Shown piece after piece: positions 1-64,000 of a DNA stretch of 64,000 nucleotides. Each line of letters begins with the position of its first letter. The first letter of the stretch is position 1. The position numbers and the translations under genes are program-made. The stretch is taken from NCBI GenBank assembly GCA_000155695.1, contig DS990592.1, forward strand, positions 1,450,556 to 1,514,555. The letters are read 5' to 3'. Origin of the DNA: Verrucomicrobiia bacterium DG1235 (lineage in GTDB: Bacteria; Verrucomicrobiota; Verrucomicrobiia; Opitutales; Opitutaceae). The notes beneath the pieces were generated by a model. It worked only from the letters and a program-made list of their open reading frames with translations, did no database searches and was not told the DNA's origin.

Positions 1-891
1 ACCAATCCACGTATCGATCCCAACGTTGGCGATCTGCGCTATCAGCCATCGCCAACCGAGACGATAGCCGAAGCTCTCACCCGCCAAACCACCGCGATCG
101 ACACCCTGCTCGCAAATCCGCCGCCAGCAAATCTCGCGGCTCACTGGACCATCCAGCTCGAACAAGACTGGGCAGGCGGCTGGGGAACGCACGTTGGCGC
201 GAACCAACCCTCCTCGCTAGCGGTTACTGGCGACACGATCTCTGAGGGCGTGGAGTTCGAATTGACCGCAAACCCGAAGCCGAACTGGAACGTCTCGGTC
301 AATGCATCCAAGACGACCGCGTCGCGCACCAATCTTGCAAAAGGATTTGCCGATTGGGCCGAAGAGCGTGCTGAGTTCTTCCGCGGTCCGGGCGGTCAAG
401 TCCAGCTCTGGAACGGTAACTTTGGCCAGCAAACAGTGGGCGGCGTATGGCTACAGGAATTCTATTCCTCATACCTGCTTTACAAGCAGCTCGAAGGTTC
501 CGACGTCGCTGAACTCCGCCCATGGCGCTTCAATGCCATCACAAACTACTCCTTTAAGGATGGCGGGTTGAAGGGCGTGAATATCGGCGGCGCCTACCGC
601 TGGCAGGACAAGTCCGTGATAGGGTTCGGCGTGGCGGATGCTGGCACCGAAAACGAAGCATGGGATGTAAACCAGAAGTACTACGGACCGGCTGAGGATG
701 CCCTCGACTTGTGGATTGGCTACGAACGCTCCCTGAACGACTCCATTGACTGGCGTGTCCAGTTGAACGTCCGAAACGTGGTGGGTGATGATGATCTCAT
801 CCCCATCTCCACCCAACCGGACGGCTCAATGGCTGTAGGACGGATTCCAGAGCCAACGACTTGGTCAGTATCCAATACGTTCACCTTCTAA
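1..891 (+). CDS. TonB-dependent receptor, C-terminal part (5' end outside window)
   Basis: The frame is open from base 1 and ends at TAA 889-891, so only the last 296 or so residues are present. The visible part is rich in alternating aromatic/polar beta-strand segments. It ends in a phenylalanine (VSNTFTF), as outer-membrane barrel proteins do. The segments WNVSVNASKTTASRTN, GAYRWQD and LNVRNV resemble the last barrel strands of the large TonB receptors common in Opitutae (family knowledge). Such receptors import substrates too large for porins using the TonB/ExbBD system. The substrate cannot be told from this fragment. A strong terminator follows. The next genes encode VCBS/ASPIC and TPR proteins, which often sit beside these receptors, but no CAZyme or sulfatase is in the window. 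Confidence 0.85.
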   Translation, partial: TNPRIDPNVGDLRYQPSPTETIAEALTRQTTAIDTLLANPPPANLAAHWTIQLEQDWAGGWGTHVGANQPSSLAVTGDTISEGVEFELTANPKPNWNVSVNASKTTASRTNLAKGFADWAEERAEFFRGPGGQVQLWNGNFGQQTVGGVWLQEFYSSYLLYKQLEGSDVAELRPWRFNAITNYSFKDGGLKGVNIGGAYRWQDKSVIGFGVADAGTENEAWDVNQKYYGPAEDALDLWIGYERSLNDSIDWRVQLNVRNVVGDDDLIPISTQPDGSMAVGRIPEPTTWSVSNTFTF

Positions 892-935
892 AGTCAGCGT
901 TACCGTCGGAGTACTCCGTCAGTCCCATTAGTTTC

Positions 936-966
936 AGCACCGGGCTTCCAGCCCGGTGCTTTTTTG
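936..966 (+). terminator. Rho-independent terminator after TonB receptor
   Basis: A perfect 10-bp GC-rich stem (936-945 with 951-960) closes a 5-base loop and is followed by a run of T residues. It lies 45 bases after the receptor stop codon. Confidence 0.9.
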
Positions 967-1123
967 TCAGTCGCCAATAGCTACAATCCCACTCCGTTTA
1001 CTGTATCAAACTCTCCACTACACACCACTGCGAGACACCGATGAAATCGTTCTTCAACAAGCTCGCGTTCGAGAACGTCGCGGCGGGCTCTAGCTGAGTT
1101 AGCACCTTACGGTTGAGAGTGGC

Positions 1124-2566
1124 TCACGGCAACTGGCCGAATTGCGACCGGTACTCTTTCACCACTTGAGCCAAGTCACGAGCAGCGATCTTCGGCTGCT
1201 TGCGCGCTCGTTTGATCCAATTCGCAGCGTCTGCCGCGTCGCCATTGCTGATTGCGTAGCGCGCCAGGAGAACAACCGCGACGGGATGGTTGGGATCGAT
1301 CTTCACCACTTCATGCAATGCCACAACGCCTTCTTCCAGGCGCTCCTGTTTGAAGTAGACCAGCGCCAGTTCCATCGACGCGGTGGAGTCCTCCGGCAAG
1401 TTTCGTCGAGCGAAGGCGAAAGATGCAGCTGCCGCTTCGAATCGTCCGGCCGCTGCATATCGACGACCTTTCTCGAGGTGCAACACTGGAGCCTCGGGAC
1501 AGTTCGCCAGTCCAGCATCCAGAGCTCGGTTTGCCGCGGGCATGTCGCCGATCGCCTTGAGCACTCTGACCAAATAGCTCCAATTATCCGGTTCCTTAGG
1601 ATCTATCTGGGCGGCGCGTTCAAGGTAAGTGCGGGCGGACGTCATTTCGCCTAGGTCCGACATGAGGTTCCCCAGCAGGCGAATAGGAAGATCGTCGTTG
1701 GGAGCGATGGTCACGGCACGTTCGAGCAGCTGGCGGGCGCGAGCGTGATTGTTGCTGGGATCTGCAGCCGAGGCTGCCACTGACAATCGATACGGATCGT
1801 AACATTCCGCCATCAAGTCGTCTATCCAGGGATCGGGCATCTCTCGCTGACGTCCTGCGTCTTGAGCCCGAAGCTTGTATTCTGCTACCGCTGTCTCGTT
1901 CCCGAGCCGTTCCTCGATGCTGATCAACAAACCCCAAGCCGGAGCGAATTGTGGCTGGCGCTGCACGAATTGGAGCAAACGTTGGCGCGCTGCATCAGGA
2001 TTGCCCCCGTTCAGCTCCGTCCGGCTTAGGCCGGTAATCGCGTATCCGTTTTCTGGATCGCGACTCAATACTTCACGATAGACCGTTGCAGCCTCCGCGT
2101 TCTGGTTGCTTTTCATTAATGAATCTCCCAGCCGCACCCGTGCAGGCAAGTAGTCAGGGGCCAACTGAATCGTCTTTTGAAGCAATGGCAGAGCTGTTTG
2201 AAGATCGCCGTAGCCGCCCGCTATGTTCCCTAGAAAATAGGGCCAGGTCGGATTCTGCGGATCGATCTCGACGAGGGAGCGCTGACACTCTCTCGCCTGC
2301 GAAAGGAATCCATTTGCCTGATACAGTCGCGCGAGCTCAGACAATCCTCCTCGAGAATTCCATAAACTCCTAGCGCTCCCTTCCGCCGCTTCCAAACGCC
2401 GCCCAAGTTCAGGCACGAAACCATCCAGATTGGGGCGCTCGGGCAAAATCGCCGCTACGGCGGATCGAAGGTCCATTGCACGCCACAATCCAAAGCCACT
2501 GGCCACAAGGGCAATGGCAAGGAGAGCGATGCCAACAAGTCGCGACTGCTTACTGCTCAGTTTCAT
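1124..2566 (-). CDS. TPR-repeat membrane-anchored protein
   Basis: This is a 480-aa protein with one N-terminal membrane segment (about residues 10-31) and then many degenerate tetratricopeptide repeats, for example LPEDSTASMELALVYFKQER and PNHPVAVVLLARYAISNGD. TPRs are protein-protein scaffolds, and the domain is predicted to sit on the periplasmic side. I chose the ATG at 2566 because it overlaps the TGA of the upstream VCBS gene as ATGA, implying translational coupling. The longer frame to 2614 would run deep into that gene. It shares a two-gene unit with the VCBS lipoprotein, and the pair is divergent from the ASPIC/UnbV protein. The three probably form one surface-associated functional group (inference). 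No enzymatic motif is seen. Confidence 0.8.
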   Translation of the reverse strand: MKLSSKQSRLVGIALLAIALVASGFGLWRAMDLRSAVAAILPERPNLDGFVPELGRRLEAAEGSARSLWNSRGGLSELARLYQANGFLSQARECQRSLVEIDPQNPTWPYFLGNIAGGYGDLQTALPLLQKTIQLAPDYLPARVRLGDSLMKSNQNAEAATVYREVLSRDPENGYAITGLSRTELNGGNPDAARQRLLQFVQRQPQFAPAWGLLISIEERLGNETAVAEYKLRAQDAGRQREMPDPWIDDLMAECYDPYRLSVAASAADPSNNHARARQLLERAVTIAPNDDLPIRLLGNLMSDLGEMTSARTYLERAAQIDPKEPDNWSYLVRVLKAIGDMPAANRALDAGLANCPEAPVLHLEKGRRYAAAGRFEAAAASFAFARRNLPEDSTASMELALVYFKQERLEEGVVALHEVVKIDPNHPVAVVLLARYAISNGDAADAANWIKRARKQPKIAARDLAQVVKEYRSQFGQLP

Positions 2567-3939
2567 GGTGTTTGCCCTCGCCGCCAATCCATAAGTCGAC
2601 TCATCCGATCCCACGGCGGGTAAGCGTGAAACCCTCCCGTCAACAAAGTCGGAGCCTCTCCATCGTCTAGATTCACCGCTACGCAGGTGAGCAAATGGGT
2701 CGGCGTTCTCGCGAGTAGGCGTGGCGTGAAATTCATTCGACCGTCGTTTTCAAAAAGCATCATTGAGGCCGCTTGAGGGCGATCCCATTCATTGAAAGCG
2801 CTAACAGCCACGACGTCCATATCTCCGTCCTGATCCAGATCGACTCCGACCGGACAATGCGCCCCAGCGAAATCGCCGACCCGCTGGTAGGCGAAGAATC
2901 CGTTGCCCCGGTTCTCCAACCACTGCACTCCATGCCAAGGGCGAGGCCCTGGACGAGCGTAATCGAAGCCATCCCCGTTACTGTAGAGGATATCGAGTCG
3001 GCCATCGCGGTTTAGATCGTAAAGCGCCATGCCGCTGCTGCCGAAATCTTCGTTGGTGGAACCAAAGATGACCTTCTTCTCAAAATTCCCAGCGCCATCT
3101 CCTTCGAACAAGTAGATCTCCTCCCACTGCTGCGATACGAGCGCCGCAATATCGAGGTGGCTGTCGCCGTTGAGATCCGCTACGCATACATTTATGGTGC
3201 CCGATAGATGAAGGAGCATGTGACTCTCGAAGCGCCATCCCCCCATGTTTCGCATCCAGCGGATTTCGCCTTGATCGTAGCCGAACTGCCCAACCGCCAG
3301 ATCGATGCGACCATCACCATCAAAATCCCCGGCCCGAACATCAGTCACGCGGGCGATCTGGTCGATTATTACACGCTTCGTAAATTGCCCCGTACCATCG
3401 TTTTCCAGAATAACCACCGATCCAATCTTGTCGTTGTTTGGAAAAACCAGGCCCATACTCGCGATCAACAAATCTAAATCGCCATCTTGATCGATGTCCG
3501 ACGGCTCGACATGAACGGGAGCGGCGATCTCGGTCGCCAGCGCTGATTCGATCCATCCCTGCTCCGTTTGCTGCAACCAACCTACCGAGTTTTCTTTAGC
3601 ATCGCAAAACAGCACATCGATTTTGCCGTCCTGATCGAGATCCGAGGTGTTTGTATGGGTGATCCAAGGCTGCCCTTCAAACGTCTGACCGACCGGAGTC
3701 GCCTTCAGGTAATCCACAAGATCGACTTGCTCAGTCACTCGAACCGAACCTTCTGAATCCGGTACAGACGGTCGACACCCGGCGAACAGCGCCAGGAGAA
3801 GCGCGACCACGATACCACCCACCCAGCGGGGGCTAAAAAAGATCCGCAGCGGGCGAACGTATAAGTTTCTTCTAGAAGAATTCACTAGGTGTAAAACCAA
3901 CCGAAAACCCTTGAATTGAAAAGGAAAGATTTCGGACAT
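2563..3939 (-). CDS. VCBS/FG-GAP repeat lipoprotein
   Basis: The product is 458 aa. A hydrophobic stretch ending in a lipobox (LALFAGC, Cys at about residue 55) suggests a lipoprotein. The 50 or so residues before it are unusually long, so the true start may be downstream, for example a GTG near 3885. The mature part carries at least six DxDxDGxxD-type loops (DLDQDGKIDVLF, DIDQDGDLDLLIA, DFDGDGRIDLAVG, DLNRDGRLDILYS, DLDQDGDMDVVAVS). These are characteristic of FG-GAP/VCBS beta-propeller blades that bind calcium. Such propellers mediate binding to carbohydrates or partner proteins, and no catalytic residues are evident. The gene overlaps the downstream TPR gene by 4 bp. It faces the ASPIC/UnbV gene across a 238-bp divergent promoter region. 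Confidence 0.8.
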   Translation of the reverse strand: MSEIFPFQFKGFRLVLHLVNSSRRNLYVRPLRIFFSPRWVGGIVVALLLALFAGCRPSVPDSEGSVRVTEQVDLVDYLKATPVGQTFEGQPWITHTNTSDLDQDGKIDVLFCDAKENSVGWLQQTEQGWIESALATEIAAPVHVEPSDIDQDGDLDLLIASMGLVFPNNDKIGSVVILENDGTGQFTKRVIIDQIARVTDVRAGDFDGDGRIDLAVGQFGYDQGEIRWMRNMGGWRFESHMLLHLSGTINVCVADLNGDSHLDIAALVSQQWEEIYLFEGDGAGNFEKKVIFGSTNEDFGSSGMALYDLNRDGRLDILYSNGDGFDYARPGPRPWHGVQWLENRGNGFFAYQRVGDFAGAHCPVGVDLDQDGDMDVVAVSAFNEWDRPQAASMMLFENDGRMNFTPRLLARTPTHLLTCVAVNLDDGEAPTLLTGGFHAYPPWDRMSRLMDWRRGQTP

Positions 3940-4177
3940 CGGAGGTGCGTTTCGTAAGACTTATTTGACCCAAGCGAATGCCTCGAACATGCGCAAAAAT
4001 TTACGCAAGAGCTGGCACTAGACTTATTCGTAACTAGAAAAGGCGATCTATAAGCCAGCGAATGACCATGGCCCCGAATCGCGTCACCAAGAAGTTCTCC
4101 GAAAGAGTAGCCTAGATCATCAAAACAGCAGCAGAATCCTTTATAAGCTACCGAGCCCAAAGATGTTAATCCCACCC

Positions 4178-7100
4178 ATGTCTCGAATCGTAAACCTTGT
4201 CTTGCTGACCCAGATGCTTCTGCTGAGTGTCTGCACGGCTGATGCCGCAACGGCCAATGGCATAGAGCAGCATCCCTTGCCAGTTCGGCTGGCAGACGAG
4301 GATGGTACTTTGTTTACCACGCTTCCGCCTGAGCGGACCGGGATCGATTTTTTCAACAGCTATGATGATCCGCGCATGTGGGACCAGCGCTACGAAGCCT
4401 TCGCTTTCGGGTCGATCGGCACCGGGGTCGCTATCGGGGATTTCGACGGCGACGGGCGAGCGGACATCTACTGCGCGGGAAAGACTGAAAGTGGACGACT
4501 TTACCGGAACCTAGGCGACTGGCGGTTTGAGGATGTGACGGAGACCGCCGGACTGTCCAAGGCAGATGCACATTGGGAGTTGGGCACAGCATTCGCGGAT
4601 ATCGACAACGATGGAGACCTTGATCTCTACGTTTGCCGCGCGTACGCAGCCAACTTGCTATACGTCAACCAGGGCGATGGCACCTTCGTCGAGGCTGCCG
4701 AACCTGCGGGCTTAGGAATCGTCGATGCCAGCGTTATGGCAAGCTTCGGCGACTTCGACCGCGACGGCTGGCTCGACGTTTACGTCGTAACAAATTTGCT
4801 CGACATAAAAGCCGCGCCTCATGGGCAGATCGATCGTCTCTTTCGGAATCTCGGCGACGGAACATTCGAAGAGGTAACCGACGACGCCCGGATCTTCGGA
4901 GCGAGCCAGGGCCATGCCTCCGTATGTTGGGATCCGGACGAGAATGGCTGGCCCGATCTTTACGTCGGCAAGGATTTCGCAACGCCCGATCAACTCTATT
5001 TCAACCGGTCCGGAGCTGGATTTGCGGACGTCATCGACCTCGTAGCGCCCTACTTTCCGTACTTCGCGATGGGGATGGACGTGGGCGACGTGAACAACGA
5101 TGGCAGACTCGATCTGTTTGTTGCCGACATGCTGCCCACTTCACGAGAGCAGTACGTGAGCGGCATGCTCAACATGCAGGCGAAAACCGCAACCGATATA
5201 CCGACCCAAGCGGCCGCCCAATACATGCGGAACATGCTCTTTCTCAACACGGGCACCTCTCGCCTTCAAGAGGCTGCCATCCTCGCCGGAATCTCCGCCT
5301 CTGACTGGACTTGGTCGGTTCGCTTCGAAGATTTGGATGAAGACGGGCGGGTCGATCTGCACGTTACAAACGGAATGTTTCGAGACTTTTTGGACGCGGA
5401 CTTCCTGGCCCGAGTAAACAAATTGAAAGTCTCGAGCCGCAAGCATCTGGTAAAAACCGCTCCTGAGTTACGGGAGAAGAACATGGCCTTCCAGAATCAC
5501 GGCGATCTGCGATTCGAGAACGTCGGCGAGAAATGGGGCCTTGATCACAGAGGCATTAGCTTCAGCACCAGCTTTGGAGACCTCGATGGCGATGGCGATC
5601 TTGACTTGGTTTTCTCCAACTACAACGGAGTGCCAACCGTGTGTCGTAATGACTCTTCGAATACGCGCCGCGTGTTGGTCGCGCTTCGCAGCTCGACATC
5701 CAATCGCTTCGGAATCGGCGCCCGTCTGAAAATCGAAACTGTCGCTGGCACACAGGTGAGAACAATAGCTTCCGCGCGCGGCTACCTTTCCACTAGCGAA
5801 CCGGTCGCTCACTTCGGTCTCGGAGCGGCTGATAAAATCGAGCGGATGACGATTCACTGGCCCAGCGGACGGGTTCAGGTGATTGAAAATCTCGCCGCGG
5901 ACTATCGCTACACCATTACAGAACCAAAGGTGAAAACGGACCGGGTGGCGCCGCGTCCCTCGCCTCTGTTTCAGAACATCTCTGATCAAGCGGCTTTGTC
6001 GGTCACCATGGACGAAGAATCAGTGTACGAGTTTGCGGAGCAGCCTTTGCTACCAATGCGCCAGCATACGCTCGGTCCCAGCCTCGCGGTCGGCGACTTA
6101 GATGGAAACGGCATGGATGATGTGCTCATTGGCGGCGTTGCCGGACAGCCGCGCCTTCCGCTACTGCAGGTGGGACTCAAGCATGTCGTTTCGAAAAGCC
6201 CTGCCCTGAAAATTGCTGCGGAGACGCCTGACGCCTCAATGCTGATTTTTGAATCCAATGGCGACGAACACCCCGATTTGCTGGTCACAAAAGGTGGCGT
6301 GAACCGCCCCCCATCTGACGCCGCGTATCAGCCACAGCTCTTGCTCGGGCGCGGAAACGGTTCGTTCACCAAAGCGCCAGCCGATGCCTTGCCGGATTTT
6401 CATGTCAGCGCCGGACCGGCTATTGCCGCCGACTTCGATCGAGACGGACCACTTGATGTCTTCATCGGGGGCAGAGTCGTTCCCGACAACTACGGCAAGA
6501 CGCCACGCAGCACTCTCTGGCGAAATATTGGTGGCCGCTTCTTGGACGTAACAGATGCCGTCGCTCCGGGACTCAAAGAAGTCGGCCGAGTACAAGCAGC
6601 CTTATGGAGCGACGTGAACCAGGACGGCTGGGTGGATTTGTTGATCGCGACCCATTGGGGCGGCGTTCGCTGCTGGCTGAATCACGAAGGGAAGCGTTTT
6701 GCGGAAGAGGAACTCGGATTTGCCGCCGCTGGCGCTGGCTGGTGGAACTCTATCGCCGCTGCTGATTTCAATGGCGACGGAATCGTCGACTACGCCGTGG
6801 GAAATTTGGGACTCAATACGCGGTATCGCGCCACGCCCGAGCAACCGGTGGCTCTTTTTTCCGGGGTCTTCGACCAGACCGGCCGCACTCAATTGATTGA
6901 GTGCGAAACAGTGGATGGACGATTAATGCCAATTCGAGCCCGTGACTCGCTGCTCGCGGCTTTGCCTTCACTACGACAACGCGTCCCAAGCTATCACGAC
7001 TACGCTCGGGCCACTGCGGAGGAAATTTTCGGTGCGGACCAACTGGCGGCCGCACACCGACTCGAAGCGACAGAGATGCGCAGCGGCGTGTTCTTGAGTT

Positions 7101-7741
7101 CCGTTGATGGAGAAGGACACCAGTTCATATTCAAGCCATTGCCTCGCGTCGCTCAAATCGCCCCCATTTTCGGTATGGTCGCAGGTGATTTCGACGGCGA
7201 CGGGCACGCCGATCTCTACGCGGTGCAAAACTCGCACACGCCCACCCCAGAGATAGGCAGGTTCGCCGGAGGAATTAGCCAACTCCTGCTCGGAAACGGG
7301 AAGGGGGAATTCACAGCGGTGGAGCCCCAAGAAAGCGGACTCGTCGTTAGCGGAGAGGCCCGCGGACTAGCGATCAAAGACTTCAATCTCGACGCTTGGC
7401 CTGACTTCCTTGTTTCCCGTCGCGAAGCGCCAACGATGGCATTCCTCAACCTCCCAGCGGCCACACACAGCAGTTTCAGCGTCCGTCTAAAAGGCAACAA
7501 AGACAACCCGACAGCCACCGGAGCACGCGTGACTGTAACGCTCGAGAGCGGCATTATTCAAGCAGGCGAAGTGTATTCAGGAAGCGGGTACATAAGCCAG
7601 TCAACATCTACTCTTTTCTTCGGGTTCCCGCAAGACGATCCACCGCAAGAAATACGTGTCGAATGGCCACAAGGCACGACCACCGCGCATCCCTATTCCC
7701 CCGGCCTGTCCAAAATGGAGCTATTCGCACCTGAAATGTAA
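4178..7741 (+). CDS. CRTAC1-like FG-GAP/ASPIC-UnbV exported protein
   Basis: This is a 1187-aa secreted protein. The ATG at 4178 gives a good signal peptide (MSRIVNLVLLTQMLLLS..., cleavage near ADA at residue 23); an ATG 15 bases upstream is also possible. I count about 13 DxDxDG-type FG-GAP/VCBS loops, such as DFDGDGRADIY, DIDNDGDLDLYV, DVNNDGRLDLFVA, DFDGDGHADLYAV. They are arranged as two long propeller regions. Each region is closed by an ASPIC/UnbV-type domain, at about residues 514-575 (GARLKIETVAGTQ, GYLSTSEPVAHFGLG, IHWPSGRVQVIENL) and 1115-1175 (GARVTVTLESG, GSGYISQSTSTLFFGF, VEWPQG). The layout suggests an internal duplication. ASPIC/UnbV proteins are common in Verrucomicrobiota and Planctomycetota, but their biochemical role is unknown. 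It is divergent from the VCBS/TPR pair. Confidence 0.88.
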   Translation: MSRIVNLVLLTQMLLLSVCTADAATANGIEQHPLPVRLADEDGTLFTTLPPERTGIDFFNSYDDPRMWDQRYEAFAFGSIGTGVAIGDFDGDGRADIYCAGKTESGRLYRNLGDWRFEDVTETAGLSKADAHWELGTAFADIDNDGDLDLYVCRAYAANLLYVNQGDGTFVEAAEPAGLGIVDASVMASFGDFDRDGWLDVYVVTNLLDIKAAPHGQIDRLFRNLGDGTFEEVTDDARIFGASQGHASVCWDPDENGWPDLYVGKDFATPDQLYFNRSGAGFADVIDLVAPYFPYFAMGMDVGDVNNDGRLDLFVADMLPTSREQYVSGMLNMQAKTATDIPTQAAAQYMRNMLFLNTGTSRLQEAAILAGISASDWTWSVRFEDLDEDGRVDLHVTNGMFRDFLDADFLARVNKLKVSSRKHLVKTAPELREKNMAFQNHGDLRFENVGEKWGLDHRGISFSTSFGDLDGDGDLDLVFSNYNGVPTVCRNDSSNTRRVLVALRSSTSNRFGIGARLKIETVAGTQVRTIASARGYLSTSEPVAHFGLGAADKIERMTIHWPSGRVQVIENLAADYRYTITEPKVKTDRVAPRPSPLFQNISDQAALSVTMDEESVYEFAEQPLLPMRQHTLGPSLAVGDLDGNGMDDVLIGGVAGQPRLPLLQVGLKHVVSKSPALKIAAETPDASMLIFESNGDEHPDLLVTKGGVNRPPSDAAYQPQLLLGRGNGSFTKAPADALPDFHVSAGPAIAADFDRDGPLDVFIGGRVVPDNYGKTPRSTLWRNIGGRFLDVTDAVAPGLKEVGRVQAALWSDVNQDGWVDLLIATHWGGVRCWLNHEGKRFAEEELGFAAAGAGWWNSIAAADFNGDGIVDYAVGNLGLNTRYRATPEQPVALFSGVFDQTGRTQLIECETVDGRLMPIRARDSLLAALPSLRQRVPSYHDYARATAEEIFGADQLAAAHRLEATEMRSGVFLSSVDGEGHQFIFKPLPRVAQIAPIFGMVAGDFDGDGHADLYAVQNSHTPTPEIGRFAGGISQLLLGNGKGEFTAVEPQESGLVVSGEARGLAIKDFNLDAWPDFLVSRREAPTMAFLNLPAATHSSFSVRLKGNKDNPTATGARVTVTLESGIIQAGEVYSGSGYISQSTSTLFFGFPQDDPPQEIRVEWPQGTTTAHPYSPGLSKMELFAPEM

Positions 7742-7828
7742 GCTAGTCTTCATTCCTACGCTAGCAGTTGAAAGAGCAAACCCCTTTCAATCGACAAGCG
7801 CGCTCCCACACTTACCAATGACTCGCCG

Positions 7829-8752
7829 CTACATCGTCCAAGGCTCAGCCTTCACGTCGACCTCTTCGGACCAGCGACGCTGTAAGGCGCAGATCTCCGC
7901 AACCACGTCCTCAGGAAGAGGCGGTACTGTATCCATTTTCTCAAACTTCAAAAGCTCGTCGAGATTCGCCTTCTTGCTCGCCGAACCAATCGTCGCCTTC
8001 AAATTCGAAAAGCTAAACGCGAAGCGAATGCAAAACTCTGCCCAACTCTCGATGCCGGATCGTTCGAAAATCGGAGCTACCTCGACCGCCCGTTCCTGCA
8101 GATAAGGCACCCAAGCCGCTCCCGGCTTGTCACGCAGAGCGTGCACCGGCGCGCCGCAAACCGTACGCATGCCAACGATCGGGTACTGCTTTTCTTGAAT
8201 GAGATCCCAAAGCTTGTTGTCTACGAAGCGCTGCAGCGGATTGAGATAGAAAATAAATGCATCCACGAGCTCGTCCGCGTTCCCGGATTTCAGTGCCTCG
8301 TATGGAGCATCAGATGTCCAAGGAAACACTTCGTAGACGAAATTCTTAACAAGCCCTGACTCCTTAAGTTCTCGCAGCTCGTCAGCCGCTTTTCCACCGG
8401 CAGCGAAAGATTCCGCGTATTCACCACTCAAGCACAGTTGTCCCACATCCATGTGACACAAGCCTACGGGATCGAGATTTTCCTTAATATTCGCCCGGAT
8501 CTCATCGATGCTGTTGTTGCCGATTTTGAAGAACATCTGCGGAACCTTGCTTCGGTCCTCGTCGAATGCCTTGCCAAGCGTCTCGAGCGCATCGTCGTAC
8601 TGACGACTACTGTGGAACCAGACCCCGGACGCCAGCGCTTCACGGGCGATCGCGAGGCGATCCGGCATGGAAACGTCATCGTGACCGAGACGAGTCGTAC
8701 CATAAACGTACTTTGAGAGCTTTGAAAAAAGGAGATCTTTAGATGCGGACAT
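7829..8752 (-). CDS. Aldo/keto reductase-like protein with altered catalytic tetrad
   Basis: The 307-aa product has the length and segment order of an aldo/keto reductase (NADPH-dependent TIM barrel). Aligning the conserved tetrad by eye, the usual FDTAxxY becomes F46-H47-S-S-R-Q-Y52, so the Asp is His while the Tyr stays. The Lys is kept in FFKIG (K76). The usual DVxLLH becomes DVGQLC, so the His is Cys107. Two of four catalytic residues are therefore replaced, and normal carbonyl reduction is doubtful. It may be a pseudoenzyme or use a different chemistry. No signal peptide is present, so it is probably cytoplasmic. It lies downstream of the TPR gene but behind a strong terminator, so it is transcribed separately. 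Confidence 0.7.
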   Translation of the reverse strand: MSASKDLLFSKLSKYVYGTTRLGHDDVSMPDRLAIAREALASGVWFHSSRQYDDALETLGKAFDEDRSKVPQMFFKIGNNSIDEIRANIKENLDPVGLCHMDVGQLCLSGEYAESFAAGGKAADELRELKESGLVKNFVYEVFPWTSDAPYEALKSGNADELVDAFIFYLNPLQRFVDNKLWDLIQEKQYPIVGMRTVCGAPVHALRDKPGAAWVPYLQERAVEVAPIFERSGIESWAEFCIRFAFSFSNLKATIGSASKKANLDELLKFEKMDTVPPLPEDVVAEICALQRRWSEEVDVKAEPWTM

Positions 8753-8772
8753 ATGTGTCTTTCAGTAGAAAC

Positions 8773-8808
8773 AAAAAGCGGAGCCCTCACAAAATCGAGG
8801 ACCCCGCT
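8773..8808 (-). terminator. Rho-independent terminator after exported TPR gene
   Basis: A 12-bp stem (8777-8788 with 8797-8808, two G-T wobbles) with an 8-base loop is followed on the minus strand by TTTTTG. It ends the transcript that comes through the permease and TPR genes. Confidence 0.85.
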
Positions 8809-8866
8809 CGGAGCAACCGCATTGCCCATTATTACGTAAGATTGACCACCTATCTAACAACTCCCC

Positions 8867-9619
8867 TCAGCCGCCAAAGGCTTCGAGAGCTGCCTTGGCA
8901 CCCTTATGTTCGGGATCGAGCTCAAGCGTCTTTTCATAGGATGACTTTGCCTCAAGCATCTTGCCGGACATTTGCTGAAGCTTCGCTAGCTCGAAGTGCA
9001 GCCATGGATTGTTACCATCCATCGCGAGCGCCGCCGCAAACTCCGCCTCCGCATCCTCAGATCGATTCTCCTTCTGAGCGATCAAGGCCATTTCGATGTG
9101 TCCCAAATAAGGATTGATGCGAGCGATCTCCGCCGCATGTTCCTTCGCCTTCTTCATGCTGCCCCCGCCAATGGCCGGCGCGTTCATGTAATAGCGAGAC
9201 AATCCTATGTGGCCGCCCACATGGTCAGGATCGACCTTTACCGCCGCTTTGTACTGATCCATTGCTCGCATGAAAGTCGGACCGGCTTGAAACATGTTCA
9301 TCTCCTGCCCGCGCTCGATCAGAGCGGATCCATAATCGACGAGAAAGTCGGCGTTGTCCTTCACTAGCTTGTTCGCTATTTTCAGAGCATCGACCGCAGC
9401 TTCCTTTTCGCCGAGCTGAGCAAGTGCCTTACCGAGCAAATGAAATGCTTCCCCATTTTCAACTTCCGCTGCGGTGAGCTTCATTCCGATTTCCTTGGCG
9501 GCCTCCCATTTCGAGCTGCCCACAGCGGAGCGGAGCTCGTCGATATCCCCAGCGTAGGCGAAGGCTGCGAGCGCGTACGCGGCTAGCAATGCCACAGATG
9601 ATTTAATGATTTGTTTCAT
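8867..9619 (-). CDS. Exported TPR-repeat protein
   Basis: The 250-aa product has a clear signal peptide (MKQIIKSSVALLAAYALAAF, cleavage at AYA|GD, residue 23) followed by about five TPR-like helical pairs, e.g. NPWLHFELAKLQQMSGKMLE and AKSSYEKTLELDPEHKGAK. I chose the ATG at 9619; a longer frame to 9706 would overlap the permease gene and lose the signal peptide. The segment YYMNAPAIGGGSMKKAKEHA resembles a motif I associate with periplasmic TPR proteins, where a GG step interrupts the repeats. It starts 27 bp after the permease stop, so the two are probably co-transcribed. It may act as a periplasmic partner of the permease (inference). Confidence 0.8.
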   Translation of the reverse strand: MKQIIKSSVALLAAYALAAFAYAGDIDELRSAVGSSKWEAAKEIGMKLTAAEVENGEAFHLLGKALAQLGEKEAAVDALKIANKLVKDNADFLVDYGSALIERGQEMNMFQAGPTFMRAMDQYKAAVKVDPDHVGGHIGLSRYYMNAPAIGGGSMKKAKEHAAEIARINPYLGHIEMALIAQKENRSEDAEAEFAAALAMDGNNPWLHFELAKLQQMSGKMLEAKSSYEKTLELDPEHKGAKAALEAFGG

Positions 9620-9645
9620 AGCGTATTTAGATTTTGGATTCCTAG

Positions 9646-12072
9646 TTAGATTGATCTCAATATTTCCTGGGGATTTGATCGAGTGATTCGATCCGACACG
9701 AACCATGTCGTCGCAACGCTGGCAACCGTGATAACCACGATCAGGGCCAGACTCGCGAGGAAGAAAAACGTGTCCAACTCGCCGCCAAAGCGGGCGTGAA
9801 ACTTAAAGCTCGCCGCGAACAGGGCCAAGCCAAGCCCGCAACCAACTATGAGCGGAAGCATGAGCTTGCGAATCACCAGATTGTTGAGCTGCTGGACCGT
9901 TGCCCCAAGTGCGAGCCGAATTCCCCACTCTCTCGAACGCTCAGTTACGTTGAACGCCATCTGCGACCCGATTCCAAACAAGGAGAGCAGCAGAGTCGCG
10001 GATCCGAAACCGACAAACACAAGATACATGAGCGACTGAATGGAAAGATGACGATCCAACAAATTTTCGATCGTATCCACAGTCAGACCTATATCGGGAT
10101 AGCGCTGTTTCAGCTCCGTCTCGAATTGCTCAGCCTTAAACGTATCCGGATTTCGAACACGCGTAATAAAGGTGCTAAACACCCAAGGGCTTTGCGTATA
10201 AGGCACGAGGATCTGAGGATTCGGCTCGTCCGTCACGTTCACCTGAGCATAGTCGTCGACCACTCCGACGACCTGGCGAAAGTCCGGCACCATCCAAGGC
10301 ATGATCTGCACTTGCTGCATCAGCGGATCTTCGCCAGCGGCAAGGTACTTCTCCACAAAGGCCTTGTTTACCATGGCCACCTTTTGCGATTCCCGATTAT
10401 CCCAGTCGGAAAACGAGCGCCCTTCAAGCAATCCGATCTTCATCGAATCGAGATAGTCGAGACTCACGCTATTATAGCCCGCAGTCACCGCTTCATCACG
10501 CTCTGATACAAGATCGCGACCCTGTAGTTGAAAACCGAATTCAAGCTCAAATCCAGCCAACGGAGCGCTCGACGCTAGCGTCGCGTCCGAAAAATCGCTC
10601 CGACCGCTAAGCCACTCATCCATCTCCGAATAGAATTCGGACAACCCGGGCAAATCGAACATACGGGCCTCCCCGGGCGATACCGTGATCATGAGCAAAT
10701 TCCGTTCGTCAAAACCGAGATCGAGCTCACGCAAACGCTGATATTCATGCACCACTAGCAGCGCCGCTTGCAAAATCGCCACCGCGACCGCGATCTGACC
10801 CGCCAGCAAAGCCATTCGACTCCGTCCGCTCTCGCGGCTCAAGCCATGACGAGACTCGCCGCTCTTGATGATGTCGTTCGTATTTGAGCGCGTGACTTGA
10901 TACGCGGGCAACAGTCCGAAACTGAGACTCGCGAGCAGAGCGATCACGAGAATCGTCCACCCCAAAGAGCTCGACATGCTCACCTCGTTCAAGCGCGGCA
11001 GAAACATGTTCGGCAAGATCGAATCTACGTTCTTGATAAACAGCCACGACAGCACCCAACCCAGACCGCAACCGGCAAAACAGATCGCGCAAGATTCCAT
11101 AAACGCCCGCGCCATCGCCTGCTTGGGACTCTCGCCTATCGCTTGACGCACCCCATTTTCGCTCCGACGCTGAAGACCGCTGATCAGCTGAATATTCGCG
11201 AGGTTCAAGCAAGTCGCAAACATCACCAAACTCACCGCTACCAGTATCAGAATCAAAGGCGTGGAAAAATCGCCCACGATCATCGTCTGCAGCAAGTCCA
11301 TCGTCGCCCCGCGACCTCGGTTGGTCGCCGGAAACTGTTCTTCCAAATCGTTAGCGATCTGTCCGAGTTCCTGGCGGGCCGCCTCCTGGCTCACGCCATC
11401 CTTAAGCCTGCCCACTACGTTCCAGTAGCGCGAATCTCGCACAAAGTACTCTCCCGTCACATCCGGAAACGGCGTCCAAACATCCGCAAAAGACGGTTCG
11501 TTAAACGATTTCGGCATGACTCCAATTACCTGATACACCACTTCATCGAACCAAATCGAAGAGCCTACGATATCCTCCGTTCCGGAAAACTCGTCCATCC
11601 AAAGATCGTAACTGATGACCGCCGAACGGGCGTTCTCCGATAGAAAGTCGTCGTCATCAAAAAAGCTGCCAAGCTCGGGATGAATCTTAAGCACCAGAGC
11701 AAAGTCACGCGTCACCTTCGCCCCATAGAGCTGACGCGTATTCCCGTCGTCTTCCTTGTAATTGAGAAACTGCCCACGGTACGCGAACAAGCTGGTAAAC
11801 GACTGCTGACGCTCCCGAAAGTCCCGGAAGTCGGCCAAGGCCATGAAATTGAGCACCTCGCCTGTCTTTTCATCCACGGATTGAATTCCATAAAGCTCTT
11901 GGCTATCGGGAAACGGCAACGGCTTGCGGACCACCACATCAGTGACCGTCCAAAGAATCGCCACCGCTGCGGAGCCGAGCGCCAAGAGAAGGATAGAGAG
12001 CGCCGCCTGAAAGGGTTTACGTTTCCAATAGCGAGCGGAATCTCGAACGAGGAGAGCAGGATAAATCGACAT
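9646..12072 (-). CDS. FtsX/MacB-like ABC permease (ADOP-type), no ATPase domain
   Basis: The product is 808 aa. An N-terminal membrane helix (about 20-43) leads into a MacB-type periplasmic domain (YGIQSVDEKTGEVLNFMA, VIGVMPKSFNEPSFADVWTP). An FtsX block of three helices follows (LILILVAVSLVMFATCLNL, then CFAGCGLGWVLSWLFI and ILVIALLASLSFGLLPAY). After one further helix comes a second periplasmic domain, and a C-terminal FtsX block has three more helices. This duplicated architecture matches the 'acidobacterial duplicated orphan permease' group. Such proteins work with a separate ATPase, and none is encoded nearby. I chose the ATG at 12072; the longer frame adds 14 unlikely residues. Upstream lies the 37-bp repeat. 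Before the island arrived, its upstream neighbour was probably the response regulator, suggesting two-component control of the permease. Confidence 0.85.
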   Translation of the reverse strand: MSIYPALLVRDSARYWKRKPFQAALSILLLALGSAAVAILWTVTDVVVRKPLPFPDSQELYGIQSVDEKTGEVLNFMALADFRDFRERQQSFTSLFAYRGQFLNYKEDDGNTRQLYGAKVTRDFALVLKIHPELGSFFDDDDFLSENARSAVISYDLWMDEFSGTEDIVGSSIWFDEVVYQVIGVMPKSFNEPSFADVWTPFPDVTGEYFVRDSRYWNVVGRLKDGVSQEAARQELGQIANDLEEQFPATNRGRGATMDLLQTMIVGDFSTPLILILVAVSLVMFATCLNLANIQLISGLQRRSENGVRQAIGESPKQAMARAFMESCAICFAGCGLGWVLSWLFIKNVDSILPNMFLPRLNEVSMSSSLGWTILVIALLASLSFGLLPAYQVTRSNTNDIIKSGESRHGLSRESGRSRMALLAGQIAVAVAILQAALLVVHEYQRLRELDLGFDERNLLMITVSPGEARMFDLPGLSEFYSEMDEWLSGRSDFSDATLASSAPLAGFELEFGFQLQGRDLVSERDEAVTAGYNSVSLDYLDSMKIGLLEGRSFSDWDNRESQKVAMVNKAFVEKYLAAGEDPLMQQVQIMPWMVPDFRQVVGVVDDYAQVNVTDEPNPQILVPYTQSPWVFSTFITRVRNPDTFKAEQFETELKQRYPDIGLTVDTIENLLDRHLSIQSLMYLVFVGFGSATLLLSLFGIGSQMAFNVTERSREWGIRLALGATVQQLNNLVIRKLMLPLIVGCGLGLALFAASFKFHARFGGELDTFFFLASLALIVVITVASVATTWFVSDRITRSNPQEILRSI

Positions 12073-12211
12073 GATAGGAGTATGGCAGAGGTTGAAGGTT
12101 TTGTGATGTGCCAAAGGTCACCTGAAATCGCGAAATTTCTGTATGACGAAAGTCACATCACAATAATCTCGTACCCTAAGGGAGACTCAACGTTACAGCG
12201 ATCCGCTCATT

Positions 12212-12248
12212 GCAGCCCCGCTAATAGCGACTATACCAAACCTAAATC
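12212..12248. repeat. 37-bp direct repeat, copy 1 (island boundary)
   Basis: Identical over 37 bases to 18761-18797. Read on the minus strand it begins with the last 18 bases of the response-regulator coding sequence, including the stop codon, although no regulator gene is here. It continues with 19 bases of that gene's 3' flank. It lies 15 bp past the stop codon of the last island gene, so it looks like a duplicated insertion or attachment site. Confidence 0.9.
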
Positions 12249-12263
12249 ACTCTACCGAGCATG

Positions 12264-13508
12264 CTAGTCCGAACGACCTTTCTTGGTTCGATACGCTAGA
12301 ACAGCGACCAAAACCAGAACGAAACCGACAAGCCAATGCCAGACCTCGGTAGATTCGGTTCCCAACGACTCCGTTGTTTCCTCCAGGTCAGCGCCCACCG
12401 TATCCTCTGGGTCGATCTGCTCACTCTCTTTCCGGACGGTCTCTTTCGTTTGAGAATCAATATAGACTACCGGAATCGCATGGAAACCCTTTCGCTCAAG
12501 TACACCCTGTTCGAAAATCTCCGGCATCCAAACAATCTCTTTATCATTCAAGAAAGGAAGAAACCGGTAAGTCAACTGCCGTCTCCTATCTATTTCGAAC
12601 AGGGTTTCGTTCAAGCCAGATTCTTCGAGAATTTGTTCTTTTGAGTAGTGACCTCTGTAAAACTTTTTTTCTAGCAAGAAATCCTTTGTATAAATCGCCT
12701 CTATATTTCCCGTCCTTATGTAGGGATTGTTCCGCTTTCCTAGCAAACTGGCTATTTTATTATACAGTTGAATTGGATCTAAGGTTATAAGAGCGGGTTC
12801 AGATACGAGGAGTTCCTTGATCCACCGCGAAGTACGACCGCGCTGTATGTAATGCAGGCTTTGCCCTAAGAGGTAGTCGGTTGCATTTCCTTTATTTATT
12901 CCTTGAAAATAGGGATCGCGCATAGGCGAGTAGTAGGCGACTCGGTTTTCATCGTTAGGCAAGATTCGAATCTCACCCGAAAGCAAGCCCTCGACCTCGA
13001 GCGACTCGCCTAGCTCGCCTTCAAACGTGATGCAACAAAGCGAGAGAACATCGGCCAGTACTTCGGACTCAGGAATTCGATTCTGGGTCAGGATCCAATC
13101 AACTTCATCGAATAACTCAGCCTTAGACAGCGTTTCGTCACCATGGAGAAAATCCATCAACTCAAATAAAGCATAGTCGTCTACAAAGGCGTTAATGGTT
13201 AAGCTAAGCATCCGTTCAGCCGCAATCTCGCTACTACGGAGTAATTCCTGCAATTCCACAAGTTGTTCGATAGCGTCATGACTCGCATCTAGGCTCGAAT
13301 CGAATACATCGAGCAAAGAAATATAGGCAGCCTTTCCAATCTCGGGCACCTCGAACGTCTCTCCACTTTCAATCTGTTTTACTAAATAATCGACTGAGGG
13401 ACTGTCCTTGCCTTCCTGAGCGAAGGAATAAGTAAGAAGCGGGAGACCGCACAGGAAGAGCACTAAGCGTACAATAAATCTCGAACAATTCATAGCGGAT
13501 GGCGTCAT
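12264..13508 (-). CDS. Uncharacterised exported protein with C-terminal membrane anchor (island gene 3)
   Basis: The 414-aa product has a hydrophobic N-terminal segment (SRFIVRLVLFLCGLPLLTYS) that looks like a signal peptide. A mostly acidic, helical body follows, then a single C-terminal membrane helix (about 388-407, HWLVGFVLVLVAVLAY) ending in a basic tail (RTKKGRSD). It is thus predicted to be inserted with its body outside the inner membrane. I do not recognise a family or catalytic motif. The start at 13508 overlaps the TGA of the 1236-aa gene as ATGA; a second ATG at 13493 is possible. The coupling suggests that the anchored protein works with the giant exported protein. An acidic, Glu/Thr-rich linker precedes the anchor. 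Codon and base use is more AT-rich than in genes outside the repeats. Confidence 0.75.
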   Translation of the reverse strand: MTPSAMNCSRFIVRLVLFLCGLPLLTYSFAQEGKDSPSVDYLVKQIESGETFEVPEIGKAAYISLLDVFDSSLDASHDAIEQLVELQELLRSSEIAAERMLSLTINAFVDDYALFELMDFLHGDETLSKAELFDEVDWILTQNRIPESEVLADVLSLCCITFEGELGESLEVEGLLSGEIRILPNDENRVAYYSPMRDPYFQGINKGNATDYLLGQSLHYIQRGRTSRWIKELLVSEPALITLDPIQLYNKIASLLGKRNNPYIRTGNIEAIYTKDFLLEKKFYRGHYSKEQILEESGLNETLFEIDRRRQLTYRFLPFLNDKEIVWMPEIFEQGVLERKGFHAIPVVYIDSQTKETVRKESEQIDPEDTVGADLEETTESLGTESTEVWHWLVGFVLVLVAVLAYRTKKGRSD

Positions 13509-16500
13509 GGCAACACTTCAACATTCGAACCCAAATCGACGAGTTGGCCGATTTCAAACTCTAACAGTGCCACCTGGCCACGCGTACCATAGTTGCCGGT
13601 AGCCGTAGCTCCACTTTTACCGCTAGAGGTCTGTATGGATGCAGCAGCTCGGGAAGCATTCGCAGGGATCTCAATGCCGGCGAACACAGGATTATTCCCT
13701 TTCTCGTTGAAGTAGTTGAAATCAAATACGTCCCGAACGAAAAAATTCACTAGAGGAGTAGGATCGACCTCGTAGATAGCTCCAATTTTCGTGGCCACGA
13801 CTCGAATAGTACCTTGGGAATCTGTTGGTCCGTTGCCCACAGTAACACCTCCGAGTCCTATTGAATTAAGTGCACCAAACTCGAATGTCAGATTCTTAAG
13901 GGGTAGGTCGATCGCTTTTGGTCCAGTTGAAGACGTCTTCGTATATTCGTAATCGATATCCGTGAAACTTGCCGCGATAAAGCCTCGTATCTTGTCTTTG
14001 AATTCGTCTGAATTCGCAATGCGTAGAGAGGCTGGAGAACCAGAGGACCATCGAAACTTTGGAACCTTTGCCAGACCGTTTACATATGGACGAGTACCAG
14101 TCGAAGTTTCCGTATGAGGAGTGGAAATAAGGTTGAAAGTAGCACCGTTAAGATGCGTTATTTTTTTGAATTCAAGATCAACCAATTGAGTTGGAAGATC
14201 GGGATTATAGCCGAATAAATTGTTTCCGCCACCCATGAAAATGTCATGGGCAACGTCCGCAACGAACGTCAATCCTGCTTTGTATATCGAGTAAGCCGAT
14301 AGTCCATTTTGCAGTTCAGTGAAAGAAATCCCATACACCTCATATTCGCCCTTGACTTCAGAATTACCGGTAAGCCTGCCATCCCCATCAAGATCCTTGC
14401 CAAATTGAACTACGAAATCCTCCTCAAATTCCTCGAATTTGATTCTATGACTAAAAGTAGCTGGCCCAGCTGAAATGACTGACATCTGCGGAAGATTAGG
14501 ATCGTTTGCTCCGTTTCGGTTCTCGATTTCGACCCATACTGGTCCATGAGCACGAGAGGTTCTCAGCATATCAAACTCAACCAGTGCCCCTTCTTTTCTC
14601 CAAATAAGAATCTTGTTCCGAGCATCTTGACTAGGGGATGACGGTACCCGTGGATCATTCAGACCAACTCTATTAGCGTTTTGTGCAGTTTCTCGTATAT
14701 CTAGTTCCAATGGGTACACATCAGCTATAAACAATTTAGAATCTACATTTGTGCCATTGTAGTGAGTAAAAGAAACTTCGATATCACCAGCATTCTCGCT
14801 TAAAATTCGCCCATCCAGATACAAAATCTCGCCTAGGTTGACAGCAGACCAAGACTGACCGTTCACATACTCCTGAGTCATTTGTATGTCTTTCCAGACT
14901 TTAAGCCTACCAGTTCCTGATTGAGTCAATTTCATTTCGACATAACCGTAACTTTCACCATAAAATGGATTTAGTATCGCAACCAAATCATCTTCGTTCG
15001 GAGCATCCGAATCGTCATTTATGGGCACATGAATAGTTTCGCGGCTCTTACTCATAAAAGTAAAAGTCAAATCGATTGGAAAATCACCTGGAAGGTTGAT
15101 ACTCACGCTAATTGACGGTGAAACCTCTCCAGTTGTTATATACTCGACAGTTTTCTCGTATAAAACGTCACCAATACTTTTCATTTTCACCTGCACAACC
15201 CTACCAGACCCTACGCCTAGCGGATCAAGAATAATGCCAGTTGGAATTTCTAAGTCGAACACACTATTACCTGTACCTCCTACATTCCTTGTCACATTAG
15301 TCACAACAGGCTGCAAACTTGTAAATTGTTCGAAGATCCCATCACCGTCCAGATCCGAACCTAAGCTAGACAAACCGGGAACCACATTTCCACTCCCACC
15401 ATATGGAGTGCCCATTCTAACAACTCTCACTACATTCGGTTCGTGCTTTATCCCACTGTAGTCGCCAAAAACGACTTGAAAATCACCTGACGCACCTGCT
15501 TGAACATCTAATCCCTGATTGACCCATCCCCCATTATCTAAACTATTGCTGGATTGGATACGATAAACTCCCTCTTCATAAGCGGGATAATACTCCATGC
15601 GATTGCTAATTCCAAAGACCTCAAAATTGCAGTTGGTTTCATGAACCCAAACATTACTTGCGATGGAATAGTCCCAACCCCAATTTCGACCAAAAAATCC
15701 ATTAATTCGGTCAGAAATTAGCGTAAAGCTGGTAGAACTGGCTATTCCTAACCAACCACTAGTGCAGTAAGACACATAATCCGGAACGTGAAACATCAGC
15801 AGCCCACGATAACCAGTACTTGGAGCTCCGTATCGAACATACGCGTCATAAACATACGGATTTTTATTCGGAGTTACATAGTCCTCAACATAATCATAAA
15901 TACCGTTACCATCGACGTCTACCCACCTCTCAGTCTCATAGGGTGGATCATCAGAACTAACCGTAAAAGAAATTGTATCTTGCTGAACGATTCCACCTGA
16001 CGAATTGTGAAAGTTCGCCTGTACTGTATGGTTACCTGAGTAAGCCGGCAATATATGATAATGATACGGTGGATCAACATCAGTAAACTGCCAACTACCA
16101 TCAAGAAAGAACTGGACGTAATCGACTGTGGATGAATTCGTAGAGGCGGTTATAGCAATTTGCTGTTTGTTGTAAAAATTAGGACCAGGGGAGATTAGCG
16201 GATCAAAAGTTAGTCCAGAAGTGAGAGCTTGAACGCTCACGTTTACGTTCGCCGAGGTGACTTTAGATCCTTCGTCATCCTCAACCTGAACTTTAAACGT
16301 AGAAGTTCCAGAGGCCGCATTCGAGTAGGTCCAACTAAAACTCGTCTGAGAGTCACTCGGATTGCTGATCGTGTGTACGAGCGAATTATTCCTGTAGAAT
16401 CTAACGTATTTTAAACCACCAGGATCAGAGCCCACGACATATACCGTAACGGATTGCCCGGCCTCTATGCTGCCGCTCGAAACTGTCGGTGTATTCACAG

Positions 16501-17215
16501 TCGGGGTCTTGTTAACCCAAGTTACCGTTTTAGTCGGTGAAGCGCTCGATGAAGAGTTGTCATTATCCGTCGAGATAGCATAAAAGCTATAGGAACCAGG
16601 CGTGGAGCGCGATGTACTGTAAATATAAGCAGCCGATGTGTCGGTCGTGACCAAGGCACCGTTTCGATAGAATTTAACATTTGCTATCGTTCCGTCCGAA
16701 TCGCTAGCGCTTGCGGATACCGTAACCGATGAACCTTCATAGGGGGATGCGGGAGAAGCAGAAAGGGAACTTACTGTTGGAGCTTGATTTGCAGTCGCGC
16801 CATTTACCGTCAAATACTTATAAGAGGTTTTCTGAGCGTTCACACTACCGATTGTCGGACCATTTTGATACGTACCTGTTATACTTGCTCTAATTGCCCA
16901 ACTCCCTGCAGAGCTAGGGGAATAGTTGAAGGACGCACTATTTCCGGAACTGAAGGCCGTGGAAGATATGGTTCCAGCTATCATTTCAGAACCTCCTGGA
17001 GGTGTTACATGGATGTACGCGACGCCACCAACCCAATTATCTCCTGACGATTTTGTTATACTCACAGTAACGCTCACCGAACCCCCAAGTGAAATCGTTG
17101 ACGGAGAGAGAGATACCGAACTTGCCTTTGGAACGGCGTAAACCGCGACCGGCAAAACTGAACAGGTAAAAACAATTAGCGATTTGAAAACAAGTGGATA
17201 CTTGGAAAAGAACAT
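13505..17215 (-). CDS. Giant exported protein with Ig-like repeats, unknown C-terminal region (island gene 2)
   Basis: The product is 1236 aa. The signal peptide covers residues 1-27 (cleavage at VYA|VPK). Three or four Ig/PKD-like beta modules follow at about 30-425; two contain near-identical VKFYRNGALV and VRFYRNNSLV strands. A Ca-binding-like loop (WVDVDGNGIYD) and a second one (LGSDLDGDGIFEQF) lie in the middle, and a third (FGKDLDGDGRL) further on. The C-terminal 200 residues form a distinct domain with a FVRDVFDFNYF motif and a Gly/Ser/Ala-rich stretch, ending LGSNVEVLP. No LPxTG, PEP-CTERM or T9SS-type tail is present, and no protease triad is seen. It is probably secreted or surface-exposed and adhesin-like (inference). 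It follows island gene 1 by 41 bp and overlaps gene 3 by 4 bp. Confidence 0.78.
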   Translation of the reverse strand: MFFSKYPLVFKSLIVFTCSVLPVAVYAVPKASSVSLSPSTISLGGSVSVTVSITKSSGDNWVGGVAYIHVTPPGGSEMIAGTISSTAFSSGNSASFNYSPSSAGSWAIRASITGTYQNGPTIGSVNAQKTSYKYLTVNGATANQAPTVSSLSASPASPYEGSSVTVSASASDSDGTIANVKFYRNGALVTTDTSAAYIYSTSRSTPGSYSFYAISTDNDNSSSSASPTKTVTWVNKTPTVNTPTVSSGSIEAGQSVTVYVVGSDPGGLKYVRFYRNNSLVHTISNPSDSQTSFSWTYSNAASGTSTFKVQVEDDEGSKVTSANVNVSVQALTSGLTFDPLISPGPNFYNKQQIAITASTNSSTVDYVQFFLDGSWQFTDVDPPYHYHILPAYSGNHTVQANFHNSSGGIVQQDTISFTVSSDDPPYETERWVDVDGNGIYDYVEDYVTPNKNPYVYDAYVRYGAPSTGYRGLLMFHVPDYVSYCTSGWLGIASSTSFTLISDRINGFFGRNWGWDYSIASNVWVHETNCNFEVFGISNRMEYYPAYEEGVYRIQSSNSLDNGGWVNQGLDVQAGASGDFQVVFGDYSGIKHEPNVVRVVRMGTPYGGSGNVVPGLSSLGSDLDGDGIFEQFTSLQPVVTNVTRNVGGTGNSVFDLEIPTGIILDPLGVGSGRVVQVKMKSIGDVLYEKTVEYITTGEVSPSISVSINLPGDFPIDLTFTFMSKSRETIHVPINDDSDAPNEDDLVAILNPFYGESYGYVEMKLTQSGTGRLKVWKDIQMTQEYVNGQSWSAVNLGEILYLDGRILSENAGDIEVSFTHYNGTNVDSKLFIADVYPLELDIRETAQNANRVGLNDPRVPSSPSQDARNKILIWRKEGALVEFDMLRTSRAHGPVWVEIENRNGANDPNLPQMSVISAGPATFSHRIKFEEFEEDFVVQFGKDLDGDGRLTGNSEVKGEYEVYGISFTELQNGLSAYSIYKAGLTFVADVAHDIFMGGGNNLFGYNPDLPTQLVDLEFKKITHLNGATFNLISTPHTETSTGTRPYVNGLAKVPKFRWSSGSPASLRIANSDEFKDKIRGFIAASFTDIDYEYTKTSSTGPKAIDLPLKNLTFEFGALNSIGLGGVTVGNGPTDSQGTIRVVATKIGAIYEVDPTPLVNFFVRDVFDFNYFNEKGNNPVFAGIEIPANASRAAASIQTSSGKSGATATGNYGTRGQVALLEFEIGQLVDLGSNVEVLP

Positions 17216-17256
17216 TAGAGGATAGCGTTGATTGTTATTGCTTTAAAAACTTCACT

Positions 17257-18123
17257 TTAGCCACGAGGTCGTGACATGTATTCGACTAGTAAAGAACTGC
17301 CTGTTTCCTCAACTATTTCACTGCGCTTGATTCCACCATGCCGTTCAGCAAACGAATCAGGAATTCCATCAGAATTTTCATCTACGAAGAGAGGGTTTTT
17401 GTCAGTAACCCGCACTCCCCTTACACTTGTTTTTTCTTTGGCTACAGATTCAATCAAAAAGTTCTCTGAACGTTTGGAGTAAGGTAAATCCGCCAAAACA
17501 ATATTCCCAAATACATACAAATCCCAAATCCCAGAAATCTCATCCACACGCACAACAATTGGAATATGTCCCGATATATAGCCACTCTCCGAAACATCAA
17601 AATAGATGCCCGTACGAATCCAATTCTCAGCTGCTTCTACTCTCTTTTTGCCATTCGACTTTGAACCTACCCATGCTACCAGCTCGGCCATCCTCGCCCC
17701 TTCCGTTTCGCCTGCGATTCTCAATCCCATAACAGCACCCCCCATATCTATGGTCGGAATTTTCTCGATAACATTATCTTTTTTTCCAAGTGATGGACTC
17801 ACTCGAATTTCATAAAAAGTAATAGTATTGGTATCGTCTGAGTCTCCTTTGCTCCGTTTTCCACGAGTTTTAAGAAAGCGCTTTGGATAATCAATCTCAA
17901 CCTCTCCTTCACCTTCTATTAAGAACCGTGTTGGGGCCCCGTCTTCGTCAACCGACTCGAGATTCCTAATTTTCGCATCACCCTTTTCACGAGCCCAACC
18001 AGAAGAGTCTACTCGCCATTTCGAGCCGGAAACTTTGTCTTGAGCATTAGCGTAACATATTCCGCTAGTAAAAATTAACACACAGAGTAATACAGGCAGA
18101 AAACCAAAACGTTTCGTATTCAT
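17257..18123 (-). CDS. Uncharacterised exported protein with Ca-binding-like C-terminal loop (island gene 1)
   Basis: The 288-aa product has a signal peptide at residues 1-27 (cleavage near ANA|QD). The body is beta-rich with no recognised domain. Near the C-terminus is DENSDGIPDSFAERHGG, which resembles the DxDxDGIPDxWE loops found in many verrucomicrobial exported proteins (thrombospondin-3/dockerin-like calcium sites). An early segment (GSKWRVDSSGWAREKGDAK) has the look of a lectin-like strand, but I cannot assign a family. It is the first gene of the three-gene island unit, preceded by a long AT-rich leader. The similar calcium-loop style to the 1236-aa protein suggests that both act outside the cell in one assembly (inference). 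Confidence 0.75.
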   Translation of the reverse strand: MNTKRFGFLPVLLCVLIFTSGICYANAQDKVSGSKWRVDSSGWAREKGDAKIRNLESVDEDGAPTRFLIEGEGEVEIDYPKRFLKTRGKRSKGDSDDTNTITFYEIRVSPSLGKKDNVIEKIPTIDMGGAVMGLRIAGETEGARMAELVAWVGSKSNGKKRVEAAENWIRTGIYFDVSESGYISGHIPIVVRVDEISGIWDLYVFGNIVLADLPYSKRSENFLIESVAKEKTSVRGVRVTDKNPLFVDENSDGIPDSFAERHGGIKRSEIVEETGSSLLVEYMSRPRG

Positions 18124-18760
18124 CGGCAGAATTCAGATTAGCTCTTCACCAGAATGAAATACTGGAAGAGTATTTAATACTAATATTGATAAGGGGTGGG
18201 GCGTAAAACGTCCCGTTAGCGGGACATAAGAACAGGATGAACTATCGTTAATCATTCCTAAGCAATTCACGCAACACAAACACTTAAGGAATAAGTATTT
18301 TACTAAAATTTCACAAAAATATCCTAAAAAACGCAAATGACTTTAATAGTACAAGTAGCAGTTTCTTCTTAACTACGATCTAAAATTTGAACACATATCC
18401 CGTATTCAAAGTTTAGTGTCCCATCCACTTCTCTTTCACTAACAACTTTCTTATTTTACTAGTCTAATTTTCGAAAATGGAACAATGGAAAAAGCAAAAT
18501 GTAATTAGACGGAATTTGCACTAGCTTCACATCCGAACGAAACATTTCAGTCGACTAAAAAACTGACTACTTGCGGTCTCAAATCGGTAACCAGAGACAA
18601 AATACCAATCCTTACTCTTTGACATCTACCTTGAAGAGCAACGTCCAAAAATCAGATATTTAAACTTGGCTCTCCCATCTACCCGATTCCTCCCCGAACA
18701 ACACGTTATATTAATTCTACCGTGTTTTCCCTGGAACCACTCCTGCAGCAGTTACACCAA
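18124..18760. other. 637-bp AT-rich non-coding leader of the island operon
   Basis: No convincing gene is visible on either strand. Two short minus-strand frames have no start context or domain. The segment is strongly AT-rich and holds one perfect hairpin at 18210-18225. It probably contains the promoter of the three island genes, which read away from it, but several AT-rich hexamers could serve and I cannot choose one. Confidence 0.5.
18210..18225. promoter_or_regulatory. Perfect 6-bp inverted repeat in island leader
   Basis: GTCCCG-TTAG-CGGGAC forms a perfect 6-bp stem with a 4-base loop, about 87 bp upstream of island gene 1. No T-run follows on either strand, so it is not an obvious terminator. 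It may be an operator or an mRNA leader hairpin. Its GC-rich arms stand out in an AT-rich region. Confidence 0.4.
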
Positions 18761-18797
18761 GCAGCCCCGCTAATAGCGACTATACCAAACCTAAATC
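18761..18797. repeat. 37-bp direct repeat, copy 2 (within and after response regulator)
   Basis: Identical to 12212-12248. It covers the last 18 bases of the response-regulator gene, including its stop codon, and 19 bases of its 3' flank. It marks the upstream boundary of the AT-rich island. Confidence 0.9.
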
Positions 18798-19442
18798 CCG
18801 CGCCATCAAGGCGGCCTGCGTGCGGTCGAGCACGCCGAGTTTTCCCAGCACGTTGGAAACATGATTCTTCACTGTGCCTTCCGCCAGATCGAGGTGCGAC
18901 GCGATCTCCTTGTTGCTGCACCCGCGCGACAACCAGACGAGCACCTGCTCCTCCCTTTGCGAAAGCGGCTCGCGCAATTGAACCGGAGCCTTTTTGACCG
19001 CGGCTGGACCAGACATTCGACTAAACTCAGCCAACACTTTCGACGCGATCGACGGCTGCAAAAAGGACTCTCCAGAACTCACCGCCCGAATCGCTTCCAC
19101 CAATTGCTTAGATGGCGTGTCCTTCAACAAATAGCCAGACGAGCCTGCCTTCAAAGCCTCGAAGACGCGCTCGTCGTCGTCGAAAGTCGTAAGCGTCAAC
19201 ACATTCACCTCGGGCAGCTCTTGCTTTATCGCCTTCGTCGCCGCCACGCCGTCCATCACCGGCATATTGAGATCCATCAATACAATCTGCGGCCGCAGCC
19301 TGCGACAAGCCTCCAAGGCTTCCTGACCGTTATGACACTCGCCCACGATCTCGAGCGAATCGTCTAGCGACAGCAAGGTCTTCAGCCCTTCGAGAAACAG
19401 GGCCTGGTCATCCGCAAGGACTATTTGGATACGGTCAGTCAT
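18780..19442 (-). CDS. NarL/LuxR-family response regulator
   Basis: The 220-aa product has an N-terminal receiver domain with the acidic pocket D11-D12, phospho-acceptor D57 (IVLMDLNMPVMDG) and the Lys of YLLKDTPS. A LuxR-type helix-turn-helix follows (LSQREEQVLVWLSRGCSNKE, then EGTVKNHVSNVLGKLGV). It would bind DNA as a phosphorylated dimer. I chose the ATG at 19442, which overlaps the kinase stop codon as ATGA. Longer frames run inside the kinase gene. The last codons lie in the 37-bp repeat shared with 12212-12248, so the C-terminus may have been rebuilt by the insertion. It still ends with the family-typical ALMARDLGLV. The likely target is its own operon and the permease now 6.5 kb away (inference). 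Confidence 0.93.
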   Translation of the reverse strand: MTDRIQIVLADDQALFLEGLKTLLSLDDSLEIVGECHNGQEALEACRRLRPQIVLMDLNMPVMDGVAATKAIKQELPEVNVLTLTTFDDDERVFEALKAGSSGYLLKDTPSKQLVEAIRAVSSGESFLQPSIASKVLAEFSRMSGPAAVKKAPVQLREPLSQREEQVLVWLSRGCSNKEIASHLDLAEGTVKNHVSNVLGKLGVLDRTQAALMARDLGLV

Positions 19443-20734
19443 CGAGGTAAGGAAAGACTCAACTCTAGACCTTGCCCTGGCGAGGTCGAAACGCGCATTT
19501 CTCCATCCAATAGCTGGATACGCTCCCGAATCCCCATGATACCGAATCCTCCCTCCACCTTCTCGCTGCCCTTCCCATTGTCGGCCACGACTAGCTTGAC
19601 ACACTCGGGAAACGAAAAGTCGAGAGACAGCTTCACCTCGCTCGCGTCCGCGTGCTTGCGAACGTTTGTCAACGCCTCCTGAGCCGAACGATAGAGAGCG
19701 GCCTCCGAAGCGGGATTGAGCGCTGCGACCTCTCCCTTCAACTCGAAACGCGTTTTCACGCCGCCGCCAAAGGAGGCGGACATCATCCCCTCCAAGGCTC
19801 CCGGAAGCGACTTCCCGTCAAGAGGCGACGAACGTAGCGAGGCCACTGAAGAGCGTACATCCGTAAGCCCTTGCCGCGTCACCTCCTGCGCCTTCTCCAG
19901 AAAGCGCTTCGCCTTTTCCTTGTCGGAATCAATCAGAGCCTTCGACGTCTCAAGCTGCATGTTAACTACCGTGAGCGAATGCCCAATCGTGTCATGAATC
20001 TCTCGGGCGATTCGATTTCGCTCCTGAGTGGCAGCCAGCTCCTCGATCTGACCGCTAAAGGCGCGCAGCTTTTCGTTCGCCTCGTCGAGATCGAGCGTAA
20101 GCGCCACCGCCTTGCTCCGCGATTCGCGCTCGCGACGAAATATGTAGAACATCATCGAGGAAAAAAGCAGCCCGGAAAACATCGTCACCTGATCGTCTAT
20201 TTGCATCCAGCCGCCCCACATGAAGCGGGAGAGAAAGATCCAAACAATTGTCTGGTAAACCAAATACACCAAGGCCAGCCACACCGGAAAAACGAGGGTA
20301 GAAAACCCAGCCAAAACGAACATCAAAACGTAGTTGAAACCAAAATACCCAGTATTCTGAAACGAGACATAGACGTAAGCGAAGCAGAGCGGTCCAAAGA
20401 CAAAGAGGTACAAGACAATCTCCCGCCACCGAGCTCGAAGGGAACTCCTGTCCACCGTCCCCTGATCGTAGCGAAAGCCGATCCCCGCCTGCTCCATGAA
20501 GTAGCCTTGAAAAACCCAAGCAGCGCAAAACGCTGCCCAGAGTATCAGCTGCAAAATCGTCAAACCTAGACCAAGCTCATTCTCGGCATAGGCAAACGGC
20601 AGAACCAAAGCGACAAGCATCATCGCTAAGCCAAACGCGCCCGCCACCATGTTCGACCGACGTTCCAAGCGCCTAACTTCGCTCGCGGGTCCGCCGACCG
20701 CCTCCGCCGCTGTATTTTCCGAGTCGCTATTCAT
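19439..20734 (-). CDS. NarL-type sensor histidine kinase
   Basis: The 431-aa membrane kinase has about six hydrophobic helices in the first 200 residues (e.g. GAFGLAMMLVALVLPFAYA, VLMFVLAGFSTLVFPVWLA). A short coiled coil leads to a HisKA_3 dimerisation domain with the phospho-acceptor in IAREIHDTIGHSL. A HATPase domain closes the protein, with N-box EALTNVRKHA, DNGKG and GGFGIMGIRERIQLLDG. No periplasmic sensor domain is visible, so it probably senses within or at the membrane, like LiaS/DesK-type kinases. The ATG at 20734 was chosen; an upstream extension to 20779 lacks support. It is translationally coupled to the response regulator. Confidence 0.92.
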   Translation of the reverse strand: MNSDSENTAAEAVGGPASEVRRLERRSNMVAGAFGLAMMLVALVLPFAYAENELGLGLTILQLILWAAFCAAWVFQGYFMEQAGIGFRYDQGTVDRSSLRARWREIVLYLFVFGPLCFAYVYVSFQNTGYFGFNYVLMFVLAGFSTLVFPVWLALVYLVYQTIVWIFLSRFMWGGWMQIDDQVTMFSGLLFSSMMFYIFRRERESRSKAVALTLDLDEANEKLRAFSGQIEELAATQERNRIAREIHDTIGHSLTVVNMQLETSKALIDSDKEKAKRFLEKAQEVTRQGLTDVRSSVASLRSSPLDGKSLPGALEGMMSASFGGGVKTRFELKGEVAALNPASEAALYRSAQEALTNVRKHADASEVKLSLDFSFPECVKLVVADNGKGSEKVEGGFGIMGIRERIQLLDGEMRVSTSPGQGLELSLSLPR

Positions 20735-20834
20735 CGCCACCCAGAATAGCGCGAGCCTTTGGCAGAAGTCATGTGCCAAAAGTCATGACCCCGCCCACAA
20801 AACCGTCTTCCAATAGTAACGGTCAAGTCGCCGC

Positions 20835-21704
20835 TTACGCCCTCATGCTCGCAGCTGGCATACGCCCGACAAGATCCTTGAACTGGTCAATGTCATGCGT
20901 GCCGATCGTGAAACAATCGATATATTCCTGAGCAAGAGCAAACTGAAGACAATCGTCGACCATGTGACTAAGCTGTCCCGCCCCGATGATCTTCATCCCC
21001 ATCACGACCTTTCCATTCTCTTTCATTTCTTTCAGAACGGGAACCACCTCGCCCAGCGAGCCATCCATTATCGCTCCCTTGAGATTGATACGGGCGAGAT
21101 CGATCTCTACCCAATCCGTTTTCGCCGCAGTTTTCAATGCGCCTAGCCGGTGACACGAAACCCCGTGCATGCGCACGATCCCGTCTTCTTTCGCTTGGGA
21201 TAGCGTATCCATCGCCCCACGACGTTCCTCCGGCCAATTCGAACTCTGCATATTGTGCAGCAATACGATATCCAAATAGTCGGTCCCGAGCTCCTGCCGA
21301 AAACGATCCAAGTCCGCCTTCATCTGCGCCTCAGTACGAGCATGGGTCTTCGTCAGGATCACGACCTTCTCGCGCGGGACGCGCTTCAAGGCCTCCCGCA
21401 AATGCGGATGCGTGCCGTACTGATCCGCCGAGTCCCAAAAGATCACGTCCTCGTCATAGGCCGCTTCCAGCCAATCCGCCAATCCGTGGATCCCAAGGTT
21501 ATCAGTCTGATAGGAGCGTTTGTTAAACCCGTTCGTCCCCGTCCCCATCGCCATGCGCGACACCGTAATGCCCGAGTTTCCAAGCGTGACGCGGTCGCTC
21601 GCATACCGTTTAACCGGAGCGGCGTAGAGGTGGTTCGGGAAGCGGCCAAAAGCCATCAAACTGGCAGCCGCGAGAGAGTTTCTCAAAAATCGTCTTCTTT
21701 CCAT
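20835..21704 (-). CDS. Tat-exported aldo/keto reductase
   Basis: This is a 289-aa NADPH-dependent reductase of the aldo/keto reductase fold with an N-terminal twin-arginine signal (MERRRFLRNSLAAASLMAFG). The full catalytic tetrad is visible: D91 and Y96 in DSADQYG, K119 in LTKTH, H150 in LLHN. The ATG at 21704 was chosen because it begins exactly at the Tat motif; an upstream frame to 21803 has no coding character. Tat export would deliver the folded, cofactor-loaded enzyme to the periplasm. The substrate is unknown. It lies just upstream of the sensor kinase gene on the same strand (about 100 bp apart), so it could share its transcript. Confidence 0.88.
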   Translation of the reverse strand: MERRRFLRNSLAAASLMAFGRFPNHLYAAPVKRYASDRVTLGNSGITVSRMAMGTGTNGFNKRSYQTDNLGIHGLADWLEAAYDEDVIFWDSADQYGTHPHLREALKRVPREKVVILTKTHARTEAQMKADLDRFRQELGTDYLDIVLLHNMQSSNWPEERRGAMDTLSQAKEDGIVRMHGVSCHRLGALKTAAKTDWVEIDLARINLKGAIMDGSLGEVVPVLKEMKENGKVVMGMKIIGAGQLSHMVDDCLQFALAQEYIDCFTIGTHDIDQFKDLVGRMPAASMRA

Positions 21705-21953
21705 AGCGAACAAAAGGGGTAGCGAGTTACGTAAGTGGAAACGATAACGCCCAGCGCCAACGCACCGAACGGACCCACATAAGCTAGGCCCTTCCTCGCC
21801 CAAAGCAAGCTAGCAGCTCTCGCGTCGAACTCTCCCAAGTGAGGAAAAAATCCAGAATTCTAAAAAATTATGGCAGACGAATGAATAAAGCCCCAACGCC
21901 CCACGTCCCAACCCGCGAACACCAGAATTTAACCCAAAAGATAGGACCAGAAA

Positions 21954-22481
21954 ATGAAAGCACTCAGCGCACTTACCCTTCTCGCGGCAGCAGCCGCCCT
22001 CGTCATGCCAAACAAAGCAATGGCCGGCGACAAAGAAAAGGCCATCATCGGAGGTCTTATCGGCGGAATCATCATCGGAGCAGTCATCGCGGACGACGAT
22101 TTCGACACCCACGTAAACGTAGGCTACCATGCGGGAGGAAGGCACGGCCATCACGATCACGGATACTGGGAATGGGTCAGCGTAAAAACTTGGATCCCCG
22201 GCTACTACGAACGCAGCTGCGATCGCTACGGCCGGACCCGCAAAGTCTGGATCTCCGGACACTACACCTTCAGCAAGAAAAAAGTTTGGGTCGACGCGAG
22301 ACGTTCCAGCCACCGCTCCAGCTACCACTACCGCAGCTACGACCGCCACGATAGACGCCACGACCGCTATGATCACCGCGACGACAGACGTGACCATCGC
22401 CGCAACGATCGCTATGACGACCGCGGAAACCGCAGCGATAGACGCGACGGACACAGGACCCAGCCTGTCCGCAGATTCTAA
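21954..22481 (+). CDS. Small exported protein with His/Arg/Asp-rich tail
   Basis: The 175-aa product has a signal peptide at about residues 1-24 (ALVMPNKAMA|GD), then a glycine-rich hydrophobic stretch (AIIGGLIGGIIIGAVIA) that could be a second membrane segment or glycine zipper. A central tract has aromatic motifs GYWEWVSVKTWIPGYYE and VWISGHYTF, like YXWGXW-type envelope proteins. The last 60 or so residues are a low-complexity tail of D, R, H, Y and S (for example HDRRHDRYDHRDDRRDHRR). Its alternating charge and His content suggest metal, nucleic-acid or polysaccharide binding (inference). No family is firmly recognised. It stands alone, followed by an inverted repeat at 22504-22528. Confidence 0.75.
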   Translation: MKALSALTLLAAAAALVMPNKAMAGDKEKAIIGGLIGGIIIGAVIADDDFDTHVNVGYHAGGRHGHHDHGYWEWVSVKTWIPGYYERSCDRYGRTRKVWISGHYTFSKKKVWVDARRSSHRSSYHYRSYDRHDRRHDRYDHRDDRRDHRRNDRYDDRGNRSDRRDGHRTQPVRRF

Positions 22482-22503
22482 CACACGCCACCGTTCAACT
22501 GCA

Positions 22504-22528
22504 GGTGACCTTGCGCAGCGAGGTCACC
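22504..22528. terminator. 8-bp inverted repeat, possible terminator or operator
   Basis: GGTGACCT and AGGTCACC form a perfect 8-bp stem around a 9-base loop, 23 bp after the stop of the His-rich protein gene. No clear T-run follows, so intrinsic termination is uncertain. A dimeric regulator of the downstream anti-sigma-like gene could also bind here. Confidence 0.4.
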
Positions 22529-22599
22529 ATTAGTGACAAGCTCGCAAATCAATCCTTCCAATCCCTCCACTCAGAACACATATTCCAACTCGTATCAGC

Positions 22600-23106
22600 A
22601 TGAACCATCCTACGGAGATCAACAAAGCCCAAGCCCAGCTCCTCATGAGCCAGCTGCTCGATGGCGAACTGTCTCCCGAAAATGCGCAGCTCCTTCATGC
22701 CTACCTCGAAAAACACCCCAAAGACGCAGGCTGGATGGAAAGTCTGGATACCGCCCGCGAAGCGAGCCAGCCGACAGTCACCCCTCTTCATCGCGACGCA
22801 TCCATTTCTTCGATACAGGCCGCGATCGAAGCCCCGGCCGAGCCCGAGACTGCGCAAAACAAAGTCCTCTTTTTCCCCGCCTTTTTCCGCCCCCTCGCCG
22901 CCGCAGCGGCAGTCGCCATCATCGGCGCGGTCACCTGGCTGGGTTTCCGCTCGGAAGTCAGCCATAGACTCGAGCCCAATATCGTCGAATTCGTCGCGAC
23001 CGATATTCCAGACGCTAGCACCTACATTTACTCAGACGAAGAAATCGGCTGGACCGTAGTCTGGGTGGATAGCGAAGCGAGCGACGCCGGAGCAAACAAG
23101 GGCTAA
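22600..23106 (+). CDS. Anti-sigma-factor-like membrane protein
   Basis: The 168-aa product has an N-terminal helical domain of the RseA type (AQAQLLMSQLLDGELSPENA, then a KHP...AGWMESLDTAR segment). A linker leads to one membrane helix (about 94-115, PLAAAAAVAIIGAVTWLGF) and a short periplasmic tail. This layout matches membrane-bound anti-sigma factors that hold an ECF sigma factor at the membrane. No zinc-finger HxxxCxxC is present. The usual partner sigma gene is not adjacent; the only ECF sigma in the window is about 38 kb away. The anti-sigma role is therefore a moderate-confidence inference. Downstream is the DUF1800/DUF1501 pair on the same strand, 178 bp away. Confidence 0.6.
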   Translation: MNHPTEINKAQAQLLMSQLLDGELSPENAQLLHAYLEKHPKDAGWMESLDTAREASQPTVTPLHRDASISSIQAAIEAPAEPETAQNKVLFFPAFFRPLAAAAAVAIIGAVTWLGFRSEVSHRLEPNIVEFVATDIPDASTYIYSDEEIGWTVVWVDSEASDAGANKG

Positions 23107-23284
23107 CAGCTCGGACTATTTCCCAATACGCGAAGTTTCGCATTGGTGATATTAGTAAATACTCCCCACTCGCCCACCAGTCTTTCAATCGTTCGACGCG
23201 CTTACCCGTTGAACCCCTTGGTTTTGCATGCCACAAAGGCGATGGCACGCTCCCTGCACTAGGCCATTTCCTTCCCAATCTTCT

Positions 23285-24730
23285 ATGAATCCAGAACAAG
23301 CTTGGACTCCCCTTCCGCCCGCCCAATGGGACCGATACACAGCTCGCCACCTAGCGAGCCGAATCGGCTTTAGCCTGCACCCCAGCATCATCTCCGAATT
23401 CCTCGAACTTGGCCCCAAAGCCATCGTCGAGAAATACCTGCTTCAGCCGCAACAGATGACCCAGCTTCCCTCTCTCATCTCCATGAGAGCCGCCGTCAAA
23501 GAATTCCAAATGAAAGACGCCGGAGGAAAACGGGAAATGCGCAAACAGCTGCAAAAACAGAACCGCGAAGGCTACGAGGAATACGCGGTCGCCTGGAATC
23601 AGTTCGCCCGTCAAAAACAATACAGCCCCCAGGAAAAACTCTGCCTCTTCTTCCAAAACGTCTGGGTCGTCGCCTCGCAAGGCGTAAAAGGCGTGCCCAT
23701 GCTCTTCGAGTATCAAAACAAGATACGCCAAAGCATTGCCGGAAACTACCCGGAAATGTGCAAGCGGCTCACGCTCACCTCCGCCATGGGCCGCTACCTC
23801 AATCTCGACAAAAACAAAGCCGGAGCCCCCAACGAAAACTTCGCCCGAGAGCTCTTCGAACTCTTTACGCTGGGCGAGGGCAACTACACGGAAGCGGACA
23901 TCAAAGAGGCCGCGCGAGCCCTCACCGGCTACTCCTTCGAAACCGACGGCACCGTCTCCTTTCGCGAACGAGCCCACGACTCCGGACTGAAAACCGTATT
24001 CGGATACCAAGGACGCCACAATATTGACGACCTCTTCGAAATCGTCTTCGAACAGCCAGCTGCCGCCACTTTTCTCCCAAAGGAGCTTCTCAGATTCTAT
24101 CTCAGCGAGTCCGACTTCGATTCATCCATAATCGAAGTCCTCGGAAAGATGTGGCGCGAAAGTGGATACAGTCTCCCCTTCCTTTACAGTACCATTTTCT
24201 CGTCCCAGCTCTTCTACCAAGAAGAGTTTCGGGGAAACATGATTAAGTCCCCCGTCCACTACTTTATCGGTCTTCATCAAGACTTCGAAATCGAAATCCT
24301 ACCCCTTCCCCGCGAGTGCCTGCGCATCGAACGCCTCATGGGCCAAGCCTTCTTCAACCCGCCCAACGTGAAAGGTTGGGACGGCGGCCGAGCCTGGATC
24401 AACTCCGCCACCCTCGCCGCCCGTAGGCAAGTGGCGGAAACCCTGCTCCAAGACCTCAATACAGACCGCCTCAACGCCGACGAACTAAGAGTTCTCGATC
24501 AGGCCAAGCAAAACGGAATATCCCCAGCCTACCGAATCGACCTCGACAAAATCATCGAAAAAGGGACCACCCCCGAAAAACTCGCCGAGGATCTATTTAT
24601 CGGACAAGACGCAGCCTTTCTGGCGGAGCTAAACGAATCACTCCTCGAGGATGAAAATCGCCTCACCACCTCTTCGCTCCGAGAACTGCTGCTCGCCGCC
24701 ATCAATTCGCCCGCATACCAACTCTGCTAA
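23285..24730 (+). CDS. DUF1800 family protein
   Basis: The 481-aa product matches DUF1800 by its recurring features: an N-terminal AARHLASRIGFS-like segment, the long helical stretch PNENFARELFELFTLGEGNY, YTEADIKEAARALTGYSF, and the C-terminal NPPNVKGWDGGRAWINSATL. The biochemical role of this family is unknown; members pair almost universally with DUF1501 proteins (established association). I chose the ATG at 23285 because upstream codons have no family match. The DUF1501 gene starts 4 bp after its stop, so both are co-translated. Confidence 0.92.
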   Translation: MNPEQAWTPLPPAQWDRYTARHLASRIGFSLHPSIISEFLELGPKAIVEKYLLQPQQMTQLPSLISMRAAVKEFQMKDAGGKREMRKQLQKQNREGYEEYAVAWNQFARQKQYSPQEKLCLFFQNVWVVASQGVKGVPMLFEYQNKIRQSIAGNYPEMCKRLTLTSAMGRYLNLDKNKAGAPNENFARELFELFTLGEGNYTEADIKEAARALTGYSFETDGTVSFRERAHDSGLKTVFGYQGRHNIDDLFEIVFEQPAAATFLPKELLRFYLSESDFDSSIIEVLGKMWRESGYSLPFLYSTIFSSQLFYQEEFRGNMIKSPVHYFIGLHQDFEIEILPLPRECLRIERLMGQAFFNPPNVKGWDGGRAWINSATLAARRQVAETLLQDLNTDRLNADELRVLDQAKQNGISPAYRIDLDKIIEKGTTPEKLAEDLFIGQDAAFLAELNESLLEDENRLTTSSLRELLLAAINSPAYQLC

Positions 24731-24734
24731 AAAC

Positions 24735-26905
<2,171 letters not shown>

Positions 26906-26910
26906 CTACC

Positions 26911-27492
26911 ATGTCCAAACGCCGCTATTGCTGGATCGACCTTGAAATGACCGGACTCGACCCGGCCACAGACCGCATCGTCGAAGCCGCAGTCATCATC
27001 ACAAACAAACAGCTCGAGCCCGTCTTCGAATGGGAATCCGCCGTGCGACAGCCCCAAGAAGTCCTCGAAGGGATGAACGACTGGTGTAAGCACCACCACG
27101 CGGAAAGCGGTCTGCTGGACCGTATCCAAGACGGAATTACGGAAGAGGAACTCGACGACAAGCTAGCGGAAATCACCCTCAAATACTTCAAGAAAAACAA
27201 CCCCTGCGTCATCGCCGGCAACTCCATCGCCCAGGACCGAAAGTTCATCGACCGCTACCTCCCAAAATTCTCCGAGCGCATCCACTACCGCATGCTCGAC
27301 GTCTCTAGTTTCAAAATAGTCTTCCGCGAGATGTTAGGACGCGAATTCAAGAAGGAAAACAGCCACCGCGCCCTCGACGACATCCGCGAATCCATCGCCG
27401 AACTTAAACACTACATGACCGCGATCGACGCCTCCTCCCTCGACCCTATCGACAACTCTCCGAAGCCCGAGCAGACAGACCCTAGCGAATGA
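26911..27492 (+). CDS. orn: Oligoribonuclease
   Basis: This 193-aa DEDDh exonuclease degrades 2-5-nt RNAs and pGpG to mononucleotides in the cytoplasm. Exo I (D10 and E12 in WIDLEMTGLD), exo II (NSIAQDRKFIDRYLP) and exo III (SHRALDDIRESI) are all present. The length is typical. The gene ends in an ATGA overlap with the S41 peptidase gene, so the two are coupled. The C-terminal extra 15 residues after HYM are acidic and Pro-rich. Confidence 0.96.
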   Translation: MSKRRYCWIDLEMTGLDPATDRIVEAAVIITNKQLEPVFEWESAVRQPQEVLEGMNDWCKHHHAESGLLDRIQDGITEEELDDKLAEITLKYFKKNNPCVIAGNSIAQDRKFIDRYLPKFSERIHYRMLDVSSFKIVFREMLGREFKKENSHRALDDIRESIAELKHYMTAIDASSLDPIDNSPKPEQTDPSE

Positions 27493-28676
27493 ACCTTCGA
27501 AGCTTGAAGAGTCACGCCCTACTCTGCTGCCTCCTCCTTCTCGCTGCAGCGACGCCCGCCAAGGCCGAAAAAGAGCTCACTGCGGAACTCAAGACAAAGC
27601 TCGTAGAAGCCATCGGACACCGCCTCGAACGCAAGGCCTACGCCTTCGAAACAGACTTCTCTCGCTGGCGCCAACTCGCAGCTGAGAGATCAACCGAAAT
27701 CGAAGCCGCCAAAACCGAAGACGAACTCGCTCGCGTCCTAGGCGAAGCCCTCGACGAATTCGGACTTTCGCACCTGGGCATCTTCTCTCCGTCCACTGTC
27801 AAATTGCAGCGAGTCGGTCAACGGGCCGGCGTCGGCATTACCATCCATCCTCTCGATTCCGGCGGAGGACTAATCAGCTACGTCTTGGACAATAGCCCAG
27901 CCGAACGCTGCGGCCTGCAAAAAGGGGACATCCTCCACACCATCGACGAAAGCCCGCTCGACGACATCAAGCAACTCGCGGGCGATCGTGGACAAAAGCG
28001 AACGATCTCCTGGATGCGGGAAGATCAAAAGATGTCCTGCGAAATCGAATACGACGTCTTTTCGCTCTCAGAACCGAGTCGTATGTATTGGCTGCAAGAA
28101 GATGTCGCCGTCATTCAAATACAGAGCTTCCAATACCGCTACTACCGAGCCGCTAAAATCAATCGCTTCTTCAAGGAAGCCAAAAACGCGAAAGCGATCA
28201 TTCTCGACCTGCGAAACAATCGAGGCGGACTCTCCTTCTACTCCCGACACCTCGCCTCGAAGATCTCCCCATCCAGCGAAACCTTCGCCCTTCTCGCCCA
28301 AAAAAAACACGAGCGAACTGCCAAAGGTCACCGTCCCCAGCACCCGCTCCCACTCTCCAAACCCTACCGCGGAAAAGTCGTCGTGCTCGTCGACTCGCTC
28401 TCCGCAAGCGCCGCAGATATCATACCCGCGTTCGTGTCCGAAACAGGACGCGGTCTCGTCATTGGACAACGAACCAGCGGAGCCCTCCAGCTCGCCCGAA
28501 GCTATCCGCTTCCAGCTGGATTTCGCATCTACCTTCCGATCGCCGAACTGCTCACTCCAAAAGGAAACCGTCTTGAAGGCACCGGCTTTAAGCCCGACGT
28601 CGAACTCAGCCTGGAAGAGACCATTAACGACGAAATCATTCTCCAAGCCGCGCTCGCAGCGATTGAAGCCAACTAG
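27489..28676 (+). CDS. S41-family C-terminal-processing-like peptidase with PDZ domain
   Basis: The 395-aa exported protein has a signal peptide (cleavage near AKA|EK, residue 26) and a helical N-terminal domain. A PDZ domain (VGITIHPLDSGGGLISYVLD, QKGDILHTID) is followed by the S41 core (AIILDLRNNRGG, then VVLVDSLSASAADIIPAF with the nucleophilic Ser in SASAAD). The Lys found in CtpA-type members (TFGKGxVQ) is absent; the position reads RTSGALQL. It is therefore closer to S41 proteins that use a different catalytic set. The role is periplasmic proteolysis. It overlaps orn by 4 bp at the start and the TPR gene by 4 bp at the stop (convergent). Confidence 0.88.
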   Translation: MNLRSLKSHALLCCLLLLAAATPAKAEKELTAELKTKLVEAIGHRLERKAYAFETDFSRWRQLAAERSTEIEAAKTEDELARVLGEALDEFGLSHLGIFSPSTVKLQRVGQRAGVGITIHPLDSGGGLISYVLDNSPAERCGLQKGDILHTIDESPLDDIKQLAGDRGQKRTISWMREDQKMSCEIEYDVFSLSEPSRMYWLQEDVAVIQIQSFQYRYYRAAKINRFFKEAKNAKAIILDLRNNRGGLSFYSRHLASKISPSSETFALLAQKKHERTAKGHRPQHPLPLSKPYRGKVVVLVDSLSASAADIIPAFVSETGRGLVIGQRTSGALQLARSYPLPAGFRIYLPIAELLTPKGNRLEGTGFKPDVELSLEETINDEIILQAALAAIEAN

Positions 28677-30076
28677 CTTTTATCAGTATAAAAGCCGTCG
28701 ACCTTGCTCGATACATCCCGAAATGATATATCATTCGCGTAGATCTGCTTGTAGCGACGGATCGCCTCCTCTTTCCGCCCAAGCGCTTCGCAACACTCTG
28801 CCGAAGCATACAACACATCCTTCTTGAAATCGTCCATTCCAGGAGCATCCGCTATCGCCTTGTCAAACTGCTCCAAAGCTAGGTCATACAATCGCTTTTT
28901 GGAAAAGCTTCGGCCCAACAAAACGCAAGCCCTCTGACGCAGACTAGTGCTGCGCTGAGCGATCTGAAACTCCTTGATCGCATCATCAACCTGCCCGGCG
29001 CTTAAAAGCAATTCCCCAAAACTCAGTCGCTGCCCGTAGTCATTCGGAAACTGCTCCACCATCTTGCGAGACTCCTCAAGCTTCAAGGCGCTCAGTTCCT
29101 GCTCCAATTTTTGGATACGCGAATCAGAAACCTTCTCTCCATTCGCCGCATCATGCAAGTTCTTCAATTCAAGCTCCGTCGCCTTGATCATGATCTCGCT
29201 GCGAAGCTGCTTCAATCCGACATCCGAATTCCCTTGCGGGAGCAGTGCCGACTTATCAAGCCAAGCGAGCGCCTCTCGATAGTCGTCAGCAAACAGATAG
29301 GTCTTCACGAGACGCTTGTATAAGTCCAGATTTTGAGGATCGCGGTAGATCGCATCAACCAAGTCCTGCGCCTTGGCCTTCGCCCCCTTGGAATCCTGCA
29401 CGATTCGCCCCTCCCGCTCGAGGCGATCCGCTACGGATTCATCCTTCAGTTTCGAACGAAAATCTTGCTCACCCTCAGCCCATTTCCCCTTGTTTATCGA
29501 ATGGGCGACAGAGGCTGATTTTACGAGCTCCTGAATGAAGGAGCTATCCGGCTTAAATTGCTTCAATCGCTCCGCAATCGCTACCGCCTGATTCGTCTCG
29601 CCTACCTTGATCAAGGCTTCACAAAAGCGTTGCATCAACGCGACATCCTTCGTCTCGCTATCGCAAATATTTCTAAGGCAAAAAACCTCAGTCTCAAAAA
29701 GATCGAGAGCTTGCGCGCCGGCAGCGACGAGCGACAAGGCCCCTGGATGCAATGGATTGCGAGCCAAAGCCCGCTCTCCGTAAACCATCGCCAAGCTCGG
29801 ATTTTTCTTAACATACGGTTTCCCGTAAAAAACAAATCCATGGGCCACCAAGAACAAGCCTAGTTTCTCAAAAATTCCTCGTCCCCTTTTTGTGAATACG
29901 CTTTGCTGAGCCTGTCGCAGCAAGATGCGCACCTCCAAGCAACCCGGGATTTCTCGCAGGATCGACGAACAGATCTCAACCGCATATTCGAAGTTCCCAC
30001 GCTCAACCGCAACCCGCGCATTCTCAAACTGCTTACGAGCTCTGCTATCTATATCTTTTACGGAAACTTCTGACAT
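28673..30076 (-). CDS. TPR-repeat protein
   Basis: The 467-aa product is almost wholly helical with at least six TPR-like units, e.g. ARVAVERGNFEYAVEICSSI, YDLALEQFDKAIADAPG and EEAIRRYKQIYAN. An internal Lys/Glu-rich coiled-coil segment (SDSRIQKLEQELSALKLEES) lies near the middle. There is one moderately hydrophobic stretch (GLFLVAHGFVFYGKP) but no signal peptide, so it may be cytoplasmic or membrane-associated. No catalytic motif is seen. It lies 9 bp downstream of glmM on the same strand, so the trpD-glmM transcript probably includes it. Confidence 0.75.
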   Translation of the reverse strand: MSEVSVKDIDSRARKQFENARVAVERGNFEYAVEICSSILREIPGCLEVRILLRQAQQSVFTKRGRGIFEKLGLFLVAHGFVFYGKPYVKKNPSLAMVYGERALARNPLHPGALSLVAAGAQALDLFETEVFCLRNICDSETKDVALMQRFCEALIKVGETNQAVAIAERLKQFKPDSSFIQELVKSASVAHSINKGKWAEGEQDFRSKLKDESVADRLEREGRIVQDSKGAKAKAQDLVDAIYRDPQNLDLYKRLVKTYLFADDYREALAWLDKSALLPQGNSDVGLKQLRSEIMIKATELELKNLHDAANGEKVSDSRIQKLEQELSALKLEESRKMVEQFPNDYGQRLSFGELLLSAGQVDDAIKEFQIAQRSTSLRQRACVLLGRSFSKKRLYDLALEQFDKAIADAPGMDDFKKDVLYASAECCEALGRKEEAIRRYKQIYANDISFRDVSSKVDGFYTDKS

Positions 30077-30085
30077 TATATAATG

Positions 30086-31441
30086 CTATACCAACTGCAA
30101 ATCCTTCTCAACGGCTGCCAATAACTCGTCCATTGAAAGCTGAGCCGATTCCTCAGTACGAGCTTCCACTAAAAGACGGATCTTGGGCTCAGTGCCAGAA
30201 TAGCGTACCAACAAACGCCCATCCTCGCCAAGCTCCTTCTCCAATTTTTCAATACAGGCCGAAAGGGATGAGCACTCCTCAATCGCGGGCTTCGACTCAA
30301 CCCGCAAGGCCTTCGAACGCTGCGGGAAGGGAGCATAGACTCCGACAAGCTCAGCAACCTTCACGACTTTTCGCGTCACGATTTCGGAAAGACACGCGGC
30401 CGCTACCAAGCCGTCTCCCGTGACGGCGAATTTGCCAATCACGACGTGCCCTGACTCCTCTCCACCAAGCGAAAACCCGGTCTGCAACATGAGCCGAGCG
30501 ATATGCTTATCTCCCACATCAGTGCGGACCGTCTTGATGCCTTGCTCCCTGAGAGCGGCATCGAGACCGAGATTGCTCTGCACCGTCGTTACCAGCGTAT
30601 CTCCCGGCAACTCCCCACGTTCCTTGGCGTAGATCGATAACACTGCCAGCAACGCTTCGCCCGACACCGGCTTACCCGCTTCATCAAAAACAACAAGACG
30701 ATCCCCGTCTCCATCGAATGCGAACCCCAAATCGTATTCACCTTCAGAATACAGCTCCTGCAGCGACTCTGGGTGTTCGCTCCCCACTCCTGCATTAATG
30801 TTTTCACCGTCCGGCTCATTCGCCAAGACCACCACCTCAGCTCCCAGTTCTCGAAAGACCGCCGGGGCGATTTCGTACATCGCCCCATTCGCGCAATCTA
30901 AGGCGATACGCTTGCCGCCCAAAATGCCTTCTGGAAACATAGCGACAACAGCCCTAGCGTACTCTGCTCGGAGGGCGCTACCGTCAGTCATCCGCGGCTC
31001 TTTTACAGTATCCACTCCTTCAGAGCTCACCTGTCCGATCATTTCGTCCAGAGCCTTTTCAAGCGACTCGGACGGCTTCACGCCACTTCCTTCGAAGAAC
31101 TTGATGCCATTATCGCACGCTGGATTGTGAGAAGCGGTTATGGAGCACGCCAAAACCGCGTCACTCATCCGCGCCGCGAACGCGACGCAAGGCGTTGGGG
31201 CGACGCCGAGATCGACGAGCATGCCTCCCTCCGCAGCTACACCGCCAGCGAAGGCCCGAAGCAGCTTTTCTCCAGATGCCCGGGTGTCTCGCCCCACGAC
31301 GATATTCGGCACCGGCGCGTAGAGCCGCTCACGAGCGACTCGTACCGCTGCCTTGCCCGCCCGAAACGCGATCTCGTCATTTAAAACATCACCGCCATAG
31401 GGACCGCGTATTCCGTCCGTTCCAAAATACCTTAAACTCAT
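30086..31441 (-). CDS. glmM: Phosphoglucosamine mutase
   Basis: The 451-aa enzyme converts glucosamine-6-phosphate to glucosamine-1-phosphate for UDP-GlcNAc, the precursor of peptidoglycan and lipid A. The catalytic phosphoserine is S104 in CSITASHNP. The metal loop is FDGDGDRLVVFD. The sugar-specificity loop is GEESGHVV and the phosphate loop RYSGTEPKIRLLVEA. N-terminal RYFGTDGIRG is the family signature. Its ATG overlaps the trpD stop as ATGA. Confidence 0.97.
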   Translation of the reverse strand: MSLRYFGTDGIRGPYGGDVLNDEIAFRAGKAAVRVARERLYAPVPNIVVGRDTRASGEKLLRAFAGGVAAEGGMLVDLGVAPTPCVAFAARMSDAVLACSITASHNPACDNGIKFFEGSGVKPSESLEKALDEMIGQVSSEGVDTVKEPRMTDGSALRAEYARAVVAMFPEGILGGKRIALDCANGAMYEIAPAVFRELGAEVVVLANEPDGENINAGVGSEHPESLQELYSEGEYDLGFAFDGDGDRLVVFDEAGKPVSGEALLAVLSIYAKERGELPGDTLVTTVQSNLGLDAALREQGIKTVRTDVGDKHIARLMLQTGFSLGGEESGHVVIGKFAVTGDGLVAAACLSEIVTRKVVKVAELVGVYAPFPQRSKALRVESKPAIEECSSLSACIEKLEKELGEDGRLLVRYSGTEPKIRLLVEARTEESAQLSMDELLAAVEKDLQLV

Positions 31442-32484
31442 AGTGAACTATAAAAAGCCTTCGTATCGGCTAGCTTCGCCTTCACCGCACCGCCTAGGAG
31501 CAGATCCCGAGCGATTTCTATCCCTTCCTCGATCGAAGAGCAACGCCCCACGACCATCAGCGCCGCAGCTATATTTAAAGCGACCGTATCCTCCAGCCCT
31601 TTTGGAGCCTTGCCAGCCAGAAGACTGTCGAGAATTCGCAAATTGTCTTCCAGCTCGCCGCCCAGCAGATCGGACACCTTCGCCTTTGCCAAAGAGAAGC
31701 GCTCAGGCTGCCATGACTCGTCCAACGAGGAGAGCTTTCCCAAACCGCGAACCTTGTTCGCCCCAACCACGCTAAGCTCATCCATCCCTCTTCCATCGCC
31801 AATCACGCAGTGCGCCACCAGGCCAGACTTAAGCCCCAGCGCGTCGAGCGTTCCTGCCAGCATGTCGACAACAGTCGGAGAAAAGACTCCAAGAAGCTGA
31901 TGAGCAGGCCGAGCCGGATTGATCAAAGGACCCAAAATATTGAAAACCGAACGCTGCCCCTTGGCAGCAAGCTCCTGACGAACCGGCATTATCTCCTTAA
32001 ACGCAGGATGGAACGCGGGAGCGAACATGAAGCAAAAACCGAGCTCCTCCATCGACTTGCTCAAAGTCTCGTCATCCGCAGTCAAATGCACGCCGAGCGC
32101 TTCGAGCAAATTCGCGCTGCCGCACTTGGACGTGATCGACTTGTTTCCATGCTTGAAAACCGGAACGCCTGCCGCCGCCAAAGCGAAGACCACTGTCGTA
32201 CTTATATTGAAGCTGCCAATTTTGTCGCCCCCCGTTCCGCACACGTCCACCGCTTCGTCCTGCCACTTCTCCAAACCGGGGTTGCGAGCAAGCTCGCGAA
32301 ACCGCTTGGCAAGCCCGGCAACTTCCGAGGCCACCTCGCCTTTCGCCGCAAGCGAAGTGAGAAATGCTCCTTTGTCATCCGCCGCTACATTGGCCGAAGC
32401 CAACAAGTCAGCGGAGGCGACCGCCTGCTCGAGCGAGAGATCGTTTCCCTGCTCGACGAGTGAGGTAAGCTCGTTCAATTCCAT
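31438..32484 (-). CDS. trpD: Anthranilate phosphoribosyltransferase
   Basis: The 348-aa enzyme transfers phosphoribose from PRPP to anthranilate in tryptophan synthesis. The PRPP-binding segment DVCGTGGDKIGSFNISTT and anthranilate segment KHGNKSITSKCGSANLLEAL are visible, as are FMFAPAFHPA and the conserved NILGPLINPA. ATG 32484 is preferred over a TTG 9 bp upstream. It is separated from the other trp genes and coupled to glmM, so its regulation as part of a trp operon is unlikely. Confidence 0.96.
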   Translation of the reverse strand: MELNELTSLVEQGNDLSLEQAVASADLLASANVAADDKGAFLTSLAAKGEVASEVAGLAKRFRELARNPGLEKWQDEAVDVCGTGGDKIGSFNISTTVVFALAAAGVPVFKHGNKSITSKCGSANLLEALGVHLTADDETLSKSMEELGFCFMFAPAFHPAFKEIMPVRQELAAKGQRSVFNILGPLINPARPAHQLLGVFSPTVVDMLAGTLDALGLKSGLVAHCVIGDGRGMDELSVVGANKVRGLGKLSSLDESWQPERFSLAKAKVSDLLGGELEDNLRILDSLLAGKAPKGLEDTVALNIAAALMVVGRCSSIEEGIEIARDLLLGGAVKAKLADTKAFYSSL

Positions 32485-32617
32485 AAGACGCAAGATCTAG
32501 GCAGCTCCCTTCTGTAAAACAATGCAAAACACGCTCGCCAAAACAGGGTACATACCCGCAATTTAAGTATCACAGAACCCCTAGCTTCGTCATCCCACCT
32601 TATTTTGAAACAATAAC

Positions 32618-32646
32618 TTGACGGAGATTAGGCCAAGAGTTATCAA
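32618..32646 (+). promoter_or_regulatory. Candidate sigma-70 promoter for rpmF-plsX-fabH
   Basis: TTGACG (32618-32623) and TATCAA (32641-32646) are separated by 17 bp, close to consensus -35/-10 boxes. They lie 53 bp upstream of the rpmF start. No experimental support. Confidence 0.45.
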
Positions 32647-32698
32647 GCGCAGCTTTTCTTTTAAGCAGAAGAGTAACCGACCACGGAATTTACGAACA

Positions 32699-32878
32699 AT
32701 GGCTAATCCAAAACGCAAGCAATCTAAGCGCCGCAGCCGCCTCCGCAGAGGCGCCAACCGTTTCGAGGCTCCCGAGCTCGCAAAGGATCCTATCGATGGA
32801 TCAGCTTTCCGCCCACACCGCGTGAATCCAAACAACGGCATGTATCGCGGACGCCAAGTCCTCGACGCGACCGTATAA
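32699..32878 (+). CDS. rpmF: 50S ribosomal protein L32
   Basis: The 59-aa basic protein starts MANPKRKQSKRRSRLRRGAN. The N-terminus is typical of L32; the C-terminal half (HRVNPNNGMYRGRQVL) carries no zinc-binding Cys pair, so it is the Cys-free form. I chose ATG 32699 because the longer frame begins at a TTG in the promoter region. The order rpmF-plsX-fabH is conserved widely in bacteria and supports the call. It links ribosome synthesis with phospholipid initiation. Confidence 0.96.
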   Translation: MANPKRKQSKRRSRLRRGANRFEAPELAKDPIDGSAFRPHRVNPNNGMYRGRQVLDATV

Positions 32879-32937
32879 GGAGTCGAAAGCAGATTTCCTT
32901 TTAGGCGAATCGCCAGATAATAGGTACGCAGCGTAAC

Positions 32938-33984
32938 ATGCTCGAAGAGAAGAGCTCATGCATCGCGATCGACGCAATGGGCTCCGACAAAGGGCCAGCT
33001 GAAATGGTGGCCGCCACGCGCATGGCGGTAGACCAAGTACCAAATCTGCGACCCATCATTCTCGTCGGCAACGAAGCCGAACTGAAGCCCTTGCTTGAAA
33101 AAGAAGGGCTTTCTTCGCATCCGAACATCTCAGTCTTCCACGCGTCCGAGGTCATCACGATGGACGACAAGCCGCTGGTCGCTCTCAAGAAGAAGAAGGA
33201 CGCCAGCATGCTGCGAGCGATCGAGCTCGTGAAAGACGGAGCCGCAAGCTGCGTTCTGAGCTGCGGAAACACCGGAAGCCTCATGGCCGCTGGCACTATC
33301 AAGCTACGCACCATGGAGGGCGTCGACCGCCCTGCTCTCGCTACCGTCATGCCTCGCAAAAGGGGACACTTCGTTTTGATCGACGCCGGAGCGAATCCGA
33401 CAGCCAAAGCCGAGCACCTCGTCCACAACGCCGTCCTCGGCAGCGACTACTGCAAACTCGTCCTCGGCATCAAGAACCCGAAAGTCGGCCTCATGACCAT
33501 AGGCACCGAGGAGGGCAAAGGCACAGATCTCGTCAATCAAGCCCACACTCTACTTAAACGTATCGACGGGCTCATCCACTACGAAGGCCTCATCGAAGGC
33601 TTCCAAACCTTCGAAGAAGGGGTCGACGTCGTCGTATGTGACGGATTTACCGGCAACATTCTACTCAAGGCCTCCGAATCGCTCTTCATGTTGCTCAAAA
33701 ACTTCGTTAGCGAAGAAATCCAAGCCAACATGATGCGGAAAATGGGCTACCTCCTGTCCAAAGGAGCCTTCGACGCGATCAAGAATCAGCTCAATCCGGA
33801 ACGCTATGGAGGCGCCCCGCTCCTCGGCCTCAAGGGCAATGTCCTCAAGGCGCACGGCTCCAGCAATAAGGAAGCCGTCATGAACGCGATCCGAATCGCA
33901 AACGAGATCGTAAGCAACGAACTCAATCGCCATATCCTCGAAGACATCGAGAAAGCGAACAACATTATCTATAGCGCCGACTAG
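32938..33984 (+). CDS. plsX: Phosphate acyltransferase PlsX
   Basis: The 348-aa enzyme makes acyl-phosphate from acyl-ACP for glycerol-3-phosphate acylation by PlsY in membrane phospholipid synthesis. Conserved segments: IAIDAMGSDKGPAEMV, CVLSCGNTGSLMAAG, RPALATVMPRK, DAGANPTAKAEHL, KVGLMTIGTEEGKG, VVCDGFTGNILLKASE and APLLGLKGNVLKAHGSSN. Length and start fit the family. It sits between rpmF and fabH. Confidence 0.97.
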   Translation: MLEEKSSCIAIDAMGSDKGPAEMVAATRMAVDQVPNLRPIILVGNEAELKPLLEKEGLSSHPNISVFHASEVITMDDKPLVALKKKKDASMLRAIELVKDGAASCVLSCGNTGSLMAAGTIKLRTMEGVDRPALATVMPRKRGHFVLIDAGANPTAKAEHLVHNAVLGSDYCKLVLGIKNPKVGLMTIGTEEGKGTDLVNQAHTLLKRIDGLIHYEGLIEGFQTFEEGVDVVVCDGFTGNILLKASESLFMLLKNFVSEEIQANMMRKMGYLLSKGAFDAIKNQLNPERYGGAPLLGLKGNVLKAHGSSNKEAVMNAIRIANEIVSNELNRHILEDIEKANNIIYSAD

Positions 33985-34042
33985 ATTGCCCTGCCATTTG
34001 CAGGTTGCATGAACAGTGAGGCTTCCCCATTGAGACAATCGC

Positions 34043-35041
34043 ATGAGTTCCGCTCCCAGACCCGTTATCATAAAAGGAACAGGTTCCTACACACCGCAAA
34101 AGGTGCTAACCAACAACGACCTGTCAGATATCGTCGACACCTCGGATGAGTGGATTTTCACCCGAACCGGAATCAGGGAACGCAGGATAGCAGGCGATGA
34201 CGAAACCGCCTCTACCATGGGAGCTGAAGCCGGCAAACGAGCCATCGAAAACGCGGGGCTAAACGCAGACGACATCGACGTGATCGTCGTCGGCACCATG
34301 ACTCCCGACATGCCTTTCCCGTCAACCGCCTGCTTGGTGCAGACCAAACTAGGCATCTCGAACGCTATCAGCTTCGACGTGGAGGCCGCTTGCTCCGGCT
34401 TCCTTTACATCATGGAAGTTGCATCCGGACTCCTCCAAACCGGACGCTACCGCAATGCCCTCGTAATCGGCACGGAAAAACTCTCCAGCATCCTCGACTG
34501 GCAAGATCGCACCACCTGTGTCCTCTTCGGCGACGGAGCCGGTGCCGCCGTCCTTAGCCTCGGAGAAGAAGGCTGCAAATCGGGGATTCTGGACTTCAAA
34601 CTGGGCTCCGACGGGAGCAAAGCCGACGTGCTTCTCCAACCGGGCGGAGGCTGCGCCATCCCCGCATCGCTAGCATCCATAGAGAATCGCCAGCATTTCC
34701 TGAAAATGCGCGGCAGAGAGGTCTTCAAGCTCGCCGTCAAGGTCATGGGCCAGGCAGCCGTGGAAATTCTTGAACAAAACGGCGTCGAGCCGGACCAACT
34801 CAACTGCGTCATTCCTCATCAAGCGAATATGCGCATAATCGAGTCCCTTTCTTCACGACTTCACATTCCAATTGAACGCTTTTTTCTAAATTTAGACAAA
34901 TACGGAAACACTTCAGCAGCCTCCATACCCATCGCCTTAGACGAAGCCGTCCGAGCCGGGAGACTCAAAAGTGGAGACACCATACTACTCGTAGCCTTCG
35001 GGGCCGGCCTCACATGGGGCTCCACCCTTCTCCGTTGGTGA
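34043..35041 (+). CDS. fabH: 3-oxoacyl-ACP synthase III (FabH)
   Basis: The 332-aa initiating condensing enzyme joins acetyl-CoA (or another acyl-CoA) with malonyl-ACP to begin fatty acid synthesis. The catalytic triad is visible: C117 in EAACSGFLYIM, His in VIPHQANMRIIE and Asn in KYGNTSAASIP. The N-terminal GTGSYTPQKVLTN and WIFTRTGIRERR segments are characteristic. Upstream plsX supports the assignment. Confidence 0.97.
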   Translation: MSSAPRPVIIKGTGSYTPQKVLTNNDLSDIVDTSDEWIFTRTGIRERRIAGDDETASTMGAEAGKRAIENAGLNADDIDVIVVGTMTPDMPFPSTACLVQTKLGISNAISFDVEAACSGFLYIMEVASGLLQTGRYRNALVIGTEKLSSILDWQDRTTCVLFGDGAGAAVLSLGEEGCKSGILDFKLGSDGSKADVLLQPGGGCAIPASLASIENRQHFLKMRGREVFKLAVKVMGQAAVEILEQNGVEPDQLNCVIPHQANMRIIESLSSRLHIPIERFFLNLDKYGNTSAASIPIALDEAVRAGRLKSGDTILLVAFGAGLTWGSTLLRW

Positions 35042-35088
35042 GTCGTCCTCCCAAATCCCACGATCCTCAGCACCAGACCAGTTCACAG

Positions 35089-36198
35089 ATGAATATCACA
35101 CTTTCACTTCCGCTTTCCGTGACACGCGCACTCATTTTCGCAACCCTCGGCATCGCTCTCGCAGCGCTCGTCCCGAGCGGATGGGCAGCCTCCAAGATCT
35201 CCTGGAGCGCCGAAACCGGATACACATCCGAAGAAGTCGACCTCTCCGGACTCCTACCAGAAGAACAGCAGAGAATACTTAATTGGATGAACTCGGCCCG
35301 CAAAGCTGAGGAAAAAGGAAGTTACAAGAGAGCCCTAAAACTTTATAAGAAGGTATCAAAAAGGTATCCAAAAAATCAATATAGCCCGGAAGCCTACTTC
35401 CGCACTGCCCAGATACAGCTCGCTCGAAACAGCGTCGACAAAGCCTTCGAAGCATTCAACACCATCGCATGGGTCTACCCAAACTACGGTAGCTTCAACG
35501 AAACACTCGGCGAAATGTACAAAATCGCCGTGGCACGCCTCGAAACCCACCGCGACAAAATTCTCTTCGTCATTCCGGGCTTCAAAAACACAGACCGCGC
35601 CGTGCAGTACTTCGAGCGCATCGTAGCCATCGCTCCCTACAGCGACTACGCCCCGCTCTCCCTCATGAACGTCGCCAAAGCCTGGTCGGACAAAAACAGC
35701 GACTCGATGACCATCTACGCTCTCGATCGCCTCGTCACCAATTACCCGAACAGCTTCCTCACCTCGGACGCTTACCTCAAGCTCGCCCAAACCCACTACG
35801 GCCTAATAAAAGGTCCAGAATACGACCAGCGCGCCACCGAAGACGCCATCACCTTCTTCGAGGATTTCCTCATTCAATACCCGGAAAACCTGCACGTCGA
35901 TCAAGCCGAAACAGGCTTGTCCGGAGCGAAAAACATTCTCTCCATGAGCAAGGTGAAAATGGCGGACTTCTACTACTACAAGCGCTCCAAATACGACGCC
36001 GCTAAGATTCTCTACAACGAAGCGATCACCATCGCGCCTCGCTCAACCGCTGCAGAACTCGCCCGCACTCGCCTCGAAAAAATCGACACCATCGTCGCCC
36101 AAAGCGACGAGACCCTTACCGATTCGACGCCAACCAACGAACAGATCCAGGAACGCGCTCGCAAACGCGCCAAACGCAAGATTCTCGGCATCTTCTAA
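35089..36198 (+). CDS. BamD/YfiO-like TPR outer-membrane assembly protein
   Basis: The 369-aa product has an N-terminal hydrophobic export segment (LIFATLGIALAALVPSGWA) and a series of TPR-like helices typical of BamD/YbgF-type proteins (GSYKRALKLYKKVSKRYPKN, then SPEAYFRTAQIQLA, and a later SKYDAAKILYNEAI). No lipobox Cys is seen, so it may not be lipidated as E. coli BamD is. It is followed 37 bp later by the LptE-like lipoprotein gene, in line with a role in outer-membrane biogenesis. The start at 35089 was chosen for the signal peptide. Confidence 0.75.
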   Translation: MNITLSLPLSVTRALIFATLGIALAALVPSGWAASKISWSAETGYTSEEVDLSGLLPEEQQRILNWMNSARKAEEKGSYKRALKLYKKVSKRYPKNQYSPEAYFRTAQIQLARNSVDKAFEAFNTIAWVYPNYGSFNETLGEMYKIAVARLETHRDKILFVIPGFKNTDRAVQYFERIVAIAPYSDYAPLSLMNVAKAWSDKNSDSMTIYALDRLVTNYPNSFLTSDAYLKLAQTHYGLIKGPEYDQRATEDAITFFEDFLIQYPENLHVDQAETGLSGAKNILSMSKVKMADFYYYKRSKYDAAKILYNEAITIAPRSTAAELARTRLEKIDTIVAQSDETLTDSTPTNEQIQERARKRAKRKILGIF

Positions 36199-36235
36199 GC
36201 AGGCCCCAGCGGACCTCAGCCGCATCTAAAAAAAA

Positions 36236-36742
36236 ATGCGAACGCTAGCGCTAATCGGGGCAATCGCCTCCCTCATCCTTAGTGGCTGTGCCACCTACCA
36301 ACTCGGCGAACCCACCGAACTTCCCTACCAGAGCGTATCCATCGCGCCCCCGCGCAACTTCTCTACGCTCCCGCAAATAGAAGGTCCCCTCAACGCCGCG
36401 CTGCGACACTCTCTCCAGCGAAGCGGCGCCCTCTCGCTCGCTAGCGGTTCCAGCGCCGACGCCATCCTCGAAATCACAGTCTTGGAAGCGCGACGAGAAA
36501 TAGCCGCCGTCAGCCCGCAAGACGTTGGGAGAGGACGCAAATTCGAGTTGATCATCGATCTCGAGCTCAACCTGAAACAATCAGCCGCTAGCGAAATTTT
36601 CTTTATCGAAGGACGCAAATTCTCCGTCAAACAAGACATCTTCTCAGATAGCGGACAAGTGGACGCCGAGTATCAGGCCATTCCAGAAATCAGCCGCCAG
36701 ATAGCTGAACGAGCTACCGAACTTCTGGTAGATCTTTGGTAA
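36236..36742 (+). CDS. LptE-like LPS-assembly lipoprotein
   Basis: The 168-aa lipoprotein has a lipobox (LILSGC, C18). The mature part has the LptE pattern: a beta strand YQSVSIAPPRNFS, a helix-rich segment LNAALRHSLQRSGAL, and a strand IEGRKFSVKQDIFS followed by a terminal helix. LptE plugs the LptD barrel during LPS insertion in the outer membrane (family knowledge). It follows the BamD-like gene and precedes rpe. The symbol lptE is likely but rests on pattern only. Confidence 0.75.
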   Translation: MRTLALIGAIASLILSGCATYQLGEPTELPYQSVSIAPPRNFSTLPQIEGPLNAALRHSLQRSGALSLASGSSADAILEITVLEARREIAAVSPQDVGRGRKFELIIDLELNLKQSAASEIFFIEGRKFSVKQDIFSDSGQVDAEYQAIPEISRQIAERATELLVDLW

Positions 36743-36795
36743 ATTCGCCCCTCTAGACTTGAGCCCGCAGTCCATCGGGCACTAAGTTCCCACCA

Positions 36796-37452
36796 ATGGG
36801 TAAACCGATACTAGCTCCTTCGATGCTGGCCGCCGATCACACTCGGCTCGCCGATGACATCAAAGGCGTCGAAGCCGCTGAATGCTCCTGGCTTCACGTC
36901 GATATCATGGACGGACACTTTGTCCCTAACCTAACCTTCGGCCCGCAAACCGTCGCCGATCTACGCCCAAAGACCGAGCTCTTCCTCGACGTCCACCTGA
37001 TGTTGGATAACCCGCAGGACTTCGTTGAGCTCTTCATCAAAGCTGGAGCCGATCAAGTAACCATCCACGTCGAACCCAGCTACGACATATCCGCCACCTT
37101 GCTCAAAATCAGAGAGCTCGGAGCCAAATGCGGCGTCGTCTTCAACCCCGGCACGCCCGCTTCCGCCGTTCAACCCTACCTCGACCAAGTCGACATCGTG
37201 CTCGCTATGACCGTCCAGCCCGGATTCGGCGGACAATCCTTCCAGGAAAGCGTGCTCGAAAAGACCTCCCAGATCGCCGCCTGGCGCCAGGAACGCAATC
37301 TCGACTTTCGCATTCAGGTAGACGGCGGTATAAACGCCGAAAACGCCCCGCTCTGCCGTCAGGCTGGAGTGGATACATTCGTAGCCGGAACAGCCTTCTT
37401 CAAATCGAAGGACCGAAACCTTTTTCGTCAAAACATAGAAACACTCACTTAA
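36796..37452 (+). CDS. rpe: Ribulose-phosphate 3-epimerase
   Basis: The 218-aa TIM-barrel enzyme interconverts ribulose-5-phosphate and xylulose-5-phosphate in the pentose phosphate pathway. The metal and catalytic motifs are HVDIMDGHFVPNLTFGP, DVHLMLDNP, VTIHVEP, AMTVQPGFGGQSF and QVDGGINAENAP with the phosphate-binding loop FVAGTAFF. Its stop codon is followed immediately by the hpt ATG. Confidence 0.97.
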   Translation: MGKPILAPSMLAADHTRLADDIKGVEAAECSWLHVDIMDGHFVPNLTFGPQTVADLRPKTELFLDVHLMLDNPQDFVELFIKAGADQVTIHVEPSYDISATLLKIRELGAKCGVVFNPGTPASAVQPYLDQVDIVLAMTVQPGFGGQSFQESVLEKTSQIAAWRQERNLDFRIQVDGGINAENAPLCRQAGVDTFVAGTAFFKSKDRNLFRQNIETLT

Positions 37453-38028
37453 ATGCTCACCCAAAAGCCAAGCTACACCGAGTCAGACCTCGAAACCGTC
37501 CTCGTATCAAAAGAGGAAATACGCCAACGCGTACTAGAGCTCGGCAAGCAGCTCTCCGAACACTACGAAGGCAAAGACGTAACCATAGTCTCAATACTCA
37601 GCGGGGCGCTCGTCTTTACAGCCGACCTGATTCGGTCCTGCGACTTCGCCACCCGCCTCGACTGCCTCCGGGCAGAAAGCTACGGAAACGCGACCTCAGC
37701 TCAAAACCCGCCGCGCATCACCAATCCCCTCAAGACAGATATCACCGGACACCACGTCCTCGTCGTAGATGACATCCTAGACTCCGGCAACACCCTCAAG
37801 GCAATCATCGCCCACCTCCAAGGCTTCTCGCCGGCATCACTCAAATCATGCGTGCTGCTCGACAAGCCGGCCCGACACGAGAAAAGTTTCAGCGCCGACT
37901 TCTGCGGTTTCACCATTCCCGACAAGTTCGTTGTCGGATACGGTCTCGATTTCGCAGAGCGCTATCGCAATCTCGCCTGCATAGGCGTCCTGAAAAAAGA
38001 GCTGCAGGACTCCGCCTCGCACGTCTAG
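37453..38028 (+). CDS. hpt: Hypoxanthine/guanine phosphoribosyltransferase
   Basis: The 191-aa enzyme salvages hypoxanthine or guanine to IMP or GMP using PRPP. The PRPP loop is VLVVDDILDSGNTLKAI, with the N-terminal ITIVSILSGALVF-type segment, and KFVVGYGLDFAERYRNL near the C-terminus is the purine-binding part. It abuts rpe, so the two are co-translated. Confidence 0.95.
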   Translation: MLTQKPSYTESDLETVLVSKEEIRQRVLELGKQLSEHYEGKDVTIVSILSGALVFTADLIRSCDFATRLDCLRAESYGNATSAQNPPRITNPLKTDITGHHVLVVDDILDSGNTLKAIIAHLQGFSPASLKSCVLLDKPARHEKSFSADFCGFTIPDKFVVGYGLDFAERYRNLACIGVLKKELQDSASHV

Positions 38029-38072
38029 AAAGCGCTTGCCGCCCTCCCCGAACTCGCTAGCTCTGCAAGTAA

Positions 38073-38927
38073 ATGATTTTAGCGAACCAGTGGGAGGACT
38101 ATGAAATTCTCGAATGCGGCGATGGCATGAAAAAGGAGCGCTGGGGCGACGTCGTCCTCGTGCGCCCCGACCCCCAAGTCATATGGCCGCGCGCCGGACG
38201 TGACTGGGGAGACTACGACGCCTACTATCAACGCAGCGCCAAGGGCGGAGGCACCTGGGACTACCGCAGACCCCTGCCCGAAAGTTGGATCATCCGCTAC
38301 AAGGACAGACGCTTCAAAATCCGTCCGACGAACTTCAAGCATACCGGCCTCTTCCCCGAGCAGGCAGTCAACTGGGACTGGTTCGGCAAAAAAATCGCCG
38401 AGCAAAAAAAGCCCGTCAAGGTTCTCAACCTTTTTGGATACACCGGAGGAGCAACCGTCGCCGCGGCCGCGGCCGGAGCAGAAGTCTGCCACGTAGACGC
38501 CGCGAAAGGCATGGTCGCATGGTGCCGAGAAAACGCAGCTCTCAGCAATCTCAACGAAGCGCCCATTCGCTACATCGTCGACGATTGCGCGAAGTTCGTG
38601 GATCGCGAAACTCGCCGCGGCTCCAAATACCACGGCATCATCATGGATCCGCCGTCCTACGGCCGAGGAAGCAAAGGCGAAGTTTGGCAATTTGAGCGCG
38701 ACCTCTACGGCCTCCTCAAAAAGTGCTCCAAAATCTTCGACCCCAGCGGGCTGTTCTTTCTCGTGAACGCCTACACCACAGGCGTGTCTCCTACTGTAGT
38801 TGGCAACCTGCTACGCGAGTCCATGTCCCGTTTCCCCGGTAAGGTCAGCTCCGGCGAAGTAGGCCTGCCAATCGCCAATACGCTTAACACTCTTCCATGC
38901 GGTCTTTACGCCCGTTGGGAAGCATAG
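38073..38927 (+). CDS. Class I SAM-dependent methyltransferase (RlmI/RlmK-like)
   Basis: The 284-aa methyltransferase has motif I VLNLFGYTGGATVAAAAAGA, an acidic ribose-binding turn (CHVDAAKGMVAWCRENA), VDDCAKFVDRE and motif IV IIMDPPSYGRGSKGE. The MDPPSYGRG form is typical of rRNA cytosine-C5-like or RlmI-type enzymes acting on amino-group or C5 positions. An N-terminal PUA domain is not evident. It is cytoplasmic. Acting on rRNA is a family inference. Confidence 0.85.
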   Translation: MILANQWEDYEILECGDGMKKERWGDVVLVRPDPQVIWPRAGRDWGDYDAYYQRSAKGGGTWDYRRPLPESWIIRYKDRRFKIRPTNFKHTGLFPEQAVNWDWFGKKIAEQKKPVKVLNLFGYTGGATVAAAAAGAEVCHVDAAKGMVAWCRENAALSNLNEAPIRYIVDDCAKFVDRETRRGSKYHGIIMDPPSYGRGSKGEVWQFERDLYGLLKKCSKIFDPSGLFFLVNAYTTGVSPTVVGNLLRESMSRFPGKVSSGEVGLPIANTLNTLPCGLYARWEA

Positions 38928-39035
38928 AGGCAATCCCTAGAGGTTATGTTACAATACACCTGAGTTTCCGCTTCGGGTTTGCATGAAACATATCGGACGA
39001 CAGACTTTCTATAGCCTGATAAACGTCCACTGGAA

Positions 39036-39893
39036 ATGCCGCGACACGACTTCGTAAAGAGCAAATTTTTCGACTTCTACCGAAACATAGACTACCCGAC
39101 CTATAAGCAGGAAAAGGAAGCTCTTCAAATCGAGCTGCTCAAACTGCAACATTGGGTTATAGCCAATAAAAAACGGGTCGCTATCGTTTTCGAAGGTCGC
39201 GACGCAGCGGGCAAAGGCTCTTCCATTAAACGCTTCATCGAGTACATGATGCCCAAGGATCTGCGGGTCGTTGAACTTGGCATCCCTACTCCCAAAGAAT
39301 CCAAATACTGGTTTCGCCGCTACGAGAAGCACTTCCCGAATCCGGGCGAAATCATATTCTTCGACCGCTCCTGGTACAACCGAGCCATGATCGAACCGAC
39401 CATGGGCTACTGCAAAAAGTCCCAGTACCGATACTTCATGAGCAAAGTACTCGACTGGGAAGAGAAGCACGTCGACGAGGGTCTTATCCTGATCAAACTC
39501 TACCTCTCCGTTGACAAGGAAACCCAGTTCGTCCGCTTCCAGGAACGAATCACCAACCCCCTCAAGTATTGGAAATACTCGGACAACGACGAAAAAGTCC
39601 GCGAATACTGGGACGTGCTCACCAAGTACAAGGAGCAAATGTTTGAGCGGACATCCTCAGACAAGAGCCCATGGGTCATTATCGGCTCCAACAATAAACT
39701 CGAAGCTCGGCTCAAAGCGATGCTCTACGTCCTCTCCACCATTCCGTACGACGAGTGGAAATCCTTCAGGCCGCTTTCGAAGAAAAAAACCCGCACCCGC
39801 TACAGCATCTCTATCGAAGGCGTCCCCTTCAACAACCTGAACTACCGCCAGTTCAAACTGCTGGAAACGCTCCAAAACCTCTATAATGCATAA
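39036..39893 (+). CDS. ppk2: Polyphosphate kinase 2 family protein
   Basis: The 285-aa enzyme transfers phosphate between polyphosphate and nucleotides. Walker A is VFEGRDAAGKGSSIKRF, Walker B region FFDRSWYNRAMIEP, with the lid segment ITNPLKYWKYSDND. Size fits class I (single-domain) PPK2, which usually makes NTPs from NDPs. It overlaps the Nudix-like gene by 8 bp, hinting at shared work on nucleotides or polyphosphate. Confidence 0.94.
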   Translation: MPRHDFVKSKFFDFYRNIDYPTYKQEKEALQIELLKLQHWVIANKKRVAIVFEGRDAAGKGSSIKRFIEYMMPKDLRVVELGIPTPKESKYWFRRYEKHFPNPGEIIFFDRSWYNRAMIEPTMGYCKKSQYRYFMSKVLDWEEKHVDEGLILIKLYLSVDKETQFVRFQERITNPLKYWKYSDNDEKVREYWDVLTKYKEQMFERTSSDKSPWVIIGSNNKLEARLKAMLYVLSTIPYDEWKSFRPLSKKKTRTRYSISIEGVPFNNLNYRQFKLLETLQNLYNA

Positions 39894-40326
39894 CATCCGC
39901 ACTGTCGAAGCGGCCGGCGGACTCACCCTCGACGCAAACGACAAGATCCTCTTCATCTTCAAAGATGGACGATGGGACCTCCCGAAAGGACTCATAGAGC
40001 GATCCAACTCGGCATCCCAAACAGCCCTCACAGAAGTAGCCGAAGAGACAGGTCTCGAAAGCGCTGACCTTCGCGTATTGACCGAATTGATACCAACGGT
40101 ACACGTATCAAAGTTCTCGAAAACCCGAACGCTGAAGCAAACTCGCTGGTTCCTTCTCCGCCACAATGGCGCCACCTCGACCTTCACACCTCAACGCGAA
40201 GAAGGAATCGTTCACTGCGACTGGATTCCCCTCTGGGACCTAGAGCGTCCACTGGCAAATTGCCCGGCCCGTATTCACTATTTGGTTAACTTCTGGCTTA
40301 AGGTCCGTAAAGAAATCAGCCTTTAA
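39886..40326 (+). CDS. Nudix-family protein with degenerate Nudix box
   Basis: The 146-aa product has the Nudix fold: AAGGLTLDANDKILFI, WDLPKGLIERSNSASQTALT and EVAEETGLE. Against GX5EX7REUXEEXGU, the first Glu (position 7) is Asn and the Arg (position 15) is Thr. The catalytic metal Glu residues at 16, 19 and 20 and Gly22 remain. It may hydrolyse a diphosphate at reduced rate or bind a ligand without turnover. The gene overlaps ppk2 by 8 bp, so the two are translated together. Confidence 0.85.
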   Translation: MHNIRTVEAAGGLTLDANDKILFIFKDGRWDLPKGLIERSNSASQTALTEVAEETGLESADLRVLTELIPTVHVSKFSKTRTLKQTRWFLLRHNGATSTFTPQREEGIVHCDWIPLWDLERPLANCPARIHYLVNFWLKVRKEISL

Positions 40327-40378
40327 GTCATTGCGCCTATAACCACAGATCTACCACCCGAATCCACTATCTGGATAC

Positions 40379-40410
40379 AAAAAAGGCGACACGCCGTAGG
40401 GAGTATCGCC
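40379..40410 (-). terminator. Rho-independent terminator after tRNA-Arg
   Basis: An 8-bp stem (40385-40392 with 40403-40410, one G-T pair) is followed on the minus strand by a run of T residues (40379-40384), just after the tRNA 3' end. Confidence 0.85.
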
Positions 40411-40418
40411 ATCTTAAC

Positions 40419-40495
<77 letters not shown>

Positions 40496-40574
40496 TTCAG
40501 TTATCGACTGCCCGGTAGGCGATCAAGGGTCAGGAAGAAAGTAGCTTTGATGGCTCCTTTCAAGGACTTTTTTC

Positions 40575-40609
40575 AAAAAAACGAAGCCGCCCGATTTTCA
40601 CCGGACGGC
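40575..40609 (-). terminator. Rho-independent terminator after hpf
   Basis: An 8-bp GC-rich stem (40586-40593 with 40602-40609, one G-T pair) is followed on the minus strand by TTCG and a seven-T run. It lies about 28 bp after the hpf stop codon. Confidence 0.88.
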
Positions 40610-40636
40610 CATTGTTAAATAGCTTGTTCCTTGGAC

Positions 40637-41008
40637 TTAGACTTTCGGCAGGCTCGCCGGAATATCGACCTCGTGGGTATCCTTCCGCTTCACCCTTTGC
40701 AGACGCGAACGGCGACGCAGCATGCGATCTAGCTTATCAACCAGCAAATCCACCGCCTTGTAGCAATCGGGATCCGAAACAGAGACGTTCATCGTGGGCC
40801 CGTTTATCTCAATATGCCCCTTTGCGATGAACTCGTGCTCGCTTCCACCCTTACCGTAGACGCATTCCAGTTCAACCTTGACCCGAATGATACGCTCCTC
40901 ATGCCTAAAGAGTCGCTCCACCTTCTCCCTTACGCTCTGCTTGATTGCCTCAGTCAGATCCATATGGATACCGGTGATGATTAGGTCGTGGTTGTTCTCA
41001 GTGTACAT
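40637..41008 (-). CDS. hpf: Ribosome hibernation promoting factor (short HPF)
   Basis: The 123-aa basic protein has the HPF/YfiA fold: DLIITGIHMDLTEAIKQSVR, VKVELECVYGKGGSEHEF, KGHIEINGPTMNVSVSDPDC and KAVDLLVDKLDRMLRR. Only the short domain is present; the dimerisation domain of long HPF is absent, so it would act with a separate partner or give HPF/RMF-type 100S particles. The ATG at 41008 follows a good AAGGAG ribosome-binding site at 41013-41018, which decides the start over an upstream extension. Confidence 0.93.
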   Translation of the reverse strand: MYTENNHDLIITGIHMDLTEAIKQSVREKVERLFRHEERIIRVKVELECVYGKGGSEHEFIAKGHIEINGPTMNVSVSDPDCYKAVDLLVDKLDRMLRRRSRLQRVKRKDTHEVDIPASLPKV

Positions 41009-41067
41009 GATACTCCTTTGGTTATTAGTTTTTCGACGGAAAGACCCAGCAATCCGGAGCAAACAGT

Positions 41068-41868
41068 ATGGGCTCTAGATACAACCTCGCTATCGTTACA
41101 GGAGGTTCTTCTGGGATCGGAAATTCAATCATCGAAGGATTGTTTAAGGTAGAACCGGACACCTCCGTTTTCAATCTTTCTCGGCGGATTCCGGCAACTT
41201 TTTCATACGGCTCCAAACTCCGTCACCTTGAATGCGATTTGGCGAATCGCGAACAAAGATCGAAAGTTTTCGACTCCCTAGAGCGTGAGCTGCGCCAAGC
41301 CCCAGCCGACGGGCAGATTCTCCTCGTAAACAACGCCGGATTCGGACTCTACGGCCCGCTCGACGCCAATCCCCCAGCCGAGCACCTCGAGCTCCTCGAA
41401 GTCAATATCTGCGCCCTGGTCGAACTTACCACTCGCTTGCTGCCTCTAATTAAGCAGCGTGGCGGCTCGATTATGAACATCGCCTCCACTTCCGCATTCC
41501 AGCCAACGCCCTTCCTCGCTACCTACGGAGCAAGCAAGGCCTTCGTGCTCAACTGGACGCTAGCCCTCAACGAAGAACTGCGAGGCTCCCGCGCCAACGC
41601 AATCACCGTCTGCCCAGGCCCCACCCGCACCGAATTCTTCCTCCGCGCCGGCTTCTCCAAACGCGTTATCCCCGCCGGATACAGTCATCAGCCAGAGCAA
41701 GTGGCCGCCCTTGCCCTGCAAGCCCTCGAACACGGCAAGCCCTACACCGTGACAGGCTTCCTAAACAAAGCCGCCTCCCTCTTCTCATCGCTTCTACCGC
41801 TCACGCTCAGAACACGCGTCGCCGGCAGAGTGATTAGCCGCTTCCGCCAAAACCCAGACCAAAAATAA
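41068..41868 (+). CDS. Short-chain dehydrogenase/reductase
   Basis: The 266-aa classical SDR has a cofactor loop TGGSSGIG, an NNAG segment (LLVNNAGFGLYG), catalytic Ser in NIASTSAF and YGASKAFVLNW with Tyr and Lys. The substrate is unknown. The C-terminus is a basic segment with no membrane helix. It lies 4 bp before the RluA-type synthase gene and may be co-transcribed with it. Confidence 0.9.
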   Translation: MGSRYNLAIVTGGSSGIGNSIIEGLFKVEPDTSVFNLSRRIPATFSYGSKLRHLECDLANREQRSKVFDSLERELRQAPADGQILLVNNAGFGLYGPLDANPPAEHLELLEVNICALVELTTRLLPLIKQRGGSIMNIASTSAFQPTPFLATYGASKAFVLNWTLALNEELRGSRANAITVCPGPTRTEFFLRAGFSKRVIPAGYSHQPEQVAALALQALEHGKPYTVTGFLNKAASLFSSLLPLTLRTRVAGRVISRFRQNPDQK

Positions 41869-41872
41869 CGAT

Positions 41873-42661
41873 ATGCCCGCAACCGAATGGGGATGGCTCG
41901 TCACGCCTGAAGAACTGGAAACCTGGATCCTGCAAAACGACGATCACGTACTGCTGATCAACAAGCCGGCCCTGCTCGTCTGCCATCCGTCAAAAAACGG
42001 CCCTTGGTCCTCCCTCGCCGGAGCCTGCCGAGAATACCTCCAGTCAGAACGCTCCCACCTCGTCTCCCGACTCGATCGCGAGACCAGCGGCATCGTCCTC
42101 TTCGCCAAGCATCGCCTCAAATCCCGACACCTGCAAATGGCGCTCGAGCAACGCAAAGTCTCGAAAACCTACCTCGCCATCCTCGAAGGCGAGCTCAAAG
42201 AGGAAACCCTCGTCGACGCACCTCTCGGTCCGGACACCCAAAGCATCGTGCACAGCAAAAACACCGTCCGCCGCGACGGCCGCAAGCAAGAGGCCCAAAC
42301 CAAGTACACCCCGCTCCACTCGAACGGCCGCTACACGCTCGCCAAAGTCGACCCCATCACCGGCCGCAAACACCAGATCCGAGCCCACGCCCTGCATATC
42401 GGACACCACATCGTCGGCGACAAACTCTACGGACCAGACGAAGGACTCTTCCTCGATTTCATCGAAGATGGCTGGACAGAGCAAATGGCTAAGATCCTCC
42501 CCATTAACCGCCACGCCCTACACGCCTACCGCATGGTCTTCGACCTCGAGACCGGCCCTGAGACCTACATCGCCCCCCTCACACCCGATCTCGTAGACTT
42601 TTGCCTCAAAAACCTCGACCTCGATGAGGATCGACTAGAGGAGATCCTTCAACAGCTATAG
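41873..42661 (+). CDS. RluA-family pseudouridine synthase
   Basis: The 262-aa enzyme isomerises uridine in rRNA or tRNA. The catalytic Asp lies in [19 protein letters not shown], with KTYLAILEGELK and the C-terminal GRKHQIRAHALHIGHHIVGD. It lacks an S4 domain, so it is distinct from the RluD-like protein at 50594-51517. RluA-family members of this size act on 23S rRNA or tRNA; the target cannot be told. Confidence 0.92.
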   Translation: MPATEWGWLVTPEELETWILQNDDHVLLINKPALLVCHPSKNGPWSSLAGACREYLQSERSHLVSRLDRETSGIVLFAKHRLKSRHLQMALEQRKVSKTYLAILEGELKEETLVDAPLGPDTQSIVHSKNTVRRDGRKQEAQTKYTPLHSNGRYTLAKVDPITGRKHQIRAHALHIGHHIVGDKLYGPDEGLFLDFIEDGWTEQMAKILPINRHALHAYRMVFDLETGPETYIAPLTPDLVDFCLKNLDLDEDRLEEILQQL

Positions 42662-42749
42662 GTTAAGGCGCTCTACTCCATTCCCCGATATGTAAACCAA
42701 ATATGAATTTACACTTTATTTAACAAGCCAAGTAGGTTCTAGTCCGAGC

Positions 42750-42857
42750 ATGAGATTTAACATGCTTGGCATCATTTCGCTTATGATCTCCGCGATCTTC
42801 ATCTGGATTTACGTGGTAGACTCGATTTGGACCATTGCCCGCACGTTAGTCGCTTAA
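42750..42857 (+). CDS. 35-aa hydrophobic membrane miniprotein
   Basis: ATG 42750 to TAA 42855-42857 encodes MRFNMLGIISLMISAIFIWI followed by YVVDSIWTIARTLVA. It has one predicted membrane helix, an amphipathic C-terminal end and two Trp. It stands alone between two larger genes, with a strong terminator 40 bp downstream, so the stretch is probably transcribed as its own unit. No ribosome-binding site is strong. No known family is recognised. It could be a small regulator of a membrane enzyme or a toxin-like peptide, but function is unknown. Confidence 0.5.
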   Translation: MRFNMLGIISLMISAIFIWIYVVDSIWTIARTLVA

Positions 42858-42897
42858 GAAAAGTACAGCTATCCCAAGTCCTTGAATTTAAAAAACC

Positions 42898-42933
42898 GGC
42901 CGCTCTTCACCCGAGAGCGGCCCTTTTATTTTT
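42898..42933 (+). terminator. Rho-independent terminator after miniprotein
   Basis: A perfect 9-bp stem (42898-42906 with 42914-42922), 7-base loop, then a T-rich run (CTTTTATTTTT). It serves the 35-aa gene and perhaps read-through from the pseudouridine synthase gene. Confidence 0.9.
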
Positions 42934-42994
42934 GTACTACGACAATCAAGCCACTCCCCACATCGTAGCATAGTCTCAACAACGCCTTCCCACC

Positions 42995-44350
42995 GTGCCC
43001 GACCAATCTTCCTCCGCAAAAAATCCCCTCAGCCTGCCCAACGTAAAACGCTTCATCGCGTTCCGCATCCTCTTCAACGCACGCTTCTACTACCCGATCT
43101 TCACCATCCTCTTTCTCGATTTCGGTCTGACGCTCGAGCAATTCGCGATTCTCAATACCGTTTGGGCAGTCACTATCGTCTGCCTTGAGGTCCCCTCAGG
43201 AGCCCTGGCCGACACCCTCGGACGTCGAAACCTAGTCGTGCTCGCCGCCTTCATCATGGTCGCGGAAATGCTCCTCATCGCTTTCGCTCCGATCGGAAAC
43301 ACCTCCATCGTCTTCTACCTCTTTCTCGCCAACCGCATCCTAAGCGGAGCAGCGGAAGCCGCTGCCAGCGGAGCAGACGAAGCCCTCGCCTACGATTCCC
43401 TCAAAGAAAACGGCATCGAAGACCAATGGGGCAAAGTCCTCGAACGCCAGATGCGCCTCCAATCCGTCGCCTTCGTCTTAGCGATGAGCCTCGGGGCCAT
43501 GCTCTACGACTTCGAGAAGCTCAATGCGGTCATCCAATTTCTGGGATTCGATTTCTCCATATCCAAGTCCCTCGCCATGCGCCTCCCCATCATTGGGACC
43601 CTCCTTCTCGGTTTCGGCGCCGTCTACACGACACTGGGAATGAAAGAGACCAGCGAAAACGAGCCGGTCGGGAACTCTTGGAAGACGATCAGACAATCCT
43701 TCGCCAGCACCCTCGAAGCGGGATCCTGGATACTGAAGACTCCGCTCGCTCTCGTCGTCATCTGCGCCGGCATGCTCTTCGACCACATCGTCCGCATGGT
43801 CCTCACGCTCAACAGCGAGTTCTACCGCCAAATCGAACTTCCAGAATTCAGCTTCGGCTTCATCGGAGCCGGACTCGCCATGTTCGGAACCATCATGCCA
43901 AAACTCGGCAAGGCCATGGCAGACCACAGAAGCAAGACATTCAACTTTCTTGCCCTTACCGCTTCCGTGGCAATCGGACTTTGGCTCATGTCCCAATTCG
44001 TTCCCTACTGGAGCGCCTTGCCAATGGTTCTAGTCTACAGCGGAATATTCCTAAACGGCTTTTTCGTAAGCCACTACCTCAATCAGATCACCGACTCGAA
44101 ACACAGAGCCACCGTCCTCAGCTTCAAAGGACTCTCCTTCAATCTAGCGTATGGAGCGATTGGATACATTTACGCAAACTCCATTGCCCGTCTTCGCCAA
44201 ACCGATGCCATAGCCGAGCTACCGGAAGACGCCGTCGAGGGCGCTCTCTTTCAAACGGCGTTTTCCTGGGGACCCTACTATTTCCTAATATTGGCGGCCA
44301 TCACCTTCGCCTTCGCAGCCTTTCGACTAAAAACAGCGGAGCAAACTTAA
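42995..44350 (+). CDS. MFS transporter
   Basis: The 451-aa membrane protein begins at GTG 42995 and has about 12 helices. The second loop reads GALADTLGRRN (the MFS GxxxDxxGRR motif), and the N-terminal half is conserved (FGLTLEQFAILNTVWAVTI, CLEVPSGALAD). It belongs to the poorly characterised MFS group with an EVPSG signature. The substrate is unknown. Its 3' end overlaps the next gene by 4 bp (convergent). Confidence 0.9.
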   Translation: MPDQSSSAKNPLSLPNVKRFIAFRILFNARFYYPIFTILFLDFGLTLEQFAILNTVWAVTIVCLEVPSGALADTLGRRNLVVLAAFIMVAEMLLIAFAPIGNTSIVFYLFLANRILSGAAEAAASGADEALAYDSLKENGIEDQWGKVLERQMRLQSVAFVLAMSLGAMLYDFEKLNAVIQFLGFDFSISKSLAMRLPIIGTLLLGFGAVYTTLGMKETSENEPVGNSWKTIRQSFASTLEAGSWILKTPLALVVICAGMLFDHIVRMVLTLNSEFYRQIELPEFSFGFIGAGLAMFGTIMPKLGKAMADHRSKTFNFLALTASVAIGLWLMSQFVPYWSALPMVLVYSGIFLNGFFVSHYLNQITDSKHRATVLSFKGLSFNLAYGAIGYIYANSIARLRQTDAIAELPEDAVEGALFQTAFSWGPYYFLILAAITFAFAAFRLKTAEQT

Positions 44351-45345
44351 GCCTGTTCGACTTCAAGCGCTTCCTCGACGCCTAGTCCCAGCTCGGAAAA
44401 CCACTCAGGCAAACTCGCCATGATCCTGAGGACAGTGCCGACATGAATCACCTGGCTTAAGGCAAGGCCCGATTCACTCACCTGCTGGGTCTTCTCCGTC
44501 ACCCCGTCCGATAACCGGGCGATAATTTCTAAGCGCGTCTTAAGCTGCTTAAATCTCTTATAGTAATCCGTATCCGTAAGTTGGACTTTCTTCGACCTTC
44601 GAGGACGCATCTCCAAGCTGATCTTCGAAATCTGATCGTTCAGCCAAACCTTGACCTCGTCCTGAAAATACTCCCGAAAGTCCCCTACCGCTTTCAGCAA
44701 TTGCTCCTGCAAGAGACGTACCTTTTCCTTGGATACCACTCTCATCAAGGCGACCAATTCCTGCGAACGCAATAGCTCCGGACTCAAGTCAACCATATCG
44801 CTATCGCTGTTCTTCTTCGCGTTCAGCATTCTGTGGTTCACCAAAATGTGCCTCAGGTGCTCCTGGATATCCATGTACGACATGTACCCCACCTCGCTAC
44901 GAAACGAACCCCACTGTCTGTCGCACACGGACTGAAATTTCTTGGAACGAACGGCATGCGTCTCACCCTCGTGCCCAAACGAATTCGAAGCATAGCCGCC
45001 CGCCACTTGTTCAAACACCTTCGCCGTCACTTGGGCGAAATCCTCAAGCTTCGACCGTCCAGCCTCCTCGATATCACAAAGAAGCTTTTCACAATGCTTC
45101 TCCAAAACCTCCAACTCGTTCTCCTCCACCAACGGCTCCTTGGGAGCAAGCTCCTTCACCTTGTCATCCATTTCGCCGAAATTCGACGCCGCAGCAACCG
45201 CCGTCTTAGACGAGTCGCGCAGTACCTGAAATGCGATATAACAAGCGATGCCAAAAAACGCGCACACCGCTACGCCGCCCAACACATCAGTGATGGCGTC
45301 GCTTGGGTGGCCCCCAGGCAAAGCGGCTATCTGCAAAAATTCCAT
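44347..45345 (-). CDS. Membrane-anchored coiled-coil protein, unknown function
   Basis: The 332-aa product has one N-terminal membrane helix (VLGGVAVCAFFGIACYIAFQ) followed by a cytoplasmic helical body. Several heptad-like stretches are seen, for example EENELEVLEKHCEKLLCDIE and SKEKVRLLQEQLLKAVGDFR. No catalytic motif or known domain is recognised. The ATG at 45345 was chosen over one two codons upstream. It is convergent with the MFS gene. Confidence 0.65.
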   Translation of the reverse strand: MEFLQIAALPGGHPSDAITDVLGGVAVCAFFGIACYIAFQVLRDSSKTAVAAASNFGEMDDKVKELAPKEPLVEENELEVLEKHCEKLLCDIEEAGRSKLEDFAQVTAKVFEQVAGGYASNSFGHEGETHAVRSKKFQSVCDRQWGSFRSEVGYMSYMDIQEHLRHILVNHRMLNAKKNSDSDMVDLSPELLRSQELVALMRVVSKEKVRLLQEQLLKAVGDFREYFQDEVKVWLNDQISKISLEMRPRRSKKVQLTDTDYYKRFKQLKTRLEIIARLSDGVTEKTQQVSESGLALSQVIHVGTVLRIMASLPEWFSELGLGVEEALEVEQA

Positions 45346-45498
45346 AAGCACTCTATCGATTACGAGTTTGAGTACCCATTAATTCGACAGGATTACTCCG
45401 TGGTTAACCCCTGTGACACACAAGAGCTTCACCTCAGTCAGACATGAGCATAATTAGCATCCTTTTAACGCCCGGACCGCGTCTCAGCCAATCGTCTC

Positions 45499-45732
45499 CT
45501 AGCTCTTCACGTCGAGCAGCGAGCCCAACATTTCGTCCTGAGCCTGAATCACCTTCGCATTCGCGCCGTACATCGTCTCCGCATTGGCCAATTCAACGAT
45601 CCGATTCGAGCTGAAATCGCCCTGGGCGATCGCGCCAGCCGCTTTGTTCAACTTACGTTCTCCCCTTTGCATGCCCTCTTTCGCTTTATCGAAAATCGTC
45701 GAAGCGCTCGTACTGACTGCCCGGATTGCCAT
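45499..45732 (-). CDS. Orphan flagellar rod/hook C-terminal-like small protein
   Basis: The 77-aa product ends with NRIVELANAETMYGANAKVI and QAQDEMLGSLLDVKS, which closely resembles the Flg_bbr_C domain at the C-terminus of FlgB/FlgC/FlgG/FlgE (typically VxxxNAxxAYxANAKVIxTxDEMLxxLL). The N-terminal amphipathic helix MAIRAVSTSASTIFDKAKEG also has the heptad style of rod proteins. No other flagellar gene lies in the window, so it is an isolated, shortened homologue. The ATG at 45732 is preferred over an upstream TTG. Whether it forms filaments or belongs to a flagellum elsewhere is unknown. Confidence 0.65.
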   Translation of the reverse strand: MAIRAVSTSASTIFDKAKEGMQRGERKLNKAAGAIAQGDFSSNRIVELANAETMYGANAKVIQAQDEMLGSLLDVKS

Positions 45733-45811
45733 GCTGTATGATAGCAAACCGTGGCAAGAAAAAGCTATCGAGCAATAAGCTCAAATTTCGATGAGCGCTT
45801 TACTCTATCGC

Positions 45812-48352
45812 TCAACGCCATTCGTGCTTGGGATAACGGCCTTTCAATTCCTTCTTGATCCCCTCGTACGAACCCGTCCAAAACGCCTTAAGATCGCCCG
45901 TCATCTGAATCGGTCGCATGTTCGGAGCCAACAACTCCACTCTAGGCTTCGCTCTCCCTTGGCAAAAAAGAGGCGTATCCGGCAAATCATACAAACACTG
46001 TATCTTCGCCGAAAGGGTCAACTGGCCGTCGTCGTCCACTCGCAACCTCGCCGGCTTTCCATTCGCCAGAGTCAACCGCTCCGCCAGTTCCCGCTCCACC
46101 ATCGCCCGAGTCTCCGGCCCCACCCATTCCTGCAAAACGGGCATCACTTCCTTGCGTTTCAGGTCCTTCATACTGCGTACGCCTTGACAGCATTGCTCAA
46201 GAATTAAGTCCCGAGCATCCTCGTCGATCGGATCGAACCCGTATTCAGAAAACGTAGACGCGACAAAATTCACCTTCCTGATGAAATGCTCTACCTCGTC
46301 GTCCCACTTTGCCAGCTTCGCCTTCCCCTCCTTGATCAAGCCGGCAAACGCCTCGGCCGCCTTATCGGGATCCGGCTCCAAGCTTTCCTTCACGGAAATC
46401 TCCAAATCCTGAAAACGCACCAACCGCCGCTCCACCACACGCTTCTGCTTTTCGTCAAAAACAGTCTCTACCACATCGCCGAACAAATCGGGAAACAGTT
46501 CCTCCAGCCACGCTACCTCGATCGCCGAACACAAGTTGAACACCGTGTTCACCGCCCCGCCTTGACGGCCGATTTCATTCACCTCGCATGCCACGAAAAG
46601 CTCAGCATCGCCCACGAGACTCTCGCGCGCGAGCGATCCGCGGCGGCTCCCCACCATAGAACAACGCAGCGTGCCGCGATCCAATCTCCGACAAACCCGG
46701 TCAGGAAAACCGAATAGCAAACACTTCCGTACCGCTTCATCCTTCGTAAGCTCCGTCGACTTCGCGCCTTCCATCAATCCACTCGCCTCCGCGTATTGAG
46801 AAAGCTGATTCGCCACCTTCAACACTTGCCGAGAGCTCTGAGCATGAATCCCCAGTTCCTGACAGAACCGCAAGTCAAACCGCTCCTTCAAAGCAGCCTC
46901 CCAAGCCACCATTTGAGCAATAATATCACTGTATCCAGCATCTCCCCACAAAGCTTCGCGACGCTTCTCAACCGACTTGTCCACTCTTCTCAGCAATATA
47001 CTGCGAGACTGAGCTAGAGCCGCCGCAAGCGCGACCTCCTCGACACAACCAAAATCCTGAGCAGCCAACAGCATCGACGCGTAGCGAGGGTGCAGCGGAA
47101 AGCCGCTCATCTTTCGGCCACGCTTCGTCAGACGCCCCGACTCGTCAATCGCCTCCAAGCCGCGCAGCAAGCTCACAGCATCATTTAGACGCTCATCGTT
47201 CGGGGGCTCAAACCATTCAAACGTATCGACGGAATCAATACCCGTAGCCAAAAGCGACAAAAGCATTTCCGACAAGTCCACTCGTCGAACCTCCGGCTCG
47301 TCAAAGCGAGCCCGACTCGCATGCTCTCGCTCCGTCCAAAGCCGTACCGCTCTGCCGGGAGCCGTCCGCCCAGCGCGTCCCGCTCGCTGCTTCGCCGACG
47401 CGTCGCTTACCTTCTCGATCCAAAGCGTATTGATTCCCCGCACCGGATCGTAGCGAGCCACCCGAGCCTGACCGCTATCCACGACCAGGCGCACGTTATC
47501 GATCGTCAGCGATGTCTCGGCCACATTCGTCGCCACAATCACCTTGCGGCGATCTCCCCCTTCCACCGCGCGATCCTGGTCCTTCGGGCTCAGCTCGCTA
47601 TGCAGCGGCAACAATTCAAAGTCTCTGGTCGAAAGCCGACTCCCCAAAGCAGCGATCGTCTTCCCAATCTCGAACGCGCCCGGCATGAAAATTAAAACGT
47701 GCCCCTCCGACTGCTTCTCCAAAGCGTCAAAGGTCGCCTTCGCAGCCATTTCCCAAATCGGCAAATCGCTGTTAGCCAGACGATTATCGATATAACCAAT
47801 CTCCACCGGAAACGTACGTCCTTCCGTTCGGAGCACTTCGCAAGGATTAAGGTAAGCCTCCAGTTCCGACGCATCCAACGTCGCTGACATCACGATCAGT
47901 TTGAGATCCGGCCGCTTCGTACGCTGCAGCATCAAGGCCCGAGCCATCGTCAGATCCGCGTGCAAGCTCCGCTCGTGAAACTCGTCGAAAACAATACACG
48001 ACACACCCCGCAACTCAGGATCCGCGATCATGCGCCGCAGCAATATTCCTTCGGTTACGAAGTGAACCCGCGTCTCCTTAGAAGACACGCGATCATGCCG
48101 AACCTGGTAACCTATCGTCTTGCCAAGCGGCTCGCCCATCTCCCCCGCGACTCGCTTGGCCAACATCCGAGCCGCGATACGGCGAGGCTGCAGCACGACC
48201 GCGTCACCCTGTTCAAGAAATCCGCCCCGCAATAGAAACTGCGGGGTCTGCGTCGATTTGCCGGAACCAGTCGGAGCTTCCAACACCAATCGATTCGTAT
48301 CCGCTAACTTCCTACAGAACTCAGCTTCAATCTCCAGAATCGGCAAATCCAT
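45812..48352 (-). CDS. hrpB: ATP-dependent RNA helicase HrpB
   Basis: The 846-aa DExH helicase carries Walker A (EAPTGSGKSTQTPQFLL), Walker B as DEFHERS, motif III SATLDASELEAYL, and motif VI QRAGRAGRTAPGRAVRLW. The C-terminal helicase-associated and HrpB-specific domains follow, with GRRLVRFQDLEI-like and RPIQMTGDLKAFWTGSYEGI near the end. Length and layout match HrpB. It is the last gene of the minus-strand run from lpxK. Confidence 0.95.
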   Translation of the reverse strand: MDLPILEIEAEFCRKLADTNRLVLEAPTGSGKSTQTPQFLLRGGFLEQGDAVVLQPRRIAARMLAKRVAGEMGEPLGKTIGYQVRHDRVSSKETRVHFVTEGILLRRMIADPELRGVSCIVFDEFHERSLHADLTMARALMLQRTKRPDLKLIVMSATLDASELEAYLNPCEVLRTEGRTFPVEIGYIDNRLANSDLPIWEMAAKATFDALEKQSEGHVLIFMPGAFEIGKTIAALGSRLSTRDFELLPLHSELSPKDQDRAVEGGDRRKVIVATNVAETSLTIDNVRLVVDSGQARVARYDPVRGINTLWIEKVSDASAKQRAGRAGRTAPGRAVRLWTEREHASRARFDEPEVRRVDLSEMLLSLLATGIDSVDTFEWFEPPNDERLNDAVSLLRGLEAIDESGRLTKRGRKMSGFPLHPRYASMLLAAQDFGCVEEVALAAALAQSRSILLRRVDKSVEKRREALWGDAGYSDIIAQMVAWEAALKERFDLRFCQELGIHAQSSRQVLKVANQLSQYAEASGLMEGAKSTELTKDEAVRKCLLFGFPDRVCRRLDRGTLRCSMVGSRRGSLARESLVGDAELFVACEVNEIGRQGGAVNTVFNLCSAIEVAWLEELFPDLFGDVVETVFDEKQKRVVERRLVRFQDLEISVKESLEPDPDKAAEAFAGLIKEGKAKLAKWDDEVEHFIRKVNFVASTFSEYGFDPIDEDARDLILEQCCQGVRSMKDLKRKEVMPVLQEWVGPETRAMVERELAERLTLANGKPARLRVDDDGQLTLSAKIQCLYDLPDTPLFCQGRAKPRVELLAPNMRPIQMTGDLKAFWTGSYEGIKKELKGRYPKHEWR

Positions 48353-48382
48353 AATCCGTAGCGCAACGCCGCAGCCCGCGAA

Positions 48383-49642
48383 CTACAAGACCGCTACCTC
48401 ATTCACCCAGATTTGCTCTAGTGGCTGACGCTCGCGAATGATTGCGACTCGTCCCCCTTCACGCACTAGAACTTCCGCAGATTCGGGGAAACTATTGTAA
48501 TTCTTGGCCGCCATAGAAGAGCAATACGCGCCCGCGCCGCCGATAACGAAAAAGTCGCCGACTTTCGCTTCCGTCAGCCTGCGAGGAGCAAGTCCCTCAG
48601 GATCCCCGGAAGCTGGCGTCAAAATATCACCGGACTCGCAGCAATGCCCGACTACGATGTACTCCTTCTCACCTCGCTCAGATTCGTCTGCCGGCAACAC
48701 CCACATCGGATGCTGAGCGCCGTACATCGACGGACGAGTATTATCCGTCATCCCCGTATCGAGCTTGAGAAAATCGTATCCAGAATCTCCCGTCGAGGTC
48801 TCATCCTGCACGCGTGAAAGTATCGACGTACAATTCGCCACCAAATAAGTGCCGGGCTCTACTTCCAGATGAATTTCGCGACCCGTGCGCGCAGCAAACT
48901 CCTCGAATTCGACCTTCATCTTCTGTCCAATCACCTGTAGATCAGTCGTCTTCTCGCCTTCGATACGGCCGATTTTGTACCCACCACCCAAGTTGAGATT
49001 TGTCACGCTGGGAAACGCTTCCACTAATGCGAGATTCATGCTAACGACTCGGATCCACACCTCCGGATCGCTGCCGCTTCCTATGTGTGAGTGAATTCTG
49101 AATACATCTAGTTCATACTTCTCGACGACCTTCTTCACCTCGTCGAGCTGCTCGTGCCAAATCCCGAAAGACGACGCTGGCCCACCGACATTCGTACGCT
49201 GAGTGCCGCCCGACCCAAGACCTGGATTGAAACGCAGTCCCACCTTGCTACCAGGCAGAGCAGAACCGAACCGCTTCAGCTGGCTCAGCGAACACACGTT
49301 CACCGAAATCCCCGTCTCAACTAATGACGCGAAATCCTCAGGCAGTTCCTGAGTACTGAGCGAAATACGCTTCGGCTCGATCCCCGCCGCGATCGCTCGC
49401 CGGACCTCGAAGCCGGAGCTCGCGTCGAAATGCATCCCCATCGATGCGAAGAGGCGCAAAATGTTGGAGTTCGGACTCGCCTTCATCGCGTAGCGAGCCG
49501 TTAGGCCAAAGGCGTTGGGAAAGGCCAAAACCTTCTTCGCGCTCGCTCGAAGCTCCGCCTCGCTATAAACGTAACACGGCGTGCCAACCTTACTATGGAT
49601 CTGCTCCGCAAGTTCGCGGGTGATGAAATTCTCTGCGCTCAT
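48383..49642 (-). CDS. lysA: Diaminopimelate decarboxylase
   Basis: The 419-aa PLP enzyme makes lysine from meso-diaminopimelate. K54 in YAMKASPN is the PLP lysine. [36 protein letters not shown] and the C-terminal catalytic [14 protein letters not shown] are present. The length is usual. The final residues ([13 protein letters not shown]) are not conserved. Related decarboxylases (carboxynorspermidine) share the fold, but the motif pattern fits LysA best. It sits 30 bp upstream of the hrpB start codon. Confidence 0.9.
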
Positions 49643-49695
49643 TAATCTAAAAAATCAAAAATACAATACGGCGCCCCTAGAGACGCGCTTCGAAA

Positions 49696-50532
49696 TCAAG
49701 GCAACCAAGGATACTTGGAAAAGTCCGGTTTTCGCTTTTCAAGGAAAGAGCGTTTTCCTTCCGTGCCTTCCTCCGTCATGTAGTACAAATAAGTCGCATT
49801 CCCGGCCAGCTCTTGAATTCCCGCCTGGCCGTCGAGATCCGCGTTAAACGCCGACTTCAAGCAACGAATCGCGGTCGGACTGTGCTGCAGTACTTCCTGG
49901 GCCCACTTGACCCCTTCAGCTTCCAATCCCTCAACAGGCACGACCGTATTCACAAGCCCCATGTCCAGCGCTTCCTTGGCGTTGTACTGACGGCATGTAT
50001 ACCAAATTTCGCGAGCCTTCTTCTGCCCAACCATGCGAGCCAGGAAACTCGCCCCAAAACCACCGTCGAAACTCCCGACACGCGGACCGGTCTGGCCGAA
50101 AATCGCGTTGTCCGCAGCGATCGTCATGTCGCAAATCACGTGCAGCACATGGCCGCCGCCAATCGCGTAGCCCGCGACCAAAGAGATCACGACCTTCGGA
50201 ATGGAGCGAATCATCTTCTGCAAGTCCAAGACGTTGAGACGGGGCACGCCATCATCTCCCACGTAGCCGGCATGACCGCGAACACTCTGGTCTCCACCTG
50301 AACAAAAAGCGTACTTGCCATCCGTGTGCGGACCGGCTCCCGTCAATAGAATCACGCCGATCGACTGGTCTTCGCGAGCGTCGCAAAACGCGTGAAACAT
50401 CTCGCTCACCGTCTGAGGACGGAACGCGTTTCGCTTTTCAGGCCGATTAATCGTAATCTTAGCGATACCGTTCCACTTATGGTAGAGGATATCGTGGTAC
50501 TCGTTTACGGCTTGCCATTCTGCTTGAGACAT
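49696..50532 (-). CDS. menB: 1,4-dihydroxy-2-naphthoyl-CoA synthase
   Basis: The 278-aa crotonase-fold enzyme closes the ring in menaquinone synthesis. The segments [35 protein letters not shown] and [20 protein letters not shown] are nearly identical in style to E. coli MenB. The QTG pattern (Gly where others have Asp) points to the bicarbonate-dependent type (family knowledge). It implies that the organism uses menaquinone. No other men gene is in the window. Confidence 0.97.
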
Positions 50533-50593
50533 AAGGGCGGGATTCTGGGATTGCAGGAGAAGCCTGCAAGCACGAAGCGTCGCCTGCTTCTTT

Positions 50594-51517
50594 CTACAAA
50601 TACGACTGAAAATCTGCAGGAGGCTTAGCCTCTAGAACAAGTTCACTGCCGGTAAGCGGATGATCGAACTTTAGATAGCAACTGTGCAGCATCACCCGCT
50701 CTGGCTGTTTGGGCAAATTGGGAAGCGGTCGGTAGCCATAAACCGCATCGCCCAAAATGATGTGCCGAATGCTTTTCAGATGCACGCGGATCTGGTGCGT
50801 CCGTCCGGTGTGAATCCGACAACGCAAGTGGCAATAGCCAGCGTCGTACGCCTTCACGAGCGTCCAGTCCGTCTTCGCCTCGCGAGCCCGACCTCTTCCC
50901 TCGAAGCCGACACGCATCTTATGCCGCTGGGTGGGATGGCGCTCGATCGGGCGCTCAACCGTGCCGCTCATCAACTCAGGAATCCCGCAGCACAAAGCGC
51001 TGTATTCCTTCACCAAAGACCGCGACTGAAAAAGTTCGCTCAAAGCGCGATGCGCCACATCCGTTTTGGCCGCCATGATGAGCCCCGAGGTCTCGCGGTC
51101 GAGTCGGTGCACGATTCCAGGACGCTCCACACCGCCGATCCCGCTAAGCTGCCCCTGACAATGATGCAAAAGCCCGTGGGCCAATGTCGGCTCGTCCGGC
51201 CCGGCCCCCGGATGCACCACCAGCCCGGCTGGCTTGTTTACCACGACCATATGCTCGTCCTCGAAAATCACCTCGAGATCCATATCGATAGGCGACATGT
51301 CAAGCTTCTGCACAGTCGGCATGGCGAAGGTCACAATCTCCCCTTCCGACACCTTTTGCTTCTTCGCTATCGGCGCTCCATCGAGCGTGACGAGGTCGGA
51401 GTCGAAGGCTCGCTGAAAATCAGAGCGACTATGATCCGGAAACGCCTCAGAAAGGAGCTTATCGATTCGCGCCTTATAAACGCCTTCTGGGACTTCCCAA
51501 CTTACAGGTTCACTCAT
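50594..51517 (-). CDS. rluD: RluD-type 23S rRNA pseudouridine synthase
   Basis: The 307-aa product has an N-terminal S4 RNA-binding domain ([20 protein letters not shown], then [14 protein letters not shown]-like) and the catalytic domain with [20 protein letters not shown] (catalytic Asp) and [20 protein letters not shown]. The S4 plus RluA layout matches RluD/RluC. RluD modifies helix 69 of 23S rRNA in E. coli; the target here is by family only. Its ATG overlaps the deaminase stop as ATGA. Confidence 0.88.
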
Positions 51518-52509
51518 TGGGCAAGGGCCGCATCGATCTGCGAAATGTATTCGCGTTTTAATGACGCGTCGAGTTGAGAATGCTCAAACCCGTTTTTTGC
51601 GAATTGCCCAAGCTCAGCTTTGCTAAAGCCGAGTCGCTCAGCGAGAGCTCGGTATTCGTCCAATATATCATTCGCGAAACAAAGCGGATCGTCCGTATTG
51701 ATCGTACAAGTCACTCCTGCATCAACGAGCTCGCGAAGCGAATGATCCTCTAGCGTCGGAAACACCTGTAGCTTCTCATTGCTCAACGGGCAGACGTCAA
51801 GCACCGCTCCCTCGTCCGCCAAACGCTTTACCAAAGCCTTATCCTCGACAGAGCGAACCCCATGCTGAATCCGACGAGAGCCGAGCTGGTCGAGAGCCTC
51901 ATAGATCTTATCTGGCCCGCCGAACTCCCCCGCATGGCACTTTACAATTTTACCCGCATCACGACACCGCTTCCAGATCGGAGGCGTCCAATCTTCAAGG
52001 GCAAGCCACTCCTGACCATGCAAATCGATCCCGTCGAGATTCTCCCATTGATGGAGATTATCGAGAATCGGCCGCATTACCTCAGTGTAGCCATTTCGGA
52101 CCATGCCACCAATCACTCGTACTTCGAGCCCTTCAGGCGCCGCCGACTTGATCGCGGAAATAATCTCCGGACCATCGACTCCGATAAACTCGATCATGTG
52201 CAAGTGAAAGCTCGTCTCCACGTATTTGATATTCAACGACACCATCTTCTCAAACATTCGCTTACAGGCGAGATGGTAGCGGTCCGCGGAATCAAACCAA
52301 CAAACAGCATGGTCAATTAACAGCGTCTCGAAATCGACAAAACCGGGATAACGGTAGTCGGATTTGCGGAAAAACGGATCCGCCGGAAAACGCGCGCCAT
52401 CCATCTCCACAAGCAGCTCGTAGGGCAAGGCTCCCTCTACATGCAAGTGCGTCTCCGTCTTTGGAATACCACGGATAAAGTCTTCTAGCTCGGCAGAATT
52501 TTTGCTCAT
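51514..52509 (-). CDS. add: Adenosine/adenine deaminase
   Basis: The 331-aa TIM-barrel metallohydrolase shows HxH (THLHVEGALPYEL), KCHAGEFGG, SRRIQHGVRS, CPLSNEKLQVFP and TINTDDPLCF. These are the zinc ligands and the catalytic Glu of the adenosine deaminase family. Whether the substrate is adenosine or adenine cannot be settled from motifs. The gene overlaps rluD by 4 bp and starts 1 bp after the M29 peptidase stop codon. Confidence 0.88.
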   Translation of the reverse strand: MSKNSAELEDFIRGIPKTETHLHVEGALPYELLVEMDGARFPADPFFRKSDYRYPGFVDFETLLIDHAVCWFDSADRYHLACKRMFEKMVSLNIKYVETSFHLHMIEFIGVDGPEIISAIKSAAPEGLEVRVIGGMVRNGYTEVMRPILDNLHQWENLDGIDLHGQEWLALEDWTPPIWKRCRDAGKIVKCHAGEFGGPDKIYEALDQLGSRRIQHGVRSVEDKALVKRLADEGAVLDVCPLSNEKLQVFPTLEDHSLRELVDAGVTCTINTDDPLCFANDILDEYRALAERLGFSKAELGQFAKNGFEHSQLDASLKREYISQIDAALAQ

Positions 52510-52510
52510 A

Positions 52511-53626
52511 CTATCGGCCGATCAAATTACTTGGATTCAGCGACTCCAGGGACTCGACCACGAACAATCCGTCTTTGCGGATCAAGACATCGTCGAACCA
52601 AATTTCGCCGCCTCCATACTCAGGTCGCTGGATACAAACCATATCCCAGTGGATCTGAGACTTGTTCCCGTTGTTCGCATCGGCATAGGCCTGCCCCGGC
52701 GTGAAATGGAAGGAACCGGCAATCTTCTCGTCGAAGAGAATATCGCGCATCGGCTCCTTGATATGCGGATTGAAACCGATCGCGAATTCGCCGATGCGAC
52801 GAGCACCTTCGTCGGAATCGAGAATCTCGTTGAGTCGAGCCGTGTTGTTGGCAGTCGCTTCGACAATACGGCCCTTCTTGAACTCGAGACGTATGTCGTC
52901 AAAGGATACACCTTGATATACCGTTGGCGCATTGTACTGCAGCACACCTTCTACGCTATCAATCACCGGACAGGAGAAGACCTCTCCATCGGGAATATTG
53001 AAGGTTCCCACGCAAGCCACAGCTCCAATGTTCTTAATCGAAAACTTAATATCAGTTCCGGCCCCCTTAATGTGAACCTTATCAGTCTGGCGCATCAGCG
53101 CAGCCAAAGCGTCGCTGCCAGCCTTCATGCGCGAGTAATCCTGATTACAAACCTTGAAGAAAAAGTCCTCGAACGCCTCGGTGCTCATCATCGCCTGCTG
53201 AGCCATTGCAGATGTCGGCCAGCGAAGAACGCACCACTTGGTCTTGTTCACGCGCCAGTCGAGCACCGGCTTCATCACTTGCGACACGAGCTGCGCCTGT
53301 TCGCCCGGCACGTCTGATGCCTCAAAAATGTTGTTCGAGCCACGGAGCGCAATGTACGCATCCATATTCTTCATACGCTGGAGCTCAATCGCGCTTTGAA
53401 TGCGGAGCGACTCCTCGGTAGTTTCAAGCGAAAGCTCGCGATTCACTCGGGCGTGGTTGAGATTCACATACGGAATCGCTCCAATCTCGCGGGCTGACCG
53501 AATCAATTCGACGATGATTTCATCCGGCACGTCAAACGCGTCGATAAGAACGCGCTCCCCTTCCTTCAGGTTGGTGGAGTACCGCGTCAAATTTTTAGCC
53601 AATTGAGAAAGGCGTGGATCGATCAT
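52511..53626 (-). CDS. M29-family aminopeptidase (AmpS/PepS-like)
   Basis: The 371-aa protein starts [20 protein letters not shown], the characteristic M29 N-terminus (thermophilic aminopeptidase T/AmpS). Later motifs include [37 protein letters not shown]-type [13 protein letters not shown] and the metal-binding C-terminal [13 protein letters not shown]. It is cytoplasmic with a two-metal site. The ATG at 53626 was chosen from the family N-terminus; an upstream TTG frame is not supported. Confidence 0.93.
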
Positions 53627-53686
53627 GCCTCCTCTACGAATGCATTTCCCCGCAGGTTGCAATGCTTTAGCTCAATTTGGGTGCAG

Positions 53687-54898
53687 CTAGACAGTTAGTT
53701 TACGCTCAACTTTTTCCGTAAAGCAAATTCGAGAAACCGCCTCTTCGAAGTCGTCCGCCCCCCGCATGATGTCGATTTCAAGACGCAGGTAATACAAGGG
53801 GATCGAAAACGAGATCGTATCCGGAATGCGAACCGCGTCCTTCTCAGTCGTCACAATGAAATCTAGACCGGCCGCCTTCGCCTCGTCCACGATCTCGTGC
53901 AACTCGTTCGCGTCAAACCGGTGGTGGTCCATGAAACGACGCGTGTAGAGCAGATTCGCCCCGTAGTTGCGCAAAAAGCCTTCGAAACTCTGCGGCACCG
54001 CAATTCCGCTAAATGCCCCAATGCGTCGATTCTTCAGTTGAGAAAGCTCCTTCCGCTCGGTCCCGTTGACCTCCTGCAAATATTGCGGCTTGTGGGCGCA
54101 CTCGATGATGTCGACGCCTGGATTGTGCTTTTCGATCAATGCCTCTAGCTCGGGATCGGGCCGACCGTCCGACTTGGTTAGAAACACATAGGAAGCCCGC
54201 TTCAGGTGCCGGACCGGCTCGCGTAAGATGCCTCGTGGCAGCAACTTCCGGTTTCCAAACGGATTGCTTTTGTCCACCAGCAACAAATTCAGTCGCCCCT
54301 TGAGCGGCAAGTACTGCATCCCATCGTCCAGAATAAGCGTATCGCAGCCGAACTCGCGAATCGCGTAGGTCCCGCTCTTCACGCGGTCCTTGTCGACCAG
54401 CACCACCACTCCAGGCAGATTCTTCGCCAGCATAAACGGCTCGTCGCCCGCGAGATCCGAATCCAGCAAGACACGGTTCCCGTCGCTCACGATTTTAGGC
54501 GCCGGCGGCTCGCCTCCAGTCACATAGGTGCGCCACATGCGCTCGCGAAAGGTCTCCTTCTTCACCGCCTTGCTCTTGTAGCCACGGCTCAGAATCGCAA
54601 CCTTACGACCGCGATTGTGCAGCGATCTTGCGAACTTCTCCACAACCGGCGTCTTGCCCGTGCCACCCACCGTCAGATTTCCCACCACGACCACCAGGCA
54701 ACCCAAAGGCTGATCCTTCAGGATTCGATTCCGGTAGAGGAAAAAACGCAGCCAAACCAGACCTCCGAAAACAAAGGAAAGCACCCGAAGAAAGATCTTG
54801 AACGCAACCGCCCGCTTGCCGCGCCGACGGTCGTTGACCACTTCGACCGCGAACTCTTCCAGCTGATTGAGCAATCGCTTGGTGTTGCTACTGCTCAT
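53687..54898 (-). CDS. lpxK: Tetraacyldisaccharide 4'-kinase
   Basis: The 403-aa membrane-associated kinase adds the 4'-phosphate in lipid A synthesis. The P-loop is [20 protein letters not shown]; the N-terminal hydrophobic segment [20 protein letters not shown] anchors it to the inner membrane, and later [11 protein letters not shown]-like, [16 protein letters not shown] and HRFDANEL segments match LpxK. It fits with kdsA and the LptE/LptFG-like genes elsewhere in the window. It is divergent from topB. Confidence 0.93.
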
Positions 54899-55239
54899 TT
54901 TCTAGTGATGAAATCCATGTGGTTGGCGGTAACCGAAAGACATAAAAATCAGATACTTAGAGCCCCCCTCGCTCGCAGCCAAGATCATTCGCCAGCAATC
55001 CTCCATCATCTCGCTCACTCCCAGCCTTCACCTTCGCCTCGCCAAAATTGTACTTGCAAGCCCGTGAATTTGTCCCCATCGACCCGAAACCAGCGAGCCG
55101 CCCGCCATCCATAAGGTTACCTAGTGCTGAGTTCAGGTGTCATCCCGACCAAATCCCGGCAACCGAAACTGACGAGCCGCCCGCCCCTTCACCGTACAGC
55201 CGAGACCGGCACCCAACTTTTCATCACGCATTCTATATA
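54899..55239. other. 341-bp divergent non-coding region with an imperfect direct repeat
   Basis: It separates lpxK (minus) from topB (plus) and must hold both promoters, but I see no confident -35/-10 pair. It contains an imperfect 22-bp direct repeat (55085-55106 and 55164-55185). No RNA gene or ORF with coding character is visible. Confidence 0.6.
55085..55185. repeat. Imperfect 22-bp direct repeat pair
   Basis: Units at 55085-55106 and 55164-55185 share CGAAAC at the start and GAGCCGCCCGCC at the end, with 4 different bases between. The start-to-start spacing is 79 bp, upstream of topB. Confidence 0.55.
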
Positions 55240-57792
55240 ATGAAGTCACTTGTCATCGCGGAAAAACCGAGCGTAGCTCGCGACCTTTGCAAAGCAGTCG
55301 GCGGAAAATTCGCCAAGCACGACGAGTATTTCGAGAGCGACGAATACGTGATCACCTCCGCCGTCGGACACATCGTAGAGCTCTGCATGCCGGAAGACTA
55401 CGACAAGCGCGACGCGTTCTGGCGCCTCGCCAACCTCCCCATCATCCCGGACACCTTTAAGCTCAAGCCGATCGAGAAGACCGAAGCGAAGTTCAAGTCG
55501 ATCAAGAAGCTGATGAAGCGGAAAGACATCGACACCGTCGTCAACGCTTGTGACGCGGGCCGCGAAGGTGAGCTCATTTTCTCCTACATCTACAAGCTTT
55601 CCAAGTCGAAGCTGCCCGTCAAACGCCTGTGGATGCTCTCCATGACTCCCGCCTCCATTCGAAAGGCTTTCTCGGAGCTGCGTGACGGAGAGGACATGAA
55701 GCACCTCGCCGACGCTGCCCAATCCCGCTCCGAAGCAGACTGGCTCATCGGCATCAATTGCACCCGCGGCGTCACCAAGCGCCTCTACGGATCTCGCGCC
55801 GGAAACGTTGCCGGCGTCGGCCGCGTGCAAACCCCCACCCTCGCAATCGTGGTGGAGCGAGAAAAGCTGATCGCCGCCTTCGAGCCACGAAACTACTGGA
55901 AGATCGTATCCGACTTCAGCGTGACAAACGGTTCCTACCAAGGCACCTACCAGAAACCCAATTTCAAAAAGGGCGACGACGAACACGATCGCATCGACCG
56001 CATCTGGAGCGAGGAAGAAGCCCAGCAGATCGCCTCCGCCCTCCAGGGAAATCCCCTCGCCGATGTCAGCGAAGAAAAGAAGAAATCCCGCCAGGCATCC
56101 CAAAGACTCTACGATTTGACCACGCTCCAGCGCGAGGCCAACAACCGCTTCGGCTTCTCCGCGCGCCGCACCCTCCAGATCGCCCAGTCGCTTTACGAAA
56201 AGCACAAGATGATCACCTATCCGCGTACCGACTCCCGAGCGCTGCCCGAGGACTATCCGGATACCGTTCGCGCCACGCTGGAAAAACTCGAAGAAACCCT
56301 CGGCGAAGTCGCCACGCGGCCCATAAAGAATAACTGGGTCAATCCCGCCGACAAGCGCGTCTTCAACAACAAGCAAATCTCGGATCACTTCGCGATCATT
56401 CCCACAGCCGACTCCTCGAAGAAACTAAACGAAGACGAAGCGAAAATCTACGATATGATCGCTCGCCGCCTGGTCGCGATCTTCTACCCAAGCGCCGAAT
56501 TCGCGATCACAACCCGCGTCAGCGAAGTTGCCGGACACAATTTCAAAACAGAGGGCAAGGTCCTCGTCTCCCCAGGTTGGCTCGAGGTCTACGGTAAAAG
56601 CGTCACCGTAGCTGGCGTGGACGACACGCTCCCTGCCCTTTCCGACCAGGATGGCGATCCAGCAAAAGCCCAGCTCGACAGCTTCGAAACCCTCGCCGAG
56701 GAAACCAAGCCGCCTCCTCGCTACACGGAAGCGACCCTTCTCTCCGCAATGGAAGGCGCCGGAAAACTCGTCGACGACGACGAACTCGCCGACGCCATGA
56801 AGGAAGGCGGCCTCGGAACTCCAGCCACTCGAGCCCAGATCATCGAGCGACTCATTGCCGAGCGCTACATTGAGCGCGACCGCCGCGCCCTCGTCCCCAC
56901 GCCAAAAGCCGAAACGCTGCTCGACTTTCTCTCCTGCATCAAAGCCGAAGCGCTCACCAAGCCCGAGCTCACTGGAGAGTGGGAATATAAGCTGCACAAG
57001 ATCGAGGATGGCGAGCTCGAGCGCGAGGTCTTTGTCAAAGAGATCGTCGACATGACCAAAGACATCGTCGAGCACATCAAAACCTTCCAGGAAAACGACG
57101 ACGACCTACTCCCCACCGACCTCGTTTCCCCAATCGACAAGCAACCGCTTTTCGAATCCATGCGCGCCTATCGCACCAAGGGCGACGACAAGGAAACCGC
57201 CTTCGCCATCTATAAGATCATCGGCAACCGGAAAATGGATATCGAAGAACTTCGAGAACTCCTGGAAAAGGGCCGAGTCGGACCAATTGATAATTTCCGC
57301 TCCAAATCCGGAAAGCCATACAGCGCCAATCTCTTCCTCGATCCCGAAACGCGACGCGTGAAATTCGATTTCGGCAACGGCGATGGCGAAGGCTCAAACG
57401 GAAGCGTCGACTTCTCCACCATGACGCCAGCAGCCAAATGCCCGCGCACCGGAGGAGACGTATTCGAAACGCCAGCCGCCTACGTCGTTCGCGTAATGGA
57501 TGGCGACAAGGAAACTACGCCCATCCGCGTCAGCCGGAAAATCCTCGATCGCGAAATCCCGATGGAGCAAATGATGAAGCTCCTCAAAACAGGAAAAACC
57601 GACCTGCTCGACAAATTCTGGTCCAAACGCACCAAGCGTCCATTCGACGCCTACCTCGTCCTGCAAAACAGCGGTCAGACAAAATTCGAATTCCCCCCTC
57701 GCGCCGCGAAAAAGGGAGCTAAAAAGGCGGCGAAAAAAGCCACAAAAAAAGCGGCCAAGAAAGCCGCGAAAAAGGTCGCCAAATCTGACTAA
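55240..57792 (+). CDS. topB: DNA topoisomerase III-like type IA enzyme with Lys/Ala-rich tail
   Basis: The 850-aa type IA topoisomerase begins MKSLVIAEKPSVARDLCKAV (TOPRIM), continues VVNACDAGREGELIFSYI, and has the catalytic Tyr at Y327 in MITYPRTDSRALPED. The ALPED sequence after the Tyr is typical of TopB. The C-terminal part holds at least three topoisomerase C-terminal repeats (e.g. TAFAIYKIIGNRKMDI-like, KSGKPYSANLFLDP) instead of zinc fingers. The last 30 residues are a Lys/Ala-rich tail resembling histone H1 tails (KKGAKKAAKKATKKAAKKAA). Start 55240 was chosen; the upstream frame has no conserved residues. Confidence 0.94.
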   Translation: MKSLVIAEKPSVARDLCKAVGGKFAKHDEYFESDEYVITSAVGHIVELCMPEDYDKRDAFWRLANLPIIPDTFKLKPIEKTEAKFKSIKKLMKRKDIDTVVNACDAGREGELIFSYIYKLSKSKLPVKRLWMLSMTPASIRKAFSELRDGEDMKHLADAAQSRSEADWLIGINCTRGVTKRLYGSRAGNVAGVGRVQTPTLAIVVEREKLIAAFEPRNYWKIVSDFSVTNGSYQGTYQKPNFKKGDDEHDRIDRIWSEEEAQQIASALQGNPLADVSEEKKKSRQASQRLYDLTTLQREANNRFGFSARRTLQIAQSLYEKHKMITYPRTDSRALPEDYPDTVRATLEKLEETLGEVATRPIKNNWVNPADKRVFNNKQISDHFAIIPTADSSKKLNEDEAKIYDMIARRLVAIFYPSAEFAITTRVSEVAGHNFKTEGKVLVSPGWLEVYGKSVTVAGVDDTLPALSDQDGDPAKAQLDSFETLAEETKPPPRYTEATLLSAMEGAGKLVDDDELADAMKEGGLGTPATRAQIIERLIAERYIERDRRALVPTPKAETLLDFLSCIKAEALTKPELTGEWEYKLHKIEDGELEREVFVKEIVDMTKDIVEHIKTFQENDDDLLPTDLVSPIDKQPLFESMRAYRTKGDDKETAFAIYKIIGNRKMDIEELRELLEKGRVGPIDNFRSKSGKPYSANLFLDPETRRVKFDFGNGDGEGSNGSVDFSTMTPAAKCPRTGGDVFETPAAYVVRVMDGDKETTPIRVSRKILDREIPMEQMMKLLKTGKTDLLDKFWSKRTKRPFDAYLVLQNSGQTKFEFPPRAAKKGAKKAAKKATKKAAKKAAKKVAKSD

Positions 57793-57812
57793 GCCCGCGC
57801 AAGCGTAGCCTG

Positions 57813-58130
57813 CTACGACACGATCATCGGGTCGATCGCGCTCGTCAAAAAGGTGAAAACCGACAATGCCGTCGTAGCGAAAGCGTATTTCCAGTCCTGG
57901 GAACGCTTCACGACGAGGTAAGCGATCGCCGCGCCCAAAAGTCCATTTGCAAGAAACTGAGAGCTAGCCAGCATCGCGATCAGCCCATACCCGAAATCAG
58001 ACTCGGCCATTGCGTAAAAGCACGAGGCCACGGCTTTCAGCATACCAAACACAATTGCAGGGAGGACGATCTTTCGGCTCTGGTAGGCCATGACCGCGAG
58101 GATGATCAAAAAAAGAAGGCTTAGCAGCAT
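57813..58130 (-). CDS. Small membrane protein, unknown function
   Basis: The 105-aa product is almost entirely hydrophobic with three or four helices (LLSLLFLIILAVMAYQS, KIVLPAIVFGMLKAVASCFY, YGLIAMLASSQFLANGLLGA, YAFATTALSVFTFLTSAI). No family is recognised. It is convergent with topB (20 bp between stops) and has its own start at 58130. Confidence 0.7.
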   Translation of the reverse strand: MLLSLLFLIILAVMAYQSRKIVLPAIVFGMLKAVASCFYAMAESDFGYGLIAMLASSQFLANGLLGAAIAYLVVKRSQDWKYAFATTALSVFTFLTSAIDPMIVS

Positions 58131-58258
58131 GATATAGCTCGGTTTGAGGGGAAGCGTCCCCGTATCTGCTCATCGGACCCTCGCCAACAAACATAAGAAT
58201 TTCCGCCGAATTCGTACCTATTTTCACGTGAAAACTCGCTCATCCAGAGGGAAATTCG

Positions 58259-58292
58259 AAAAAAAAGCGAACCACCCCCTGAGGTGATTCGC
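58259..58292 (-). terminator. Rho-independent terminator after ugd
   Basis: A 10-bp stem (58267-58276 with 58283-58292, one G-T pair) with a 6-base loop is followed on the minus strand by eight T residues. It lies 30 bp after the ugd stop codon. Confidence 0.9.
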
Positions 58293-58321
58293 CCTTCAAA
58301 ATCTAAATACGCTCGCTCCGA

Positions 58322-59704
58322 CTACTTTTTGCCGATCGCGTAAACCTCAAAACCTATTTCGCGAAGCTTGGCGTGATCGAGAATATTGCGACCATCGAAG
58401 ACAAAGGCGGGCTTGAGCATACCGTCATAAATTCTCTTGAAATCGAGGTCCTTGAACGAATCCCACTCTGTCATGACCGCCAAACCGTGCGCCCCCTTGG
58501 CCGCCACATAAGGATCGGGACAAATTTCAATCTGCGAATTCGGCTTACCTTCCGCATCCGTTTCAGACTCCTTCAAGTCCTTGAAAATCTGCTGAGTCGA
58601 AACCTTCGGATCGTGAATCGCCAGAACTGCCTGTTCGTCGAGCAAATCGCGGCCGACATACATGGCAGCAGTCTCACGCGTATCATTCGTGTCCTTCTTG
58701 AATGCGAAGCCAAACATGGCGATCCGCTTCCCGTTCACCGTGTTAAACAGCGTCGAAACGATCTTCTGGGAGAAACGGCTCTTCTGCCAATCGTTCATAA
58801 TAATAACTTGCTCCCAGTAGTCTGCCACTTCCGGCAAACCAAAATGACCGCATAGATAGACGAGATTCAAAATATCCTTCTGGAAACACGATCCGCCAAA
58901 ACCCACGGACGCCTTGAGAAACTTCGGTCCAATACGCGAATCCTTGCCAATCGCAAAGGCAACCTGGTCGACATTCGCCTCAGTCCGCTCGCACAGAGCG
59001 GATATCGAATTGATGCTGGAAATGCGCTGCGCGAGGAACGCGTTCGCCACTAGCTTAGACAATTCAGACGACCATAGATTCGTCGTGATGATACGCTCCG
59101 GCTGTATCCACTTGGCGTATACGCTGACCAATGTCGCGATCGCTTCGCGGCCCGCTTCCGAATCCTCATCGCCACCGATGAGCACACGGTCCGGATTCCG
59201 CAAATCCTCGACCGCCGTACCTTCCGCGAGAAACTCGGGATTAGAAAGCACTTGAAACTCGATACCTGGGCGAGAGTTCGCCTCCAAAACAGTCTTCAAA
59301 CCCTGCGCGGTGCGAACCGGCAAAGTCGACTTTTCGACAATGATCTTCGGACCCTCGGATACTTCCGCAATGTCGCGAGCGCAAAGCTCGATGTACTTGA
59401 GGTCCGCCGCCTTGCCCGCGCCAGCTCCATACGTCTTGGTCGGAGTTCCCACGCTCACGAAGACGATGTCGGCTTCCTTGATCGCCTTCATCTTGTCTGT
59501 AGTGAAAAAGAGGTTACGTCCGCGAGCGACCTTTACCACTTCATCCAAGCCCGGCTCGAATACAGGAAGGTCATCCGAATTCCACGCGTTGATACGCGTT
59601 TCGTTAATATCAGCTACCGTGACCGTAATATCCGGACACTGGTAGGCGATCATAGCCATCGTTGGGCCACCTACGTAACCAGCTCCTAAGCAACAAATTT
59701 TCAT
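58322..59704 (-). CDS. ugd: UDP-glucose 6-dehydrogenase, eukaryote-like
   Basis: The 460-aa enzyme oxidises UDP-glucose to UDP-glucuronate. The Rossmann loop is [20 protein letters not shown], and the catalytic Cys is C273 in [18 protein letters not shown]. The segments [36 protein letters not shown] and ALGFAFKKD-type [14 protein letters not shown] match animal UGDH far more closely than the shorter E. coli or Bacillus enzymes (by recall). The gene is a single unit with its own terminator. It implies synthesis of glucuronate-containing capsule or exopolysaccharide. Confidence 0.95.
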
Positions 59705-59932
59705 GGTTTTCTAGAGTTGTATAATCAGCACAAGTTGAAAGTTGACGATCGATTTTAGGCAAAGACTTTCGAGGGAAACCGCTATTTTTGCCGCATAAAC
59801 CAAGCCTAGATCGTCACCACTTCAGCAAAATTTAACGAAAACACTCGATAGTTCCATTTGAAAAGTATGCTGCTCAAAGAGATAACCATAATTTCAAACG
59901 TCGAACCAAAAGGCTTTCTCACTTATACTTAA

Positions 59933-60700
59933 ATGATCCAACCCTCCGAACTCGCCCAACAAATTAGCCACAGTGCTGAGGTTATCGGCTATTCCATTTC
60001 CGAGCTAAGCGGAGACGCAACCTTGCCTATTCTCGCCCTTCGAAAGGAAGCCAACCCCTCCTCGGCAAGCCCTTTCCGCCTCTACCTTTCCGCGGGCATC
60101 CACGGCGACGAGCCAGCAGGTCCCCTCGCCCTCCTCCAACTCCTCTCCGACGCTTCGCTGCCCAGCGACATCGATATCGTGATCTGCCCGCTCATCAATC
60201 CGAGCGGTTTCATCGCCAAAACACGCGAGAACAACAAGGGACACGACCTAAACCGCGACTTTCGTCATCCAAAAAATCCCGAAACCACCGCCGTCCAACA
60301 GTTCCTTTCCAACCAAGCCCCTTTCGATTTGAGCATCTGCCTGCACGAAGATTGGGAGAGCCACGGCTTCTATCTCTACTCCCTCGCCCCAGATGCAGAC
60401 CAATCCGTTCCGCGAAAAATTCTCGAAGCAGTCAGTATCGTCGGTCCCATCGACCTCTCTACGGAAATCGACGGCAGCCCCGCAGAAAGCGGCCTAATTC
60501 AGCGCCAAGTCGACCAGGAGATCAAGGAACGCGAAGATTGGCCCGAGGCCTTTTACTTGTATTCAAAATCGCCTCACGCCCACTTCACCACCGAATCGCC
60601 GAGCTCCACACCCATCGAACAACGCATAAAAATGCAAACCGTCGCCGTTCTCCAGGCCATCGACCTGGTTCGGTCAAAACGAGAGCAAGCCCCGACCTAG
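59933..60700 (+). CDS. M14-family zinc carboxypeptidase (MpaA-like)
   Basis: The 255-aa protein has the M14 zinc site: H57 and E60 in SAGIHGDEPAG, H138 in ICLHEDWES, the substrate-binding GHDLNRDF (Arg) and catalytic E221 in FTTESPSS. The short size and HGDEP spacing resemble MpaA/succinylglutamate-desuccinylase-like members that act on murein peptides. There is no signal peptide, so it is probably cytoplasmic and would act in recycling (inference). It is divergent from ugd across 228 bp. Confidence 0.88.
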   Translation: MIQPSELAQQISHSAEVIGYSISELSGDATLPILALRKEANPSSASPFRLYLSAGIHGDEPAGPLALLQLLSDASLPSDIDIVICPLINPSGFIAKTRENNKGHDLNRDFRHPKNPETTAVQQFLSNQAPFDLSICLHEDWESHGFYLYSLAPDADQSVPRKILEAVSIVGPIDLSTEIDGSPAESGLIQRQVDQEIKEREDWPEAFYLYSKSPHAHFTTESPSSTPIEQRIKMQTVAVLQAIDLVRSKREQAPT

Positions 60701-60789
60701 GATTCTGAATAATCCTCCCCGAACAAACGTCTAACCTCGCAAACACCGAGAGCTCCCAACAATACTTGCCGCCGAGAAACGCAAACTAG

Positions 60790-61365
60790 GTGATTCCAGA
60801 CGACCAGACAGACACCCTCGTCTTCCAAGCAAAGGAAGGCAGCCAGACCGCCTTCAACCAACTCGTCACCCTGCACTATGACAAGGTTTACGGCCAGGCC
60901 CTCCGCATGACCCGCTCAGAAGAGGACGCCAAGGACGTCGCACAGCTGGCTTGGATCAAAGTCTGGAAGAAGCTCTCGAGTTTCCGCGGCGATTCCGCCT
61001 TCACCTCCTGGGTCTACCGCATCACCACATTCACCGCTCTCGATCTCATCCGAAAACGAAACAGCAGCCGCGAAACAGCCACCGAAGCCGAATACCTCGA
61101 AAACGCAGCCAATGCAGACGCATCTCCCATTGCCTCGCCCGACCAAATCACTAATCTCGAACGAAAAGAACTCCAGAGTCGCATCGACGACGCCATGACA
61201 AAACTCCCCGAAAAGCTCCGAACCGCTCTCCAGCTCCGCGAAATAGAAGGCCTCTCCTACGAAGAGATCGCCCAACAGCTCCAGTGCAAAACCGGCACCG
61301 TCATGTCCCGCCTTTTCAACGCGAGAAAATCCATTCAGAAACACTTAGCCGACCTATTCTCATGA
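60790..61365 (+). CDS. ECF-family RNA polymerase sigma factor
   Basis: The 191-aa product begins at GTG 60790. Region 2 reads SEEDAKDVAQLAWIKVWKKL and the DNA-melting part TSWVYRITTFTALDLIRKR. Region 4 reads LPEKLRTALQLREIEGLSYE with EEIAQQLQCKTGTVMSRLFN. A linker of about 40 residues separates them. No anti-sigma gene follows; instead the stop overlaps the next gene (ATGA), which encodes an exported protein. The anti-sigma-like protein at 22600-23106 is about 38 kb away. Confidence 0.95.
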   Translation: MIPDDQTDTLVFQAKEGSQTAFNQLVTLHYDKVYGQALRMTRSEEDAKDVAQLAWIKVWKKLSSFRGDSAFTSWVYRITTFTALDLIRKRNSSRETATEAEYLENAANADASPIASPDQITNLERKELQSRIDDAMTKLPEKLRTALQLREIEGLSYEEIAQQLQCKTGTVMSRLFNARKSIQKHLADLFS

Positions 61366-61817
61366 AATACTTTCGATTTCCCAACATCATCGCCTGCTCC
61401 CTCCTCGCGATCGCGTTTTTTGCAGCAGCCACCCCAGCGACCGCCGCGGACTCCGTCAGAATCAAAGCGACCCTCATTCTCGGCACCAATGACGGCGGCG
61501 GAGTCGACGGCTCGCTCCGACAATACGAGAAAAACCTCAAACGCGTCCTCCCCTTCGACACCTTCAAAAGCCAAGGATCAGGCAGCGCCAACGTCTCCCT
61601 GCCCGGTTCGTCCCGCATCGGCATCGGCGGAGGCCAAACCGTCAACGTCGACGTACAATCCACTGGCGACAGCAAATACCGCATCGCCGCCCGCTGGTCA
61701 AAAGGCGGCCAAACCTACATCAACACCACCGTGGTCGCCTCGAAGAATCGTCCTACCGTACTCGTCGGCCCGTCTTCCGGCGGAGGAAAGCTCATCCTCC
61801 TCCTTGTAGCCAATTAA
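61362..61817 (+). CDS. Small exported protein coupled to ECF sigma
   Basis: The 151-aa product has a signal peptide (cleavage near ATA|AD, residue 28) and a beta-rich body (VRIKATLILGTNDGGGVDGS, ...GQTVNVDVQSTGDSKYRIAA, RPTVLVGPSSGGGKLILLLV). No known domain. It begins inside the sigma gene stop codon as ATGA, so it is made in step with the sigma factor. It could be a periplasmic sensor or an early target of the sigma factor (inference). Confidence 0.7.
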   Translation: MKYFRFPNIIACSLLAIAFFAAATPATAADSVRIKATLILGTNDGGGVDGSLRQYEKNLKRVLPFDTFKSQGSGSANVSLPGSSRIGIGGGQTVNVDVQSTGDSKYRIAARWSKGGQTYINTTVVASKNRPTVLVGPSSGGGKLILLLVAN

Positions 61818-61820
61818 CAA

Positions 61821-62987
61821 CTACCGCTTCGCCTTTTTGCCGTGGTCAGCTCGTATGAAAAGCCACGCCCCAAAACTCTGATACGCGAGATTCGGTATCC
61901 AAAAAAGCAATTCAGGCCTCAGGTCCGGCCTGCCTTCAAGCCACTCGATAGAAATCATCGCCAAGTAGTACAAAAGCCCCATCCCCACTCCGATACCTAG
62001 ATTCGCCGAGGTCTCTTTGCGCGATGTCTTCAGCCCCAGCGGAATCGCAATGCACGCGAACGACAGCACCGCAAAGCCCATCGCGAAGTTTTTGTGAAAC
62101 ACCATCTTCGCTTTGAGGAGATTATCCAAAGCCTCCTCGCGAACCGCTCCCGTAGCCGTCGCAGCGATGCCCTCGTACTTCCGGATCTCCCCTTGAAGTT
62201 CGTCAAACGTCATCCACGTCAATTTCCGAGCCAAGGTTTCCTTGCCCAAAATCTTCTCCAGCGAAAACGAAAACGGAAACTTCGCCGCCGAAGCCGGGTA
62301 GAAGTTCCGCGTCCTGAAATTCTCAGGATCCTCCGCGTCACGATACTCGATCGTCACGCCCTCCGCATCCAGCTGCAACTCCGCGCTATTCTCCAAAAAC
62401 GCGAACCTCCCCTTCTCCGCCCGAGCAAAAGTCGTCACCTGACTCTCGCTGTTCAGCTTCCAGATCCAAACATCGTACAGCATCTCGGCTTCCTTCTTGC
62501 CGACGTAAATCACCGATCCGGTAAAATCCTTCACGAAAGTCTTCTCCACGATGAAGCCCAGCGGATTCGTCTGGATCGTATTCTTCAGCTCCTGACGGTA
62601 CTCCGTCTTCGCCAGAGGACCATAGTAGAAATTAACCACGAGCGACGCCGTCGTACCCAGTATCGCCAAAAGGAATACAGAACTCGACAGCCGGATCACG
62701 CTCACTCCCGCCGCACGCAAGGATGTGATTTCATTTTCCGCCGAAAGCCGTCCCATCGTCAGCAAAGCTCCCGTGATAAACCCCATCGGCAAGGCGTAGA
62801 CGAAAACAAAGGGAAACAACAACTTCGTCAGCCGAAAGAACGCTCCTACCGTAAGCTGCCCTTCCGCGAGCAGATTGAGCATATCCTTTACCAAACTCAT
62901 CGTCAGAATCAGAAACGCGAACATCGCCACCGAAGCCATACAGGAGACGAAAACGTTTTTGAGGATGTAGCGATGGATCAAAGTCAC
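61821..62987 (-). CDS. LptF/LptG-family LPS export permease
   Basis: The 388-aa membrane protein has the YjgP/YjgQ layout: three N-terminal helices including TLIHRYILKNVFVSCMASVA and PMGFITGALLTMGRLSAENE, a periplasmic beta-jellyroll-like domain (about 130-270), and three C-terminal helices (AMGFAVLSFACIAIPLGLKT, GIGVGMGLLYYLAMISIEWL). LptF and LptG with LptB2 pull LPS from the inner membrane. Which of the two it is cannot be decided without alignment. Its 3' end is 3 bp from that of the exported-protein gene (convergent). Confidence 0.9.
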   Translation of the reverse strand: MTLIHRYILKNVFVSCMASVAMFAFLILTMSLVKDMLNLLAEGQLTVGAFFRLTKLLFPFVFVYALPMGFITGALLTMGRLSAENEITSLRAAGVSVIRLSSSVFLLAILGTTASLVVNFYYGPLAKTEYRQELKNTIQTNPLGFIVEKTFVKDFTGSVIYVGKKEAEMLYDVWIWKLNSESQVTTFARAEKGRFAFLENSAELQLDAEGVTIEYRDAEDPENFRTRNFYPASAAKFPFSFSLEKILGKETLARKLTWMTFDELQGEIRKYEGIAATATGAVREEALDNLLKAKMVFHKNFAMGFAVLSFACIAIPLGLKTSRKETSANLGIGVGMGLLYYLAMISIEWLEGRPDLRPELLFWIPNLAYQSFGAWLFIRADHGKKAKR

Positions 62988-63093
62988 GCCCGCCTACACT
63001 TATTGCCCAACTCCCATCCGCAAGCCGAAACCTCAACTCGCCCATCCTTCTTGCCACAGGCCCACCCAAGCCTACAGTCCCTCGCCACCACTC

Positions 63094-64000
63094 ATGAAGT
63101 ACCTTCCGGAAAAGCCTCCCATCTACGGCGAAACGCTCGAATCCCTCCAAGCCCGATTCGCGGAGCTCGGCGAACCCAAATTCCGCGCCAAGCAAGTCCT
63201 CGAGTGGCTCTACAAAAAGCGGGCCGAAACCTGGGACGCCATGACCAACCTCCCCAAGCCGCTCCGCGAGAAACTCGCCGCAGCCTTCGAGATCGCCCCC
63301 TCCAAACGTGTCCTCGCCAAGGAATCCTCCGACGAAACCGAAAAGCTCCTCCTCCAAATGGGCGACAACTCCATGATCGAGACCGTCGTCATCCGCGCCC
63401 CGCAAATCGGCGTCGGACAGGAAAACTCCCGCAAGACCATCTGCATCTCCACCCAAGTCGGCTGCGCCTACGGCTGCAAATTCTGCGCCTCCGGACTCCT
63501 CGGCTGGAAGCGCGACCTCTCCGTCGGAGAAATCGTCTCCCAGCTCATCCACGTCTGCCACATGGAAGACGCCACCACCGAACGCGCCTCCGAAGAAATC
63601 GCCTCCTTCGACAACATCGTCGTCATGGGCATGGGCGAGCCCATGGCCAACTACAAAAACCTCCTCCCCGCCCTCCGCATCCTCAACGCCGACTGGGGAC
63701 TCAACTTCGGCGCCCGTCGCATCACCATCTCCACCTCCGGAGTCGTCCCCCGCATCCTCGAGCTCGCCGACGAACGCGAACAATTCCGCCTCGCCGTCTC
63801 CCTCCACGGCGCCACCAACGAAGTCCGCGACCAAATCATGCCGGTCAACCGCAAGTACCCGCTCGAGAAACTCCTCCCCGCCATCCAAAAATACGCCCAG
63901 ACCAAGGGCCGCATGATCACCCTCGAATTCATCCTCATCGAAGAGATCAACGACACCCTCGAACAAGCCGACGCCCTCACAAAAATAGCCCTCGACCTCA
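63094..64000 (+). CDS. rlmN: 23S rRNA (adenine-2503-C2)-methyltransferase, 5' part
   Basis: The frame runs from ATG 63094 to the window end (302 codons) with no stop, so the gene is truncated by the window. Radical-SAM motif QVGCAYGCKFCASG gives the three iron-sulfur Cys. GEPMANYKNLLPALRIL, RRITISTSGVVPRI, RLAVSLHGATNEVRD and PVNRKYPLEKLLPAIQKY match RlmN/Cfr. RlmN methylates A2503 of 23S rRNA and some tRNAs. The gene is divergent from the LptF/G gene, 106 bp apart. Confidence 0.96.
   Translation, partial: MKYLPEKPPIYGETLESLQARFAELGEPKFRAKQVLEWLYKKRAETWDAMTNLPKPLREKLAAAFEIAPSKRVLAKESSDETEKLLLQMGDNSMIETVVIRAPQIGVGQENSRKTICISTQVGCAYGCKFCASGLLGWKRDLSVGEIVSQLIHVCHMEDATTERASEEIASFDNIVVMGMGEPMANYKNLLPALRILNADWGLNFGARRITISTSGVVPRILELADEREQFRLAVSLHGATNEVRDQIMPVNRKYPLEKLLPAIQKYAQTKGRMITLEFILIEEINDTLEQADALTKIALDL

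Follow-up and report, generated by a model that had tools for sequence, protein, structure and literature searches.

The window analyzed here, a 64,000-nucleotide (64-kb) stretch of the Verrucomicrobiia bacterium DG1235 genome, contains an island of 6,512 bp (12249..18760) between two copies of a 37-bp direct repeat, at 12212-12248 and 18761-18797 (spacing, 6549). The gene-proximal copy (18761..18797) includes the last 18 bases of a response regulator gene with Response_reg and GerE domains (18780..19442, minus strand; start placed by eye at the ATG of 19442), corresponding to the codons D-L-G-L-V-stop, plus 19 flank bases. The distal copy (12212..12248) carries the same 18 bases, displaced from the gene, and the same 19 flank bases, and adjoins the upstream region of a MacB/FtsX-type permease gene (9646..12072, minus strand; start placed by eye at the ATG of 12072). 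A preliminary description of this DNA had reported this arrangement and called the repeats perfect. Both statements hold: the copies are identical and are the only two in the whole 5.78-Mb genome at up to 3 mismatches, and a reversed control sequence gives none. By our own arithmetic, the chance of an exact 37-bp pair in 64 kb is about 1e-13. A direct-repeat scan of the window (seed, 16; length, at least 26 bp) detects one other family only, comprising four 36-nt copies with 64-83% identity at 4436-7219. Inspection of the 37-bp repeat by eye reveals no attC core motifs of the kind found in integron cassettes.

The island holds three consecutive genes transcribed in the same direction, all on the minus strand. 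Gene 1 (17257..18123, 288 aa) encodes a small predicted exported protein; its family is marked by an NPLF-D-N-G-D motif at the C terminus. Gene 2 (13505..17215, 1236 aa) encodes a large predicted exported protein with Big_7 Ig domains (best at residues 146-211) and shares an ATGA overlap with gene 3 (12264..13508, 414 aa), whose product has a signal peptide and a C-terminal membrane helix as predicted by eye. Full-length gene 2 matches 14 of 37 other genomes, in every case within residues 27-365, the Ig part; its C-terminal 801 residues (about 436-1236) have no match in 386 other genomes of the phylum. Gene 3 yields nothing in the 37 relatives except one match at E 0.28, and none in the 386 other genomes. 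Searches of genome contigs, viral contigs, and plasmids identify no relatives of genes 2 and 3, and the part of these collections searched with gene 1 likewise gives none. Gene 1 has no match in the PDB; in PHROGs it shows a weak match at residues 11-47, the signal-peptide region, to a family of unknown function. AlphaFold models of gene 1 (mean pLDDT of 39.5) and gene 3 (35.3), each predicted from a single sequence, are too poor for a fold search.

The G+C content of the island is 43.9%, compared with a mean of 54.9% (standard deviation of 0.6 points, minimum of 53.3%) in 177 windows of 6,512 bp outside it. The three island genes have GC3 values of 0.35, 0.39, and 0.50, versus 0.60-0.72 in eight flanking genes. 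The comparison of base composition and codon bias thus agrees with the earlier characterization of the block as AT-rich and unlike its flanks. The island is compositionally foreign and, as part of the overall explanation that we favor, was probably acquired horizontally. Its 637-bp non-coding end (18124..18760) is 36.9% G+C. A scan for promoters and terminators detects no excess over shuffles.

The regulator gene end and the corresponding sites in relatives

We searched for the regulator in 38 genomes, including that of DG1235 and seven others of the same genus. Five of these seven (G001, G003, G004, G006, and G007) hold an orthologue with 67-88% identity; the best matches in G002 and G005 (32-40%) were taken for paralogues. 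The permease gene directly follows the regulator in four of the five (G003, G004, G006, and G007), and the two are also adjacent in G019, a member of another genus, where the permease is 43-47% identical. The neighborhood table behind these counts left out loci L033-L047, which had been brought in by gene 2. At L096 in G001, the permease is absent from the 19-kb stretch read and a different, opposite-strand gene comes next. Because the regulator directly adjoins the permease in four of the five orthologue-holding genomes of the genus, the block is, as judged by sequence comparison, an insertion that left the regulator 3' end intact.

Alignments of the flanks place the border of this insertion at the repeat. 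When joined, the flanks in the window align on either side of the junction with the sites of all four same-genus genomes. The 60 bp of host flank past the distal copy match the intergenic region of relatives so well that only 0-2 of 300 shuffles do as well, whereas the 60 bp of island end show no match, with 133-278 of 300 shuffles as good. We count the ending of similarity at the repeat in favor of insertion at the 37-bp site. The preliminary description had proposed site-specific integration at the 3' end of the gene, with an empty site in relatives carrying a single 37-bp copy. The insertion, the intact regulator end, and the foreign composition partly support the first part of this proposal; the exact empty site is not seen in relatives. 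Their regulator tails and following bases differ from the 37-bp sequence, and a search of 251 other genomes of the family for a 28-base core of the repeat, allowing up to 3 mismatches, finds no copy. By the wording of the preliminary description this is a contrary result, yet the nearest relatives are other species, and we do not think it decisive at such divergence (67-88% regulator identity).

The regulator tail GAT TTA GGT TTG GTA TAG is unlikely for the host (P of 0.001 against the 3,053 codons in eight flanking genes, in a test chosen after the codons had been seen). This is a hint only that the last five codons were perhaps supplied by incoming DNA; both repeat copies are identical, so a foreign tail would require an earlier integration or gene conversion. 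The aligned relatives conserve a motif resembling TGACC(TTT or AA)GGCACAT upstream of the permease gene (12085-12170), which the island leaves undisturbed. It may be a binding site of the regulator.

Recombinases in the island and in the genome

The island contains no visible recombinase, as had been stated. Pfam, NCBIfam, PHROGs, and PADLOC identify no recombinase, transposase, phage, or defense families in the three genes, and neither these genes nor the non-coding end match integration or transfer gene families. Pfam searches of the 637-bp non-coding end in six stop-masked frames reveal no recombinase remnant, and Rfam has no match. Four integrases encoded elsewhere in the genome reach at best an E value of 0.2 against the island by tblastn. 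We found no second element in tandem beside the island in the window, no exact copy of a 20-base repeat core in viral contigs, and no relative carrying the island's genes plus an integrase among 37 relatives and 386 other genomes of the phylum.

The genome itself has 12 Pfam Phage_integrase matches in 11 places. Within the 11 corresponding stretches, extending 20 kb around each, no site similar to the 37-bp repeat is present, the best match being 11 bp. At one of these genomic loci (L089:9355-15934; C6 near 2951000), an integrase gene adjoins the tmRNA gene, and a 26-bp direct repeat lies at a distance of 6.2 kb; this is an ordinary integrase-borne island. Two other integrases adjoin tRNA-Met and tRNA-Phe genes. 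Several further tyrosine recombinases of the genome look like integron integrases and Xer proteins. Those resembling integron integrases, of about 310-485 aa, are at L084, L085, L086, L087, and L088; those at L084 and L085 lie beside repeat families, and the copy at L088 is broken by a stop.

Related cassettes and their flanking repeats

Gene 1 is the one component of the island with relatives in comparable surroundings. G019 encodes a 286-aa protein that matches it (30% over 184 aa; E of 1e-13); the next two products are an exported protein of 594 aa and one of 299 aa with a membrane helix at its C terminus. With a two-sequence profile, gene-1 homologues are detected in 60 of 252 family genomes at an E of 0.001 or lower; at 1e-6, a 16-sequence profile detects them in 70 of the 331 genomes searched in the order. 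DG1235 is included in both counts, and many of the matches are domains inside larger proteins. We read 21 stretches (20 fetched plus L093) and called a gene-1 homologue in 18, the exceptions being L143, L144, and L150. In most stretches of sufficient length, a standalone homologue opens or closes a group that also includes one large exported protein and another exported or membrane protein. At least one ATGA overlap occurs in six cassettes, including that in the window, as counted among junctions already overlapping by four bases.

The neighboring genes vary among cassettes. The large proteins contain Ig or fn3 domains in L136, L141, and L142; that of L137 has an alpha/beta-hydrolase domain (DUF900, over the cut-off), and those of L093, L132, and L133 form another related set. 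The 1236-aa protein of the window has no match at 1e-3 to 13 other large proteins. The third proteins could not be joined into one family: the 414-aa protein reaches an hhalign probability of 0.7% against the others, phmmer gives no hit at 1e-3 among 14, and some of the others show weak HEAT_2 matches below the Pfam cut-off. By sequence similarity, then, the block in the window is tied to the other cassettes by gene 1 alone. Genes adjoining the cassettes at L133:4838-5959, L137:10835-11524, and L142:14834-15934 end in a similar coiled-coil-like tail, KVEELTL...; neither Pfam nor NCBIfam gives a family match above the cut-off.

Nine cassettes with usable flanks, others of the 18 lying too close to contig ends, were tested for bracketing repeats, defined as at least 35 bp at 85% identity within 4 kb on each side; these thresholds were set after the repeats had been seen. 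Four of the nine are bracketed (L093, L134, L137, and L147) and five are not (L136, L142, L146, L148, and L149), with only 2.3 kb available on one side of L142 and 3.3 kb on one side of L149. In three of the nine, the bracketing repeat is unique and derives from the end of a neighboring gene. The repeat at L093 (321 bp, 92.5% identity) extends from the final 116 bp of a PQQ-type gene up to and including the final 47 bp of an M56 peptidase gene. At L147, the repeat (402 bp, 88.6% identity) covers the 3' end of an amidohydrolase-like gene and is nearly identical in its central part and diverged at both ends. At L137, it consists of 47 bp, exact, from the 5' part of tRNA-Leu. No recombinase was found among the scanned cassette genes of L093 and L137; for L147, the scan covered a portion of the insert.

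Other repeats were discounted: at L134 there are three direct copies plus inverted ones, at L138 both copies lie within Ig-repeat coding sequence, at L142 the repeat is 25 bp with further copies, and at L132 the 45-bp repeat (91%) has additional partial and inverted copies, and the right flank measures only 313 bp. A 217-aa gene at L137 is reminiscent of an integrase N terminus but gives only a weak DUF6538 match and an E of 0.14 to an integrase. At this cassette, which lies between the tRNA-Leu copies (L137:4093-12834), a second stretch, of 48 bp near the left copy, resembles part of this gene, which lies at the other end (81%), as if an older element had once stood there.

As a control, 5,800 placements were drawn at random in 29 regions; 58 of them are bracketed, 57 of these in a single region, and any such repeat at a spacing of 2.5-9.5 kb occurs in 3 of the 29 regions. 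The binomial probability of 3 in 9 is 8e-5 at a 1% rate and 0.020 at a rate of 2/29. Fisher's test gives 0.075 for 3/9 versus 2/29, and 0.028 for 4/10 (with the window included) versus 2/29. Because the thresholds were fixed after the repeats were seen, the excess of repeats around related cassettes is suggestive only.

Entry of the island and comparison with known systems

We consider it probable that the block is a small, horizontally acquired island that entered by a single crossover of a circle, mediated by a tyrosine integrase that has been lost or acts in trans, and that it is now non-autonomous. Circular DNA would have carried the three exported-protein genes together with the regulator's last 18 bases and their flank. 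One crossover between this circle and the chromosome, within the 37 bp that both shared at the regulator gene's 3' end, would have left one repeat copy at each end of the island and the regulator gene intact. The enzyme would most likely have been a tyrosine integrase, since lost from the island or acting from elsewhere in the cell. We infer the circle, the enzyme, and its loss or action in trans. A tyrosine integrase is our first choice because the repeat is short, exact, at a gene end, and within the range described for such enzymes; for the tyrosine recombinases of IMEs this range is 8-60 bp, and 3' ends of protein genes are included among the targets (PMC5704250). The integrase with its 26-bp repeat at the tmRNA gene of the same genome counts for this explanation. 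Against it we count the absence of a recombinase or remnant from the island, of the 37 bp from the sites in relatives, and of a similar site near the genome's own recombinases, in the 251 other family genomes, and, as an exact 20-base core, in viral contigs. In addition, the spread of repeat lengths around the related cassettes, from 47 to 402 bp, argues against one enzyme with a fixed core.

The main rival, possible but distinctly less likely, is that no dedicated recombinase was ever involved and that a circle with a borrowed gene end enters, and can leave, where short stretches are identical, through recombination that is either homologous or RecA-independent; this has been proposed for the H47 island of E. 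coli and for unconventional circularizable structures. The lack of a recombinase in the island counts for it, and the long, imperfect gene-end repeats of L093 and L147 fit it better; the near-identical center and diverged ends at L147 are the pattern expected from gene conversion around a crossover. For H47, excision was seen by PCR without any tested recombinase (PMC5426353, PMC3191183), although its authors did not exclude a PCR artefact (PMC5426353). The repeat in the window, however, is exact over its short length, similarity ends where it ends, and it is more like an integrase core than diverged homology. A broader form of the idea, which we regard as doubtful, is that cassettes of the gene-1 type (P288, after the 288-aa product) make up a family of mobile gene blocks, without recombinases, in Opitutaceae and kin. 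Each would combine a small exported protein with an exchangeable large one, also exported, and with a third protein that is exported or in the membrane, and would enter by recombination of a borrowed gene end with the same gene in a new host. If the family reading were true, repeat length and divergence would record recombination rather than the site of one enzyme.

It is improbable that the block was never mobile, the 37 bp having been duplicated by ordinary rearrangement (tandem duplication and deletion, or break repair copying the target) with foreign genes entering the same break. Such an origin would suit the lack of any mobility gene, the compact, operon-like arrangement of the three genes, and the absence of the 37-bp sequence from all relatives searched. 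On the other hand, the foreign DNA starts and stops exactly at the repeats, the gene end is intact, and chance rearrangement would not predict related cassettes between gene-end repeats at three unrelated loci. A transposon with a 37-bp target-site duplication would leave an insert flanked by direct repeats but is very improbable, as there is no transposase, none of the 17 inverted-repeat pairs found sits at both island ends, and target duplications by DDE enzymes are far shorter than 37 bp.

Some related bacteria have related blocks bracketed by repeats that derive from other gene ends, and for this reason the island may be one example of a traveling surface-gene cassette. If cassettes of exported proteins do travel between gene-end repeats without an enzyme of their own, the unequal length and divergence of these repeats at unrelated genes make the mechanism testable. 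A literature search for islands in Verrucomicrobia or Opitutae gave no publication that describes this cassette in its title or the opening lines of its abstract.

Among known systems, the island in our preferred explanation resembles a CIME (cis-mobilizable element), defined as an element that lost its integration and transfer genes and retains attL and attR (PMC5704250). Like a CIME, it is without integration or transfer genes; it differs in that no trace of a parent ICE or IME was found and in having no known integrase partner for its repeat. H47 is likewise small, flanked by direct repeats, and devoid of a recombinase, with a cargo of one functional system (PMC3191183, PMC5426353). Its repeats are 146 and 148 bp with 77% identity, in contrast to 37 bp and exact, its cargo is unrelated, and its mobility has been assayed. 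Unconventional circularizable structures (UCS) also lack recombinase genes and have flanking direct repeats (PMC7843796). These repeats are described there as long; extensive direct repeats of over about 100 bp, a feature of both H47 and UCS, are absent at the window and present at L093 and L147, which fit better. With the integrase-borne islands in Islander, the block shares a regenerated target gene and a displaced fragment that mark its ends, and relatives have sites without the block, though not the exact 37-bp attB; but Islander requires an integrase in the island and a tRNA or tmRNA target, and here there is neither (PMC4383910). Most island catalogues require an integrase or a tRNA target (e.g., Islander, PMC4383910), so blocks such as the one described here would be missed.
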